In this document: positions 1 to 64,000 of the stretch, piece after piece
Numbering within the stretch: the first letter of the stretch is position 1
Layout: the number at the start of each line of letters is the position of its first letter
From: Psilocybe azurescens
Taxonomy: Eukaryota; Basidiomycota; Agaricomycetes; Agaricales; Agrocybaceae
Reading direction: 5' to 3'
Length of the DNA: 64,000 bases
Assembly: GCA_023853785.1 (NCBI GenBank)
Contig: JAJIRX010000815.1
Span: 62,001 to 126,000, forward strand
Made by a program: the position numbers and the translations under genes
The notes under the pieces: generated by a model
The model's input: only the letters and a program-made list of their open reading frames with translations
Told to the model about the DNA's origin: nothing
The model's database searches: none

Positions 1-354
1 TCAAAGCTCCCGTCATCAGCTTGCACCACACGTGTACGCTCGCATATAAGAAAAGAACACGGGTGTCCGACTTGTTCTCGACACGTTCCAAGAGAAGAAT
101 GTCCGGTTTGAGAATGTTTCAGCTGGATGCAAGGGTGATGCGACGGATGGGCTGTTAAAGGGAGGGGGTCGCCCTGTGCGCGTGCATATGTGCGATAGGG
201 TCAAGATAGAAAATATGTATGGTTAGCGTGGATGGTCCGGAATTGATGGTGGTGTTAGAGTCGTAGGTGTGTAGGAAGGAGAGAGACGTATTGAGAGTAT
301 GATCGAAATGCATGGGACGGAGAGGCCATGAAATGGACAGACGCAAAGACCTAT
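1..354. other. intergenic, nothing recognised
   Basis: Only short overlapping open frames on the minus strand with no recognisable motif. The last three bases (TAT, 352-354) are the left target duplication of the foldback element that follows. Confidence 0.5.
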
Positions 355-1162
355 CACTGCTGGCGCCGACCAGTGTAAGTAAAACTTACAGCAAATTAAA
401 TACAGAACTTATGTAAGAATTGCTGTAAGTATGACATACAGCACTTCTATTTGAAAATAATACAGATAACAAACAGATATTCTGTTTGGTGGCTGTAAGC
501 TAAACAAACAGTATTTCTGTTTCTAAGCTGTAAGTCAATAATACACCCGAATAAAGAGAATTTCTATTCTTTGTCTGTTTGTTAAATATACAGAATAGTT
601 GTATGTAATTGCTGTATGTAAAACATACAGATATTGTGTATATAATCACTGTATGTTATACAAACACGAATTCTGTAAATAAAACTTACAGTCAAAGTAC
701 AGAATTTATGTATATAATTGCTGTATGTAAAACTTACACCAAAATATACAGTATTTGACTCGCTCAGGTATATTTTGGTGTAAGTTTTACATACAGCAAT
801 TATATACATAAATTCTGTACTTTGACTGTAAGTTTTCTTTACAGAACTCGTGTTTGTATAACATACAGTGATTATATACACAATATCTGTATGTTTTACA
901 TACAGCAATTACATACAACTATTCTGTATATTTAACAAACAGACAAAGAATAGAAATTCTCTTTATTCGGGTGTATTATTGACTTACAGCTTAGAAACAG
1001 AAATACTGTTTGTTTAGCTTACAGCCACCAAACAGAATATCTGTTTGTTATCTGTATTATTTTCAAATAGAAGTGCTGTATGTCATACTTACAGCAATTC
1101 TTACATAAGTTCTGTATTTAATTTGCTGTAAGTTTTACTTACACTGGTCGGCGCCAGCAGTG
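355..1162. mobile_element. CACTG-ended foldback element, copy 1 (CACTA-like, non-autonomous)
   Basis: The 808-bp segment is almost one perfect palindrome. It begins CACTGCTGGCGCCGACCAG and ends with the exact complement; the two arms are each about 395 bp, separated by a loop of roughly 16-20 bp near 752-772. It is flanked by TAT on both sides (352-354 and 1163-1165). Ends starting CACTG with a 3-bp target duplication fit the CACTA/CMC (EnSpm) superfamily. The arms are filled with short palindromes such as CTGTAAGTAAAACTTACAG and CTGTATGTAAAACATACAG, like the subterminal repeats of CACTA elements. It encodes no transposase; the open frames inside are translations of the repeat. A second copy lies at 13236-14055. 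Confidence 0.85.
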
Positions 1163-1165
1163 TAT

Positions 1166-1837
1166 TGGGAGAGTGGTTTACCTCTGCGTCTCAGTGCAGC
1201 TCTCAGCTCCGATGGTTTGAGGCATGATGGGAGTACTCAGAGGCAATCAGAATGTGATATAATGAGTAACAGTCAATAGCTTGACGCTTGTTGGTCATAT
1301 CTTGCAGAAATTTAGACTGCTGTGCCGCCGGATCAGACATATTTAATTCAGTGAAGATGGGCATACAGCATAAGGACCCATTTGCTGATGGTGAGAACCC
1401 TGCCTCTGTCAATTTCTCTCTGTTGGGGACAGAGGGACAGTGTCAATACTTGGCAACTACCCTCATCGGCACTTACACAGTTTACAACTCCGGAATCCGG
1501 AGGATGTAGAATCAATTCCATATGGGTAGACATCTAATGCGAGTCCCTATATATTGATCGTTTCTCTGTCGCTGTTGAAGAAAGATGATAGGATTACTTG
1601 TAAAATACGTCTAAGATTGTATATACTAGGAACCACAGTTTACCCACAATAGAGAAAATGAGAAAGGAAAAATGAGACCAATCAGAAATGTAAAAAAAGA
1701 ACGAAGATGTTAAATAATTGACAGATAAATTGTTACTTCGATGTGTACCAATCGTAGAATGGTAAATATAAATCTAAGAAAAAGAAAAGGGAAAAGAAGA
1801 AACAAAGTTTGATGTCGGACGGATCTGCTATCATCTG
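1166..1837. other. intergenic, nothing recognised
   Basis: AT-rich spacer between the foldback element and the 3' end of 7-TM gene A. Short frames at 1203-1412 (-) and 1288-1509 (+) show no motif. It probably holds the gene A 3' UTR. Confidence 0.4.
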
Positions 1838-3180
1838 CTATTGGTTTGCAGCGATGAGCTTTAGACTTCCAGACTGGGCACCCGCGCGAGACTCCCTCTT
1901 CACTTCGATCACCGGCGTTGGCTTCGCATCGTCTGCTTGAACCGAGGTATTACAATCTCCGGTGGCGTTCCCACCTCGGCCACTACCGCTGCATTGACGT
2001 GATCCGAATTCCAAGTCACCGGATATGTGAGTGAGCGTGGCTGATGTGTCTATGCTGTTGGGGTCTGTAAGAGCAATTCTGGAGACCAGAATTGTTGGAG
2101 CCATCCCCTGCTTCTAGGTCAGAGACACAGGACTTGCAGATCAGCGTTAGAAGATACGTACTGCGACAACAGTGACAATTTCTCCAATATAATAACCAGC
2201 TTTTGCCATTGGAGATCCCAACACATCAAATGATGGAACAACCAAGTCGATGGCATAGAGGGAGAAGTACAAGTGAGTAAGCTACAGCTGACTCAATGAT
2301 CATTATTAAAATGCGGTTGAATAGTCCTTTGGATTGTGAACCATTTAATCGAGAGATGGAATGTATTCTGTAACCAATAAGAAATGTCGTAATCAAAGTG
2401 GTGCCCAGTGACACAAATGTCAGAGAACTTGAGATATTATTGAATAGAGTAACATTTGCGTCACTGGTTATTGAACCAAATTTAAAATTTAAAACTGTTG
2501 TCGCAACAAAGAGACCTGCAACAACATGTCGTTACTGGAAGTATTTATGCCAGACTTGTATCCACAGGACTTACCACCTTCCACGACTAAAAGTATCAAT
2601 GGAGACGAAATCGCCCAGAATAATTGTCCCCACACGTGGTAGCATCTCCATATCTGTCAAGATGTTAATGAGTTAAGAGAGAATCAAATATATAGACAAA
2701 CCAATAGTCCATCTGAAACAATGAACAAGGAATTCTGTAGAATATTATTGAGTATGAAGGCCCATTGAAGGCCATCTCCCACTGTTCCCACAAAGATTGC
2801 TTCTCGGGTGTCTCCAGAAATCACAATTGTCCAATTGAGGAGGTACCATTCCACAATGAGGTTCAAGAAACATAGCAGATATAGCGCGGTAATGGTCCAT
2901 ATAATAATGTGACGATTTATATTTGCTGGCTTTTTGGATACTGTAGGAAACATCATTGAGAAAGTTTCTTTTCAAGTCGGAGGCAAGAACCCACAGTAAA
3001 GGTAGACGGTTCCTCCATATACCATGGTATAAATGCCTGACACATGTAAGTTTGTGTTGGTGATATTCACAGAAGTAGAGACTTACCCATGATAAAATTG
3101 AAAAGCATTGAGGCATTGAGACTGGCACTAATTTCATTCTCTTGTACGTTGACTGGGATTGGAATGTCAGGGGTAGACAT
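1838..3180 (-). CDS. 7-TM protein of the agaricomycete integral-membrane family, gene A (one apparent frameshift)
   Basis: An uncharacterised multi-pass membrane protein; no biochemical role is known to me for this family. I read six exons on the minus strand: 3180-3087, 3036-2995, 2940-2702, 2653-2575, 2515-2162 and 2107-1838, all with GT-AG introns of 46-59 nt. Exon 1 starts MSTPDIPIPVNVQ and leads into helix 1. Exon 3 ends in 'IVSDGLL' and exon 4 opens 'IWRCYHVWG', the family hallmark after helix 3. Exon 5 holds helices 4-7 and exon 6 opens 'GMAPTILVSRIAL'. The tail is hydrophilic. About 358 aa in all. Exon 5 is open only if one C of the CCC at 2262-2260 is removed: upstream it reads '..SAVAYSLVLL', downstream 'LYAIDLVVPSFDVLG'. 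Gene B has the same exon lengths for exons 2, 3 and 4 (42, 239, 79 nt), so they are paralogues. Family call firm; expression and integrity uncertain. Confidence 0.8.
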
Positions 3181-4033
3181 TGGGAGATGCTTTATAGTCG
3201 GGTATCTTCATCCACTGAACACCTTATATATCCCAATTGCTTATAATATTCTTATCTTATGCTTGCTACTTATTGCAGTAAATCTCTTGAACAGTCGCCA
3301 TGGATACTCCAAGGAATCATCCCGGAACCCTCATTATTCTGTCGGTGGACGTAGAGTGTTGGCTTCTTAGATATGGTTGGGAGGACACACATTATACGAG
3401 TAACTGTTTTGATATACTCCAAAAAAGTCCATGTATAGCCTATTGTGCTCTCAGCATTTCCGATATTGGCACTGTGTACACCAGGAACTTGATGGTTAGC
3501 CATTATGACGTTTTATAATGTTCCCAAACTACTGTATTCGCCATTTCTTCAGTCTAGCGCTCACAAAAGCGTTATTTGGGTATGATCTTGACATGTAAAG
3601 TCAACAAAGCTTCTGATATCATCTACCTACATGGATATTTTTGCTACGCATCTGATGTAGCCAACCATGCGACGATCATGGGATCAGCATATCAAGACCG
3701 AGGTGAGCTCGATGGAATGTGCAATTCAATAATAGTGATCGAAATACCATTATGATCTTCGAGATCATCATCCAACTGTCATACACTGACATTTTTATTA
3801 ATCAGATACGTGTATGCGGCAACCTGAGCCTGGAGAGATGATCACCTAGTTGGTCTAATAAATGTTGGGAGTATGAGCGGTAGAGCAGGAAAAATCATTC
3901 AAGGCATCCTCAATACCGATGCATAAAAGTACGAACATGTCTGGACAGGGGGAGACATATGGAAGTACACTCAAAATAAAAATAATCATACTGCATTCAA
4001 CATGTCTGTTAATGATTGACATCTAGCTGATTG
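3181..4033. other. upstream of gene A, nothing recognised
   Basis: Presumed promoter side of gene A. A minus frame at 3503-3270 contains 'PTISKKP', resembling the exon 3 start of gene A ('TVSKKPAN'), but the match is too short to call a duplicated exon. The rest is AT-rich with no gene I can support. Confidence 0.35.
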
Positions 4034-4380
4034 TCACTGCTCATGCTCTTCGCTATCTCTATCGCTCACGTCGGCCCCCACAGCATCTATATCTTCTCCA
4101 CAACCAGATCAAGCACTTACAAAATCCTCTGCGTCTCTCAAAATACCCTCAGCCCACTCGGTGAAAATCTTCACGGCTCTCAACATCCATTCGGACCATT
4201 CGTGGACTCGGAATTGTAGATTGTTGTGATACGCCTCTCAGGCATAATCAGCGCCCTTCTTTAGCCTATCTACTGTTTTAGTTCCTTGCCATTGTCGGAG
4301 GGATGAGGACAAAGGGCACTGGAAGAAGCGATACATGGTGAAGATGTTACAGGGAGGCTTGCACTGGAGCCGTATCTCAC
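4034..4380 (-). pseudogene. decayed coding exon of an unidentified protein, two in-frame TGA codons
   Basis: On the minus strand a single frame runs from an acceptor-like site (…CCAATCATAG, preceded by a CTAAC branch-like motif, exon start near 4380) to a stop at 4036-4034. It reads protein-like throughout: 'EIRLQCKPPCNIFTMYRFF' early, 'EAYHNNLQFRVHEWSEWML' in the middle, 'DAVGADVSDRDSEEHEQ' at the end. It is interrupted by TGA at 4240-4238 and at 4111-4109. Both lie in frame and would be CGA (Arg) before a C-to-T change in a CpG. I do not recognise the family. Helix-rich and acidic at the C-terminus. Alternatively the frame is a chance open stretch, but the composition argues against it. Confidence 0.5.
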
Positions 4381-5429
4381 CTATGATTGGGGATAGTTAG
4401 TGGGATGGATAATAAAGTGCATATAGATGCGGGAGCGTGTACGAATGAGTATCAGGATGAGAATATTTTGTTAAATAAGGCAGGTAGGGGTATACTAGAG
4501 GATACGAAATCAAGGACAAAAGTCGCATACCATCATATCTGGAGATCATTAGATATTACGTCTGCTCCCTGCTCACAATCGCGTTCCCCTATGACCATTA
4601 GTGTCGAGGATGTTGAGCCACATCCGACCCATAATGATTACAGTTTCTTCAAATTGGGGGTATATTAGAGTCATAACATCAACACATTATATTGTCAGTT
4701 CAATAACTAAGCACTACAAGAAGCACGGGAAGGAAACAGCAGATCTATCGAGTGCAGCAGCTAATATAGAAAAAAGTAGCGCTGAAGCGAAGAGTTGGAA
4801 AATACACGTAGGTTTACAAATGCATGGACATGTGAACGGGGCAGTATCAAAGATACTAAGAAGAGGAAGATATGCATAGATATGTGAACGGGAACGGGGC
4901 GATAGCATGCCTAGCCTATAGTGGCGTCATCGAGTTCAAATTCGGCAAAGTTAGACTTCTGCTTTCAAAGTCCGAGATTTGCACGTCCCTGAAACTTTTA
5001 ACATTCTGACCACTTTGCATGTCCGGGCCTCCGCAAAGTATCCTTGATTGGCAAAGAACATTTGTATATATCTCTGTGTCTCCTCGCGATCAACAAACTT
5101 TCGCCTCTACGTATGCTGATCTAGACTTTGACAAGTCCTTTGTCTGCAATTATACTACCATCCGACTATAGTATGCCACTCCATAATCCATCTCCTATGC
5201 CTTGGGGACTTTCAGCACTTCGATATATGCCTATACCGACCCAATTCTCCGCCCTCCTCTCTCCAGACACACAGACATGACCTCATACACTCCATATCAC
5301 CGAAGTGCACAATTGAGAGCACGACTAGAGCATACCAAATGTACATGGAGCACTTTTGCTTTGCGGTCCTCCTTTCTGGCCAGCCAGAGCTGCTACACGT
5401 AGAAGATGTTGAAGCAATTCAGGCATTTT

Positions 5430-6237
5430 GGACTAACCACACAACAGCCGCTTGTTTCCTGAAAGGATAGGATAGACAGTGAGAGGCATGGGTACAGAAT
5501 AGATATGCGCAGGAAGGGGTCGTAAAATCATATCCGTTACGCTGATTCTGGTGTAAGGAATTTGTGTAGGGAATCTGTATATTGACTTCATTCTTTCTGT
5601 TTTTGCTGCTGTTGATGCCTCCACGTCACCAGTAGTATTCACGCCCAAGTCTTCTCTCTCTCCCTTTCAAGTGAATCAGGCCCAGGAACCCTGGCTCTAA
5701 TAAATGCATCTCACTGAGTCATCTCTCAAAATACTGAGCTTCTTGGACAGTGCGCGGATTTCTATCACCGTGTTGAGGGATCGGGGACTGTCAATGGATA
5801 AATAGGAGAGAGCCGTTGAGTCGGAACGGGAATGGAGAGAGGACTATCCCATTGTGTTCATACCTCTGGTGTTTGAGATTACCATCACCATGTTCCCTAT
5901 CTCCCGCTCAATCTTCCCCAAAATTGTACCGCACTCACTATCTTCCGTGATCTCCCCCACAATGTGGGCGATAACGTTAACAGCTCGCCATGCACATACA
6001 CTTACATTCTACAATTGGATCGTTGACCTCGGCCTCGACCGCAACCTTCACCATTCTTCCGTATGTTCTTGGCTCATGCATGAGCATGAAGAACTACTGG
6101 CTGAACACAATGAGCACCCCGCTGACACTCCATCGCGCTCGGTACGAGCGATCATGTGGTGCTATTGCATGTTCAGAAAGTCTCCATGTTCTGTAGACAT
6201 GTGTCACGGACGTAGATGCATATATTTATATTCCCTA
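5430..6237 (-). pseudogene. decayed gene of unknown family (several stops and frameshifts)
   Basis: The minus strand carries a chain of protein-like segments in nearly one frame, broken by lesions. In order: 'TWRLSEHAIAPHDRSYRAR', then an in-frame TAG, 'MHEPRTYGRMVKVAVEAEV', a one-base shift, 'NVIAHIVGEITEDSECGTIL', 'KIEREIGNMVMVISNTRG', another TAG, 'SPRSLNTVIEIRALSKKLS', a frame change near 5705, then 'RARVPGPDSLEREREDLGV' and 'GDVEASTAAKTERMKS' to a stop near 5433. The long plus-strand ORF over 5854-6261 is its antisense and has a poorer amino acid mix. A TATAAATA lies near 6222-6229 just upstream. It may belong with the decayed exon at 4034-4380. Family unknown. Confidence 0.4.
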
Positions 6238-6261
6238 TCCATCTTCTCTGTCCAGTCGTAG

Positions 6262-9200
6262 AGCTTTGGCAGAGCCCAGACTCTTGGAGTTGTAGATTGC
6301 ATGAATGCCCTCCCAGTGAAGCATCCTGGATATCAAGTTAACGTACCCTCTAGAAATATACCTCATCCACTCTCTCATTCTCAATGAGACTAATTAAACC
6401 CAGCTTCCAGATGCACTCGGCACAGTACACATTGTGATTATCATTCAAAGCAGTAAGTAAACTAGAGGATTACTGAATACGTGAGTAAATTAAAGTAAGT
6501 AAAAATGCCAGAAAACAAATAAAATTTTATCTGTGAATGGGTGTGTAGCGACGTACACACGTATCATGATCGGAACGTAAAGCAACAATGCGAAGAGGGG
6601 GAAGGAAAATAAAGCAATGAAGCTTGAAGCAGGAACATTCAGCCCAGCAAGTACAGCGTACCAGAAGCGACCAGCAAGAAAAAAAAAGAAAACATCACCA
6701 TCGCCCCGCAACCCCAAATTACGTCACCTCACACACACCATCGTCTCTATCCCCGCCATCCCCTCTCCGCCACCTCACCAGTCGCGCGAATGAGCTGCCC
6801 GATGCGCGGGCGGATGTGAGCACAGGCGGAGAGCAGGGCAAAAGCGTATTGACAACGACGAATACCGGGCTGTAAGAGTAAGATGAAAGGCAAGGGAGGG
6901 AAGTTTAGTAATCGTGCTGTGAAGAGTAGGAAGAGAAAGGGGAGACAAAAGGGAACGTGAAGTGGAGGGAAAGCAGAGGAACGGTAGAGGGATCGTGATC
7001 AAAGGAACAGGAACAGTCCACAATTGATATCGAACGACGAAGAACGGAAGGTTATGAAATTCCTCCCCATAGCAAATACAAAGGAAAGAGGAGGAAAGAC
7101 AGGGCGCATACATTCAAAAGAAGATCACTCACTCCTCAAATACGGCATACCAATCGCTCTTTGTCGTCTTTCCCGGCTTCCTGCCATCCTGTCTATGTCC
7201 TTTTCCATTGCAACCACCCTTCCCTTCTTCGCATCGCGTTCCCGAGGTCGAACAGGTCTTCTTCCGCTCGTGCTTCTTCCCCTACACTCCTTCCTCCCGC
7301 CTCATCCGCACCCCGAAAATATACCCCAAGCACACCAAGCATCACCGGTGCCAGCAGCGCACATTTCCTTGGAATTGCCACATATCCCCACCGCCCCATT
7401 CAGAGGCCTCAGCGGCGTATATAATAAAAACGGCGCCAGCCCTAGGATAAGCGGCGTAGAGCAGGACTGTGGGGAATGCGTGTACGGAAACTCAAAATGA
7501 GGGACGTGCCGTGCGGAGGGGGTATAGGATGTATGCGCGGTTCGAGCGGAGGAGAAAGAGGAGGGAGGAGAGGAGAGGATTTTTAAAAACGGAGAAGGTG
7601 CATGGGGAGCAAGTGCACGAGCGCCAGGATGTGCGCCGAGTTCGAGATCAGAGATTCTCTTGAGATCCCGTTTAACTTCATCCGCATCCGCATCCGCATC
7701 GACATTTTCGCTATCACTCGTCTCCTCGTCCATCGCACCCACAACTCCAACACCTCCAACACTCCTCGTCGCACCAGTGCCAATCGAAGCACCAACACCG
7801 ACATTCCACGGACACAGCTCTCGACCGGACTATCCGGGAACTAGATGTAGGGTGTTGTGTTGCGGCTCCCAGGCGGGAGTGGGGGTCTCGTACTGTTTCC
7901 TGCTCGTGCTCCGTTTTGCTGTCCTTGTCCTGGTGTATGTTGTGTTCGCGGATCTTTGCTGTTCCGCGCTGTCATCGTCAATGATAACATAGCACCTAGA
8001 GCACCAGGGACGCCCGAGAACGTGATACGGGACGACGAGGGCACGGACGACGTCGACGTGGCTTGTGCCGCTCCTCCTCCTACGACATTGGTGGAAGTAG
8101 GCACGGGCATAAGTGTCGCCGGCAGAGTGCTCGTTGACGTATCCGTGGCAGTTGTTGCAGCTGACGAAGTGCTGGCATTTGAAGCGGTGCTGTCTGATGT
8201 GTCTGTGTTGGAGAGTTGTGATCACAGGTGCAAAGGATTAACGATTTTGGTCCCATAGTTGAACACAGAAGGCTCACCATGGGACGTAAGATGTGCTCTC
8301 CTACACACAGCGTAATACGAGATGAACAGCTCGAAGGCTGTGATAGATATCCGCTAAAGATCGCGAGATTACGCGTGGTCAAGACAAGATGGGCAACCGC
8401 ATACGGGACGCCGCAAACAGAACAAAGCTGAGCACTAGAGTGAAAGTTCGGTTATAGATTAAACGGAGGATTCAAGCCACGCTTGGCGGCGGTGGTTTGC
8501 AAGTGGTTTGGGGATAAAAAGCAAAGTGGCTGTGCCTAGCGAAACTGCGGAAACAAGGGCCGTTACGGCCGAACCAACCGCGCGCAATGTTCCACCTCCC
8601 TCCCCTCTCCTCTTAATCTGTTGCGCATCATTTGGTTCTTGATGTTTAGCCATATTCTATAGATGAGATAACGGATCAATGTGCGTAACACCATGTGCAC
8701 TAGAACGCCATTGTTATCGAAACATTCGGGACCAAAGAGAGCCACTCCGACAAGCCCAAACCTCCTTTGGCCTGTCTTCTCGCTCTTTCGGGCATACCTC
8801 TATGGCCCTAAACTCGTTCATGGTTATAGTGACGGAGGCTAACTTGACGCCGACCATGAAATAAATGGCGGCATGTGAACCAAAACGGGCGTTGTAAGGC
8901 TACAGTGATAAGGACAAGAAGCAGTAGGCGGAGATGCGTGTCCCGACGTCACCGCCCATACAACATCATTCGAACGCACCCCGGGGAGAGATGGACATGA
9001 GTACAGAAAGGACGGAATTCGCAAGGTACATACAAAAATGTCGATATATGCGCCCTGAAATAGGTAATAAAAAAAAAGGAGAAACGCACCAAACGAGCTC
9101 TTCCGACTATCCAGACCAAAAATGAAATTTATGTCCCACAGCTCACGACGTCAAAGATCATGCCCGTCTCGAAAGATGGAGGTGCGGCATGCTAAGAAAT

Positions 9201-9358
9201 TGATGTTTCCTCGACTGACATATATCTATCATAATATCATGTCTTCCATTCAGTTTCACGTTTGAACTCTGCCCTAGAAAGAGCCAACTCTTTGCCGAAG
9301 TAACGCATGTACTATACATAGCTGTACAGACGAATAAATAGTACCATTAAATTGCCCT
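6262..9358. other. no gene supported with confidence; possible decayed minus-strand gene at 7841-8285
   Basis: Between about 6.7 and 8.4 kb GC content rises and many frames stay open. The most coding-like minus frame ends at 7841 and is rich in Ser/Thr ('TDTSTSTLPATLMPVPTSTN', 'QATSTSSVPSSSRITFSG'), like a linker of a secreted or wall protein; a GTGAGC donor (8280-8275) and an ACACAG acceptor (near 8204) could bound an upstream intron. A second minus frame at 7302-7742 has an Asp/Ala repeat. I could not join these into a gene. 8.4-9.36 kb shows nothing firm. Confidence 0.3.
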
Positions 9359-10758
9359 TCAGACGGACACGTAGTTGTTAGTGGAAACAGATAAGCTAAA
9401 ATTTGTATGTGCCTCCTTGCACAATGGGAAGGCGCTTGCCAGATCAATACGGAATCTCTCTTCCCAGTCCCCAACAGTGTAATGGTCTTCACCATCGCAC
9501 TGCACGTGTATTGACACCGTCACATTGCTAACCTTGCGATAGATAGCACTCGCCAGACGCCTGTCCCAGGTCTCGATTGCCTCATGAAACCGAGCTATTT
9601 CGGGGCTGACCGCGCGTGAACCCGATGCATATTCAATGATCTTTATAGAAATGTATATGTTGTCGAGCTGGGGCGGTACTGAGTCTCCTAGGAAAATGGC
9701 TGCGGAGGAAAGTGATCCAATGTCGTGGTCGGTGAAACAGTATTGCTCGAATTCGAGTTTGAGCGTCTTTAGGTAAAGCAGTGAATCATAATGAACGTCC
9801 AGGTGGTCCAGTAAACCTAGAATAAGCCATTAACATCTATCAATGCGTTTCCTAGGATGCCATTTTAATTCCTCACCATCAAGTCCCAAACAGACAACTG
9901 TAAACGACTGCAAGCATCTCGTCATCTTGAGAATATTGCCCATGGTACCGAGGCCCTCAAATGTTATTAACGATACAGACAATGCAGTCAAATGCGAGTA
10001 AGTATCAGGGGTTGGGCGAGACTGGTTGCCGATGAGATTCGCAAGGTCTTTGGCTTCAATGGTTCTGTCGAGTTGAATGCAGAGCGACTTCAAGAATACA
10101 GGAACTCCAGGAGATGGATATTTACCCGCCAAGCCTTTGTCAAATGTTATATTGGCAAGGGAAAGGTGCTGAATCTTGGATCCACGTATGAAGTCCAAAG
10201 GAATAGCATACACCCGCTCCAGACGGAGATCGTTCAAGTGAGATGTTTTAATTAGTGCCGAGAGTGATCCCGAAAGACTTTTATCGAGTAAGTCCCAGGG
10301 GTGTAGCATGTTATGGAGTAGTACCAGGCATAACTTGCGAGATCGAGATCGAAGCGCGTTCGGATGTCTAAACAAACTATTGAAATTTAAAGCAAGGGAT
10401 CCGTCGCTCCAAAAGGAAGTGGATCCCACCCCGTAATTGCGATTCTGAGGTCGAAAGAGGTGATGAAAGTATTTGTCTCCAACATTGTCTGTATTTGTTC
10501 GGAGCAATGGATGAGATCTGCGAGCTTGTGAATGCGTCCTATCATCCTTTTCAATGAAGAAGCACCATCGCTAAAGAATGAGACCGACGAAAAGCGGGCA
10601 TTGTTTGCAAATATACGAAAATGATGTGATAGTAGCGCGATTGATGAAATAGATGGTGGATCGAGCGTCGTGACCGCAATGTCAATGACTGCCTCTAGGA
10701 CTTCGAGAGGTAGGATCACATCCTTGCTGCTCTGCGGAATATCCGTGATAAGAGTCAT
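9359..10758 (-). CDS. F-box-like protein with leucine-rich tail (one apparent frameshift)
   Basis: F-box proteins recruit substrates to SCF ubiquitin ligases; agaricomycetes have large families of them. The start at 10758 gives 'MTLITDIPQSSKDVILPLEV', followed by an F-box-like stretch (LP.EVLE..I.., residues about 17-60, ending 'LLSHHFRIFANNARFSSVSF'). The body 'LPLEV…WDPLPFGATDPLL' then moves to the frame 'LNFNSLFRHPNALRSRSRK' at about 10385-10380; restoring one T in the short T run would fix it. A GT-AG intron (donor GTGAGG near 9875, acceptor ending 9817) leads to a second exon 9816-9359 that is open for 152 codons and ends 'STNNYVSV'. That exon lacks an ATG and is easily missed. Repeated Leu spacing (LRLERV, LSLANITF, LTALSVSL) suggests degenerate LRRs. 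Target unknown. Confidence 0.65.
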
Positions 10759-11958
10759 TGTTGAGGCTATTTGAATAGGACTTGGGTTGGGTCGTAACGT
10801 AGGAGCTGCAAAGCGGTGGTAGTGGCGAGGTGAGTAATGATGAATGTTAGGGTACCGACTACGTGGGAAACACTACCTGGTGACTGATTGCACCACGGTA
10901 CTAGCTTTAAATCATGTCAGGTGCAGAATAGGACTAAGCACGATAAACCAAATAACCTAACCCACAACTCCAACGTAGTTACACCTGCATATACTTGTTG
11001 GAATCGACTTACACAGCATTCCCCGCACAGATTCGATAATGATTATGTTAAATCCCGCGTCTGTGTCTGTATTTGAGGATTGGGCAGAAGAGGAGAAATC
11101 AAAAGCTAAGATAATAGAGGAGAAGGTGAACGTGTAAGAGCAGAACGATAGTTGTTCATTAATCCCGGAAGTACGACCTGATGAAGATGAAAGTGCCGGT
11201 TGTGAGGAGCGCCACTCGCTATGGGGCATGGATAATGGTCATAGTGTGCTGTAAGCTTATCCGATTCTCATTAATAAATGGTAACCCCAATTTGCCGAAG
11301 TTATTTGATATAGCTTTTTGTAGCCATAATACCAGTGGCGGTCATGAATCAAGCCTCGAAAGCTCATATCGTCTTCTGGTACGTACTTTGTATGGCATAC
11401 AGCCAAAACATCTATCACTCATACGCGTCCGAGTTTAGATGGCCGATATCCATATTATCGATTAGGGTACGTCTTCAGTTTGGTACCCTTGATGCGTTGC
11501 TGAGATAGTGCCAGGTAGTGCTGTCGCATGCAAATGGTCGGTATCACTGGGGCGAGCACAAACCCTGAAATTGTCACAGACGTCTTAACGGAGCTTCATA
11601 CCCTTCAACTCGAAATACAGGAGTGGTAGGTATAGGAGCAATGACCTAGGAAGGTAATTTATTAAATTATGATAAGTTATGTCAAATTTTCAAGGAAGGT
11701 GTCTATAATCCGTTGGAACAGAGCAAAGAATAAGCATCCAACTACAAGGGGGAATAAGGATCCGAAAGCTTTACAACGAACAGTGAACCTATCAAAATCA
11801 GGAAATATAAATATTAGTTCCACTGACGTTCCACGGTCTGGTCAGTGGTCGATAGACATTCCCGCAGACCATGGAGTCGGACGATGGAATATAGTCGATG
11901 GCTTAAACTTCAGAATAACGGACTCACAAGGGTGTGATTTTACTCTGTAGAGCATGTA
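10759..11958. other. intergenic, nothing firm
   Basis: Contains the F-box promoter side. A minus frame at 11229-10957 is Ser-rich and ends 'NIIIIESVRGML' at a GTAAGT donor near 11010, so a small exon is possible but unsupported by neighbours. The plus frame at 11669-11950 has no motif. Confidence 0.3.
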
Positions 11959-12647
11959 CAGTCGCGGACAATCAAACTCAACAATTGAGTGATCTCGGCT
12001 GCCAAACAAATTTTCGGAAATCAGATTTCAGATTCTTGTTCAGTTCATCGAAATACGTCAAAAACACGCCTCCAATGTTTTTCCCACAAGCCGTTTAGAT
12101 CGGCCAAATTTTTGACCAAACCAATGACATTTTACGTACCCAAGTTGGGTTGATAATGACATCCAATTGTAGATGTCAGCCTCCCACCCATCATGGTTAG
12201 CTGATTGCTCATCGAAGTCGGCATGGATCACAGAGTGGACATGGGAAGCTGTCTTTAATTGACTGCGAAGGCTGGTAATGTTTCTCTTTGCCTTCTTCTA
12301 TGCCATACCACAAGTAATCAGTGATTTGTAGCTTAGACGGTAGGATTTTTGGATTTATTTTTGGAAAGGAACGGCTCAATAAAATCTTACCAAACTTTGG
12401 TATCATCCCGCTCTTCAAAAAAGAAAGTGATTCCGCCATTTTTCAAGATTTTACTAATTTTTTTAAAAGGTCCAGTCAGTATTTTAGGGTATACATTCCT
12501 TAATTGGTAATTTAAAGGGGAACAGCTTGATAGGATGAGCTGAAAGTTGGTCGGAAGCTCCTTAAATGGGATTCTACCGATTCCGATTGTTTTCGGGGCC
12601 ACCAATAAAAGTTGATTTTTCTTGTCGAGTTTGATTGTCCGCGACTG
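11959..12647. mobile_element. Tc1/mariner-type MITE, TA-flanked
   Basis: 689 bp with perfect 21-bp terminal inverted repeats: left CAGTCGCGGACAATCAAACTC, right its exact complement. Both ends abut TA (11957-11958 and 12648-12649), the Tc1/mariner target duplication. The interior has no transposase; the minus frame 12387-12689 is incidental. Inside the outer 21 bp the arms diverge quickly. Confidence 0.85.
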
Positions 12648-12812
12648 TACATATTTCAACAGGAACCAGCTCGAGCGAGCTCCTGCCACTTCAACTATGT
12701 TCTAGCTCAACCAATAACTTGTGACCCAGTAATTTCAAGGGTCATACGAGAATGTAGAGCAATATGTAGCGTGGAACAAAGATATCATATCAGTTACTGA
12801 CAGGTAGTGTGG

Positions 12813-12839
12813 ATGGCAATACTCCCGGAGTATTGCCAT
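12813..12839. repeat. 27-bp perfect hairpin
   Basis: ATGGCAATACTCC, one central C, then the exact complement GGAGTATTGCCAT. It lies between the TA-flanked MITE and foldback copy 2, next to GC-rich sequence with further CGCCGG motifs. It could be a terminator-like or transposon-end hairpin; no partner copy was seen. Confidence 0.6.
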
Positions 12840-13151
12840 TCGCCGGCGGGGCGATATTCCTGGCATGGGAAAGTGGCGATTCTTAGCGATTGGCGACGCC
12901 CATTCTTACGTAAATCTCGAGGTTTCAAGGTAGTCTTTGTTGCTTTTGAGCGTAGCTAAGTAGAAACAAAACAAAAATCGTTGAATAAATAAGTTTATGC
13001 TACATGGCCGGTATGCTGTTCGAACATTACAGGCATTATAAATTTCAACGGCGGGTTTTCTAATTGATCTCGTCGCCTTTTGAAGTACTAGAGAATAAAG
13101 TTGTTTGTTAAGTGCCACAGCCATCAAAAGACGGCATGTCGGCGGCGCGTA
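12840..13151. other. spacer, nothing recognised
   Basis: The minus frame at 13127-12906 has no motif. No gene supported. The frame that may be the displaced C-terminus of the secreted-protein gene starts just right of this stretch (stop near 13152). Confidence 0.35.
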
Positions 13152-13235
13152 TCAAGGCTTTCCAACAAAATCAATACGCGGAACGGCTTCTTCTCGGCAT
13201 ATAGTGAAGTTCAATGTTTTGATGGAAACCACTGA

Positions 13236-14055
13236 CACTGCTGGCGCCAACCAGTGTAAGTAAAACTTACAGCGAATTAAATACAGAACTTTTGTAAGAA
13301 TTGCTGTAAGTATGACATACAGCACTTTTGTTTGAAAATAATACAGATAACAAACAGATATTCTGTTTGGTGGCTGTAAGTTAAACAAACAGTATTTCTG
13401 TTTCTAAGCTTTAAGTCAGTCGTTTACAGAAGACTCACTGATGCTTGATTTTTTGTAGTCAGTAAAGCATGTGTCAATGACATTAAATTGATTAAATTGA
13501 ATGATAGTGCACGTCTTTGCACCAATGAAATTAAATTGAATGAAAAGCAAGTTGATTCCAGCGTTTGAATAAAATCATTTTTTGTCAAGTGCGAGTTGCT
13601 ATTGCACTCAAAATGCGAATTATTTGCGCACTCATCGACTTGCTCAGCGAGTCGAATACTGTATATTTTGGTGTAAGTTTTACATACAGCAATTATATAC
13701 ATAAATTCTGTAAGTAAAACAAACAGAAACTCTGTACTTTGACTGTAAGTTTTCTTTACAGAACTTGTGTTTGTATAACATACAGTGATTACATACAGCA
13801 ATTACATACAGCTATTCTGTATATTTAACAAACAGACAAAGAATAGAAATTCTCTTTATTCGGGTGTATTATTGACTTAAAGCTTAGAAACAGAAATACT
13901 GTTTGTTTAACTTACAGCCACCAAACAGAATATCTGTTTGTTATCTGTATTATTTTCAAACAAAAGTGCTGTATGTCATACTTACAGCAATTCTTACAAA
14001 AGTTCTGTATTTAATTCGCTGTAAGTTTTACTTACACTGGTTGGTGCCAGCAGTG
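13236..14055. mobile_element. CACTG-ended foldback element, copy 2 (asymmetric, keeps unique core)
   Basis: 820 bp, ends CACTGCTGGCGCCAACCAG / complement with one mismatch. The left arm pairs with the right arm over 13236-13418 (about 183 bp); about 235 bp of unpaired sequence follows (to about 13655); then a long right arm matches the full right arm of copy 1. The core includes CGACTTGCTCAGCGAGTCG, related to the small loop of copy 1. Flanks are TGA and GGA, a two-of-three match. Arms within this copy share variants not found in copy 1 (for example GTTAAAC versus GCTAAAC). It lies inside the 3' end of the secreted-protein gene on the minus strand. Confidence 0.8.
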
Positions 14056-14703
14056 GGATGAGCGATCACAAAGCACACAAATGATCGACACGCAGAACGG
14101 GTAGCATTTAATATTTATCGCCGCCTTTCGCCGGGCACAATTGCCCGTAGAGTATCGCGATGTGGCGATCGCAGCTCTGCAGATCGAGACGTAATGGCCG
14201 ACCATAGAGAAGTCGGATGAACTATACGCACTCGTCATAACAGCATGCCTTAGTATGCATCGATCACGGTGATTCTTCCAGGATTCATCCATCAACACTG
14301 AAGATCCCTCTTGACCGCTCCATTCCCATGGTGTCGCCATCGCCGGACGCAATGCGATGATTGATCTCTGTGCTTCGCAGGGAATGGGGGCTCTGTGCAT
14401 TGAAATCCCAAATCAGCGGACACGTTTAACCAATAGAATATCGGGCCAATTAGAACGGCATTCTGACTCACGTGTAGAATTGACAAGGGTATCCTTCAGT
14501 GGTGTTAGCACTCTGTGGCCTGCCAGGCCAATCATCAGTTAGGTTGAAGCTTGGCTGCATTCTGTAATTGAGATTGAGTACAAAGCGAGAATGGAAGGGT
14601 AATAACATAATCTCGCCTGAGAAGCAGTAACTGACGCCCATGCAGCGGTGGCGATGGAAGCGACGGTCATCAAAAGACAAGTATAGTGGGATGTGAAGTG
14701 CAT
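14056..14703 (-). CDS. predicted secreted protein, 3' end replaced by foldback element
   Basis: Start ATG at 14703 gives a signal peptide, 'MHFTSHYTCLLMTVASIATA'. Exons: 14703-14636, 14561-14472, then 14392 onward; introns of 74 nt (GTCAGT…ACAG) and 79 nt (GTGAGT…ACAG) keep the frame. Exon 2 reads 'PSFNLTDDWPGRPQSANTTE'; exon 3 opens 'APIPCEAQRSIIALRPAMAT' and contains several Cys late ('INIKCYPFCVSIICVLC'). The open frame runs straight into the foldback element, whose terminal repeat supplies HCWHQPV and a stop (end of extended frame 14032). Skipping the element and one 3-bp flank, the frame continues for about 28 codons on the far side to a stop near 13152. No family recognised. The three-exon structure is inferred from splice signals only. 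Confidence 0.5.
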
Positions 14704-15953
14704 GTTTAAAGGTAATATCTTTGGCGATTGGAGTGCGAGTTAGACTGTTGAGTGCCCAGAGCATGGTAGCACCTTTTATATCTTTACGAATACAGGCAGG
14801 CTCCCGCTTCGAGTCCTATTCGAGAATGACCAAAAACAGGTATGTCATTCTCTGGCGTGGAATATATCTCTAATAGTCTAATGCGAGCTCATTTACTTAT
14901 TCTACGGCTCGGAAAATAAGATTGGCTGTCACTCACAGAGAAGAGGTAGGGAGCATTTGTTGTAGAGCTTAGAGTCGGAGATGGATCAATAACTTCTCGC
15001 TGGTCAGACAATATGAGTACTATTCAAAATAAGAACAGTACCAAGAGAGCACTGCATCTCTTATTTTATTAGCAGCAGCAGTAGCTCAGATGTTTACCAG
15101 ATTATTGTTGCTAAAGTTCAAACGGTGACTTGACTCGATCAAAGAAGAATGGGCGGCGGACTGAAGCTAATTATTTCGGCTCTCAGCGAAGTTATGATTG
15201 ATTCAGAAACATCATGCTTGGCCACAGAGCCATAGAGTACGTGAAATATGAACAGATATATCGATCGAAGTTCTTCGGAAATGGGTTTTGAACTGATTCT
15301 ATGCCAACAAAAATCGAGGCAAGTTTCCACTCGGACTGTGCCCTGATAGGTATACGGCGTAAAGACACAACGACAGAGCATCATCGTAGACCACAGCATC
15401 TAAGATCCAACTGAGTATACTCACTAAGTTCTATGCGTCGTCACAGCTTTACAATTCCATTTAGGTGTTCCTTTCCCTTGATTCGCTTCCATTTTCGGTC
15501 CCTTTCTGTATGTAGAAGCCATTTGATCCCAATCATTACTTGCACTGCTAATGCTAATCACTAAGATCTAACCTGCCACTTTAAGGCGACCTTGTCAAAT
15601 CTCAATTTCACACTATCCATTTAGCTCGAACATTTGAATACCATCAGTAGTGCATTCTGTCATATTGTTCATGAAATTGTACATGAAGATGACACCAGCT
15701 AAAATACTTAGCACACGTAGAGGTTAAAATCCGCCTTCATGAATGCCAACTTTCTCAAGGTTTGAAACCCTCTTTAATTTTTGGGAGTTTTAGAGTGTCT
15801 CTTAGTTTGTTAGATTTGATTCTAAAGTGACTAAAAAGTTTAAGAATCCCTCATAAAGGGGAGAGGGGAAGGAAATGATATTCAGAGCAGACCCGACCTG
15901 GGACCCCCTTGTAGTAGCCTCAATCGTTCGCCTCGACTCGAAAAGTTTCATTC
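14704..15953. other. intergenic between divergent genes, nothing recognised
   Basis: Holds the promoters of the minus-strand secreted protein and the plus-strand lipase. A CCAAT sequence on the minus strand lies near 14736, about 30 bp from the secreted-protein start. The minus frame at 15399-15139 shows no motif. Confidence 0.4.
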
Positions 15954-17469
15954 ATGGGCCTTTATACTACCGTGCTTCTCTTCTCCTTCTGCATTTTGTA
16001 CGTCGTAGCGACTCCAGCATCATACGAGATATTTCCACGGCAAAGCAGTATTATCTCACCCCTCACAAAGGCCCAAATATCCGCTTTCAAGCCTTTTACC
16101 CATTTTGCAGGTGCAGCATACTGCGATCCGAGTAAAACGGCTCAATGGAACTGTGGAGGTAAGTGTATAGTAATCATGTTTGGAAATATCTGAGACCCGT
16201 CTGGAAATAATATTTCTCTGACTGGTGTGGCTTCGTATACAGCGACCTGTGCGGCAAATAAAGACTTCAAACCCATCGCGTCGGGAGGAGACGGCTCCGC
16301 TGTTCAATTCTGTAATTCATTCCGAGACCATATGCTATATTACGGCTGATTTCAATCATACCTGGCTACACAGGGTACGTTGGATACTCTCCATCCCAAG
16401 CGACCGTCATAGTTGGTCATCAAGGTACAAATATCTCGGACATGTAAGTTACACCGTCCCTTTGGCGGCTGGTTGTGATTCAACCGAGCTTCCACTCTCA
16501 CACAATGTGCCATACCATAGTGAAGCCGATCTTACTGACCTCCTAATTGCAATGGAGCCCCTTAGCCCTACTCTTTTTTCCCGGTGTCGACAGCGCCATC
16601 CGTGTACACAGTGGGTTTGCAAACGAGCAAGCCAAGTTAGTCCTTCTTTCTTCTTTACCCGTTCCATTTAATTATGTATATATGGCAGGACAGTGACAAG
16701 GGTTTTGCAAGCTGTCAAATCAGCTATCTCAGCTTATAAGGCTAAGAAGGTTACATTGGTTGGACATTCGCTAGGTAATTCATTCGTCTAAGTCTATCAA
16801 TGGGTATCGTAGACGCACTGAAATGTAAATCACTTAGGCGCAGCTCTCGCTCTTCTCGATGGAATATATCTATCTCTCCATATCAGCGGAGTAACCTTTC
16901 GAGTTATCGGATATGGTATGCCTCGAGTATGTTAGCCTTTTATCATGTCGAGATCTACTTATAATCTTCTCCGATTTTCATTGCTTTGTGTAAGATCGGA
17001 AACCAAAACTTCGCCAATTACGTTGACAACCGCCTCAAAAATCTAACCCGCATCAACAATAAGTGAGTCTCTAATGCAAATCATAACAAACAACTCAAAA
17101 TTAATGTTGTAATTGTCATTGTTAGAAAGGACCCTGTTCCGATTCTGCCAGGTTCGCTCCATGTCTCGGAATCTGTCAGATGTAGTGATGAACTGGGATA
17201 CCCTAAATATCAGGCAAGTTTCTGGGCTTCCATCACCCATCAGGAGAAGTCCATATCATAGAACAAAATCAGTGGCTCACTTGCCCTGGTGAGTGAACAT
17301 CCTTTTGCGAGAAGAATATGCTCAGCTACATCTCTGCGATTTAAATTTAAATTCAATAGGTCAGGACAATCCGAATACCCAGTGTAGCACGGGTGACGTA
17401 CCGAGCATCTTTGAAGGAAACGTAGCCGACCATCACGGCCTATATGACGGTGTCAGCATGGACTGCTGA
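15954..17469 (+). CDS. secreted class 3 (fungal) lipase, ten exons, one apparent T insertion
   Basis: A triacylglycerol-lipase-type alpha/beta hydrolase, expected outside the cell. ATG 15954 gives a signal peptide 'MGLYTTVLLFSFCILYVVAT'. Exons: 15954-16158, 16243-16311, 16374-16443, 16521-16635, 16689-16774, 16838-16926, 16995-17062, 17126-17151, 17214-17288, 17360-17469, all GT-AG. Exon 5-6 junction forms the nucleophile elbow GHSLG; the Asp is in 'NKKDPVPILPG' and the likely catalytic His in 'ADHHGLYDG'. The frame breaks in exon 4 at a T6 run (16575-16580): 'EPLSPTLF' then 'FPGVDSAIRVHSGFANEQA' one base later. With one T fewer the exons total 912 nt, 303 codons plus stop. That fit suggests a consensus error or a very young lesion. 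Class 3 family call is strong. Confidence 0.88.
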
Positions 17470-18009
17470 ATGTATTGGCGGCCACATTGGCAACCCACGG
17501 TATAGTCTGATTCCCTGCGGAGAACTAAGGTACCGTATTCTCGCATGTAGCATAGTCTCAAGCACAGGAAAACGTAGCTAGAAGACCGCGTAGAGTCCTA
17601 CTGTATACTGGCGAAACGAGGCAATGCTAGAGTCCAAATTCCGAGCATCATATCCATTTTAACATGAGGTTCGAAGCATGACAGGTAGAGAGTCCACAGC
17701 GTAAGTCTGTAACCGCGATCAGCTAAAAAATTCTAAAGGCTCTGGGTAAAAGTGAAGGAGAACAAGCATACACAAGGCTAGCTTGAGCCATCCAAAATGA
17801 GCTGCTCATGCGGCTTCACTTATCCGTCAATCTTTACTGCATCAGACATGCACTCCAATTGACTGCAGCCAAGTGACAGAAAGACATCAATTAGCAGCCG
17901 AAAAGAATGACGCGACCACGCCAAGACACATTCTTGTCTCTTCAGAAAAACACTGTATCGTCTCAGACCCTGGCCCTTTATATTTACTCGCTCCGAATAG
18001 AGTGTTGGG
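17470..18009. other. downstream of lipase, nothing recognised
   Basis: Presumed lipase 3' UTR followed by spacer. A plus frame from 17873 overlaps the SINE head and has no motif. Confidence 0.4.
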
Positions 18010-18205
18010 TCGGGGCTGCGATGGCTCAGGTGGCACCATCGCGGATTTTAACCCTAGGTCGGTGGTTCAATCCCAACTGGTTACATGGAAAACATTTTAG
18101 ACACCACATGACTTTTCAACGCCCCCGGGTGACACCGAGGACGGCCTGGTGTTGGGAAGGCTTTAAGAATGCTGGCGGTATACTTAGGTGCAGTCAGACC
18201 AAATA
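18010..18205 (+). mobile_element. tRNA-derived SINE (head and part of body)
   Basis: Shows both internal RNA polymerase III promoter boxes in the right order and spacing: an A-box TGGCTCAGGTGG (18022-18033) and a B-box GGTTCAATCCC (18064-18074), about 30 bp apart. The stretch between contains ATTTTAACCC where an anticodon loop would be, but the stem does not pair properly, so it is not an intact tRNA gene. Unrelated sequence follows. The 3' end is not defined; I mark only the head and nearby body. A decayed tRNA pseudogene is the alternative. Confidence 0.55.
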
Positions 18206-19374
18206 GAGCCACAGCGGCCGAATACGACATACCCATGTCAGCCTATAATTAGTTGTAAATTGTGGTGACGTTACCCTCCTTGCCTGCGAAAAACAGGTAT
18301 TGCCGAGATACATGTGGGGAGCTGGAGAATAGGGACCGGGTCACATAACATGGCATATGCCGAGGCTGGTAAACCAGTCCCCTACTTGCACGACCAACCG
18401 GACCGCTGAGGTGGAAGTTTGATAACCCGACATTGAAGATGGCTAGAGCCAACCCAAAAGGACAAGACCACAAGGATTAAACTGCTCAGGATCAAACGGC
18501 AACCGGCTGCTGTGGATCATGCGGCCAATAATGATTACCTGCATGACAGGGTGTTATGTGGGATGATGAAAGGTGCTATGTAAATAGATTAACTCCAGGG
18601 GTGGCGGGGCTGACTTTCCTAAAGCCTGCCAATAGCCAATGCAGATTTGTAAGCCACAATTAATACCTGGGTCACGCCGAGTCATACTATATAGGCAATA
18701 AACTAGTGTCATGTGCAAAGCCTATGAAATATATAACATTGAATTGAGAGTGTTGGGTCATCCATGTGGGATAGCTAGCATTTCTGTAAGCAAATAGATG
18801 AATTATTGACACAGTGAATCAGATGACGACCAAGAAAGAGCAGGCAGACCGGACAACTTGGTGGTTGTAAATGTCAAGTGGTCATCACATAGGTGAAGAA
18901 TAGAAAAACAATAACATAATAACATATTCCGTGAGCTATGTGCAATTCAGAGACATCATAAGGCATCCATGAAATTCGTAGTATATCTAGCGCACCATAC
19001 ACACATCTAGCATTATTGGAGTTGTGCTATATTATGGCACATGCAGTCACCAACGGCTACTTGAGACAGCCAAATGGGTAATGTTGTCTTGAAAAAATTG
19101 GAAATTACTTCATATTTTAGTTGTGGCAGACTGATCAAATTTGTGTTGTTTAAACTTTTCTGATGATTTTCCATATTTCCAAGGCTGCATTAAAGCTATG
19201 CTTCAGAAATTTTACTAAAATATAGAATACATATAGAATAATGATATACAAAAAGAATTAATACTGAATTCAAAGTTGTTGTGCTGCAATATGTGTTTGT
19301 ATCAAGGAGCCATTGATGACTGTATAATGTGCAAAAGTATTGCAATTTTGTATGCAAGTAAAATGCAAAATTAT
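18206..19374. other. start of AT-rich repeat island, nothing recognised
   Basis: Base composition drops to strongly AT-rich from about 18.6 kb. It may contain the SINE tail and older repeat debris. No gene seen. Confidence 0.4.
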
Positions 19375-20819
19375 GGCAGCCCATGTGGGTAAATATTCAC
19401 CATAAACATTTTATTGTACATGAATATATTTTGACCTTGTGCAGTTATTTTTGATGTTCCTGCAGATATCTTAAACAATTATTTAGCTGCCCAGAAATAT
19501 GTTTGAGTGTGCAGAAACATTTTTAAGATGCCCATAAAAATGTTCATGCCCCTGAATTTGTTTAACCTAAAATTTGCCATATGCAGATATTTTAAAGCCC
19601 TCCAAACATTATGTGCAAGTTGTGCACATTTTCTTGAAAATTTTCCAAAAGAGCTGGCCAGAATGCTGTGATTATTAAATCTATCATCTCTGGCAAGTTG
19701 GCAGCACATTGGAGTTGAAACTCTGCTAGATGCAGTACAACTTTAATATTTTTCCACTGAATCTGGGCAATAGATCCCATTTAAACAATTTTAAGAAAGT
19801 CTTGGGTTTCTAAATATACAATAGAAGATATAAATGAACAGATTAACACAATGCTGCAAGTTGTGTGGTAGTATGCAAGTCTTCAGTTGTAATTTGATAA
19901 CTGTGCTAGGTGTGGGAAAGGATGAAAACAGCCTACTTGATGGTTTATAGCCCACCTACAAGGCAAGATATGAATGTCTGAAATGGAAGTATGATTGAAT
20001 AATTCTATTACTGTACTAAAGTATGTAAAAGTGTTAAAAAATTGAGTTTCCCTCCTTTGCTGAAGATGCTAGAGCAGATACAAAAGGCTGCCCAACTTAT
20101 ATAGTGGCTGTGCTAAAACACAACACCCAAAGGGTACCTATTATAAATAGTGATGTGCCAGTATTGACTGAGCATGCATTTTCATCTGTAGGTACTACTA
20201 TCAGCAAGTGGTGTAACTGGTTGAGGGATGACATCATCAAGGTGTTTCAATGCCTCAAACTCTTGTATCAAAATGATCTTATCTTTTGAGAGGTCATAAC
20301 AGCAGTTGAGGAGGAGCACAAGCTTGAGAAAGAACCCTTACTCAATAATGATAGTATTGAGGAGCTTGATGTGGACAAAGAATTTTCATAGGACCTGTTA
20401 ATTATTGATGAAAACAACAACAACAAAGCAAATGAATTATTGTAAATTAGATGAAAGACCTGTTCTTATAATTATTGTATTTACTCAGGTTTAGCTACAT
20501 GCAAATAAAGTAGCAGGAATTGTTGCATACCATCCTACCTTCCATTTAAAATTTGTTTCACATGTTTGGAGGGCTTTAAAATATCTGCACATGGCAAATT
20601 TTAGGTTAAAATAAATTCAGAGGTGTGAATATTTTTATGGGCATTGTAAAGAATGTTTCTGCACACTTAAACATATTTCTGGGCAGCTAAAAATCACTTA
20701 AGATATCTGCAGGAACATCAAAAATAACTGCGCGCAAGGTCAAAATATATTTCTGTGCAATAAATATTTATAGGCACAAGAGAATGTTTACAGAGAATAT
20801 TTACCTACATGGACTGCCC
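19375..20819. mobile_element. hAT transposon remnant with ~235-bp terminal inverted repeats
   Basis: The left 19375-19609 and right 20562-20819 segments are inverted copies of each other with scattered differences, starting GGCAG(C/T)CCATGT and ending at 'TTTAAAGCCCTCCAAACAT'. Shared landmarks include GCAGATATCTTAA and CTGCCCAGAAATATGTTT. The internal 950 bp hold the C-terminal relic of a hAT transposase at 20104-20289. I could not find a clean 8-bp target duplication, so the outermost bases may be eroded. Confidence 0.7.
20104..20289 (+). pseudogene. hAT transposase C-terminal dimerisation region, relic
   Basis: The frame reads 'VPVLTEHAFSSVGTTISKW' and 'IIKVFQCLKLLYQNDLIF'. It aligns by eye to the hAT C-terminal signature (S-[VI]-P-x-E-x-x-F-S-S … E-A-L-x-x-L-K). 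After the stop at 20287-20289 the same frame continues 'EVITAVEEEHKLEKEPLLN', so the stop is a lesion. No BED finger or DDE residues survive. Confidence 0.65.
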
Positions 20820-21483
20820 TAAAAGTATTAATAATTGAAAGACCTGTATATTTTAGCATTTCAATGACATCAGTCAGTCGTTGTGTGAATGGAGTGGGTG
20901 ATATAACACCTTGTTGCAGTAATTTTCCATGTACACAAAGACCAGTGACTTGAAAGACTTCACCTTCTCAATTACTCATGAATAACAAGAAAGAGCAACA
21001 TGACAAATTCACCAGCAACATGTTGTTATTCTTCCTTGAAACTCAATGAACATGGTAAGGTTTTCAAAGAGTATGCCAACCTGGAGGAGGCAATGCATGC
21101 TGTCATGCAAGAGTTTATATGCTAATTTCCAAAGAATGTACACATTACCAGATGGTGTCTCCATAGATGCCAATGTTGGGAGGATAAATACATTGCATTT
21201 TCCAAGCCAGAGCCAAAGAGAAGTAAGAAGGACAATAAATAGAAAGTATGCTCCTGTGCTGTGTCACAGGTGCTCAGCTAACGACATCTATTTTTTGTTG
21301 CTATTTGTGAAGTCACAGAAGTCCATGGTGCACCTGACATAAGACCCTATAGCCACAGAATTTGAAAGGAGAGGGATAAATAGGTTTACATTAGGAAGAC
21401 TTCTCCAATTTTCAGTGAGTTGTGAGCTCATTGCTATTGTAGGCCAGCGGTGCCATCTCAGGAGTCAGAAGCTACCATTATTA
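20820..21483. other. repeat island spacer, nothing recognised
   Basis: AT-rich. The plus frame at 21046-21342 has no motif. Ends with TA at 21482-21483, the left target site of the Tc1 element. Confidence 0.4.
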
Positions 21484-23049
21484 CAGTAGCTCAAAAAACT
21501 GTCCCAATGTTTTGCACTTTCTCACTAATTGTTTAATAACTTGGGAAATAAATTATGTAAAAGTCTGAAAATATTATATGTTATAGTTCAACATGTGAAT
21601 AACATATTTCTCACCAAGGTCACATGATTTTAACAAAAACTGATTAAGTAATGGAATTTACAAAATAATAGAGCATTGGGACAGTTTTTTGACTCTCTAT
21701 CTAGTACTTAGTATGGCCTCCCTTTGCCTTGATAACAGCCTCCATTCTCCTTGGCATGCTTTCTATAAGCTTTTGGCATGTTTCTGAAGGTATTTCAGTC
21801 CATTCCTTTGCCAATCTCTCCCACAATTCAAATGCTCCTTTGGGTGGTGTCTCATAGGTGTTCATTTGCCTTTTGAGATAAACCCAAAGGTGTTCAATGG
21901 GGTTGAGATCAGGGGATTGGGGTGGCCACTCCATAACTTCAACATCATTGGCCAAAAACCATTCTTGTGCTTTTTTTGGAGGTGTGTTTGGGGTCATTAT
22001 CCTGCTGAAAAATCCTTTTCCCTCTGCCATCTCCAAGTTGTCAAAGCTTTCATCCACCCCATGCTCCAAAATTTCACAGTATTGGTCTGCATTCATCTTC
22101 CCTCAACCTCAGTGAGTGTTCCAACACCATTCCACCCCATACAACCCCATACCATGAGATTGTTGCCCTCTCCATGCTCAACAGTTGGTGATGTTGTTCT
22201 ATCTGAGATTGCTTCACCCTTGGGTTTCCATGTATAGACCCTTCCATCTGAGCCAATCCTGTTGATTTTTGTTTCATCTGACCAGAGTACTCTTTTCCAA
22301 TCCTCCACAGTCCAGCCAACATGATTCTGGGCAAATTTTAGGCGTTTTTGATGGTGGATAGCCTTGAGGAGGGGCCGTTTTGATTTAACAACAGAGCAGA
22401 AGTTGTTTTCTTTGAGGGCATTTCTGACTATTTGGGCACAAACAGGAGAGGGAATAGCATCATTGATGAAGTGTGTTGCCTGGACAGCATTGTCTAGCTT
22501 TCCTGTTTTGATTTGATGAAAAAGGACCTGTTTATCCTTGGGAGTAAGCTTGGGGGATGTCCACCTTTGTTGTTTTGGGGGTTTTCTTTATTGGCATCCA
22601 CTTCCCTCTTGATTCTTCCAACAGTAGACTTTCCCAAACCAGTTTTAGACTCTATTTGACGAAGAGAATAGCCCTCTTCAAGAAGATTGAGGACAGAATT
22701 GTACTGAGAAGGTGTTGCAGGCTTTATGATGTGGTGGTTAATGTGTACAAATAGTGTCACATGACCTTGTTTAATTTTCTCACAATTTATACAAAGCAAT
22801 TTGGCTTTCTACAAGCATGTAAAGCTATTATTTTATAGGGTCAAAAAACTGTCCCAATGTTTTATTATTTTGTAAATTCCATTACTTAATCAGTTTTTAT
22901 TAAAATCATGTGACCTTGGTAAGAAATATGTTATTCACATATTAAAATATAACATATAATATTTTCAGACTTTTACATAATTTATTTCCCAAGTTATTAA
23001 ACAATTAGTGAGAAAGTGCCAAATATTGGGACGGTTTTTTGAGCAACTG
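21484..23049 (-). mobile_element. Tc1/mariner element (DD34E), inactive
   Basis: 1566 bp flanked by TA (21482-21483 and 23050-23051). Outer ends read CAGTAGCTCAAAAAACTG and, complemented, CAGTTGCTCAAAAAACCG. The terminal inverted repeats extend about 200 bp. Each end also carries an inner copy of the TCAAAAAACTGTCCCAATG motif in opposite orientation (21675-21693 and 22840-22858). The transposase lies on the minus strand and is broken. Confidence 0.9.
21701..22799 (-). pseudogene. Tc1-type transposase, frameshifted
   Basis: N-terminal helix-turn-helix: 'SLRQIESKTGLGKSTVGRI' near 22660. Catalytic core: first Asp in 'WSDETKI' (about 22290), second in 'QQDNDPKHTS' (about 21990), Glu in 'PQSPDLNPIEHLW' (about 21875). 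The spacing between the second Asp and Glu is 34 residues, so DD34E. C-terminus 'RRMEAVIKAKGGHTKY' is typical of Tc1 proteins. Frame changes occur after the HTH part (about 22535), at the junction near 22093 and at an A7 run (about 21975) between DPKHTS and KKAQEW. So no intact enzyme, yet motifs are well preserved, implying recent loss. Confidence 0.88.
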
Positions 23050-24035
23050 TATATCCATGAAGCCAGTGATAGATAATTCCATTCAAAAACAGAAATACAT
23101 TCAATGAGATGTTGTCTCATCCGAGCAAAAGCACCGGATTTTTTGACAGTACTGCTCACAATAAGTTAGTCCCGTATGATGATCATGAGAAAGGAAAGAG
23201 ACATCATTATCGCTGCGATCCAACAACTTAATGCAGTCCATGCGAGATTGGTATGTATCAGTTTCAGGTAATGTGTCAACATGTGCTGAGTTTGGAGCTG
23301 AGTTTGGGCCTCATCCATTGTGACTATAAAGCCTCACTTTATTTATTGACATTATCTATATGTTGATTGTTTGTTGAACTTATCTTCCAGATCTATAAAT
23401 ATATCTGATAGACAACACATCTCTCCACTGTCTTTTCTCAGTAACTGAGGTTTTTCATTGAAATTATCTGATATGCAGCAGGTTTCATTGACAACATTCA
23501 GAGTCTGCCGTTCTGGGATGTTGTGTCATAATCTATAATTGTACGTCACCTATAGTCAAACCAGATCAGCACGTCTGTTCATTCAAGTGTCCATGTTGTC
23601 AAATCAATGGTTACAAATATTGTGCCTTTGTTTTATTAGAATATACTATAGATAAAAGAATTAGAATACTTTACAGTGTTCTGAAGTATCCTCAAGAGCT
23701 GGGGTTATAGATCCCAGAGAAGGTATGGAACTAGAGGTGGGTCCCGGTTAGTGGCTCCCAGATTGAATTTCTTCCTCTAAAAGGAAGACCTGGAATCAGT
23801 ATTGAACAATATGAATTATTAAGTGCCTGAAGTCTATCACAACTATAGAACTGGTGAGGTTCAGATCAACTGAGCTGACATAGGCCTGGACAGACTGCCT
23901 ATTATACTCACCTTATATCCCCAATGTATTATCTGACCAGGTATAGGTGTCGTGAGAAAAATTGTCAATAGGTGGTATCATATAAGATACAGCTTACCTG
24001 CTTTTATGTCCTCAAGAACTCTGATCATCTTCACC
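23050..24035. other. repeat island spacer, nothing recognised
   Basis: No gene or repeat family identified. Its right end leads into the isolated 7-TM first exon and should hold that gene's former promoter. Confidence 0.35.
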
Positions 24036-24132
24036 ATGTCAGCAGACGATGATTTTGACTATTCTCCCAAGGTACAACAATCTGTGATTGGTGCAAGCCT
24101 CAATGTGTCAATGTTTCTCAACTTCATAATGG
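24036..24132 (+). pseudogene. orphan exon 1 of a third 7-TM paralogue
   Basis: ATG 24036 opens 'MSADDDFDYSPKVQQSVIGA' and ends 'LNVSMFLNFIMG' at a GTATGT donor (24133). It matches gene A exon 1 ('SASLNASMLFNFIMG') and has exactly the 97-nt length and phase of gene B exon 1. No exon 2 follows; 28 bp downstream the inverted-repeat element begins. Best read as a gene truncated by, or captured next to, that element. Confidence 0.75.
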
Positions 24133-24159
24133 GTATGTCTTTGCAAGGTCTTTCCTTTC

Positions 24160-25902
24160 CCCACATAATCCATATGGACTCTAGTGGACTCCAGTGGACT
24201 CTCTGTCCAGCCAAACTGGCTGACAGATTGTCTAGTCCACTGGACTGGAACTGGACTGCAGTCCACTGGAGTCCACTGGACTTGCACTGGACTCCTGCCA
24301 AATTTTCAGTCCAGTCTCGGTCCAGTGGATTATGAGTCCAGTCAAGTCCACTGGAGTCCACTGGAGTCCAGTGGACTGGGGCTTAAATATTCACTGAACA
24401 ACAATAAATAATATATTTATCAGCACAGTCCAGTGGGGTCCAGTGGAGTCCAGTTGAGTCCATAGGAGTCCACTGGATGCAATAATTAACACAATATCCA
24501 AAGTATGATCATTAGTTATTAATATTAATATCAATTGCAAAAATAAAAAACTACTGTCAATGGAAATAAACTCTATGAAATAACAATTGAATGAAACAAT
24601 AGTTAAATATACATGGGAGCAAAGCCTCCCTATGAATATATTTTTGTATTTTGTTCAGTCCACAGGGTGAAAGTTTCACAGGCACATGTGATGTGCATGC
24701 ATGCCCAGCATCAGCCGATCAGCACAACAACAATCAAATATACACATCAGCTCTTTTTCCAACCACCACCCACCCCTTCCTCTCCTTTTTTACATTGCCG
24801 CTGCTGTTCTCACCCTCTCTGCCATCCATGATGACCGTGACGGCCATGCAGACAACAACAAGGACAGACATGGACAATCACAACAACAAGGGCAACAACA
24901 GATGGTGAGGGCACAGATGGTGAGGGCAAGGACAGCGAGTATGAGGGCAAGGACAGCGACTGCAAGGGCAAGGACAGCGGGGACAGCAAGCATGAGGGTG
25001 GGTACGGCAAGGGTGAGGGTGGGTACAGTGATGGTGAGGGTGGGTAGAGCAAGGGCAAGGGCAAGGGCAAGGGCAAGGGCAAGGGCAAGGACGGTGGGGA
25101 CGGCAAGGGTGAGGACAGCAGGGACGGCAAGGGTGAGGACAGCAGGGATGGCAAGGGTGAGGATGGCAGGGATGGCAAGGGTGAGGACGGCAGGGATGGC
25201 AAGGGCAAGGACGGTGAGGACGGCAAGAGCAAGGGCAAGAACAGCAGGGACAGTGAGGACAAGGGTGGGTACAGCAAGGGCAAGGGTAGGTACAGCAAGG
25301 GCAAGGGTAGGTGCAGTGAGTGCGAGGATAGCGGGGACGGCAAGGGCAAGGGTAGGTATGGCAAGGGCAAGAGTGGGCACGGCAAGGGCAAGGGCAAGGG
25401 CAAGGGCAAGGGCAAGGGCAAGGGCAAGGGCAAGGGCAAGCATGGCAGGGACGGTGAGCACGAGGGTGGGGATGGTGAGTGCAAGGGTGGGGACAGCAGG
25501 GACAGTGAGGATGAGGGTGGGGACAGTGAGGGTGAGGATGGGGACAGCAAGGGCGAGGATGGCAGGTGCTACTACCATCCTCCCGCCCCCTTTTTTGCTT
25601 TTTTCTTTTTGTCTTGGACCTCGCAAGTAGACATTAATGTATTACATAGTTATTAATATATTGTATTCCACTCTTCTGAATTTATATTAAGATTGAACTT
25701 ATTTACTATATCAAGTCCAGTGGACTCCAGTTATCTTAGTCCATATTCACTGTATAGTATAAAGTCTACTGCAGTCCAGTGGAATCTAGTGGAGTCCAGT
25801 CAAGTCAAGTCAAGTCCACTGGAGTCCACTGGACTCTGTTCACCATTTTACACTCAGTATATAGGCAAGTCCAGTGGAGTCCATATGGACTGTGTGGAGG
25901 AT
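24160..25902. mobile_element. TCCAnTGGA-array inverted-repeat element 1 with GGGCAA-rich core
   Basis: Left end CCACATAATCCATATGGACT (24161-24180), right end complementary (…GTCCATATGGACTGTGTGG). Both ends carry 200-300 bp of dense, alternating TCCAGTGGA / GGACTCC / GGAGTCC words that can pair with themselves. Between lies a module with a CCAACCACCACC stretch, a long purine-rich array of GGGCAAGGACAGC-type units (24901-25570), then CCTCCCGCCCCCTTTTTT and TGTATTACATAGTTATTAATATATTG. Long frames across the core are low-complexity in every phase; one phase reads Gly/Lys/Asp/Glu repeats. Superfamily unknown. Confidence 0.7.
25053..25440 (+). repeat. (GGGCAA)n runs with G-quadruplex-forming pattern
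   Basis: Two uninterrupted runs of GGGCAA at about 25053-25089 (six units) and 25386-25440 (nine units), joined by degenerate GGGCAAGGAC / GGGTGAGGAC units. Each run meets the G3-N3-G3-N3-G3-N3-G3 pattern. A shorter run of four units occurs in element 3 at 28446-28475; element 2 carries a degenerate C-strand version. Confidence 0.8.
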
Positions 25903-26080
25903 GGTGAAGTACTGCTAAATTCTGATGTCAAATCTGGGGTGTAGATTACTTGGTTTCTATTCTAAGATACAGAACTGTTTTTATAGACTAAATAGATACT
26001 TTGGCTTGTGATAATTGAAAGAGACTAAGAGAAAAGGAAAGAAATAGGCCATGTGCTGTCTAGCCTTTGCTGCAGTACTT

Positions 26081-27266
26081 TACCATTCTCCACATAGTCC
26101 ATATGTACTCCAGTGGACTCCAGTGGATTCCACTGGACCAGTAGAATTTATAATAACTATGTAATACATTATTATCTACTTGTCAGGTCCAAGACAAAAA
26201 GAAGAAAAAAGCAAAAATTAAAAATTAAAAAAGGGACAGAAGATGGTAGTGTCAGCTGTAGCACCTGCTGTCTATGTCATTTTCCTTGCCCTTGCCATCT
26301 GCATCCTTGTTATCCTTGCCCTTGTTGTCCTTGCCTTTCTTGCCTTTGCCCTCCTTGCCCTTGTCCTTGTTGTCCTTGCTCTCACTATCTGTGTTCTCAC
26401 CCTTGCCTTTGCCATCTGTGTCTTTGTCCTTGCAGTCCTCATCCTTGCTCTCTACATTCTATCCCTAGCCCTTGCCCTTGCTGTCCTCACTGTCCACATC
26501 CTTGCCCTCACTGGCCATCCTTGCCCTTGCCTTCCACATCCTCACTGTCTGTGTCCTTGCTGTTGCTGTCCTTATTCTTATTGTGACTTTCCTTGCCCTC
26601 ATTGTCATTGTTGTTGTCTATTGTTGTCCTCATTATTGCAGTTGTCCATGTGCATCCTCGGTGTTGTCTGCATGGCCATTGTGATCATCATGGACAGTGG
26701 AGAGGCCAAAGACAGCAACAGAAACAGAAAAAGGAGAGGAAGGAGGTGGAGAGGGCTGGTGGTGGTTGGAAAAGAAGAGGTGTCATGTACATTTGATGGC
26801 TTTTGTGCTGATCAGCTGATGCTGGGCACATGTGGCTATGAAATGTTCATCCTGCAGACTGAACAAAATGCAAAAATCTCTTCATAGGGAGGCCATGCTC
26901 CCAAACACATTTAACTACTGTTTTATTTAATTGTTATTTCATAGAGTTAATTCTATTGAATATATATATATATATATATTGCAATTGATATTAATATTAA
27001 TAACTAATGATTATACTATGGATATTGTGTTAATTATTGCATCCAGTGGACTGTGCTAATAAAAATATTATTTGTTGTTGTTCAGTGAATATTTAAGCCC
27101 AAGTCCAGTGGAATTGACTCCCAGTGGACTCATAATCCACTGAACAGAGACTGGACTGAAATTTTGGCAGGAGTCCAGTGGACTAGATAATTGGTCAGCC
27201 TGTTTGGCTGGGAAAGAGTCCACTGACTCCATTGGAGTCTATATGAAATGTGTGGAGGATGGTAAA
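26081..27266. mobile_element. TCCAnTGGA-array inverted-repeat element 2 (inverted relative to element 1)
   Basis: Left end TACCATTCTCCACATAGTCC (26081-26100), right end complementary (…GTGTGGAGGATGGTA). Read on the minus strand it follows element 1 in order: GTCAGCCAAA-like segment, AATATTTAAGCCC, TGCATCCAGTGG, GGGAGCATGGCCTCCCTATG, CAGCATCAGCTGATCAGCAC, CCAACCACCACC, the core array (here CCCTTG-rich on the plus strand), then AAAAAAGGGA and AATGTATTACATAG. The core is shorter and more diverged than in element 1. Confidence 0.7.
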
Positions 27267-27377
27267 AACTTTAGGCAATAGTTGTTGTGGGATGATAGAA
27301 AACATAAATAGGTGTATTCTAAGATTTCACCATTTGCTCTGTGATAAAATTAATTAATGTTTTTTAGATATGTTTTG

Positions 27378-27486
27378 TTACACACTCAGCTCAGCCTCAA
27401 CCAATTTAGCTGGCCTTTCAATGATCTCAGATTCATCATTACTTGTATTATTGTCCTCTTTGTCACTGAGTTCAATGACTGATGGC
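27378..27486 (-). pseudogene. short acidic coding fragment, unknown
   Basis: A minus frame reads 'SVIELSDKEDNNTSNDESEI' then 'ERPAKLVEAELSV' to a TAA at 27380-27378. The amino acid mix looks like a linker of a transposon protein. It lies between elements 2 and 3. Too short for a family call. Confidence 0.3.
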
Positions 27487-27514
27487 TGCTTTGGAGGTCT
27501 TTATTCTCACCCAG

Positions 27515-28965
27515 ATATTTCATATGGACTCCACCAACTCCATGCCAGAGTTGGTGGAGTCCACATGGAGTTTGGTGACTCTTTTTGGCAGGTGTACCAG
27601 TCATTTAGAGGTGGAGACACCACCTGGAGTCCAGCTGGAATTGACTCATCCTCCATGTGGGCCAATGTGGAGGATGTGGAACTCCATCTGGACTCCATGT
27701 GGAATTTCATGTGGATTTAAGTCATAAATCATGTATATTGGCATGAATACACAATTTTAGGACCAAATTCAAATGGACTCCAGGTGGAGGAAGGTCCCCA
27801 AATTTTATTTATATTTTATTGTATTTTATTATATTGTATTATACTGTAAAAAATAAAATGCACAAACAGGAATTGAATACACACATCCAAGAAGGCTGTA
27901 CACTAGCAATAAACCAACTGAACTATGAAGCCTTTGGTATATATCAAAATTTGATCCCATACATACTGATTTGGCTAATTATCTTGGCAATTCTTGGCAA
28001 GTGTTAAACAATGTCATGTGTGTGACTTGTTGTTGCTATGCCAGTATGCCAGCCCCACTCTTTCTTCCAACCACCACCACCACTACCCTTGTCAGTCAGA
28101 GCCAGATGACAGCCAACTCAGCATGACAGAGGACACTGAAGACTGCAAGGGCCATGACCACAATGAGAACAGCAGCCAGGACAACAAACTGTGACCACAA
28201 CAATGAGGCCATGGACAAGGAAAACCACAACCACAACCACAATGACAGGGACATGGACAAGGATGACCATGATCATGACTGCAATGACAAGGATGTGGAC
28301 AAGAATGACCACAACCATGATCACAAAAATGATGGCATAGACATGAATGTCGACAACTACAACAATGAGGACATGGGTGAGGGCAAGGCCAACAGCAAGG
28401 CCAACAGTGAGGGCAAGAGCAAAAGGGGCAATGAGAGCAAGAGCAAGGGCAAGGGCAAGGGCAAGGGCAAGGGTGAGGACAACATCAATGTTGACATGTA
28501 CAATCAACTTGATGCACCCCATGACACATATGGCTGAGGCTATGGCCAACACAATTATCCTCCCTCCCCCTTTTTTTTTAAGGTTTTACCTTATTTTTTT
28601 AATAATGGATCTTGCAAGTAAATAAAAATGTAATACATAGTTGTTAATATATTATGTTACACTTATATGAATTTACATTAAGATTGAAAGATTAATATAT
28701 TTCAGTTGGAATCCAACTGAATTCTAATCCATGAAGTTAAAGTTGGGAACTCCAATTGAGTCCACCTGGAGTCCAGGTGGACTCTAATTGAACTCTATTT
28801 GGACTCAAATAGAATTGTTTGGAGTCCACCTGAACTCCACATATCAAAGATAGTTTTTTGAACATTTACATATGTTCTAGGTGGAGTCCATGTGGAGTCC
28901 ACCACTTTTATATGGAGTTGGTGGACTCCACATGGAATACCTGGGTGGAGGTAAAGTACACCTGC
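27515..28965. mobile_element. TCCAnnTGGA-array inverted-repeat element 3 (same design, different end words)
   Basis: Left end CCAGATATTTCATATGGACT… (about 27515) pairs with the right end …CACATGGAATACCTGGGTGG (28960). Words here are GGTGGAGTCCACATGGAG and GGAGTCCACCTGGAC rather than CCAGTGG. Same core order: CCAACCACCACC, an acidic/His frame ('DDHDHDCNDKDVDKNDHNHD'), GGGCAA x4 at 28446-28475, CCTCCCTCCCCCTTTTTTTT, then TGTAATACATAGTTGTTAATATATT. The plus frame 28154-28537 could be the least damaged version of a low-complexity protein shared by the family. Confidence 0.65.
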
Positions 28966-29879
28966 TGTGATAGATCGCCAAGCTTTTTTTTGAAGATAGG
29001 GTGATATCAATAAAGTTAGTTGATGTCTGACAAATATACATTAGTTATGGATCATTGTTGAAAATAAAAATAATGGCTTTACATTTGATATTTTGTTGTT
29101 TTTTTTGAAGTTTTGCAGCAATACTAGTCTTTTTTCTTTTAAATGGCTTCTAGACTAGTGATAGTAAGTTTACAAAGATAAATTGTTAATTTCACTCACT
29201 CCAGGTAAGGATTCCATACTAGGTGAGAATTCAACAACATTTTTCAAGTTGGTTTTTGAGATCTTTTAGTGAATAGACCTTTTATGGAACTGGTTATTTT
29301 AGTCTTGACTTTTAGAATATGGACAAAGCAGATGGAATTAGCAGCTACAGCTTCATTACCACTATCAGTCTGAATTGATAGAGTATTTGTGAGAATAGAC
29401 AGATTTTTTGCCTTATGGACAATAAGTAATTGTGGCTGTTTAGATCTGCACAACTCTTATATAATAAAATTACTATTTTAAAACAATAGGTCACTCAGGG
29501 TCACAGGTGCTCAATGTATGACCCACATCTGAATCCAAAAACACCCATACCTATAACCTGTGTAGATATGGCTGACCTCTGCATTTCTCTAGTGATGTGG
29601 ATACCTGTGATTGGAGGAAAAGGTGGTGTGGTTGGAGTAATAAACAGACAACTGTGGCATTAACAAGTCATGCACATGACATTGTTTGTCATTTGCCAAG
29701 AAATCTTAAGTAAAAATACCAAAGTCAGTATGTAGGCCATCAAATTTTTATAATTAACAATGCATTTGTGGCACAGTTGATTTATCATTTGTGATTGTGC
29801 TTCTTGGATGCCTGAGTGCAATTCATGTTGGTGTGTTTTATTTTTTTACACCAGTATAAAATACAATAAAAATAATAAA

Positions 29880-30215
29880 AATAATGGGACTTTATTCCAC
29901 TTGAATTCCACTTTATTCCATTGGAATGGACCTGTATTAGACCAAACCCAATGCAGTATATGGTATTCCAGTTAGATTACAGTTGGATTTTACATAAATT
30001 CCAGCTATTCCATTGGAATGAAAGTGGAATATTCCAGTTGGAATGGCCTATTTTGTGGAATGTAGTTGGAATCTATTTGGAATACATGTTGGTTCTCCCA
30101 TACAAAATACCAGGTTCTTCCATACAAAATACCAGAGTGATATGACATGAAATTTCAAACTGGAATCCAACAGAATAGGCAAAGCATGGTAATGACCTTG
30201 TATCTTGGTGTATCA
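29880..30215. repeat. ATTCCAnnTGGAAT array, a further variant of the same design
   Basis: Dense words TTCCACTTGAATTCCA, ATTCCATTGGAATG, TTCCAGTTGGAATGG and GTTGGAATCTATTTGGAA form a self-complementary block resembling the arms of elements 1-3 with changed words. No core module seen, so it may be a solo end or a miniature copy. Confidence 0.5.
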
Positions 30216-30275
30216 TCAAGAATATTAAGGCCTATGTAAAGTCCATTTCTTTTCTACTTCCATCTAAAATAAAAT

Positions 30276-30440
30276 TGTTTGGAGTCTACCTGGAATCTAC
30301 CAGGGCTTCATTTATCACAGATGATTTTTGAACCTTTGAATATGTTCCAAATAGAGTCCATGTGGAGTCCACCACTTTGGTATGGAGTTGGTGGACTTCA
30401 TATAGAATTTCTAGGTGGAGGTAAAGTACAGAGTACAGTG
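30276..30440. mobile_element. solo right end of an element-3-type repeat
   Basis: TTGTTTGGAGTCTACCTGGA through GGTGGAGGTAAAGTACAGAG repeats 28810-28965 of element 3, including GAGTCCATGTGGAGTCCACC and TATGGAGTTGGTGGACT. The left half is absent. Marks either a truncated copy or a recombination product. Confidence 0.65.
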
Positions 30441-30969
30441 CAGACTGGTCTTTTTTCAGTCTGGTCTGATCTGATATCAGTTTTTGTGTTTTTGTGTTTT
30501 TGAGAGTTTCAAGACTAGACCTTCAAACACTAGTAGAAGCTCATAGTACAATTATTTCAACATATATTAAAGGTGGTGCCTGGCAGTTATTCAATTAGAC
30601 CTCAGCCTCATGACATCTTAAACTTGCATTATATGGTTTTGTCAAACCATCCATTGGACAGCAAACAACCATGATAGAGCTGTGCACTGTACTGTAGCAG
30701 TTCAAAGCTGTGTGCTTTACAGGTACCATACAGCTGCAATGGAAACATAACCATAACATATCTTTAAAAATCAGCCTTCACAATATGGTATGGTGATGAT
30801 GCCTGATGACTGCTCTGCCATGCACAAAACAAAAACAAAAACCTATGATAAACTGGAAAGAACAATGGAGGAACCTAAAACTTGAAGGTGTGGAGTGCAG
30901 AGGGAAATTTTCTTGAGGCTCTGAGGGTGTGAGACTGGGTTCTGGGAGATATACCAGATGGAACAGACT

Positions 30970-31160
30970 AGGTGCAGTGAGGTGCAGTGATGTATGATGA
31001 GGTGCAAAGTTCTGAAAATGAGGTGCAACATTTGAGAACAAGGTGTGAGGTTTGTGAATGAGGTGTGAAGCTCTGAAAACAAGGTGTGACATCTGAGAAC
31101 AAGGTGCAAAACTGTGAGAACAAGGTGCAATGTTTGTGAATGAGGTGTGAAGGTGCAAAA
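30970..31160. repeat. degenerate ~24-bp minisatellite
   Basis: About eight imperfect units of the form (A/G)AGAACAAGGTGYRAnnTnTG, e.g. GAGAACAAGGTGTGAGG, GAAAACAAGGTGTGACA, GAGAACAAGGTGCAAAA. The minus-strand open frame across it ('APCSQMSHLVF…') is a by-product of unit length being a multiple of three. Confidence 0.65.
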
Positions 31161-32317
31161 ACTATATCTGAGGGTTGGAAAACTTCTTCTTCAATATAGA
31201 TACAATACAAGCTCTTATATTATGAATATTGAATGATGAATAAAGGCGTAGTCTGCTACAAATAAAGAAGTGCAATAGTGATACACAAAGAACTGAATGA
31301 AAAATATAAACTTCTGCATAAAGAATCAAAAATGGCGGTGATTATGAAACAAAGGAAACTAAGAATGAAGATGAATAAATGTCCATAAACCATAGAAAGA
31401 CATCACAAGAAGGTAAAGAACATAATAGAACTTATAGGAAAGCCTTCCTGATGCTCCAGACCTTCCTCACAAACACACTAAATGCTGGAATGAGTTACAG
31501 ATTCCTATCTTGAGCTTCAATGGAGTGTAGGATATGTATAGCATAGCCTCACAGCTGATCTGGATGTTATACAAACTTGGAAACTGATAGATCAGCATGT
31601 GACCAAGGAAGATAATCTGCAGTAAACCCAGATAGATACAAGATGCGCAAAGTGAAAGCTGACTTTCTGAGGCATATAACAGGCTGGATAATCAATAATG
31701 ATGAGATGTAAAAAGGTTCAATGAGGTTCTGAGAGGTGCAAAGCTGTCAGGACAATGTATACTGAAGGAGGGGATGATCAGAGGTTTGGAGATGTTGGAA
31801 TAGGTGCAAAAGCTTTGTAAAATGCTGAGAATAAATGTCAAAGGTAAGAGAATAAGCTAGAATAAGGTCCAAAGAGGTGTGGAGTTGAGGTAACAGGTGT
31901 AAAGCTTGTCAAAGCTGCTGGATATATCATCGGAGGTACAGAGTATTTTGAAGCTGTAAAAATTGTTGAACTTTATATCAAGATATCAGAAAAGGGATCA
32001 GATCATTGTCAACAAACATGAGGAATTCTTTAAGTTTACACAGGAAGATTTAGAGAGTTGTAAACCTCTTCATTAGTGGAGCAACTGAAGCTCCCAGTTT
32101 CCAAACTTATATTGACTTGTTTGTAATATTTGTTCAATTTGTGGTGAGCAAATTGCATTATATAAAACTGTTCTTATCCTGATGCATATTAAGATCACCT
32201 GTCACAGTTGAGAGAATATTCTCTGGTGGCCATGACACAATTTTGTTGCAACAAGCCAGTCTTATTTCAGAGACAATGGGAGTTCTTATATTGGTTAAAC
32301 AACATCTGAGGCTTGCA
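31161..32317. other. AT-rich spacer, nothing recognised
   Basis: Continues with GAGGTGCAAAG-like words here and there (31731, 31801, 31890), which look like scattered relatives of the minisatellite unit. No gene. Confidence 0.4.
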
Positions 32318-32834
32318 ATACAGCCTATATGTATGTCCATATATACACAAATGACGCCTTCAAGGAGTAGGTGATATTGAAGACTCAGAAAGGTCATATT
32401 TTGCATGTACTACCCGCAGTATATATCGTAAAATTTCAATAATAACATGAATATGTAGATTTTAACAATATAAACATGTTACAAAAGATCTGAAGGAAAT
32501 CAGAGCAGTATTAACAAAGATATGCAGCAAAAGACATCAGAAATAACAAAATTGATGTGAGGCTCTTAATTGCCATTTAAGTACCTATGTTTGCCCCCAT
32601 CATTCCTTTGGGTTTTGTTCACTCTTTCCAGAATATCTTTGTTAATACTGCTCCGATTTCCTTCAGGTCTTTTGTAACGTGTTTATATTGTTAAAATCTA
32701 CATATTCATGTTATTATTGAAATTTTACGATATATACTGCGGGTGGTACATGCAAAATATGACCTTTCTGAGTCTTCAATATCATCTACTCCTTGAAGGT
32801 GTCATTTATGTATATATGGACATATAGGCTGTAT
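32318..32834. repeat. 517-bp hairpin, ~203-bp arms
   Basis: 32318-32523 and 32633-32834 are near-identical inverted copies (few mismatches, e.g. GAGCAGTATTAAC versus GTTAATACTGCTC), separated by about 109 bp. The outer end is ATACAGCCTATATGT. No target duplication was obvious. The high arm identity points to a recent inversion duplication or a foldback element. Confidence 0.75.
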
Positions 32835-33431
32835 ATATAACTGTAATACATGCAAGTGAACAAATAAAAAGTGCTTTATTTGCTTTATGTGATGTGCATT
32901 ATCATGTTTACTGCCCCATGGTAAGCACTTTACTGACTAGTCAATATCACTATATTACTGTTGAGGCAGTTGCATTTATGAGTAATTTCCCAATTTATAT
33001 CAATAAATAAAGCTCATATATTAAGTTTCTGAGCCATGGGATGCCTGGGTCCTCATATACATACCCATCTTCTCCAAGATCTACACTACATTTACAGTTA
33101 AACTATGTTACTATGCATGTTCCTCTCTTTTAAACCTATTAATATCATCTATTAGACTAAAGCTACCCAATTACTTGGTATATAACCACAGTTGAACAAG
33201 GCAGAGAAACTAGAATAGTCCCAGTAGAAAGACCTCTCTTAACATGTCTAAATATGGCCAAATAGCACAATAAATAGTTTAATTAGTCACTCTAGGTATG
33301 GGACAGGAAGGGCATGCAAAAAGCAGAAGAAACTGTCCGGGGACAGTGGAATATACATGCTTGCTGTGTCCAACAGCGAGCAGAGGACAGTGGAACAGCA
33401 CCAGAGATTGCCATCAATGATTGTCACTCTA

Positions 33432-34075
33432 CTTGTGGCCAAAAAAGTGACCGGACACCACATTTGGCCACAACTGTATGTTCAATTTTCTTCATTTTTG
33501 GTGGATACAAGGACTATATAGAACGTAGTAAATTTTCAAAATTTTATAATATTCGGATAAAATCTGACCGAGAAATATGACTATTTCCCCTTCTACGGAG
33601 GAGGGAAATTTGTAAGAAATTTTTTGAGTGCTCATTCTTTGGGAGGATACAGACGTATATATTCGAAGGGTGGGACAAGTTGTCTCAAGTTCATATCTTC
33701 ATTTCTCAATGAGATATGCAGGTCGAAAGTACAGTGTTTTTACTCATAATTGCTATTTTCACACAATATGAAGCAGGTTGCCTGCCTTATATCTCCTCAA
33801 CAAAAAAGTTATACTCATGATTTAAGTTATCCCATACTTAAATTGACTCCCTCTAGCTCCTGTAAAAATTTTAGGTCTTAAATAAAATTTCTGACAATTC
33901 TCCCTCATGTGAAGAAAGAGTAATAACCACATTTCTCAGTTAGATTTCATCCAAATATTAAAAGCTTTTCAGAATATACTATGTTCCATATTATCTTCCC
34001 ATCCACCAAAAATAAAGAAAGTCGAACCAGCCGTTGTGGTCAAATGTGGTGTCCAATCACTTTTTTGACCGCGAG
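33432..34075. mobile_element. Tc1/mariner-type MITE with long imperfect arms
   Basis: 644 bp between TA dinucleotides (33430-33431 and 34076-34077). Ends: CTTGTGGCCAAAAAAGTGAC and, complemented, CTCGCGGTCAAAAAAGTGAT, followed on both sides by GGACACCACATTTG. Similarity between the arms continues through TTTTTGGTGGAT and TATT(C/T)GGAT(A/G)AAATCT to about 150 bp. No coding capacity. Confidence 0.8.
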
Positions 34076-34077
34076 TA

Positions 34078-34728
34078 TATTTGATGTGGCACGTACCTGA
34101 CAGCACTGTGTCGGGAAGCCGAATAAAGCCCTGCCCTGTTGATCAATTGCTTATCATGGTCACATACATATCTTATCTATTTTGGTAAAGACTTAAGTAA
34201 ATACAAAGGCAAGAGATATCAACAGAATTGCTGGAGGGTAAGAAGAATTAAAGAAATGCTTGCAAATTAGGCGGCAAGATACCGATTGGTCATGCCTGCT
34301 TATAAGCGGCGTAATGTGGGACCCTTAGGTGTCGTCATGCGGTAAGCACCAACGTGTAAGTCGACACCACTGTGTCGTAGTCGTGATTCTTCGAGGACAT
34401 TACACACCTCTGGTTGTAATTATCTTATGGCCTTCCACTGTAGAATCGTAAACCTGGCTTCCCCAGTCTTACCACAGCCCCTTTCAATATTATCTTATCT
34501 TTTACATTTACGTACACGTCACTACGATCCCCAAACCCCATTCCTTTGACACCGACTGGCATTAGAATTTATGCACCGTACACACCTGTAGCCAGTCAGC
34601 CGATCTATCGATATATCGTGGTCCTGTCATTTTCCGCGTGACTCTCAGTGAGCCTGGTGACGCCCGGCTTTCAAGAATAGAGTCATCTCTGTTTAATTAA
34701 GCTACCTTTACACGCCTTCGAAGGACGG
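34078..34728. other. end of repeat island and gene B 3' flank
   Basis: Base composition returns toward that of the gene-bearing flanks. No gene seen; presumed 3' UTR of gene B at its right end. Confidence 0.4.
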
Positions 34729-36010
34729 TTATCCATTCATTTTGGTTTGTGACTCTAAATCGTCTTTCAGACTCCCGGTCATTACTGTGCATATTCCTTC
34801 GCTAATATCAATGATATCCTGAGATATGGACTTTTGCGCTTGAAACTGAATTTCTGATAACATGAACGCGGTCGTGCTTGCACTTTTGTCACGCGGACTT
34901 GTAAGGGCCAATCGGGCAACAAGAACGGTTGGGGCCATTCCCTAAAAATTGTCAGAGGAGTGATAGGGACTAACAGTGGATACAGCCTACCGCCGTAAAT
35001 GTGACCACCTGTTCCATATAGGCAGCTACGCTAGAGGACAAGACATCATCGAGACTTGGAATTGCTATGACGATAGCAAAAGCGAGAATAACGATTGAGT
35101 ACACCGCAGCAGACTCCAGAAGAACTATTACAATGTGTTTAAACGCCTGTTTCGAGGGATGAAATGACGCGCCGAGAGGTGACGTGGATCTTGTATGCTA
35201 TGAGGAGTGTTGTGGTCAAGGTAGTGGCCACCGACACAAACATTTGAGCGGTCCGCACGTTATTGGTTAGAGTGGCATGCGTTGTGGCACTCGCTCCAGA
35301 AAATAGGAATTGCGTGACAACTATTGCTGCGAATAGGCCTGAGACGCAATGCAGAATGTGAATTGGCGTGCTATAAATATCGTAGACCACATTACTTACC
35401 CAATTGTACCAGGAAAAACATCAGTAGAGTAGAGAGTATGCGCCACGATCGACCCCAAACTTGCATGCATCTCCAGATCTATCACACTCATGAAAAGGGA
35501 AGTTACGGTTCAAATTGATATCGCAAGTCACCAGTAGTCCATCAGACACGATAAACGTAGCGTAGAAAGAGATTTGCATTACGTCGGCCATCCAAGTAGG
35601 CGCTCCCGAGAGCATTGTAATGAAGATGGATTCCCGTGTACGTCCCATATAGACAACTGCCAAGTTGATAAGAAACCATTGGATGACAAATGTACCAGCA
35701 GAGAGCAGAAATAATATTGAAATGGCGGGTAATACAATGCTGCGATTCGTATCAGCGGTTTTCTTCGACACTGCGAGAAGGTTATTTGTAGAAGCCGGTT
35801 GGGATTGAACTATGTCTTACAATACAGGTACATTGTTGCGGCATATACCACAGTATAAACACCTGAAAATGTTATTATTATACTGACATAACACAAGTGA
35901 AAGACGCACGTACCCACAAAGAATGTTAACAGTATTATGGAATTCAGAACGGATCCTATCACAGTCTCCTGTTCTGCGATGGAAATGCCAGCATTTCTTG
36001 CTAGGAACAT
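34729..36010 (-). CDS. 7-TM protein of the agaricomycete integral-membrane family, gene B (one apparent frameshift)
   Basis: Paralogue of gene A. Exons on the minus strand: 36010-35914, 35862-35821, 35770-35532, 35478-35400, 35338-34991, 34941-34729. Exon 1 starts 'MFLARNAGISIAEQETVIGS'. Exon 3 ends 'FIVSDGLL' and exon 4 opens 'IWRCMQVWGRSWRI', the hallmark; exon 6 opens 'GMAPTVLVARLAL'. About 339 aa. In exon 5 the frame 'LIAYKIHVTSR' changes by one base to 'ASFHPSKQAFKHIVIVLLES' between about 35180 and 35165. Gene A reads across the equivalent loop without intron ('GYRIHSISR…SKGLFNRILIMIIES'), so a lesion or base-calling error fits better than a 37-nt intron (GTCACC…ACAG), which is the alternative. 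Function unknown. Confidence 0.8.
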
Positions 36011-36398
36011 GACAGCTTAGACGTGAGGAACCGATATGTATCCCCTAAGCGCGCGACCTATATACTATTTTGTGTGCACCTCATGACTACATTAATTCCA
36101 TACAGACCTCTCCAATACCGAATCGAGGGCAACGGTCATAGGGGCAACGGTATCAGGACTATATATCAGCTTTGATTTACTGAATTGGCCTACGATGAAT
36201 GATTGATAAATTCAGTGCTAGAATGGTGATTAAGTGGGTAACATACCGACTCCCTACAGGTTTAGAAACATCATCCGGAGCGAAAAGGCACATAACACGA
36301 ATCCGATTATGTGGATTGTGTACTATTTGGTGTCATTTACGACTCAGTTATCGACAACTTGCAGATTTATGATCATGCTGGTATGATGTTAGCATAAA

Positions 36399-36800
36399 TC
36401 ATGGCGAGGAGAACGAACGATGTTTGATCCACACTGAACACAGAAGAATTATGATTGTTAAGACCATGGGAGTGGTAACCAACGAGGCTTGAATTTGTTG
36501 GAGATCTCTATCGGCATCGTCAAGCAATTCCCATCCAATTCATCTGGAGAGCTGAGAGACCTATCCTAGTATTGGAACTGGATGAGAGATTGTAGTAGAT
36601 CATGGGGAGACTTGGAGATAGGTGTTGGGGGCCCCACAATAATGTCATCAATGATGGGAGAGGATGGAGATGGCGGATATATATAATCGCTCCCTGAATG
36701 CAAGGCCGAAAGATCGGTGATAGTTTGGTTGAAAGGCTTGAATAAAATATGAGGCTCGGTAGTGACATTTTTCCCAGAAACATATATTTGTTGAATCCAT
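36399..36800 (-). pseudogene. decayed small ORF, Pro-rich middle and C-terminal TM helix
   Basis: ATG 36800 ('MDSTNI'), then after a 2-base slip in a TA run the frame reads 'VSGKNVTTEPHILFKPFNQ', 'YIYPPSPSSPIIDDIIVGPP', 'TPISKSPHDLLQSLIQFQ', an in-frame TAG at 36568-36566 (CAG to TAG would explain it), 'SPDELGWELLDDADRDLQQ' and a hydrophobic end 'MVLTIIILLCSVWIKH', stop 36401-36399. About 134 codons. It lies 390 bp upstream of gene B on the same strand. No family recognised; could be a tail-anchored protein. Confidence 0.45.
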
Positions 36801-39800
36801 TGTTACTTCTGATTTACGACATAGTAATATCTTCTACTGGTCCTGGTCTATACGCTTTCTAAAGGCTGTTCAGCTCTGACTCAACTGCCAGCGTAATCTG
36901 ATGCAAAGATTCGTCCGCATCTTCAATTCCACCATGGATGGTGTCGTTCCAGACGGCCTTGTGGATTAGATGGCGTGTATAACATCCACAGAGAATTTAA
37001 TCCGAACACTTATTGCCTGCACCCTGATCTCGATAGGGCTCACATTCGCTTGTCGTAGACACGCTTCATTGGTTTATCAGCTATAGAACAGGTACTGATT
37101 ATTGTCCGCTGGCATAGGTAGGACGGAATCTTCTCAACACTGAGGATTCTTATGCTAATCTTGGTCTCACTCGCGTGGTTAGTTGGCCGCATAAATCCCA
37201 TATGTGAACATTGTCGGCCCCTATAACTCGATAGATGATTGCGCGCCTTGAAATTCTATGTTTTGGTCACAAGACCTGTGAGACACTCGCTCTTATTTAG
37301 CTTACCTAGCTCCGCCGGGTGATCTCCGATTTCACAAGCCAAATGACTTGCACAAGATTTAAACTTTTCAGAGACTGAACGGAATCTTTGTCTTTAAGAA
37401 TAATTGGCGAGTCAGTGTTTAACGTTTATCTATATTTTAATAAAAAAATTTCTAGGAAGTCTGAAGATACTTACTGCAAGTTCAATGGTGAACTTGGTAG
37501 TAGTGCTACCAAACAATTACCGGCTGTTCAACGTCTTGTCGACAGTCATGATGATGGACGTGAAGATTGCCTACTTACCTAAGCGAGAAGACGATCCTTG
37601 GACAAGTTTGCATTATTATAAATACATCAAATTTAGTCAATTTGTTAAGGGCATATGGAGCGCAAATCGGGGATTCCCTGTTCGCACAACTTGAAGGCCA
37701 ATATATTGCTCAGAGTCATCATTTGCCCTCCTTCTTTGAAATGGTTTCAATATCGAAACCCGAGAGTAACATGGTCTGCGCCATAGCCTCGGATATATAC
37801 CGATCCAATGGACCCCGCTGAAAGACCCATGGACATTGGCATTGCCCATGAGCAGCTGCGCCCAACACTCCGTGACTGGCTCTTCTGTCATTATATCAGA
37901 GTTTCTTGACGTGGGACAGTGCTCAGAAATCTTTTCGAAGCCTACTAGGCATCAAGATCGGCTATACCTCGATTGAGCGTTCATCCTTTTTATTCATAAA
38001 ACACATGAGCTCATCTCCATGAGAGACTTTTTTGTGCATCTGTTACAGTCCCCTCTAGAAATTCACTTTCTTTCTCGTGATGCTCCTCGTCGCGGGGGAG
38101 GGGGGGGAGGGGTGTACTGCCCCAGAGTTTCTTTTTTCCAGTTTTCGCTTGTGGGAACTGTGCTAGTAGTCGGATTATATCCTGTCGTATTGCATGGAAA
38201 GGGGCGTAATATGCCAGGAGAGGTGCTTTACACCCCTTGTAAGCGGCACTGTATCGCGGTAAAATTGAGGTACCTTGGTTACAAATTACCTTCTCCTGCC
38301 AGTATGCAAGTCGGTAAAATACCTCTCAGTACGACAATCTCGATTATCACACAGCGCTCTCAGTCAGCTTTCAGGGTGGCGCAGGGATTTCAAAGCGAGT
38401 GCCAGACTTCGTTCGATGCCACCTGTATAGCGTCAAGGAACATATAACCGGGTGGTTATCCGCTAAGCAGAAGCATCCTTCCTCACACAAGCTCTACAAG
38501 AATGGAAGAGGAAGAGAACGACAAGGGGTTACGTAATTCAGGAAAGATGACATTAACTCCAGGGAGGGGGTTGGCTTAGGTCGACGGAATTTTTGTGTTA
38601 GACCCCAATAAATGACGGTGTTCTTATCGCACTCAAGGAGCACAATGTCTTGAGAGGTGTGGACGTGTACCCACGGAAAAGAATCCGCAGCACGAATACC
38701 AAGAACGTCCACTCATGAGAGTCTCCTATCCAAACCATCTACATCTGATCAAGGTTATCAACTAGCAAGCTCTGCTTGGAAATGGTTGCCATCGACCGCT
38801 ATCGACCGTCAATATCCACTGGGGTTGACCAGTTTCCACCAGCATACATCGATATCCGCCAATGTCTTTGCAATCTCAGGGCATATAACTACAATGTTCG
38901 CCGATTCCTGATCATACACAGAAGATGCACCTGAAGCCACAGTTTAAACCTGCAGTAAGAATGCACTGCCTTTCATTACTCCAAATCAGGAGGGGTACTT
39001 GCCAACATGCCGTCCAGTACCCACAGATGCCTACCCTGACATGTTTCCTGAGAACCGATATCTCTATAAATACAGCTACGCATGGTACCGCTGATATTTC
39101 TGCGAATAGAACCAGTATCCGATCTGTCATTGTTTTTACAGGGCGCAGGCATAAATAACAGACTTGTAGCCAATAGAAATATACCTGAGCCGCTATTCTA
39201 TCGTTGTCACGGGTCTAATAAATCAGCCTCATGCTAACAGATTATTTTGGGATCGAGGAACTTCAGAAACATATGATTATTTATGGATTTACTATTAATG
39301 TTTCCCGCGAAACTGGTCGTGTTATTAATTCTGGTATTCTATTTTTTATATAAATCATAATTCAACACAATCAGTTCTATCTATGAATGATGAGGGACCC
39401 ATATGTAATAACAAACAAGGGATCATGCTATAGGAAACGCAGAGGAAGCAAGTACGCCTTCCCTTATGTGCTCCACAGAAGCCGGTATATGGCGGAAAGT
39501 GCAATGTCCACACTTGTTTATCGCCCTAGAATGCAGTTCCATCTCGTCTTTGACCAAACACTGCAAGGCCTCCCACGACCCGTTGGGTCTACCTTGCCAT
39601 ATTATGCCATTCTCCTAACTAACACATATGTTCAGCGGCATTGATTCGGGTCGAAGACATGTTGAGAAACCTTCTTCAACCTCTTCCGTTTATTTGCGAC
39701 CCGGATGTGCCCGCTGCGAGTGGATAAAACATCAGAAGGGAAGCACACCCACATGTGCGGTAGTAGTCTGACCGATTTTGGAGTACTTGCACCGAAGAGC

Positions 39801-41527
39801 ACGACTTGTATGTCATTCGAGGTCGAAGTTACGTTAATATTCCTGGCACAAAACACTCCAGGCGCAGGCAAAATCAAACCTCTTCCGTATTCTGTGCTAG
39901 AAAACACCGTGAGAGGTATTTACACATTTTCAGTTACATAACGAGAACAATGCCTAATGTAAGCGAAAATACCTTAAGACTTCATATTTAACGGCTTATC
40001 GTTACAGAATTTGTTTCAGATTCCTCGAGATGAACTCTCTTTCTGCAGAAATGTCATCGTGGCACCAATTACTGAGAAAGTGGATGTGTTAAAAATAGAA
40101 TCAGCAATACGTGGCGCAGTACGATGCTAAGCATCTCCATATCGGACCGTCAGGGGTTGACGCTTCAACTAAAGCCCAGTGGGGGACAGTGGAGGTATCG
40201 GGGATAATAGTGAAATAATTATAGAGTCACCAGATTGCTCGCGTTCATAGCGTGGATTTACTTTACGGAACCGATCTGCCTGTTTCGGCATCGGTGCTAG
40301 CACCCCGCCCTCATTTGAGTTTGGCTCATGAAGAGCGTGCTGCATGGAAACTGGATTCTCTGTTGTCCGTTAAATGATGCTCCGACTAAAAATCTCCCCA
40401 TGTATTTACTTGCCCACACTATGGCATTTAATACCCTACGATCAACTCGGAAATTTATGGATGACGAGCAAGTCTGTCCAGACTCCAATGATACACATCT
40501 CGCTCCGACAGGTGCGCGGCCGGGATCGGTATGCAAGACTTTACAGTCTGTGTTCCGACGACAACGAACTGAAATAGCTCATCTGCTGACTTGCAGTCCG
40601 TACTGGAGAAATACACCATAGGCCGGGTCTATCTGAAATTGTCAATTGTGAAAGTTACATCTAGTACGTCAAAACTACGAGCTATTCGAGGTGTAATAGC
40701 CGACATACTCAGACGGCCTTTCTTCCCTCGACGTCTGCGCAATATGTTCCGTTCTTATCACAGGCAATATTTCCTCTCTGGTCTACTGTGCAGGTGTGTA
40801 TCGCTCCAGGCCGTAAGTTGGCCAATCTACAGGTAAGGATCAGCGACGATAATGACCATAACAGAGACGAGTGCCAGGCCCCTCGTCAAGTGCATTTGTG
40901 ATTGTAGCTAATTGGTTTATATCAATTTCTCCAGATGTCAGCGGCGCCCTCATCCCTATCTCCTACTTCAGAATAGCCCTCAGCTTGGTTTTGGATGCTT
41001 GGAGCAGTATCGAAGACCAAACCCGGAACATTCTATGGTACTTACCGACAGGATATAACAGATCCTCAGCCTTCATATAACTCTAGCATGTTCCGCCCAG
41101 GTAAATTTATGCCGCGGAGTCGACTTATACAAGTCCCAGTGGAGCCCTCTACCCATGAATCATTAGTCGACCGGGCGCTTAGGATGATGTGTTTGGCACT
41201 CCACTGCTCCACATCCTATTTACTGGACGAGTATGGAGCAGCCTGTATCTCCATTGGAACAGACGTGCCTGGAATCTCTCTATTTTAACTGAGTCGAAAA
41301 TATCAAACCCCATGCTCAGAAATATCATGTCGATCGGGTCTGGTGGTAAATGAAATTATCGCCACGATACTGAGCCATGTGTACATAAACGCCACCAGGA
41401 ACAGAGTATGACTACAGCCCACTCCTGTCTACTTATGCGTACGTACTCGATCGGAACCTAATGTTTTTGTCAGCGTTGTATATTTATTCGATGTCTCGTA
41501 GTTTACTGCACGAGTGGCGGTCAAGGA
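36801..41527. other. 4.7 kb without a supportable gene
   Basis: Short frames on both strands (e.g. 37567-37821 +, 38019-38447 +, 39705-39941 +, 40374-40577 +, 40995-41288 +) have no motif I recognise, though 'PTDFGVLAPKSTT'-like and 'SISKPESNMVCAIASDIY' stretches look weakly coding. It may be a heavily decayed multi-exon gene on the plus strand. A G-rich run sits at 38093-38112. Confidence 0.3.
38093..38112 (+). repeat. G-run with quadruplex pattern
   Basis: CGGGGGAGGGGGGGGAGGGG: long G runs separated by single A. An isolated low-complexity tract in otherwise AT-balanced DNA. Confidence 0.6.
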
Positions 41528-41950
41528 CTAAAGGGATGAGATTGGCAATAGTTTATCGTCGCATATTAGATCAGAGAAGCATCTGAAAGACTTGGGAGTG
41601 TCCCGAACATTAAGGCATATAGGGAAAGCTGCTGGATAATTAACACCGCCGTCTTTGCAGTCCGTGTCGGAGAACATCCTGACACAGTGACTTTCCGCGC
41701 CGGAAGTGATCTATGAGAGCAGCTGTGTGTTAAGCCAAGTACTTCTACAGCAACGAGGGAAGCTCACGTTGAATGACTTGCGATTCGTAAATCCCCTGCA
41801 TTGGGTTCCAGCCTTGTCGCATGAGACGTCACCGCCGGCTTCGCCTTGGCAGTTTTCTTGATTCCACGCTGTTGTTTCGGCCATGACTGTCTTCGCCATG
41901 AAAGAAGCGATGACTGCGATGGAGATACTGAGAACTTTGAAGGCGTACAT
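41528..41950 (-). CDS. small secreted cysteine-rich protein (8 Cys, 121 aa)
   Basis: Two exons, 41950-41768 and 41710-41528, joined by a 57-nt GTGAGC…ATAG intron in phase 0. Exon 1 has a clear signal peptide 'MYAFKVLSISIAVIASFMAK' with cleavage likely after VMA (residue about 24). The mature part has eight cysteines: three in exon 1 (NCQ, SCD, QCR) and five in exon 2 (HCV, DCK, ICL, RCF, ICD), an even number as expected for disulfides. Both exons are fully open and each is 183 nt long. It fits the effector-like small secreted proteins of agaricomycetes in size and Cys content; no known family is recognised. A TATTTAA lies about 50 bp upstream. Its neighbours give no clue. This is one of the clearly intact genes here. 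Confidence 0.8.
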
Positions 41951-41996
41951 TTGACTAGATGTGGTGGGTGTCGTTGAAGGGATGAGTTACACCTGG

Positions 41997-42003
41997 TTAA
42001 ATA
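41997..42003 (-). promoter_or_regulatory. TATA-like box of the secreted cysteine-rich protein gene
   Basis: TATTTAA on the minus strand, 47 bp before the ATG at 41950. Position fits a core promoter with a short leader. Confidence 0.45.
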
Positions 42004-45000
42004 CCTTTTGTCTTCATTTTGTGGGTAATATCCATGATGCAAAAGAGACAGAGAAATTCATGTGACTCTGAAGAGGGGTCAATACCAGTAGCGCCACGGC
42101 GGATGCATCAGTAATCGCTCACGAAAAATGAACGAGAAGTCGTGAAAGATTGACCCGCATTCATCACCAACGATTCTGGATTCCTTAAATCGGTCTATAG
42201 CATAAAATTTTCGAGTAAAAAGACTCCTATGCTTAGAGGTGGCTACGTGATGCATTCTAGTCGATGATTAGTGCAACGTTAGAACGACCGCTGTGGCACT
42301 AGACACGAAAATAGGACAACCCAGATCACTGATTACTGATCACCCTGAACGTCTTGAAATTAAAATATAATTAACCAAATCCAGAAAAAATCTTCCTTTT
42401 AATTCCGTAATGGTACGCACGCTCTGCGAATTTGTTTAATTTAGCGACGAATAACTGGCCCACGAGAATAGCATCGAAACGTTCACACAGGTTCTATGTT
42501 GCGTACTATAAATAGCTTTCTCCACTGCCCGCCCTTCGCACCCCTTCGTGTGTTGTGTGCAATCTGCATCAACCCTGGGCAGGGCACGTTGTTTGACTGC
42601 ATTGAATTGAAAGATTTCAGAGGTCTTTCGTCTTGTTGTCGGCGTTGTCGGTGTGAGTACTGTATTGTAACGAAGGGAACCGAGGATGGACAGACTCGCT
42701 CGATAGCCTGCATCAATGCATGTACATATCAAGGATGGAAGGATGATAATCAGGCACATGTCAAACTCTACACGCGATGACAGACCCTTTCGTTCATTCG
42801 ATACTATGCTAGGACATTTATTAATATTATACATAAGCACATATTCTATTCTATTCCATTCTTTTCTAAATATAACGCCAAATCGGGGACATAGGCCCAC
42901 TGGCAAAGGAAGCCAACAATGCAATGGGCGCGGGGATTTAAAACTTCGGTGCTATTACTTTCTTGGGATTCAGACTCTGGAGTCTGTATATACGGCTCTA
43001 AATCCATACAACCGGCGTGGCCGATCGACTACTGTGAACACCTGACGTGGAACTTGGGAGTGGGCTGTGCAGAACTGCCAAACTTTGGACATGAACTTAA
43101 TTAACAACCCATGGTCGCTGATCACGAGGGATGATGATGGCGGATAGGTAGCCGCGGCAGCGAATACGAATACACTGTTGCTGACGCCGTCTACCTAATA
43201 GTGTCGGTAGCGCGACTGCGAATGCACAACATAACGCAGTGCTGTTGCTGATAGTGAGGTGATCAACGTCCGTTCTCAGCAGATTTCTCTACACAGACTA
43301 TGTGTAACATGATGAACACAAAGTTACTAGCGACGAGGGACATGAAAAATGATGTGAAGAAGAGAACGGATGCAATGCAATTTGAATGCAATCGATGATC
43401 AGGAATCAGGATAAAGCTATCGAGCGCTACATACACCTGCTTCGCTTCGAAATACATTTACATAGAAGATGATATACAGAAGAAGGAAGGAATCTAAACG
43501 AACAACCAACTCGTACTTCCCATATCTGGACAAGAACCCAGCAGACAACCAAAATCCGCGAATCATGATTCGCTGATTCGTGAGATCGTTTCATCTCCGA
43601 CTTTGACCGTCGTCGCCGCATTCTGCATCCCTTTACCCGTACCTCAGAACTGTATACAGAGTAAGTTCAAACCTTCTTTCGACAGATATCAGCCAACGCA
43701 TACAGAGCCCAGAACTCCCAGAAGGAAGCTCTTCTGAAACATATCTTGGAATCACAGACACATGCAGAATGAATACACCCGTAGTTTGTGGAAGAAGCTG
43801 AAGAACTGTACCATGGTTTTAATTTGATGGAACGAGGCAGGGACCCTGCCTTTCCTTCCATGCTGATACAACAGAAACTTTGCACGATAGATTAGTAGAC
43901 GGTGGAAGAACATATTGCCGGCTTCCCTGATTTCCCCCTTCCATCCGTGTATTTGGGCACGTACGTACGTACATTATCATGCAGAGCTCAGATGTGGATG
44001 CCTTTAGGAGGAAAACCTTAATGGACTACTATAAGGCATTTGTATTGGTACGGTATGTATCAAGGAGAATGTGGAGAGGAGGGGATGGAGAGTGGCTCTT
44101 TAAAGTCAGACGACGGACAGGCGAATAGACGAATTGGGCCGTTCTAAACGCAAATCCGATACACACTGACGAAAGCAAGAAAAGAAGACAAAAACTTGCC
44201 GCTCAGTCTCAATCGGGGATAGACGCGATGTCGGGTGTTAATCTTTCAAGGTTTACTTTCATACCACACTATGCTATACAATGAGATGCACACTATCATC
44301 ATACCATCCACACTATACCACATTAGAGTAGAAAGGGAGCCTGAGTCATTTAGCTGTGCCTATAGTGCATGGGCCATGTGATGAGAACCGGTTGAATTTT
44401 GAAACTTCAAAGCGATGATGACACGAGGTGATATGTCGTTAGTTGAGTTTGTGTACTTAATCAGCAGATGGGATCGGCTCGCTCATCGGCGGATATCTGG
44501 GATTCTGGGGACACTCTGAGGGCGAACGAGCCTGACGGGCTCGTCGTCTTGCGTAGTGTAGCGTAGTACAGTGGACAGAAGAGGAATGTCAAGGCGCTAT
44601 TGACATCACGTACGTATTACAGTCAGTAAGTAGGTGCTTAAGTACCTTAAAATACTTTAAGTAACGCACCATTGAGGCAATAAATGACGAAGGACAAGAA
44701 AAGCTCAAGGAGATTGCGGGTGCGGGCCCGCGCCTGTTTAGTTTCGAATTCGATTTCAAATCGAACGCAAGGGCAGGCAGTCAGTCAGGCGTCGGGGATT
44801 ATAAAAACATTCATTCGAAGTCGTCAGATAATAGAATCAGTTACAGAACCCGCTGAGCTGAGAATAAACACAGACCAGAAGGGAACAATACGAGGGAAGG
44901 CAAAGGGGAAGGAAGAGTGGTCACAAGGAGATAAGGAAGGACATGGAGTTGTCGCGGGATTCCGAATCCATGCACACATAGCCCCTGACCTGCCATTCAC

Positions 45001-46176
45001 GCATGGATGCATGACATGCCGGATATTCCCACTGAGCCAGGCCATATGTGGTATGCAGGAGGTCAGGCAGGCAGGCAGGCTTCCTGCGAGCCAAATATCC
45101 GAGGTATGGGTGTTGCCCTTTGGATACCGTCATTTGATTGGATTTGATCGTGATGATGATGTCGTTGTTGTTGTTTTGATACCAGCCCTGTATTCACATT
45201 CCGCGGCACGAAAAAGGAGGGTGCATTGTTGTTGTTGACACGTAGATTGTTGTTTGTTTTGATACGGACGGACGGAAGAAACCATTAGCCATAGGAAAGG
45301 TGGTGGAAGAACGCGAGTTCACCGAGTGGACGAACAAACACGAAACGCAAGATGGATTGCCAGATAGGTATGCATCGAAATCGCAATCAAATCGATCTAG
45401 GAGAGCTGAGCTCGTGCAAGGTTGGAGTGAGAATCATACGGTTATCTGACATTTTTTCCAGTGGCACTCCGAGAATTCCGCCAAGATGTGAACGCAAATG
45501 AGGACAGGTTACGTGTGCTGGAAAAGGGAAGTGCAGGGCCAAGCGACAAGAACGAGGGGAGAAGGGAGAGCAGGAGGGAGGCGATCAAAATGAAAGAATA
45601 GCAGTGACATCAGACCCGACGGTAGTGCGAGAAAAAAAAGGTTACAACGGGCGGATACACAGAAAAGGTATGAGTAAACTTTACTTTGAAATGGTACGCC
45701 TAGGCCAAGACAAGTGCAGAGATGACATGTCAGTTATGTGTGTGAAAACGGGGAATGAATGATAGAACAAACAAACAAACGATGATGCTATGTGTGTTGT
45801 TCATGTTTCTAGAACGCGACTTTCTTCGGTGATAGAAGCTACACGAGTTACGGGCGGCTGACCTACCTAGGGTGAGTGTTGGTGTTGTTGCAGGAGACCA
45901 TGTCGCGCGTCAATATATGATAGTTGATGATGAGAGGGCGGTGACTACCAATGGACGAGGAGGGAAAAAGATCCGAAGACAGCGAGGAGGGGAGAGGGAG
46001 GGAGAGGTGCTGCGGAGAAGCCAGAGGGCTGGCTGATGGAAAGCACGATATCACCGGAAGTAATAGCTGTGTGGGTGTGAGATATTTGTTTCCATTTCCG
46101 GGGATGGAGGAGAGCCATCGGCAACGAGATGGCAGCGGCAGGAAAGCGGCAGAATGGGCGGGACATAGGCGACCGT
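42004..46176. other. 4.2 kb intergenic, upstream region of the MADS-box gene
   Basis: No recognisable coding exon. The longest frames (42436-42924 -, 44684-45238 +) have no motif, and the latter's end is a GAT/GTT microsatellite translation. The stretch from about 43.3 kb on is likely regulatory and 5' untranslated DNA of the MADS-box gene. Confidence 0.35.
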
Positions 46177-46181
46177 CCAAT
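46177..46181 (+). promoter_or_regulatory. CCAAT box upstream of the MADS-box gene
   Basis: GTCCAATCAGAG, 150 bp before ATG 46331, in a GC-rich stretch that also has GGGCGGGAC. This matches the HAP/NF-Y core CCAATCA. Confidence 0.5.
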
Positions 46182-46330
46182 CAGAGCGGGGGTCGCTGTT
46201 CGGCAGGAAGATGCCGGTTGAATCCTGCAAAACAAACTTGAGTAAAGCTGATTCAAAGGTTCAAAGACTGGCGTCTGAAACGAATCGTGTCTCCAGATTC
46301 CTCGCTTTCCCCGTTTCCTACCTTTACAAC

Positions 46331-48682
46331 ATGGGCAGAAGAAAGATCGAAATACAACCCATCACAGTAAGCTTTACACCCTCCCGTCTATTATCGTCCT
46401 CGATTCCTCCTTCCCCCTCCCCCACCTCCCTCCTCTCCAATTATACAACACTTTCCTCATCGCCTATTACCACTCGCTTACTCCGAATTATACTTAGCAC
46501 GAACGAAATCGTTCTGTCACCTTTTAAAGGTGTGTCGCAGGATCCCCTTTTTTGTCGCTATTTTTGTGCTAAATTGGCTTGGCATCTCTGTATTATTCTT
46601 ATCATCCACCATCCCGCCTTCAAACACTCCCGAACACCACTTAGCGCAAGAACGGGCTCTTCAAAAAGCATACGAGCTCGGTGTGCTCTGCTCGGTCGAC
46701 GTCGCAGTTATCATCTTCGGTGTGTGCGCCTTCCAACGTCGCTTTTCACCGCCTCATTCTTGGCATTCTCTTGTCACGGTTCTATTTTTATCGTTCTAAG
46801 AGGAACGTCCTGGCCACCATGTAAAGCTCTACCAGTACGGGTCCGCAGACATACACGACATCGTCCAGAGGCATTTGAGAGTGCGTCGTCAGCCTTGACT
46901 TCCCGCGAACCGTTATCACTGATCCTTATCAACCATCTCCCAGCACGACGGCGAGAAAGATACGCGTGGCCCCCAGGACTTCTCTGGCAGCAACAGCGCT
47001 AAGCTCGATGACATCGGCGACGATGATGACGGTGACGACGACGACGACGACCTCCCCAGCCGCAGCAAGAGGAGGCACGACGGAAAATTGAAATCAGGAT
47101 CAGACATGGTTACGGGCAACGTACGTGGCGATTCTTCCGTCCTTCCCTCTCCTCCTCAATACCGACATTTGACGACGATACCCCCTAAGGTCGACTACAG
47201 CCCCTCTGGACATCGCAGTCTCCCTATTACTCAGCCTCCGCCTCTCTCTCTCCATGGTATCCCGTCCCAGTCCACCGGCGGTGGGCGACCCACTCTGCCT
47301 CTCTCTGACTCGCGCATGTCCGACATGCGCGACGGTAAACGCAGCAGTCAGCGGCTCAGCCTGCACCCAGGCCACAGCCGCTCCCCCCTCGGACGACGTC
47401 AACCCCGGTAACGGCAACTACCCCTACTATGCAGGACAAAACTCGGGCAACTTCAACCGGTCAGGACAGTACGGACACCATTCTTCTTCCCAAGCTCAGC
47501 ACCACCATGGCCCTGGCGGCGGGGGACCAGGCGGTGGCGGTGGTGGAGGCGGGCACCACTCTGGCCCGCAGTACCAGCCGTTCTTCCCCGTCTCTGGCCA
47601 ACACAACTCGCCCCCGCCCTCGTTTATCCCCCCTGCAGACCTCAGATTTCTCCCGCGGCCCGTCTTCGCGAGGCGGCGGCGGAGGAAAACGGGCCTGGCT
47701 TCGGGCTGCCCTCGAGGGGCACTGATATGTACCCCGCCATGCTGCGTAACCAGTCGTCCACGTCTTCACAATCTACAGGCCCGGGAGGTGGCGGCGGTGG
47801 CGGGAACGGGGACCTGTTCGCCGCGTTCCTGGACGCGGACGAGCAGAGTCGGCACCAGAGCCACTCCCAGCAGGGCCCGGGGCTCGTTGGGCTGGACTGG
47901 CCGGTGCATAACACCAGCGGGGGCGGGGGTGGTGGAGGTGGCGGGTCGTCTAATGCACCCTCTGGGCCTTCCAGCTCAGGTAAGCCTCCATCCTAACATT
48001 ACCCCCACCCAAATTTACTCCCACCCAACACCCATCCATCCCCTATCCCTTCTTCCTTCCATACTGCCTGTCACTTCGTCGGCCTTCTCACACGCGCACA
48101 CCACATACTTTCTACGATTCTCATAACAATTTCTTGATTCTAATTTCCTCTCTCTTCTCTATCTCTCGTCGTCCTCTACCAACTCAATTATTCACCGCCA
48201 GTTTCAGAGTCTAACTGATTGCAAAACCCTCAGTACCGCATCTCCCCTCCGCACCTTCCTCAGTCGTCGTCGATGGTCCCGGCGGCAGCAGCGGGGGAAA
48301 CTGGCTCGACTTTCTTTCCGGCAACAACAACAACAACACCAATCACAATCACAATGCGCATCATAACGGGCGGGAGTCGATGTCATGGGAGCGGGGTGGC
48401 GGTGGGGAGCACCGCGGGAGTATCTCTGATATCTTTGTCGGTGGTGGGAGCGGAGGCGAGCGGGGTAGATCTGGGAGCATCGTGGGCATCGGTGGTGGAG
48501 GAGGTGGGGGCGGGATGGTGGTAGGGATCAGCGGCAAACAACGAACGAAAATAGAGGAAGACGTGGGCTTCAGTGGCCCGGGTGGGATCCTGGCGTCTCC
48601 TGCGAGCCTGAACGGGCGTGTGGGAGGCATCGCTGTCGGCGGGGGTGGGGACGTCAAGGACGGGCTGAAAGACGGAGGTTGA
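46331..48682 (+). CDS. RLM1: MEF2-type MADS-box transcription factor, Rlm1 class (five single-base frame breaks)
   Basis: In yeasts Rlm1 acts in the nucleus below the cell-wall-integrity MAP kinase; that role here is inferred. Exons: 46331-46366 'MGRRKIEIQPIT', 46498-46529 'HERNRSVTF', 46645-46719 'KAYELGVLCSVDVAVIIF', 46801-46880 'ERPGHHVKLYQY', 46944-47120, 47190-47979, 48234-48682. The MADS box spans residues 1-60 with the MEF2-like extension after it. Then come an Asp-rich patch ('IGDDDDGDDDDDD'), Gly/His/Pro-rich low complexity and a C-terminal part with 'NWLDFLSGNNNN'. Breaks: one T short at 46522-46525, one A short at about 46666, one C extra at 47383-47388, one C extra near 47618, one A extra at 47686-47689. 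Corrected exons total 1638 nt, exactly 545 codons plus stop. The 69-nt intron at 47121-47189 is optional (open, in phase). Confidence 0.88.
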
Positions 48683-51600
48683 TTTTGTTGTTATTTCACA
48701 AATTCTTTCTTTCCTATTTCTTCCTCTTTTTCCAGTCTTCATTCGACCGACGGCCGTTGGATCTTACTTTGCCTAACGAACACCCTTGGGCGGACTTCCT
48801 CTGGATACACTTCTTCCTTTCTTTTAGTTCTCGATATATTTTTTCGTGCTCTGTAGCGTTTCCTTGTTGTGTGTGTGTGTGGATTATTGGAATATCTCTT
48901 GTATCTTGCTCCGTTTGCGTTTCCTTTTGCTTCGTCGGACATAATCATCATCATAGCTAGTTTGTTTGTTGCTTTTCTTCCTTGGATCGACGGCCCATAT
49001 GCCGTGGACATAACTACCTACCTTCCTCCAACCTATCCCAGAACCACAGAACCTAGATTACTTGTACTGCTATTGTGATCGCTTTGCTCAATGTATTGGA
49101 ACCTTTTCTTTTTTTTTTTGCAAAATACACGGATTACGAGGCGTTTACTTGACTTGACATTCTTGAGACACAAGCATTGCCAGGTGCTATATGCTACAAG
49201 GAACGATTTGTGTTCAGTTGCTCTAATACCTTTGACGTTTCATTTCATTTTACCAGGGCGAATTTACAGTCAGTGAGAAACAACACGGCCATAAATCCCA
49301 CTCTATCAAAGCACGCTTTGTCACTATCGCTAGGGTGGGATAAAAACACCCCATAACCGTGTTGTCAATGGAAGATTATGTCCAGGAGCACAGCAATCCA
49401 GAGAAAACTCTCGCACGACGTCCGAGTGTCTGTTAGTCAGTACGGCAACGACCTCAGGCTGCCCGAGTGAATACTCGGAGATAATGAGATGCAGAATTCG
49501 AAGTCGTGATTGTTGAATCGTAGATAGCATCGCAGGGGTAGGTAGCTAGGTTTTCAGGAATCAGGAGCGTTGCAGCAAGGCAGGAAGGGTAAAACTGTTG
49601 GTCGTGTTTCGAGTACGATCGTTGTTTCTGTTTCCCTCCACCCAGGCCTGTGGCTGGACTTATTGACTGAGCCGGTTACATTGCATTGTTGAAGGAAACC
49701 ATGCAACTAACGATATCCATGTCCCTGTCGATGACATGCACATCTGTACTGATGATTCGATTGAAATGAATTGAATTCACTTTAGTTTGTCTAGTTTAGT
49801 GCGAGATTAAAGATGACGATGACGATGCTGGCGGCTCTAAGTCGCTATAGCCGCGGTTAATTTTCGTCTGAAGCACATTTAAAATTATTTAGGGAAGACG
49901 CCCCGCAAGAAAAGAAAGGTCATACTATGACCGCCTATCCTAACTGGTGCTAGGTGCCGATTGCTGCCGAATTTTGGACTTGGACTTGGACTTGGACTTG
50001 AAGTGGAAGGTACAAGCTCGAGGGGCCTTTCGCAGTGCGAATACTCTCTTGTATGCACTCACACGGCCGAGGCAAATATGCCTCCTTAAGGCACGATTGT
50101 CTGGCGTTGCGCAGTCCGCTGGTGGGCAGGTGGGCTTTGCCCAGCGAAAGATGAACAATCTCCATGTTAGAAAACCCCGGTCGGAGTCGTTAAACTCGAG
50201 CTGCGCGGGCATCCACACATACGGGAAATGGTATGTGAGAGTGAGATAAGACCGCATCTGGATCTACTTAACATGAGAAGATACAGCTATTTGCAGCATG
50301 CGGGTACTGCTTCAGATGGGTCGACTTTGTCTGTGTAGTGGTTGTTCGAGATCTCACGTCGTTTGTACTGAGCTGCTGGCTGAGGAAGCAGATGCTATTG
50401 CTTCCACAACACCCCATGTCGGATGCAGGAGGCCAGGCGATTGACATCTTGAGATAGAAAGACAGAGAGGCAGAGAGGGGTTTGTATTTTGGGATACATA
50501 GGAGTGTACTTTCGCGGCGACTTGGCAAAGGGTATGATGCAGTATACTTCTGATTGAGCTTCGGCAGGCACACAGGTACCGTGAATGTATTTCTGGACAG
50601 AGCAGCTGCGCTGCGGCTCCTTGGATGGTCTATAGTCATTCAATTTCTTCTTCTGGTACATGAGGCAGAATATTTAGCCGCGAGCATACTCTTTGATTGG
50701 GCCACCTTCTGGCCTGAATATAGTGAGCTTCTGTGACATTCTCAATAACAAATCATGCACAATGCTGTGTGCAGAGGGTTCTAGTATCTCCTAGCCGCGA
50801 TACGTACCCTAGTTGTATGTAGTGTGCCGCAGTTCTATATTTCTTATCTAGCCAATGTCTTCTCGTTCTTTATTGTCAAAATTTGTCAGTCCAAGACATT
50901 AGGTCTATCCTATTCATATATTTCCAAGATATTCTCGATCAAACAGTCATTCTATAGACGTTCCGAGGAAATTGTGTCCGATCAACTCAATACCAAATAT
51001 TTGTTGCGTGCTCAAAGACTCGGACAGGGGATACTCATGAGATAAATTCAAGACGAAAAACCATACTGAGCGTGCTGCATCTGTATGACACTGAATGCGA
51101 ATGTGAACTCCAAGCTGTATTTGCTACTAGTAATTAATTCATCTTCATTGGCCAACGGTAATGACAATGATTACATGCTACCCATAAACACAAGGCTCCT
51201 ATATCTCGAGATTCTTAATTCAATACAGTCTAGCCGCGTAAGATATGACATGACTGACGTAGAAAATTAACCCAGAGGGAGTTCAGGTTCCCGATAGTTC
51301 CGACGAAGAAGGAAAATTTGTTTGTTGTCCTGCACTACCATTCCCATAGTGTCACCTAGATTGAGAAACTCACAGCACAGTCATTTGATTTCCCAAGGTT
51401 TAAGGGTAGAGAACTATGATAAAGTTTAAAGAACGCAGTTCTCGTCGGAGAACTCGAGCGCTTGCTCGCGCATCTTTATCCCCACTTGTATTTACATCCA
51501 TCTCTGAAACGTTCGCTGGAGATCAGCGCGTATCGCCGTCGTCTGGGGTCAATCTGCTACTGGCTCTGGCATTGTCGATATGGAATAAGTACGATTTGGC

Positions 51601-52556
51601 TTTCGCCCATTAGGCGCGATTCTCACGCAAATCCCAAAGTTTGATCGCGATTCCCTGGCTAATGCATTTTTCTATAAATAAAGTGCGGAGATCACTCGGG
51701 GTAGCAAGTACTTACTCATTCAGGCTCTCAGACGCCAGTGTTTGTTGGCAGGGTGTCGTGACTTCAAGTTGGAATGGGTCATGATCACGTTCTGCCTGCT
51801 TTCATGCTTACCGAGCAGGGCATTGTGCAATTACACTCGGGGTTATCTGAAGCCACCATTTTCTCACTACCACACGGCATGACCTGCCGCTGGCGCTCAA
51901 CGCGGTCTCAATGGATGGAGAAAAGGAGGAGAAAAGGAGGAGAAAAGGAAGGTGTAAAAGCGCTCAGTGTGAAAAACGTCCGGGACGGCTTACGGTCCGC
52001 ACACTGCACAGCATTGACAGCAACGGTATCACCGGTCCTTCTTTCCTGTCACATGATACATACTGGTATCGCGCCCTGGCATTCGGCTTACGGTTCACGA
52101 CAAGCGCTTTTCTATGCCCGTTCCCGAGGGACCAGGCTGAGGAATGTTTTCGCCCATCCACCTTTGTCCATAGCCTATGCTGACCAAACCCGAATCTCCC
52201 TCTCGACGTTGATACGAAAGATATCTTTGTCGCCCATCGGATACTCTCCTGGAGTTTGCTTGCATTGATGCATTGACTTGCCCCCTACTTTCGGGCACCA
52301 ATCCTGCATTCGGGCTGTGTTGCTATGTGTTTTTAGATCGGCTGGAGTCTCTAAATCTCGTATCTTTGTTTTGCCTGGCCAAAAATCTGCAATCATTCTA
52401 CTAGTGGTGCTTACACTCCAGGTCCGTTTGATTCCTGTGATTCCATGACACATTTCTTCTTGCAGACTTCTCTACTTGCCAATGCTTTCAAATTTCAATG
52501 GACGCCCTCGCTTTGACTCAGCCTCCGGAAACTGTCTTTCCTTGGCCCTCCATAAC
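48683..52556. other. 3.9 kb intergenic, nothing firm
   Basis: Starts with the MADS-box 3' UTR (T-rich, to about 49.2 kb). Frames at 49947-50249 +, 50268-50639 - and 51774-52268 + lack motifs. Short tandem runs: TTGGAC x4 (49974-49999) and AGGAGAAA x4 (about 51916-51950). No gene supported. Confidence 0.35.
49974..49999 (+). repeat. (TTGGAC)4 microsatellite
   Basis: Four tandem hexamers in TTTTGGACTTGGACTTGGACTTGGACTTG. The unit is in phase with an open frame giving Leu-Asp repeats. Confidence 0.7.
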
Positions 52557-52946
52557 TAGTGTTTCGCGGATTAGTCCTGATCGGCTAATTCGCTGGACAA
52601 ATTTGCCCATGTAAAATAGCACAAATTTTCTGGGAAAATTAGAACAAAAGAGTCAAATTTGGCGAGAATTAGGGCAAATGTCACTTTTTACAGTCTTTAG
52701 CTTTGAGAATGAAGGACATCACACTCGAAGGACAGCAGAGATAATGTTCTGGGTGTCCTCTAGCTCGATTGGATGATTCTCATGTGTATTTGATTTATGT
52801 GATGAGCGCTCGACAGAGAAAAAAAGCATTGTTTACGAAGAGGGAAATTTTACACTAATTCACCTGTCGTTTTCTCCAATCCTGGTCGGACCTGTTTATT
52901 TGCTGAGGCAATTTTCATTTTCACCGGTCTAATCCGCGCAAAACTA
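52557..52946. mobile_element. hAT-type MITE with 8-bp target duplication
   Basis: 390 bp. Ends TAGTGTTTCGCGGATTAG and, complemented, TAGTTTTGCGCGGATTAG. Flanked on both sides by TCCATAAC (52549-52556 and 52947-52954). TA(G)-starting ends with an 8-bp duplication are diagnostic of hAT. No coding capacity. The clean duplication implies recent insertion. Confidence 0.9.
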
Positions 52947-52954
52947 TCCATAAC

Positions 52955-53559
52955 AGGGAGCGGGGGACTTTGCCTCCTGGTTGTAAAATACTCCCGGTTA
53001 TTCTGTTTCCGTTCTTAGGACGAAACTAGGCCAACTCGGAAATAACCCGCTGTAGTAGTGAGTTCTGGCCATCTGGGCCGAGCTGCCCGAGCGTAGATTA
53101 GATAGTGTAGTGCATCTCATCAGCGGCTGTTTGTGTGCTAGCGCGCTTTCGCAGTCAGACCAACGCACCTTTGTTCGCAACGCCATACATAATGTGCGGA
53201 TGTTTGACGAGCACTCCGAGCATCCCAGACACGAGCTGCTAGCGTAGACCGGATTGGCCTACTACACCGCTAGTGCTCTAAAGTCGAAAAGAAATCCATC
53301 TTGTTTGTTCTTTCAAGGAGACAACGCAGGAGGCGCTATGGTGCTCCATGGTGTTTCTCTAGCCTCTTTGTCGACTATTAAATTATTTTAGGCTCGGGCT
53401 CTATCGCTCAGTTTCGCCCAGTCTAATCCAAGAACACCGACGCTGTGCCCGAGGGCTATGTCCTCGCACGTGATATACTCCGATGACGTCGACCAGCCCA
53501 TTCGTCTTATAACGGAGACATCTGCGGGAATTCCAAGCTCATTAGAAATCCCCCTTATA
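52955..53559. other. promoter side of the single-TM protein gene
   Basis: No gene. The open frame extends upstream of the chosen ATG to 53458, so an alternative N-terminus of 34 residues is possible, but it would precede the signal sequence. Confidence 0.4.
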
Positions 53560-54401
53560 ATGACCATATCAAATCAACTAACAGCCCTCCTTTTCTTCGT
53601 GTCTTTACTATCATCCGCCAATGCTCAGATCAGTAACCACAATCGGCCGCGCAGGTCATGGGGAAGAGTAGTCGCAGGCGTTATTATCGGTGCGCGCTAT
53701 ATGTGAAATTACTCATTGATAACAGACTGTCTCATCTTGTATATTATCCTTTATTCAATACAGGAGGAGTAGCAGGTCTTATATTACTATGCTTAATGCT
53801 CAGAATGATGCAACGCAGACGTTTTGCGAGAGCACATCCTGGCGCCCAGCCCAATTTCTTCGCTGGAAAGCCGATGTTCGGAGGGCCTTGGGGTCATTCT
53901 AACGCGCCGGTTCCACCACAGCCGGCTTCCCAGTTCAATAACGGCGGTCCTGGCTACAGCAACTACAATCCCGGCAACTCCTTCCACAGCCCACAAAACG
54001 CATTACAAAGTCCCGCACTTGCAGCTAACCCAGAATACCCGGCCCCGAATGCCCCATTCCCACCTCCAGCCTATGGCCAAGATGCAAACTATGAGGGCAA
54101 ATACGCACCTGTGAGTTCATATCACTATCAATATCTCTATCACTCTCAACCACATTCGTACGGCAAATTCTCATCTGAATGCTAACATATAACATGTAAC
54201 ACAGCCTTCCGGACCTCCTCCACCCGTGAATATGCGCACTGACTCCAATTACGCTCCGGTATGTGCTCGTAATTGAATATACGTGTTCGCGTTTTCGGAA
54301 TACTAACCGTCAGCTTTCATATGTAGCCCCCTGGACCTCCTCCTGCTGCGCACACGACTGGACAGGATAACTCCTCATTCGTAGGAGGATTCCGCAGCTA
54401 G
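53560..54401 (+). CDS. small single-pass membrane protein with Pro/Gly/Asn-rich tail
   Basis: Exons 53560-53689, 53764-54110, 54205-54258, 54327-54401, all GT-AG, total 606 nt, 201 aa, fully open. Start chosen at 53560 because it gives a signal peptide 'MTISNQLTALLFFVSLLSSA' ending NAQ. A short lumenal segment ('HNRPRRSWGR') precedes one TM helix formed across the first intron ('VVAGVIIG' + 'GVAGLILLCLML'), followed by basic residues ('RMMQRRRFARAH') that set a type I topology. The cytosolic tail is low complexity ('NNGGPGYSNYNPGN', 'PYPAPNAPFPPPAYG'-like) ending 'NSSFVGGFRS'. The layout resembles the RCR/wall-stress adaptor type of fungal proteins, but no domain identifies it. It lies between two hAT MITEs. 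Confidence 0.75.
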
Positions 54402-54692
54402 ATTTCTCATATATGATACCCGGGGATCATCTAGACACTAGATCCCCCGTAATGCCACTCTATATACCGCACAATCTGATGCACGACCTCTCGTACGAAT
54501 CTTGTAGCGTAGCGTATTTTTCTACTGTGTAACTTGTTCATTATCCGATTGTAATCTTCTGTATTGTTAATGATCTGGGACACGTTTCATTGTAGGGGTC
54601 TGACATCTTCCTTGACACCAGGCAATCGATTTGGAGAACCGCAACATGGGCCACACTCCACCGAGGTCATAACTCCATGACTAGGTGATTAG

Positions 54693-55518
54693 GGGCACCA
54701 GGATTTTTAAAGTACCAACTTGCGGGCCTAGCGCGCACTTTCGGGATACACGTACACTATTCATTGCACTATAACTCAAGACGTTAATTAAGTTAAGTTT
54801 CCATTGAAAAACTTATGGGGTACTACACAAAACGGTACATAGAAGCATAACTCTAATGCGCTCAGAGTTCATTAGCCGATAGCTTGCGCGCACTGAAATG
54901 CACTAGCGCAGAAATCAAATGCGCTGATTTGCGCTAGCGGGCACTCAAGTGCATTTGCAGGCATGTAAAGCTCTCTAGAATACAACTAGCGCGATATGAA
55001 AAACACCCAACTCAAAAATTCGAACTTACTTTAGATTTACCATAATGACTACTCCTCGAGTATTTATTTGTCATGTATTATAACCGAGTATTGAGCGCTG
55101 AAGGTACGTTGAAAAGCTCCATCGCATAAATGAGACAAAAATTGACCGAATTTATACTTCAACGATAATAATCACAACATTTTAATTTGAATCGGTGCTT
55201 CGAGGAGATGGAGGTGAGTTAGAAACACCTCACGTCCACGTAGGACATGTAAAGCTTGCCATAAAATCATCAATGTAGTGCTACCCGGCCTCTCACAGCA
55301 AGAGACTGCCTTTGAGCTTTGAAGCAGCGTGATATTTTGTTATGGAATACTTCTGGATACCCATTGGATTCTTGCTGCACATTCTATGAGTTTAAAAGTT
55401 GATTAATTGTGCTACAACAATACCACATGATTTTTTAACTTGCGCAAGCTAGCGCGCAACTAGCTCATAAATGTGCATGCAAGGCCCGCTGGTTTGCACT
55501 GGAATTTCCGGTTGCCCG
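54693..55518. mobile_element. hAT-type MITE with GCGC-rich ends and 8-bp target duplication
   Basis: 826 bp flanked by GTGATTAG (54685-54692 and 55519-55526; the preceding G also matches). Left end GGGCACCAGGATTTTTAAAG…GCGGGCCTAGCGCGCAC aligns with the complement of the right end GGGCAACCGGAAATTCCAGT…GCGGGCCTTGCATGCAC. Inside, CTAGCGCAGAAATCAAATGC and its complement form another hairpin near 54900-54940. No coding capacity. Confidence 0.8.
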
Positions 55519-55526
55519 GTGATTAG

Positions 55527-57340
55527 TTATTTCGTACTATTTCAGAACTAGAGAGATGGCACTAGTTTTCGGACATCAGTTGGGGTATCTGTGAGGAGAA
55601 GTGGACAGTTATGTTGGGGTAAACGTCGATGAAGTTCGCTGAAGCTAAGCCACTTGCTTTAATGCCGTCTCTTTGCTCGAGGAGGTAGATTCGTCAGGAG
55701 GTAGTTAATACTCCGCAATAAATTAATAGTTGCCACCAGGGCTAGGAAAGGATACAAGGGGTTTTGAGCCGCCTATTAGCTCACCGAGGAGTTGCCGTGC
55801 GCGTGTGAGCAGTAGGAGCTGGCGTGCAAGATGAGATTTTAAGCAGGAAGGTGGAAGGGAAACGAGTCCTCGTTGCCAACTTGATGGCTAGTAGTAGATT
55901 CTCGGGGAATCCAATCATGGTATATTGACACTGAACATGATAATAAACAGGTGTGTATATCTCTCAAAAATTCCCAATCTTTTAATCTAAACATAACAAC
56001 GTAGCCGAATCCACACGAAGAGTTGTCAGATCCTTTTCACCATGTATCTCTCTGTAATAAGTCTATTGGCTCACCAGTAGCAGTCTGAGCCGATATACGG
56101 TCCTGCCGGTCCCTTATTTTCGCTAAGGGCATTTGGAGGCCCTAGATGGTTGGAGCAGGGGAAAGGCTTGAGAGGAAAGCCTGCCTCGCCGGAAAAGTTG
56201 AAGATTAGGTGTTCAAGAAATGGAGATTTTATTCGAGGTAGGAATTTAGAACACCGGAGAGCTGGTCGGGATGACTTAGGGCAATGCAACGTGTAATAAT
56301 ATACCTTACGAATTTATAGCCATGCTGGATAGATTTACCCTGAGTGTGTCACTGCCAAGATAATTTCAAAGCTGAACACCAAGTGTAGACATTGGACGGG
56401 ATGTATTTCTATATATCGTTAGGTATATCTGTAAATTTCCCCTGAGTCTGCGTTGAATGTGAAGCATCTTCCCAAAAGCTTTAACTGCTGACCATCCTTT
56501 CTCTCCACACACAGAATCAAAATTATTGGAAGCAGAAATGATTTATGCAATGGGCCTTAGACTCCTTTTCTTCTGAATGATAACCATGCCGCAATGTGAC
56601 CACTGCACTGCTCCTCGGATGTAAATGGGCTCCATGAGGTCCTTCGGGTAGGATGGACTTCCAATGCCATTCGAACATATCTACGTAAGAAATCAGACAG
56701 ACGGATGACTCCAGGGTATGTCACATAACCGCTGTAAACGTATCCTGACCCCCACTCTCATTTCACCCAATATCCGAGGAAAGCCTATTCAGGACATCCG
56801 TTTAGTCACCACTTTGACAAATAGATCCACGTACTACTATGAACTTCCCTGAGCTCGGAACGACACTGGGGCTGTTATGGTGGACATCATTGAAGAAGAG
56901 ACACCTACCTGCCCCTTACTGTTATTTATACGGACGTGTTATACAGTTACAGGCCTGATTGTGCGATAGAATTCTACTCCACGGCATTATGTCAAGCGTA
57001 CTACGTAGAAGAGCAGTATGCAGTACTGGGAGAAACATATCACACACTGCGCAGGTTGTTCTTCAGCGATGCCAATTGAATGATTCAAATTTCAGATTAC
57101 ACAATGCCCATCTCAGCGTCAGAGTAATCATATCTTTGGGTTTAAAATTTCTCGGCGCACTTTTCACACCTGGAGCCCGCAACACATAATATGGCTTACA
57201 TAGTACCCATATCAAGTCCAGGCTCGGTGGACCTCCAAAGTACCACACATTCAAATAAGGCCACCGCGTACCTGTCCCTGACACCCTGAAATACATACCT
57301 GAAGGGGTTTGACAAAGTTTGACGCCCGGCTTGGATCTAG
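55527..57340. other. 1.8 kb without a firm gene
   Basis: Presumed upstream part of the decayed gene that follows. The plus frame 56959-57189 ends 'LGLKFLGALFTPGARNT' and continues past its stop with 'RLGGPPKYHTFK' and 'GHRVPVPDTLKYIPEGV', so earlier exons may lie at 57.0-57.3 kb. The rest shows nothing. Confidence 0.35.
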
Positions 57341-58325
57341 ACCTCGTCATCAAGTGGTGCTGTTTCGAGGGAGCAAGAGCGTATTAATAGAATAGCCTCT
57401 ACTTATAGAACGCTCGATCTCTCATTTGACACGATGTTGAAATGACACGCAGTGAGCTCATTTAAGTACGCTCTGTAAGTATTGTAAACTGTAGATATCT
57501 GTTTCTCTTCAGCCCTAGATCCCCTGTGTCGGCGTCATGAAGGTCAGATTCCGGAAGAATCCAGAGCAAGCATGATGCTGTAAGTATGTTACATTATCTT
57601 CCGATCGTGGCGACCAACAGCAACGAGGGATGATCGAAGAAGCCCAGAGTTCAGGTGTACCATCCCCCTCCGCCGATACACATTACGAAGAGGCAAAAAC
57701 ATCAAACATACTTGCAAAGTCTCCTTCTTTTAGGCTTACGCGAAAAGCGGAGATCAACATCAACATGGATTCTTTTATGTCACTGAAAAAATTTCTTGCC
57801 TCCGGAGAAGATATGGATGGAAGAGAAAGAGCAAGAACATACTCTATGAGATAAAAAGGAAGCCAGCCGGAGAATCGGACCAAGGTCGGTCAGACTAGGA
57901 TGATTATCCAAATAAGTATGTCACAAACCGTAATCCAGGTGTTAAACAAGACACTCTCGCCTTACAACCCGCTTCCCGCACTTGTCACTTTCATCCATGA
58001 CAGTGTGGGGTCGGAGTTCTTTGTTTTTTTGGGAGATGTACTTTTAATTTAATGTCCGAGAGACTTCTTTTCAGGTTGCTTCATTTCGAGCCAGTCGTTC
58101 GGACTGACAGCCATTCACTCGTCCTCGGAAGATTTCACAGTACTCCGCCGAACCAGAATTGAGTGCAAGGCTTGCTGCTTTATCCGCCCATATGGTACGT
58201 TAGGCTCCTTGCCATGGCTACTAGTCGACACGTTTGTCGGATGTACTACGCAGGTTCCATGTTCCAGAAATCAAAGGTCTCGGAATCTAAGAAAGGACTT
58301 AATGAGAAATTAACGAGCCCATAGG
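57341..58325 (+). pseudogene. decayed multi-exon gene of unknown family, two in-frame TGA
   Basis: Three exons join in phase: 57341-57474 ('SREQERINRIASTYRTLDL', 'HAVSSFKYAL'), 57513-57579 ('RSDSGRIQSKHDA') and 57621-57854 ('QRGMIEEAQSSGVPSPSADT' … 'FMSLKKFLASGEDMDGRERA', stop TAA). Introns are 38 and 41 nt with GTAAGT donors, short but well formed. TGA codons at 57443-57445 and 57538-57540 sit in frame and could each derive from CGA. Further on, 57918-58052 reads 'MSQTVIQVLNKTLSPYNPLP' and 'FIHDSVGSEFFVFLGD', and two more exons at about 58074-58198 and 58254-58325 are joined by a GTACGT…GCAG intron. Whether these belong to the same gene is unclear. No family recognised. Confidence 0.45.
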
Positions 58326-61112
58326 AGCTGGCCAGAGAGGCTCGTTGTCAGAATTACGTCTAAGGATGTACAAACACTGTGTAAAGCAATAGTTTATCCA
58401 CCTATCTAGCTAAACACAACCGTCACAACGTCTTTCGGGAGTCACCTTTAGCTGGGATAACTGTTCATGATCCGCCATTGATGGAGCGTCTGAAACTGGT
58501 TGAATACTAGCTCAACAGTGACGTGCTACCCGTTCCCCGTTCCTACATCTACTCCTAGAGATGCATATCATATCAGAACTAGCGGACTACTGTAACCGTC
58601 AAGAATCGAGTACCATGTGCGTGCAATGTATTGTATTGTATTCTATAGACGGCTTGAACTGGCTAGACTGGGCTCACAACATTCAACTTTGATGTTCCGG
58701 CTCCCACAGTTGTGTCGACACAGCATAGGGGGACGTTATTCGGAGGGGTGTGCTCGGAGAATGCAGAACAGTTTCCTCTTATTGAATAGGTAGAAAACAT
58801 AGTACTGCGTCTAACGTCTGAGCGCGTCACATTCGGCGTCGGTTAGCCGCCGCCACTCTGGCGTTGTCGATCTGTATTTTTGAGCGCGAAGATGATGATA
58901 ACACGCAGCCTGCGGGCGCAGTATTCCAGGAGCTGATACTCGGTACTTGGATCAACAATCAATTAAGCCTACCCTTACCAACCAACGCACTCCCCGGGCC
59001 TTGACAGGAATAGAATTCATTTTAAGTGCATTTTAAGAATAAACACGAAAAAAGGACCGATGCAAAGCGGTGATTGATTCGTGGGGTTGATCATGTTCAC
59101 AAGTCAGAGTAATTCACGACTCCTGGAGCATGCAAACTCTGAAGAGTGGGGTGTTCGGCTCTCTCAAAGAAATCAGAATGGACAACTGAATACAATGGGG
59201 ATGCCGAGGCAGCGGCGGGGAGAAGGATTACGTATGTACGTACTCTAAATACGTCTAATCCACACCCTCCACATATAGAAATGGAAATGTCATATGTCAC
59301 ACAATTTTCTTTTTATTTTCCATAAAAACATATGCATCTCCAGAAAACCCGAACCGAATAACGGCACTTGTCTCACTGTCGCACCTTCTTAGTGAGAACA
59401 CTCCCGTAATCAATACATACGTATGTCGTCGCCACAATGCGCTGCACTTACACTTACACTTGCAGGACGTGTGCGTAATCTCCGACAGCGACTCGGAATC
59501 CGAGTGTGTTTCGTGTTTCGTGTTTGTGTTGTCTTTTTGAACTTTTCTTCTCATGTATATGTCTACTATTAGTATTAGCATTACTAAGTAAGGCCTCTTT
59601 ACTAAAGTGGGAGGTTGAACCTTGGTTGAACTTGTCTCCGTAACATAAGCATCGCTCGAGATGTGGCGTCAGAATCCAGATGGCCGCTACAAGTCTTAAG
59701 CTTAAGCTGGCTGGCCGGCGGCGATGCGATGCGAATCATGCGGTGCGAAATGTCATAATGACTAAGTACTGACTGACATACGGATATCATATCATACATG
59801 TGCGACTTCCGGACAGATATAGGTGATAACATTTGAAACGAGGTATGTACCATATGTACTTACGCAATGAATGCAAATTAAAATTCAATGCTGCTTCGTG
59901 ATCAGACAAGTATGGACTTCTCAAGGGTCAAGGGCCAGAGAGAGCTAAATAGTTGATACAATGCCATACTTAGCTTACTTGGAAGTCCTATAAGGATAAG
60001 ATGTGCGAAACACGTCACAACGAAACCATAAACAACAGCAGAAGCACGACATACGAGTATGATACGCATTGGAACCGGATGCAATCAAACTCTGAAGGAG
60101 AGCAAAGCGAAACAATACAATTACTCGCAAGTAAGTATTCGACGGTAGTATACAAAATAATTTTGCACTAAGAAAAACTTCGACAAGAAACGAAAAACAA
60201 CGGCCCAAATGGATGGATGATAGTGAGGGAGAAAGTTCAAGGGTGGGTACCGAGATACGATGACGACGACGGTGTGAACATGATAATGATGGTGGGCATT
60301 GTCAATGGTGGAAAGGATCATGACATGGGACGAGATTGGATGAGATTGGATTGGATGGGAAATCTGAATAGAGCAGCATGTACATAGCATAGCATAGCAT
60401 AACGTGAAAATAGCGTCAACGGCAAACGGCAAATGGCAACGTAACCGAATAGAAAAACATATCAAACACACAAACACACAAACACACAGATACGAACGAG
60501 CAGTGGGGAAATATATGTATTCTAGAATGGGAAGGGACAAGAAGAGAGGAGAGGAGAGTACGCGTGCGTGAGGTGAGGTGGTTCCAAGAAAGAAAACTTA
60601 AAAGCACAGAGATAAGTACAATAGATACCAAGAAATATGATGCGATGCGATGGAGATGGAGATGGAGATGACGATGACGATGTGATGTTGTCTAGAAGTA
60701 GAAGGAAGCGAGTTATATGATATAAATGAAGCGATATGTCGTATGGATGATGCGGATATGGGATGTGGGATATGGGCAGTGGGAAGTCCGAACGAGGGAC
60801 GATGCGATGCGATGCGAACATGTCAATGTCGATGAGAAAAAAAGGGGAAAGCATATCAGAGCGAGCGCAAAATAAACACGTAATGGGAAAGAACAAGAAC
60901 AAGAAAGAAAATAAACACGTCAAGGGTTGAACCGAGCAAGAGAGTTCAATCAAGCCTGAGAGGGAAAAAAAAATATACACACAGGGCGCGGCAGACGGGG
61001 ACGTCGGCAGTGGCGAGCGGCAGTGGCAATGAGTGTAATGCGATGAGATGATTTCCAGATGTCGAGATGATCCTATGGCAATGTCCTCAGAGGAAGGAGC
61101 GCGATCTTGTCC
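58326..61112. other. 2.8 kb intergenic and 3' UTR, nothing recognised
   Basis: 58.3-59.9 kb shows no gene. 60.0-61.1 kb is the presumed 3' flank of the gene ending at 61113 and is rich in GATGCGATGC, GGAGATGGAGAT and CATAGCATAG microsatellites, which create spurious long frames on the minus strand. Confidence 0.4.
60630..60690 (-). repeat. GATGCGATG / GGAGAT / GACGAT microsatellite cluster
   Basis: GATGCGATGCGATGGAGATG followed by GAGATGGAGATGACGATGAC. In the presumed 3' UTR of the acidic protein gene. Confidence 0.65.
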
Positions 61113-64000
61113 TCAAATCGCCCTCAATATGTCGCCCTCGTATTTGACCCTCCCGCGGTCCTTCATCGCCCTGACCGCCCTTGCTACCTCGGGGGTATCA
61201 AAGTCCTCGTGCTTGTCCGGCGGCATGGCGGCGTTGATGTACGCGAGGAGCGCCGAGATCGAGAGGTCGTCGGTGGACTCGTAGGTCGTTGCGAAGAGGT
61301 GCTCGACGGAGGCGAATATAAATTGTTTCCTGTTGGACAAGGGGGTGGTGAGTAAATAAGGGATAGAGTTGAGAGTAGAATAGTGGGAAGATATGAGAAA
61401 CTATGATCGAGGTGGTGTGTATGTCACGAAACAAGAGAGAGAGACATCGATGTTTTGAAATGAAGTGAACAAGCTAAACACATCGGCCGGAAAAGAGACA
61501 GAAGAAAGAAAAAGAAAGAGAACACTCACCTCCCAGAAGCCGAATCCAGATCAGCGAGCCCAGGAGGCCACGGGCGTCTCTGCACCTGCATCTTCATATG
61601 GGCATCCCCCTCCATACTCATGCCGCCCTCTCTCGGGGCGCTATCGAGCTCGAGCTCGCCCTCCGCGTCGAGGTCGACGTCCCATGGGCGTGCGCCGTTG
61701 CTGTGTCCCGCTTCTCGGTACGACGAAGACGGGCCAGACGAGTATCGCCCTTGGGAGGAGCCGTTCGCGTATGGCCCTGGCCCTGTTCGCGACCTGCTAC
61801 TATGTGGCTGCTGCGGATGGTGGTGCGAGAACGGCGGTGGGGGCGGGTACGGCTGGGCGTGATGGTGGTGACTGTGCTGCTGCTGTTGCTGCTGCGGGTG
61901 GTACCCGCCGCTGCCGCTGCCGCGTTGGTGTTGGTGTTGGTAGTGCTGCTGCTGCGCGTGCGGATGGGAATGAGAGTGGGAGTGCGGATGTTGGCTGGAG
62001 TTGGAGTATGGGTGTCTCGACGACGAGCCACCAGAGATGCGCTGTCCGTGTCCGGACCCAGGCCCTAGAGGTTGGCCGGTCTTGCCCGCAATTCCCTCCT
62101 TGCGTTTCGGGACACCCGACGACGTCGACGACGCCTTGTTCTGATTCGCCTGTGTCTTCTTCGCAGTAATCTTCTTCGTCTGTGCCTGTGTCTTCGCCGC
62201 CGAAGTTGTCTTCGTTTTCTTCGCCTCAGCGCCTTCCTCACCCACACCCTCCTCCGACTCTGCATCCGCATCGTCTTCGCCCTCGCCCTCAGCATCACCC
62301 TCTCCATCATCTCCTTCGGCCTCTCCATCCTCCTCCTCGCCCTGGAGCTTGCCCTCCACTTCCCCATCACCGTCACCGTCAGCAGCATCGATATCACCCT
62401 CCCCATCCCCATCCTCCATGTCCACATCCCCATCCCCGTCCTCATCGCCCTCGCCCTCGCCCTCTCCTTCACGTCCAGACATCAACTCATCTTCGTCATC
62501 GTCGTCGTCGTCATCATCATCATCATCTTGCCCCATGTCCATCCCCATATCCATCATTTCAGCATGCTCCCTATCCTGGTCCTGCGCGTGATGGTAAGGT
62601 CCAGGGTACGGATGTTGCTGCTGCTGATGAGGATGCTGAGGATGCCCTTTGCGAGTTTTGCCGTCTGCGATCTGCGCCGCCTTCTGCGTGCGTCGTTGGC
62701 TGGTGAGGGAGGGGTAGAATATGAGTATCAGATAAATAAAATTGAAAATGGAAACGAAAAATGAAAGCGACAGTCGCTATCCCATTCACCCCATCCCAAT
62801 ATGATATGTCGTCGTAAGCCGAAGACGATAAGAAAGATCACAGCAGGAAGGGCGGAAATGAAATAAAAACAAAAACAAAACAAAACAGAAAATAAAAGAA
62901 CAGAAAATAAAGGAACAGAAAGGAAAGGAACAGAAAAAAAACAAAACAAAAAAGCAACTCACTACCGCCGCACACACTTGCCCCGGTGCTGGATCCACGG
63001 GTACGCGCAATAGCTGCTGTCCTGGCGGAGCTGCACCCACTTCATGCAGAGGCTGCAGAACACGCGGTTCGGCTGCACCTCGCCGATCAGCCTGTGGGTA
63101 GCGGGCGGTGCGTCAGCGTTCGCCTCTATTCACTTTCACCGGGAGGGGGGGAGGGGGGGTGCGCCGGAGGCAAAGGAGGAAAGGAGGGAGGGGAGGGAAG
63201 GAGAGGAAAGAAGGAGAAGGCTTACCGATCAGCGCGCAGCGTCGCAGCCCGCTGCTCCGCGTTCCGCCGCCGCGACTCGTGCGCGAGCGACTGCGCGGGC
63301 GGGTACGTGCTCGGCGTCAGCGTCAGCGCCTGCGCCAGCTCGAGCGCGGGCGTGTGCACATGCGCGTAGTGCGTCTGGCTCTGGCTCTGGCTCTGGCTCT
63401 GGCTTTGGCTTTGTGATGTGCTTTGATGTTGATGTCCTGTGCTTCGCCCTGGGTCCTCGGACAGAGGGGCGCCTGTGCTTGTAGGTGGGGACGCCGAAAC
63501 AGTTGGCGACATCGGCCCGTGCGCGTGCGCACTCCGCTGTGTATGGTGGTGAGGCCCACGCACTTGCTCATTGCGTAGCTGCGAGTGCGAGTGCGCGCCC
63601 TCTCGGTCTCCATAGCTGTTGCGGTGACGATCTCTGGCTGGATCTCGTTCGCGCTCCCTTTCATGCGCGCTGACGTTGGAAGCGGCGTGCGAGTGCGAGT
63701 GCTGGTGAGATGCTGGGTAGCTCCTCCACCGCCTCTGCCCCTGTCCATTCCCATTCTGATGCTGTCGATGCCCCGCCGACTGCGAAGGCGGCGTCGGGAA
63801 CCGCGGCACGCTGATCTGCTGGGGCCCCGCCTTCGCCTTCGCCGGCGACCCATTTGAGGGAGACACAGGCGAGAGGAGCGCAGTCGTCGAGTACGAGGAG
63901 GACGATGCGCTGTGTCCGTGTCCGTGGTCTTGTTCTTGTTTTACATTTACACTCCCGTGGCCATGGCCGTGGGCATTCGATGCAGAGGCAGAGGCAGAGG
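61113..64000 (-). CDS. large His/Gln-rich acidic nuclear-type protein with CCHC-like motif (5' end beyond window)
   Basis: Exons on the minus strand: beyond 64000 to 63226, 63091 to about 62963, 62699-61530, 61329-61113; all frames open. First visible exon: Ser/Gln/His-rich with a run of (SQ)7. Second exon: 'RVFCSLCMKWVQLRQDSSYC' then 'AYPWIQHRGKCVRR', giving C-x2-C-x19-H-x3-C, a plausible zinc site. Third exon: a long Asp/Glu tract ('DEDGDGDVDMEDGDGEGDID'), a Lys-rich stretch ('AAKTQAQTKKITAKKTQ') suited to nuclear import, and His/Gln runs. Last exon: a compact basic/acidic segment 'DLSISALLAYINAAMPPDKH' … 'MKDRGRVKYEGDILRAI', which could fold as a small helical domain. Looks like a DNA- or chromatin-associated protein; function inferred only. 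The second exon's donor is GTGAGT (62962) or GTAGTG (62965). Confidence 0.75.

What the first reader, a model, noticed from the sequence alone, without database searches (positions are those of the whole stretch)
24160..28965. Undescribed-looking transposon family: self-complementary word arrays around a GGGCAA-rich core
Elements at 24160-25902, 26081-27266 (inverted) and 27515-28965 share one ordered layout: array of palindromic words, CCAACCACCACC module, purine-rich core coding for acidic/Lys-Gly low complexity, C-then-T run, TGTAATACATAGTTATTAATATATT, second array. The end words differ between them (TCCAGTGGA, TCCACnTGGA, and TTCCAnnGGAA at 29880) while the palindromic rule stays. That suggests end words evolve together on both ends and that the rule, not the sequence, is selected. 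This is my best candidate for a system not yet described.
Basis: partly seen in the sequence, partly recalled or inferred. Interest (0 to 1): 0.75.

Follow-up and report, generated by a model that had tools for sequence, protein, structure and literature searches.

The report
Mushroom transposons with spaced end-word arrays
These are cut-and-paste jumping genes of a mushroom-forming fungus whose ends are packed with one short word repeated at a family-specific spacing; longer relatives with the same ends carry a gene of a little-understood fungal family that now looks like their transposase.

Summary
The window holds three gene-less DNA transposons: E1 24145-25914, E2 26073-~27272 (inverted), E3 27494-28961. 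They belong to multicopy families with TIRs (GAGGTCTTTMC... / rc GTGTACTTTACC or CAGTACTTTACC) and 8-bp target duplications (25 of 53 end pairs; mispaired ends 216 of 200,000 draws), with paralogous empty sites. The "palindromic words" are TCCA/TGGA half-site pairs: the half-site is constant, the spacing is family-specific and the same at both ends. Three longer copies (6.4, 6.4, 7.8 kb) with matching ends and exact 8-bp duplications each carry a CxC5/CxC6 cysteine-cluster gene, a family named so far only as "associated with KDZ transposases". A relative models as an integrase-like DDE enzyme with conserved acids, so it is probably the transposase; KDZ membership was not shown. Two mosaic copies carry one family's interior inside another family's ends. 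Binding and transposition were not tested.

The parts
24145..25914 (+). E1, gene-less element of the L067 family (1-bp word spacer, 1-bp linker)
   Evidence: ends; 564 bp at 82% and 123 bp at 89% shared with gene-bearing L067; no target duplication found
24160..24480 (+). E1 left word array, 10 TCCA-N-TGGA
24759..24770 (+). CCAACCACCACC module of E1
24889..25570 (+). purine-rich GGGCAA core of E1; no conserved frame shown
25638..25662 (+). TGTAATACAT module of E1
25661..25905 (+). E1 right word array, 5 TCCA-N-TGGA
26073..27272 (-). E2, inverted shorter E1-type element; left (high-coordinate) end degenerate
27494..28961 (+). E3, gene-less element of the L065 family (2-bp word spacer, 1-bp linker)
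   Evidence: left 301 bp at 78% and right 196 bp at 85% shared with gene-bearing L065
27486..27493 (+). left copy of E3 target duplication, CTGCTTTG
28962..28969 (+). right copy of E3 target duplication, CTGCTGTG (7 of 8)
28629..28653 (+). TGTAATACAT module of E3
29662..30431 (.). composite: inverted piece of E3 left interior, TTCCA/TGGAA words, E3-type right end

Best explanation
E1, E2 and E3 are non-autonomous DNA transposons moved in trans by transposases of the CxC5/CxC6 family, which are encoded in 6.4-7.8-kb elements with the same ends. Shown: TIRs, 8-bp target duplications, paralogous empty sites, and gene-bearing copies that share ends and arrays with the gene-less ones. Supported by modelling: the CxC5/CxC6 protein has an RNase H-like, integrase-type catalytic domain with D398, D567 and E647 (P0165 numbering), the CxC6 cluster being inserted between its first and second strands. 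Inferred: part of this protein binds TCCA half-sites; two protomers bind each TCCA-spacer-TGGA pair; pairs repeated every 10 or 11 bp lie on one face of the helix and load many protomers at each end. Each transposase reads one spacing, so both ends of an element must carry the same class: spacer 1 and linker 1 (L067), 2 and 1 (L065), 1 and 2 (L066+L068). A gene-less element changes driver by exchanging both ends together, as L016 and L018 record.
Against: No activity or binding was tested. 28 of 53 end pairs show no duplication (some are chance one-mismatch end matches, window E1 is among them). Foldseek's own best match is weak and is a terminase nuclease (E 0.047). L065 carries in-frame stops. 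The TGTAATACAT module and most of the core of the gene-less copies were not found in the gene-bearing ones. 15 of 21 CxC5/6 loci have no exact end motif within 2 kb downstream, and 2 of the 21 have one in another place or orientation. Copies of one family are related, so the word agreement rests on three or four independent families.
Confidence: 0.78

Rival explanations
1. They are driven by a canonical KDZ (Zisupton/Dileera) or hAT transposase encoded elsewhere, and the CxC5/CxC6 gene is an accessory or passenger.
For: 8-bp duplications fit Zisupton, Dileera and hAT (PMC12730594); the Pfam names say KDZ-associated; at least 170 KDZ matches in the genome; a sub-threshold KDZ hit in the L067 core, E 0.077, 13.1 bits against a cut-off of 26.6.
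Against: None of 28 KDZ loci on contigs up to C313 has a family right end within 2 kb (the KDZ list was truncated). No KDZ or hAT domain above cut-off in the 14 reading frames scanned in L065, L066 and L067. Profile comparison of CxC5/6 with KDZ gives a probability of at most 1%. The CxC5/6 protein has a catalytic-looking fold of its own.
Confidence: 0.14
2. The gene-bearing copies are secondary: gene-less elements caught a CxC5/CxC6 gene, which is cargo.
For: The gene-less copies share a module that the gene-bearing ones lack.
Against: Three families with different ends each carry the gene in the same place and orientation, and the genes differ between families (54.7-60.2% over the aligned core pieces).
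Confidence: 0.05
3. The CxC5/CxC6 unit moves with a Copia-type retrotransposon, as proposed for the Pleurotus MSH4 insert.
For: Co-localisation reported in Pleurotus (PMC7641404).
Against: Own TIRs, 8-bp duplications and empty sites here.
Confidence: 0.02
4. The arrays are ordinary satellites without fixed boundaries.
For: Tandem arrays and low-complexity cores.
Against: Sharp ends, duplications, empty sites.
Confidence: 0.01

Closest known systems
KDZ transposons of fungi (Zisupton, Dileera, Kyakuja)
   Same: 8-bp duplications for Zisupton and Dileera, TIRs for Zisupton (PMC12730594, passages); CxC cysteine clusters in the protein by Pfam's naming
   Different: No PF18758 domain above cut-off and no profile similarity; Kyakuja has 7-bp duplications, CA..TG termini and no TIRs by PMC12730594
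CxC5/CxC6 insert in Pleurotus ostreatus MSH4 (PMC7641404)
   Same: 6.8-kb insert with one CxC5/CxC6 gene, dozens of copies, no KDZ gene near it
   Different: The passages and section seen report no TIR or duplication and ascribe it to Copia; its ends were not examined here
hAT transposons such as Hermes (PMC10368747)
   Same: 8-bp duplication and zinc-finger reading of short subterminal repeats, cooperative on a quasi-palindromic pair
   Different: Half-site AAGT rather than TCCA; BED finger and hAT domains not found in the frames scanned
MITEs and other non-autonomous TIR elements
   Same: Share ends with a larger gene-bearing element, multicopy, duplications
   Different: 1.2-2.9 kb, long word arrays, large interior not taken from the gene-bearing copies seen, mosaic ends

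Membership tests
TIR DNA transposon (class II) | terminal inverted repeats | tested here: met
TIR DNA transposon (class II) | fixed-length target duplication and empty site | tested here: met
   8 bp
TIR DNA transposon (class II) | DDE transposase encoded between the same ends | tested here: inconclusive
   gene linked to the ends and modelled as DDE-like; activity not tested
KDZ (Kyakuja-Dileera-Zisupton) | KDZ transposase domain PF18758 | tested here: not met
   absent in 7 full or near-full relatives; 13.1 bits against a cut-off of 26.6 in L067; hhalign probability at most 1%
KDZ (Kyakuja-Dileera-Zisupton) | CxC-type cysteine cluster | tested here: met
   CxC6 above cut-off in L065, CxC5 above cut-off in L066 and L067
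KDZ (Kyakuja-Dileera-Zisupton) | 8-bp duplication (Zisupton, Dileera) | tested here: met
   reference PMC12730594
KDZ (Kyakuja-Dileera-Zisupton) | same catalytic fold as KDZ | tested here: inconclusive
   no KDZ model was made; integrase-like matches only
hAT | 8-bp duplication | tested here: met
hAT | hAT dimerisation or BED domain in the element's gene | tested here: not met
   no such Pfam hit in 14 frames scanned or in 7 relatives
MITE | ends shared with a gene-bearing element | tested here: met
MITE | short length (under about 0.8 kb, recalled) | tested here: not met
   1.2-2.9 kb
MITE | mobilised in trans | not testable with these tools
   needs a transposition assay

The most novel reading that the evidence does not exclude
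CxC5/CxC6 proteins define their own superfamily of eukaryotic DDE transposons, with the CxC6 zinc cluster inserted between the first two strands of the catalytic fold. End recognition is a spacing code: one TCCA half-site, read at 1-bp or 2-bp pair spacing and 10- or 11-bp phase. Gene-less elements switch transposase by exchanging both ends as a pair.
Probability: 0.45. Interest if true: 0.75.

Novelty: new variant of a known kind. Interest (0 to 1): 0.62.

Why it matters
CxC5/CxC6 genes are abundant in mushroom genomes (141 exon-level matches here; 645 database proteins) and are named only by association with KDZ. One such insert made an oyster mushroom sporeless (PMC7641404), and what moved it was left open, with Copia suggested. 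If this reading is right, such inserts are DNA transposons in their own right. The half-site spacing then offers a directly testable code for how a transposase tells its own ends from a sister family's, and how gene-less passengers change drivers.

Tried and rejected
Satellite: rejected by sharp ends, duplications and empty sites. Canonical KDZ as driver: abundant but not linked to the ends, profile comparison negative. Rfam: nine sub-threshold miRNA matches, taken as chance. A tRNA-like stretch that I thought I saw in E3- and L016-type interiors: ARAGORN found none in the ten loci given. First structure job (P0089, 40 rows) too weak to use (pLDDT 59.1). Solved-structure sequence search: only TRPM2 channels at E 0.035, taken as chance. 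Empty site for the E3-type copy nested in L028: only short repeat matches, inconclusive. Joined flanks of L031 and L035 matched with 3-14 gaps and are not counted as empty sites. Upstream reading frame: L065 and L067 share 27% over 88 aa, L066 and L065 nothing. Literature: no account of CxC5/CxC6 elements with TIRs in searches of the held library; Iyer et al. 2014 is not held; Boehne et al. 2012 was not seen; Repbase was not searched. hAT and other transposase families were not searched genome-wide.
Full report
Setting. The window lies in a 70.37-Mb genome of 937 contigs. The best outside relatives of two of its transposon proteins are from Psilocybe cyanescens, 90% identity over 70% and 80% of the queries.

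The observation. Reading the region and mapping repeats gives the three elements. Genome searches gave 100 matches for E3 and 168 for E1, lower bounds by the tool's own note; 56 loci, L009-L064, were fetched. The copies end sharply: left GAGGTCTTTAC or GAGGTCTTTCC, right (reverse complement) GTGTACTTTACC in the E3 family and CAGTACTTTACC in the E1 family. GAGGTCTTTACC, GTGTACTTTAC and CAGTACTTTACC occur 163, 374 and 316 times, against 8, 47 and 9 for the same strings read backwards.

Boundaries and insertion. 53 left-end matches (one mismatch allowed) have a right end 0.3-8 kb downstream; 25 show an 8-bp duplication with at most one mismatch, or exact with a 1-bp slip. Mispaired ends pass in 216 of 200,000 draws. 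Of the 24 fetched copies listed, 19 are exact at the expected place, 4 exact after a 1-bp slip, 1 has one mismatch; the 25th is window E3. The 28 failures include window E1, other real copies and chance end matches. Joined flanks with one duplication copy match uninterrupted sequence for L018 (100% over 160 bp, no gap), and for L051, L010, L067 and L065 (97.5, 92, 92 and 85%, 1 or 2 gaps).

Words. In the 24 copies, nearly all words are TCCA-N-TGGA or TCCA-NN-TGGA. The 9 E3-type copies (gene-bearing L065 included) have no 1-bp spacer at either end; three of them have one odd word of spacing 0 or 3. Of 11 E1-type copies (L067 included), 10 have 1-bp spacers at both ends, with at most one 2-bp word per end (TCCATATGGA lies in the TIR); the eleventh, the outer L028 copy, holds a nested E3-type copy whose words fall into its right side. 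The 4 L016-type copies have mainly 1-bp spacers at both ends, three of them with one to three 2-bp words on the right. Linkers between words differ too: 1 bp in E1 and E3 types, 2 bp in the L066/L016 type, so the unit repeats every 10, 11 and 11 bp.

Gene-bearing relatives. Pairing end positions by eye pointed to a 6.4-kb interval. L065 is a 6,373-bp element with E3 ends and duplication CATCACCC; 301 bp on its left match E3 at 78% and 196 bp on its right at 85%. It codes a protein with CxC6 above Pfam's cut-off and CxC5 below it, and has in-frame stops. L067 is a 6,421-bp element with E1 ends and duplication TATGAAAG, sharing 564 bp at 82% and 123 bp at 89% with E1; CxC5 is above cut-off. L066+L068 is a 7,795-bp element with duplication CATGCATC; CxC5 is above cut-off. 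In L066 and L067 the CxC6 stretch was seen only through the protein match. Upstream of the gene each has an acidic, low-complexity reading frame, the same kind of sequence as the gene-less cores. The end lists show only the first 100 places, so the linkage count was limited to contigs up to C313. There, 6 of 21 CxC5/6 loci have an exact family right end within 2 kb downstream in the right orientation (0.2 expected); 2 of 21 have one in another place or orientation; of 28 KDZ loci none has one in either sense. The KDZ list itself was truncated.

End exchange. L016 and L018 are mosaics. Positions 1-286 and 1-318 match the L066-type left end. E3-type interior starts there, just after where E3's left array stops. 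E3's right end follows to its last base, then a second module copy, a short L066 interior piece, and the L066-type right end. Nine of nine gene-less E1-type copies with a duplication (L028 set aside) keep an inner GGTAAAGTACTG 222-445 bases from the right end; L065 and L067 have only the outer one. The TGTAATACAT module occurs in gene-less copies of all three end classes and was not found in the three gene-bearing elements; its origin is unexplained.

Mechanism. Best reading: a cysteine-cluster DDE transposase that loads onto pairs of a 4-bp half-site, repeated in helical phase at both ends, the spacing set by the family. Hermes is an analogue: its BED fingers read 4-bp subterminal repeats and bind a quasi-palindromic pair cooperatively (PMC10368747, passages). 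Shown: ends, duplications, empty sites, gene linkage, spacing classes, mosaics. Modelled: the DDE-like fold. Inferred: which part binds TCCA, binding as a dimer, movement in trans.

Relation to print. PMC12730594 (outline with abstract, section 3.2.1, passages) gives 8-bp duplications for Zisupton and a Dileera family, 7 bp for Kyakuja, and has no occurrence of CxC in its main text. PMC7641404 (passages and one section) reports a 6,792-bp CxC5/CxC6 insert in Pleurotus MSH4, no KDZ gene near such genes, and suggests Copia. PMC12568894 (one passage) repeats that. PMC12062965 (passages) concerns CxC7 of fish Zisupton. Searches of the held library showed no account of CxC5/CxC6 elements with TIRs.

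Verdict. What is kept is better put as a half-site plus a family spacing than as a bare palindromic rule. I file them as a new variant of a known kind, possibly a separate superfamily.

Noticed in passing
window 355-1163 and 13236-14055: Two roughly 810-base fold-back elements (arms 88-99% alike) full of ACAG/CTGT words; another self-complementary repeat family unrelated to the TCCA words.
   Followed up: partly
window 21482-21699 / 22834-23051; 19402-19609 / 20562-20771; 33430-33623 / 33884-34077: Three further inverted repeat pairs of 194-218 bases, 94, 89 and 77% alike.
   Followed up: no
G000, positions: CAGTACTTTACC right ends often come as same-strand pairs about 320-415 bases apart in the 100 places listed, which fits the inner copy seen in gene-less E1-type elements.
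   Followed up: partly
genome G000: At least 170 canonical KDZ (PF18758) matches and none in 14 control genomes: a large KDZ expansion beside the CxC5/CxC6 one.
   Followed up: partly
L065:2872-3333 and L067:3048-3527 (minus): An upstream reading frame without a Pfam name is shared by two families, 27% over 88 aa; possibly a second element protein.
   Followed up: partly
L011, L012, L015: Three E3-type copies share both flanks and lack a target duplication, so they look like copies of one insertion spread by segment duplication.
   Followed up: no
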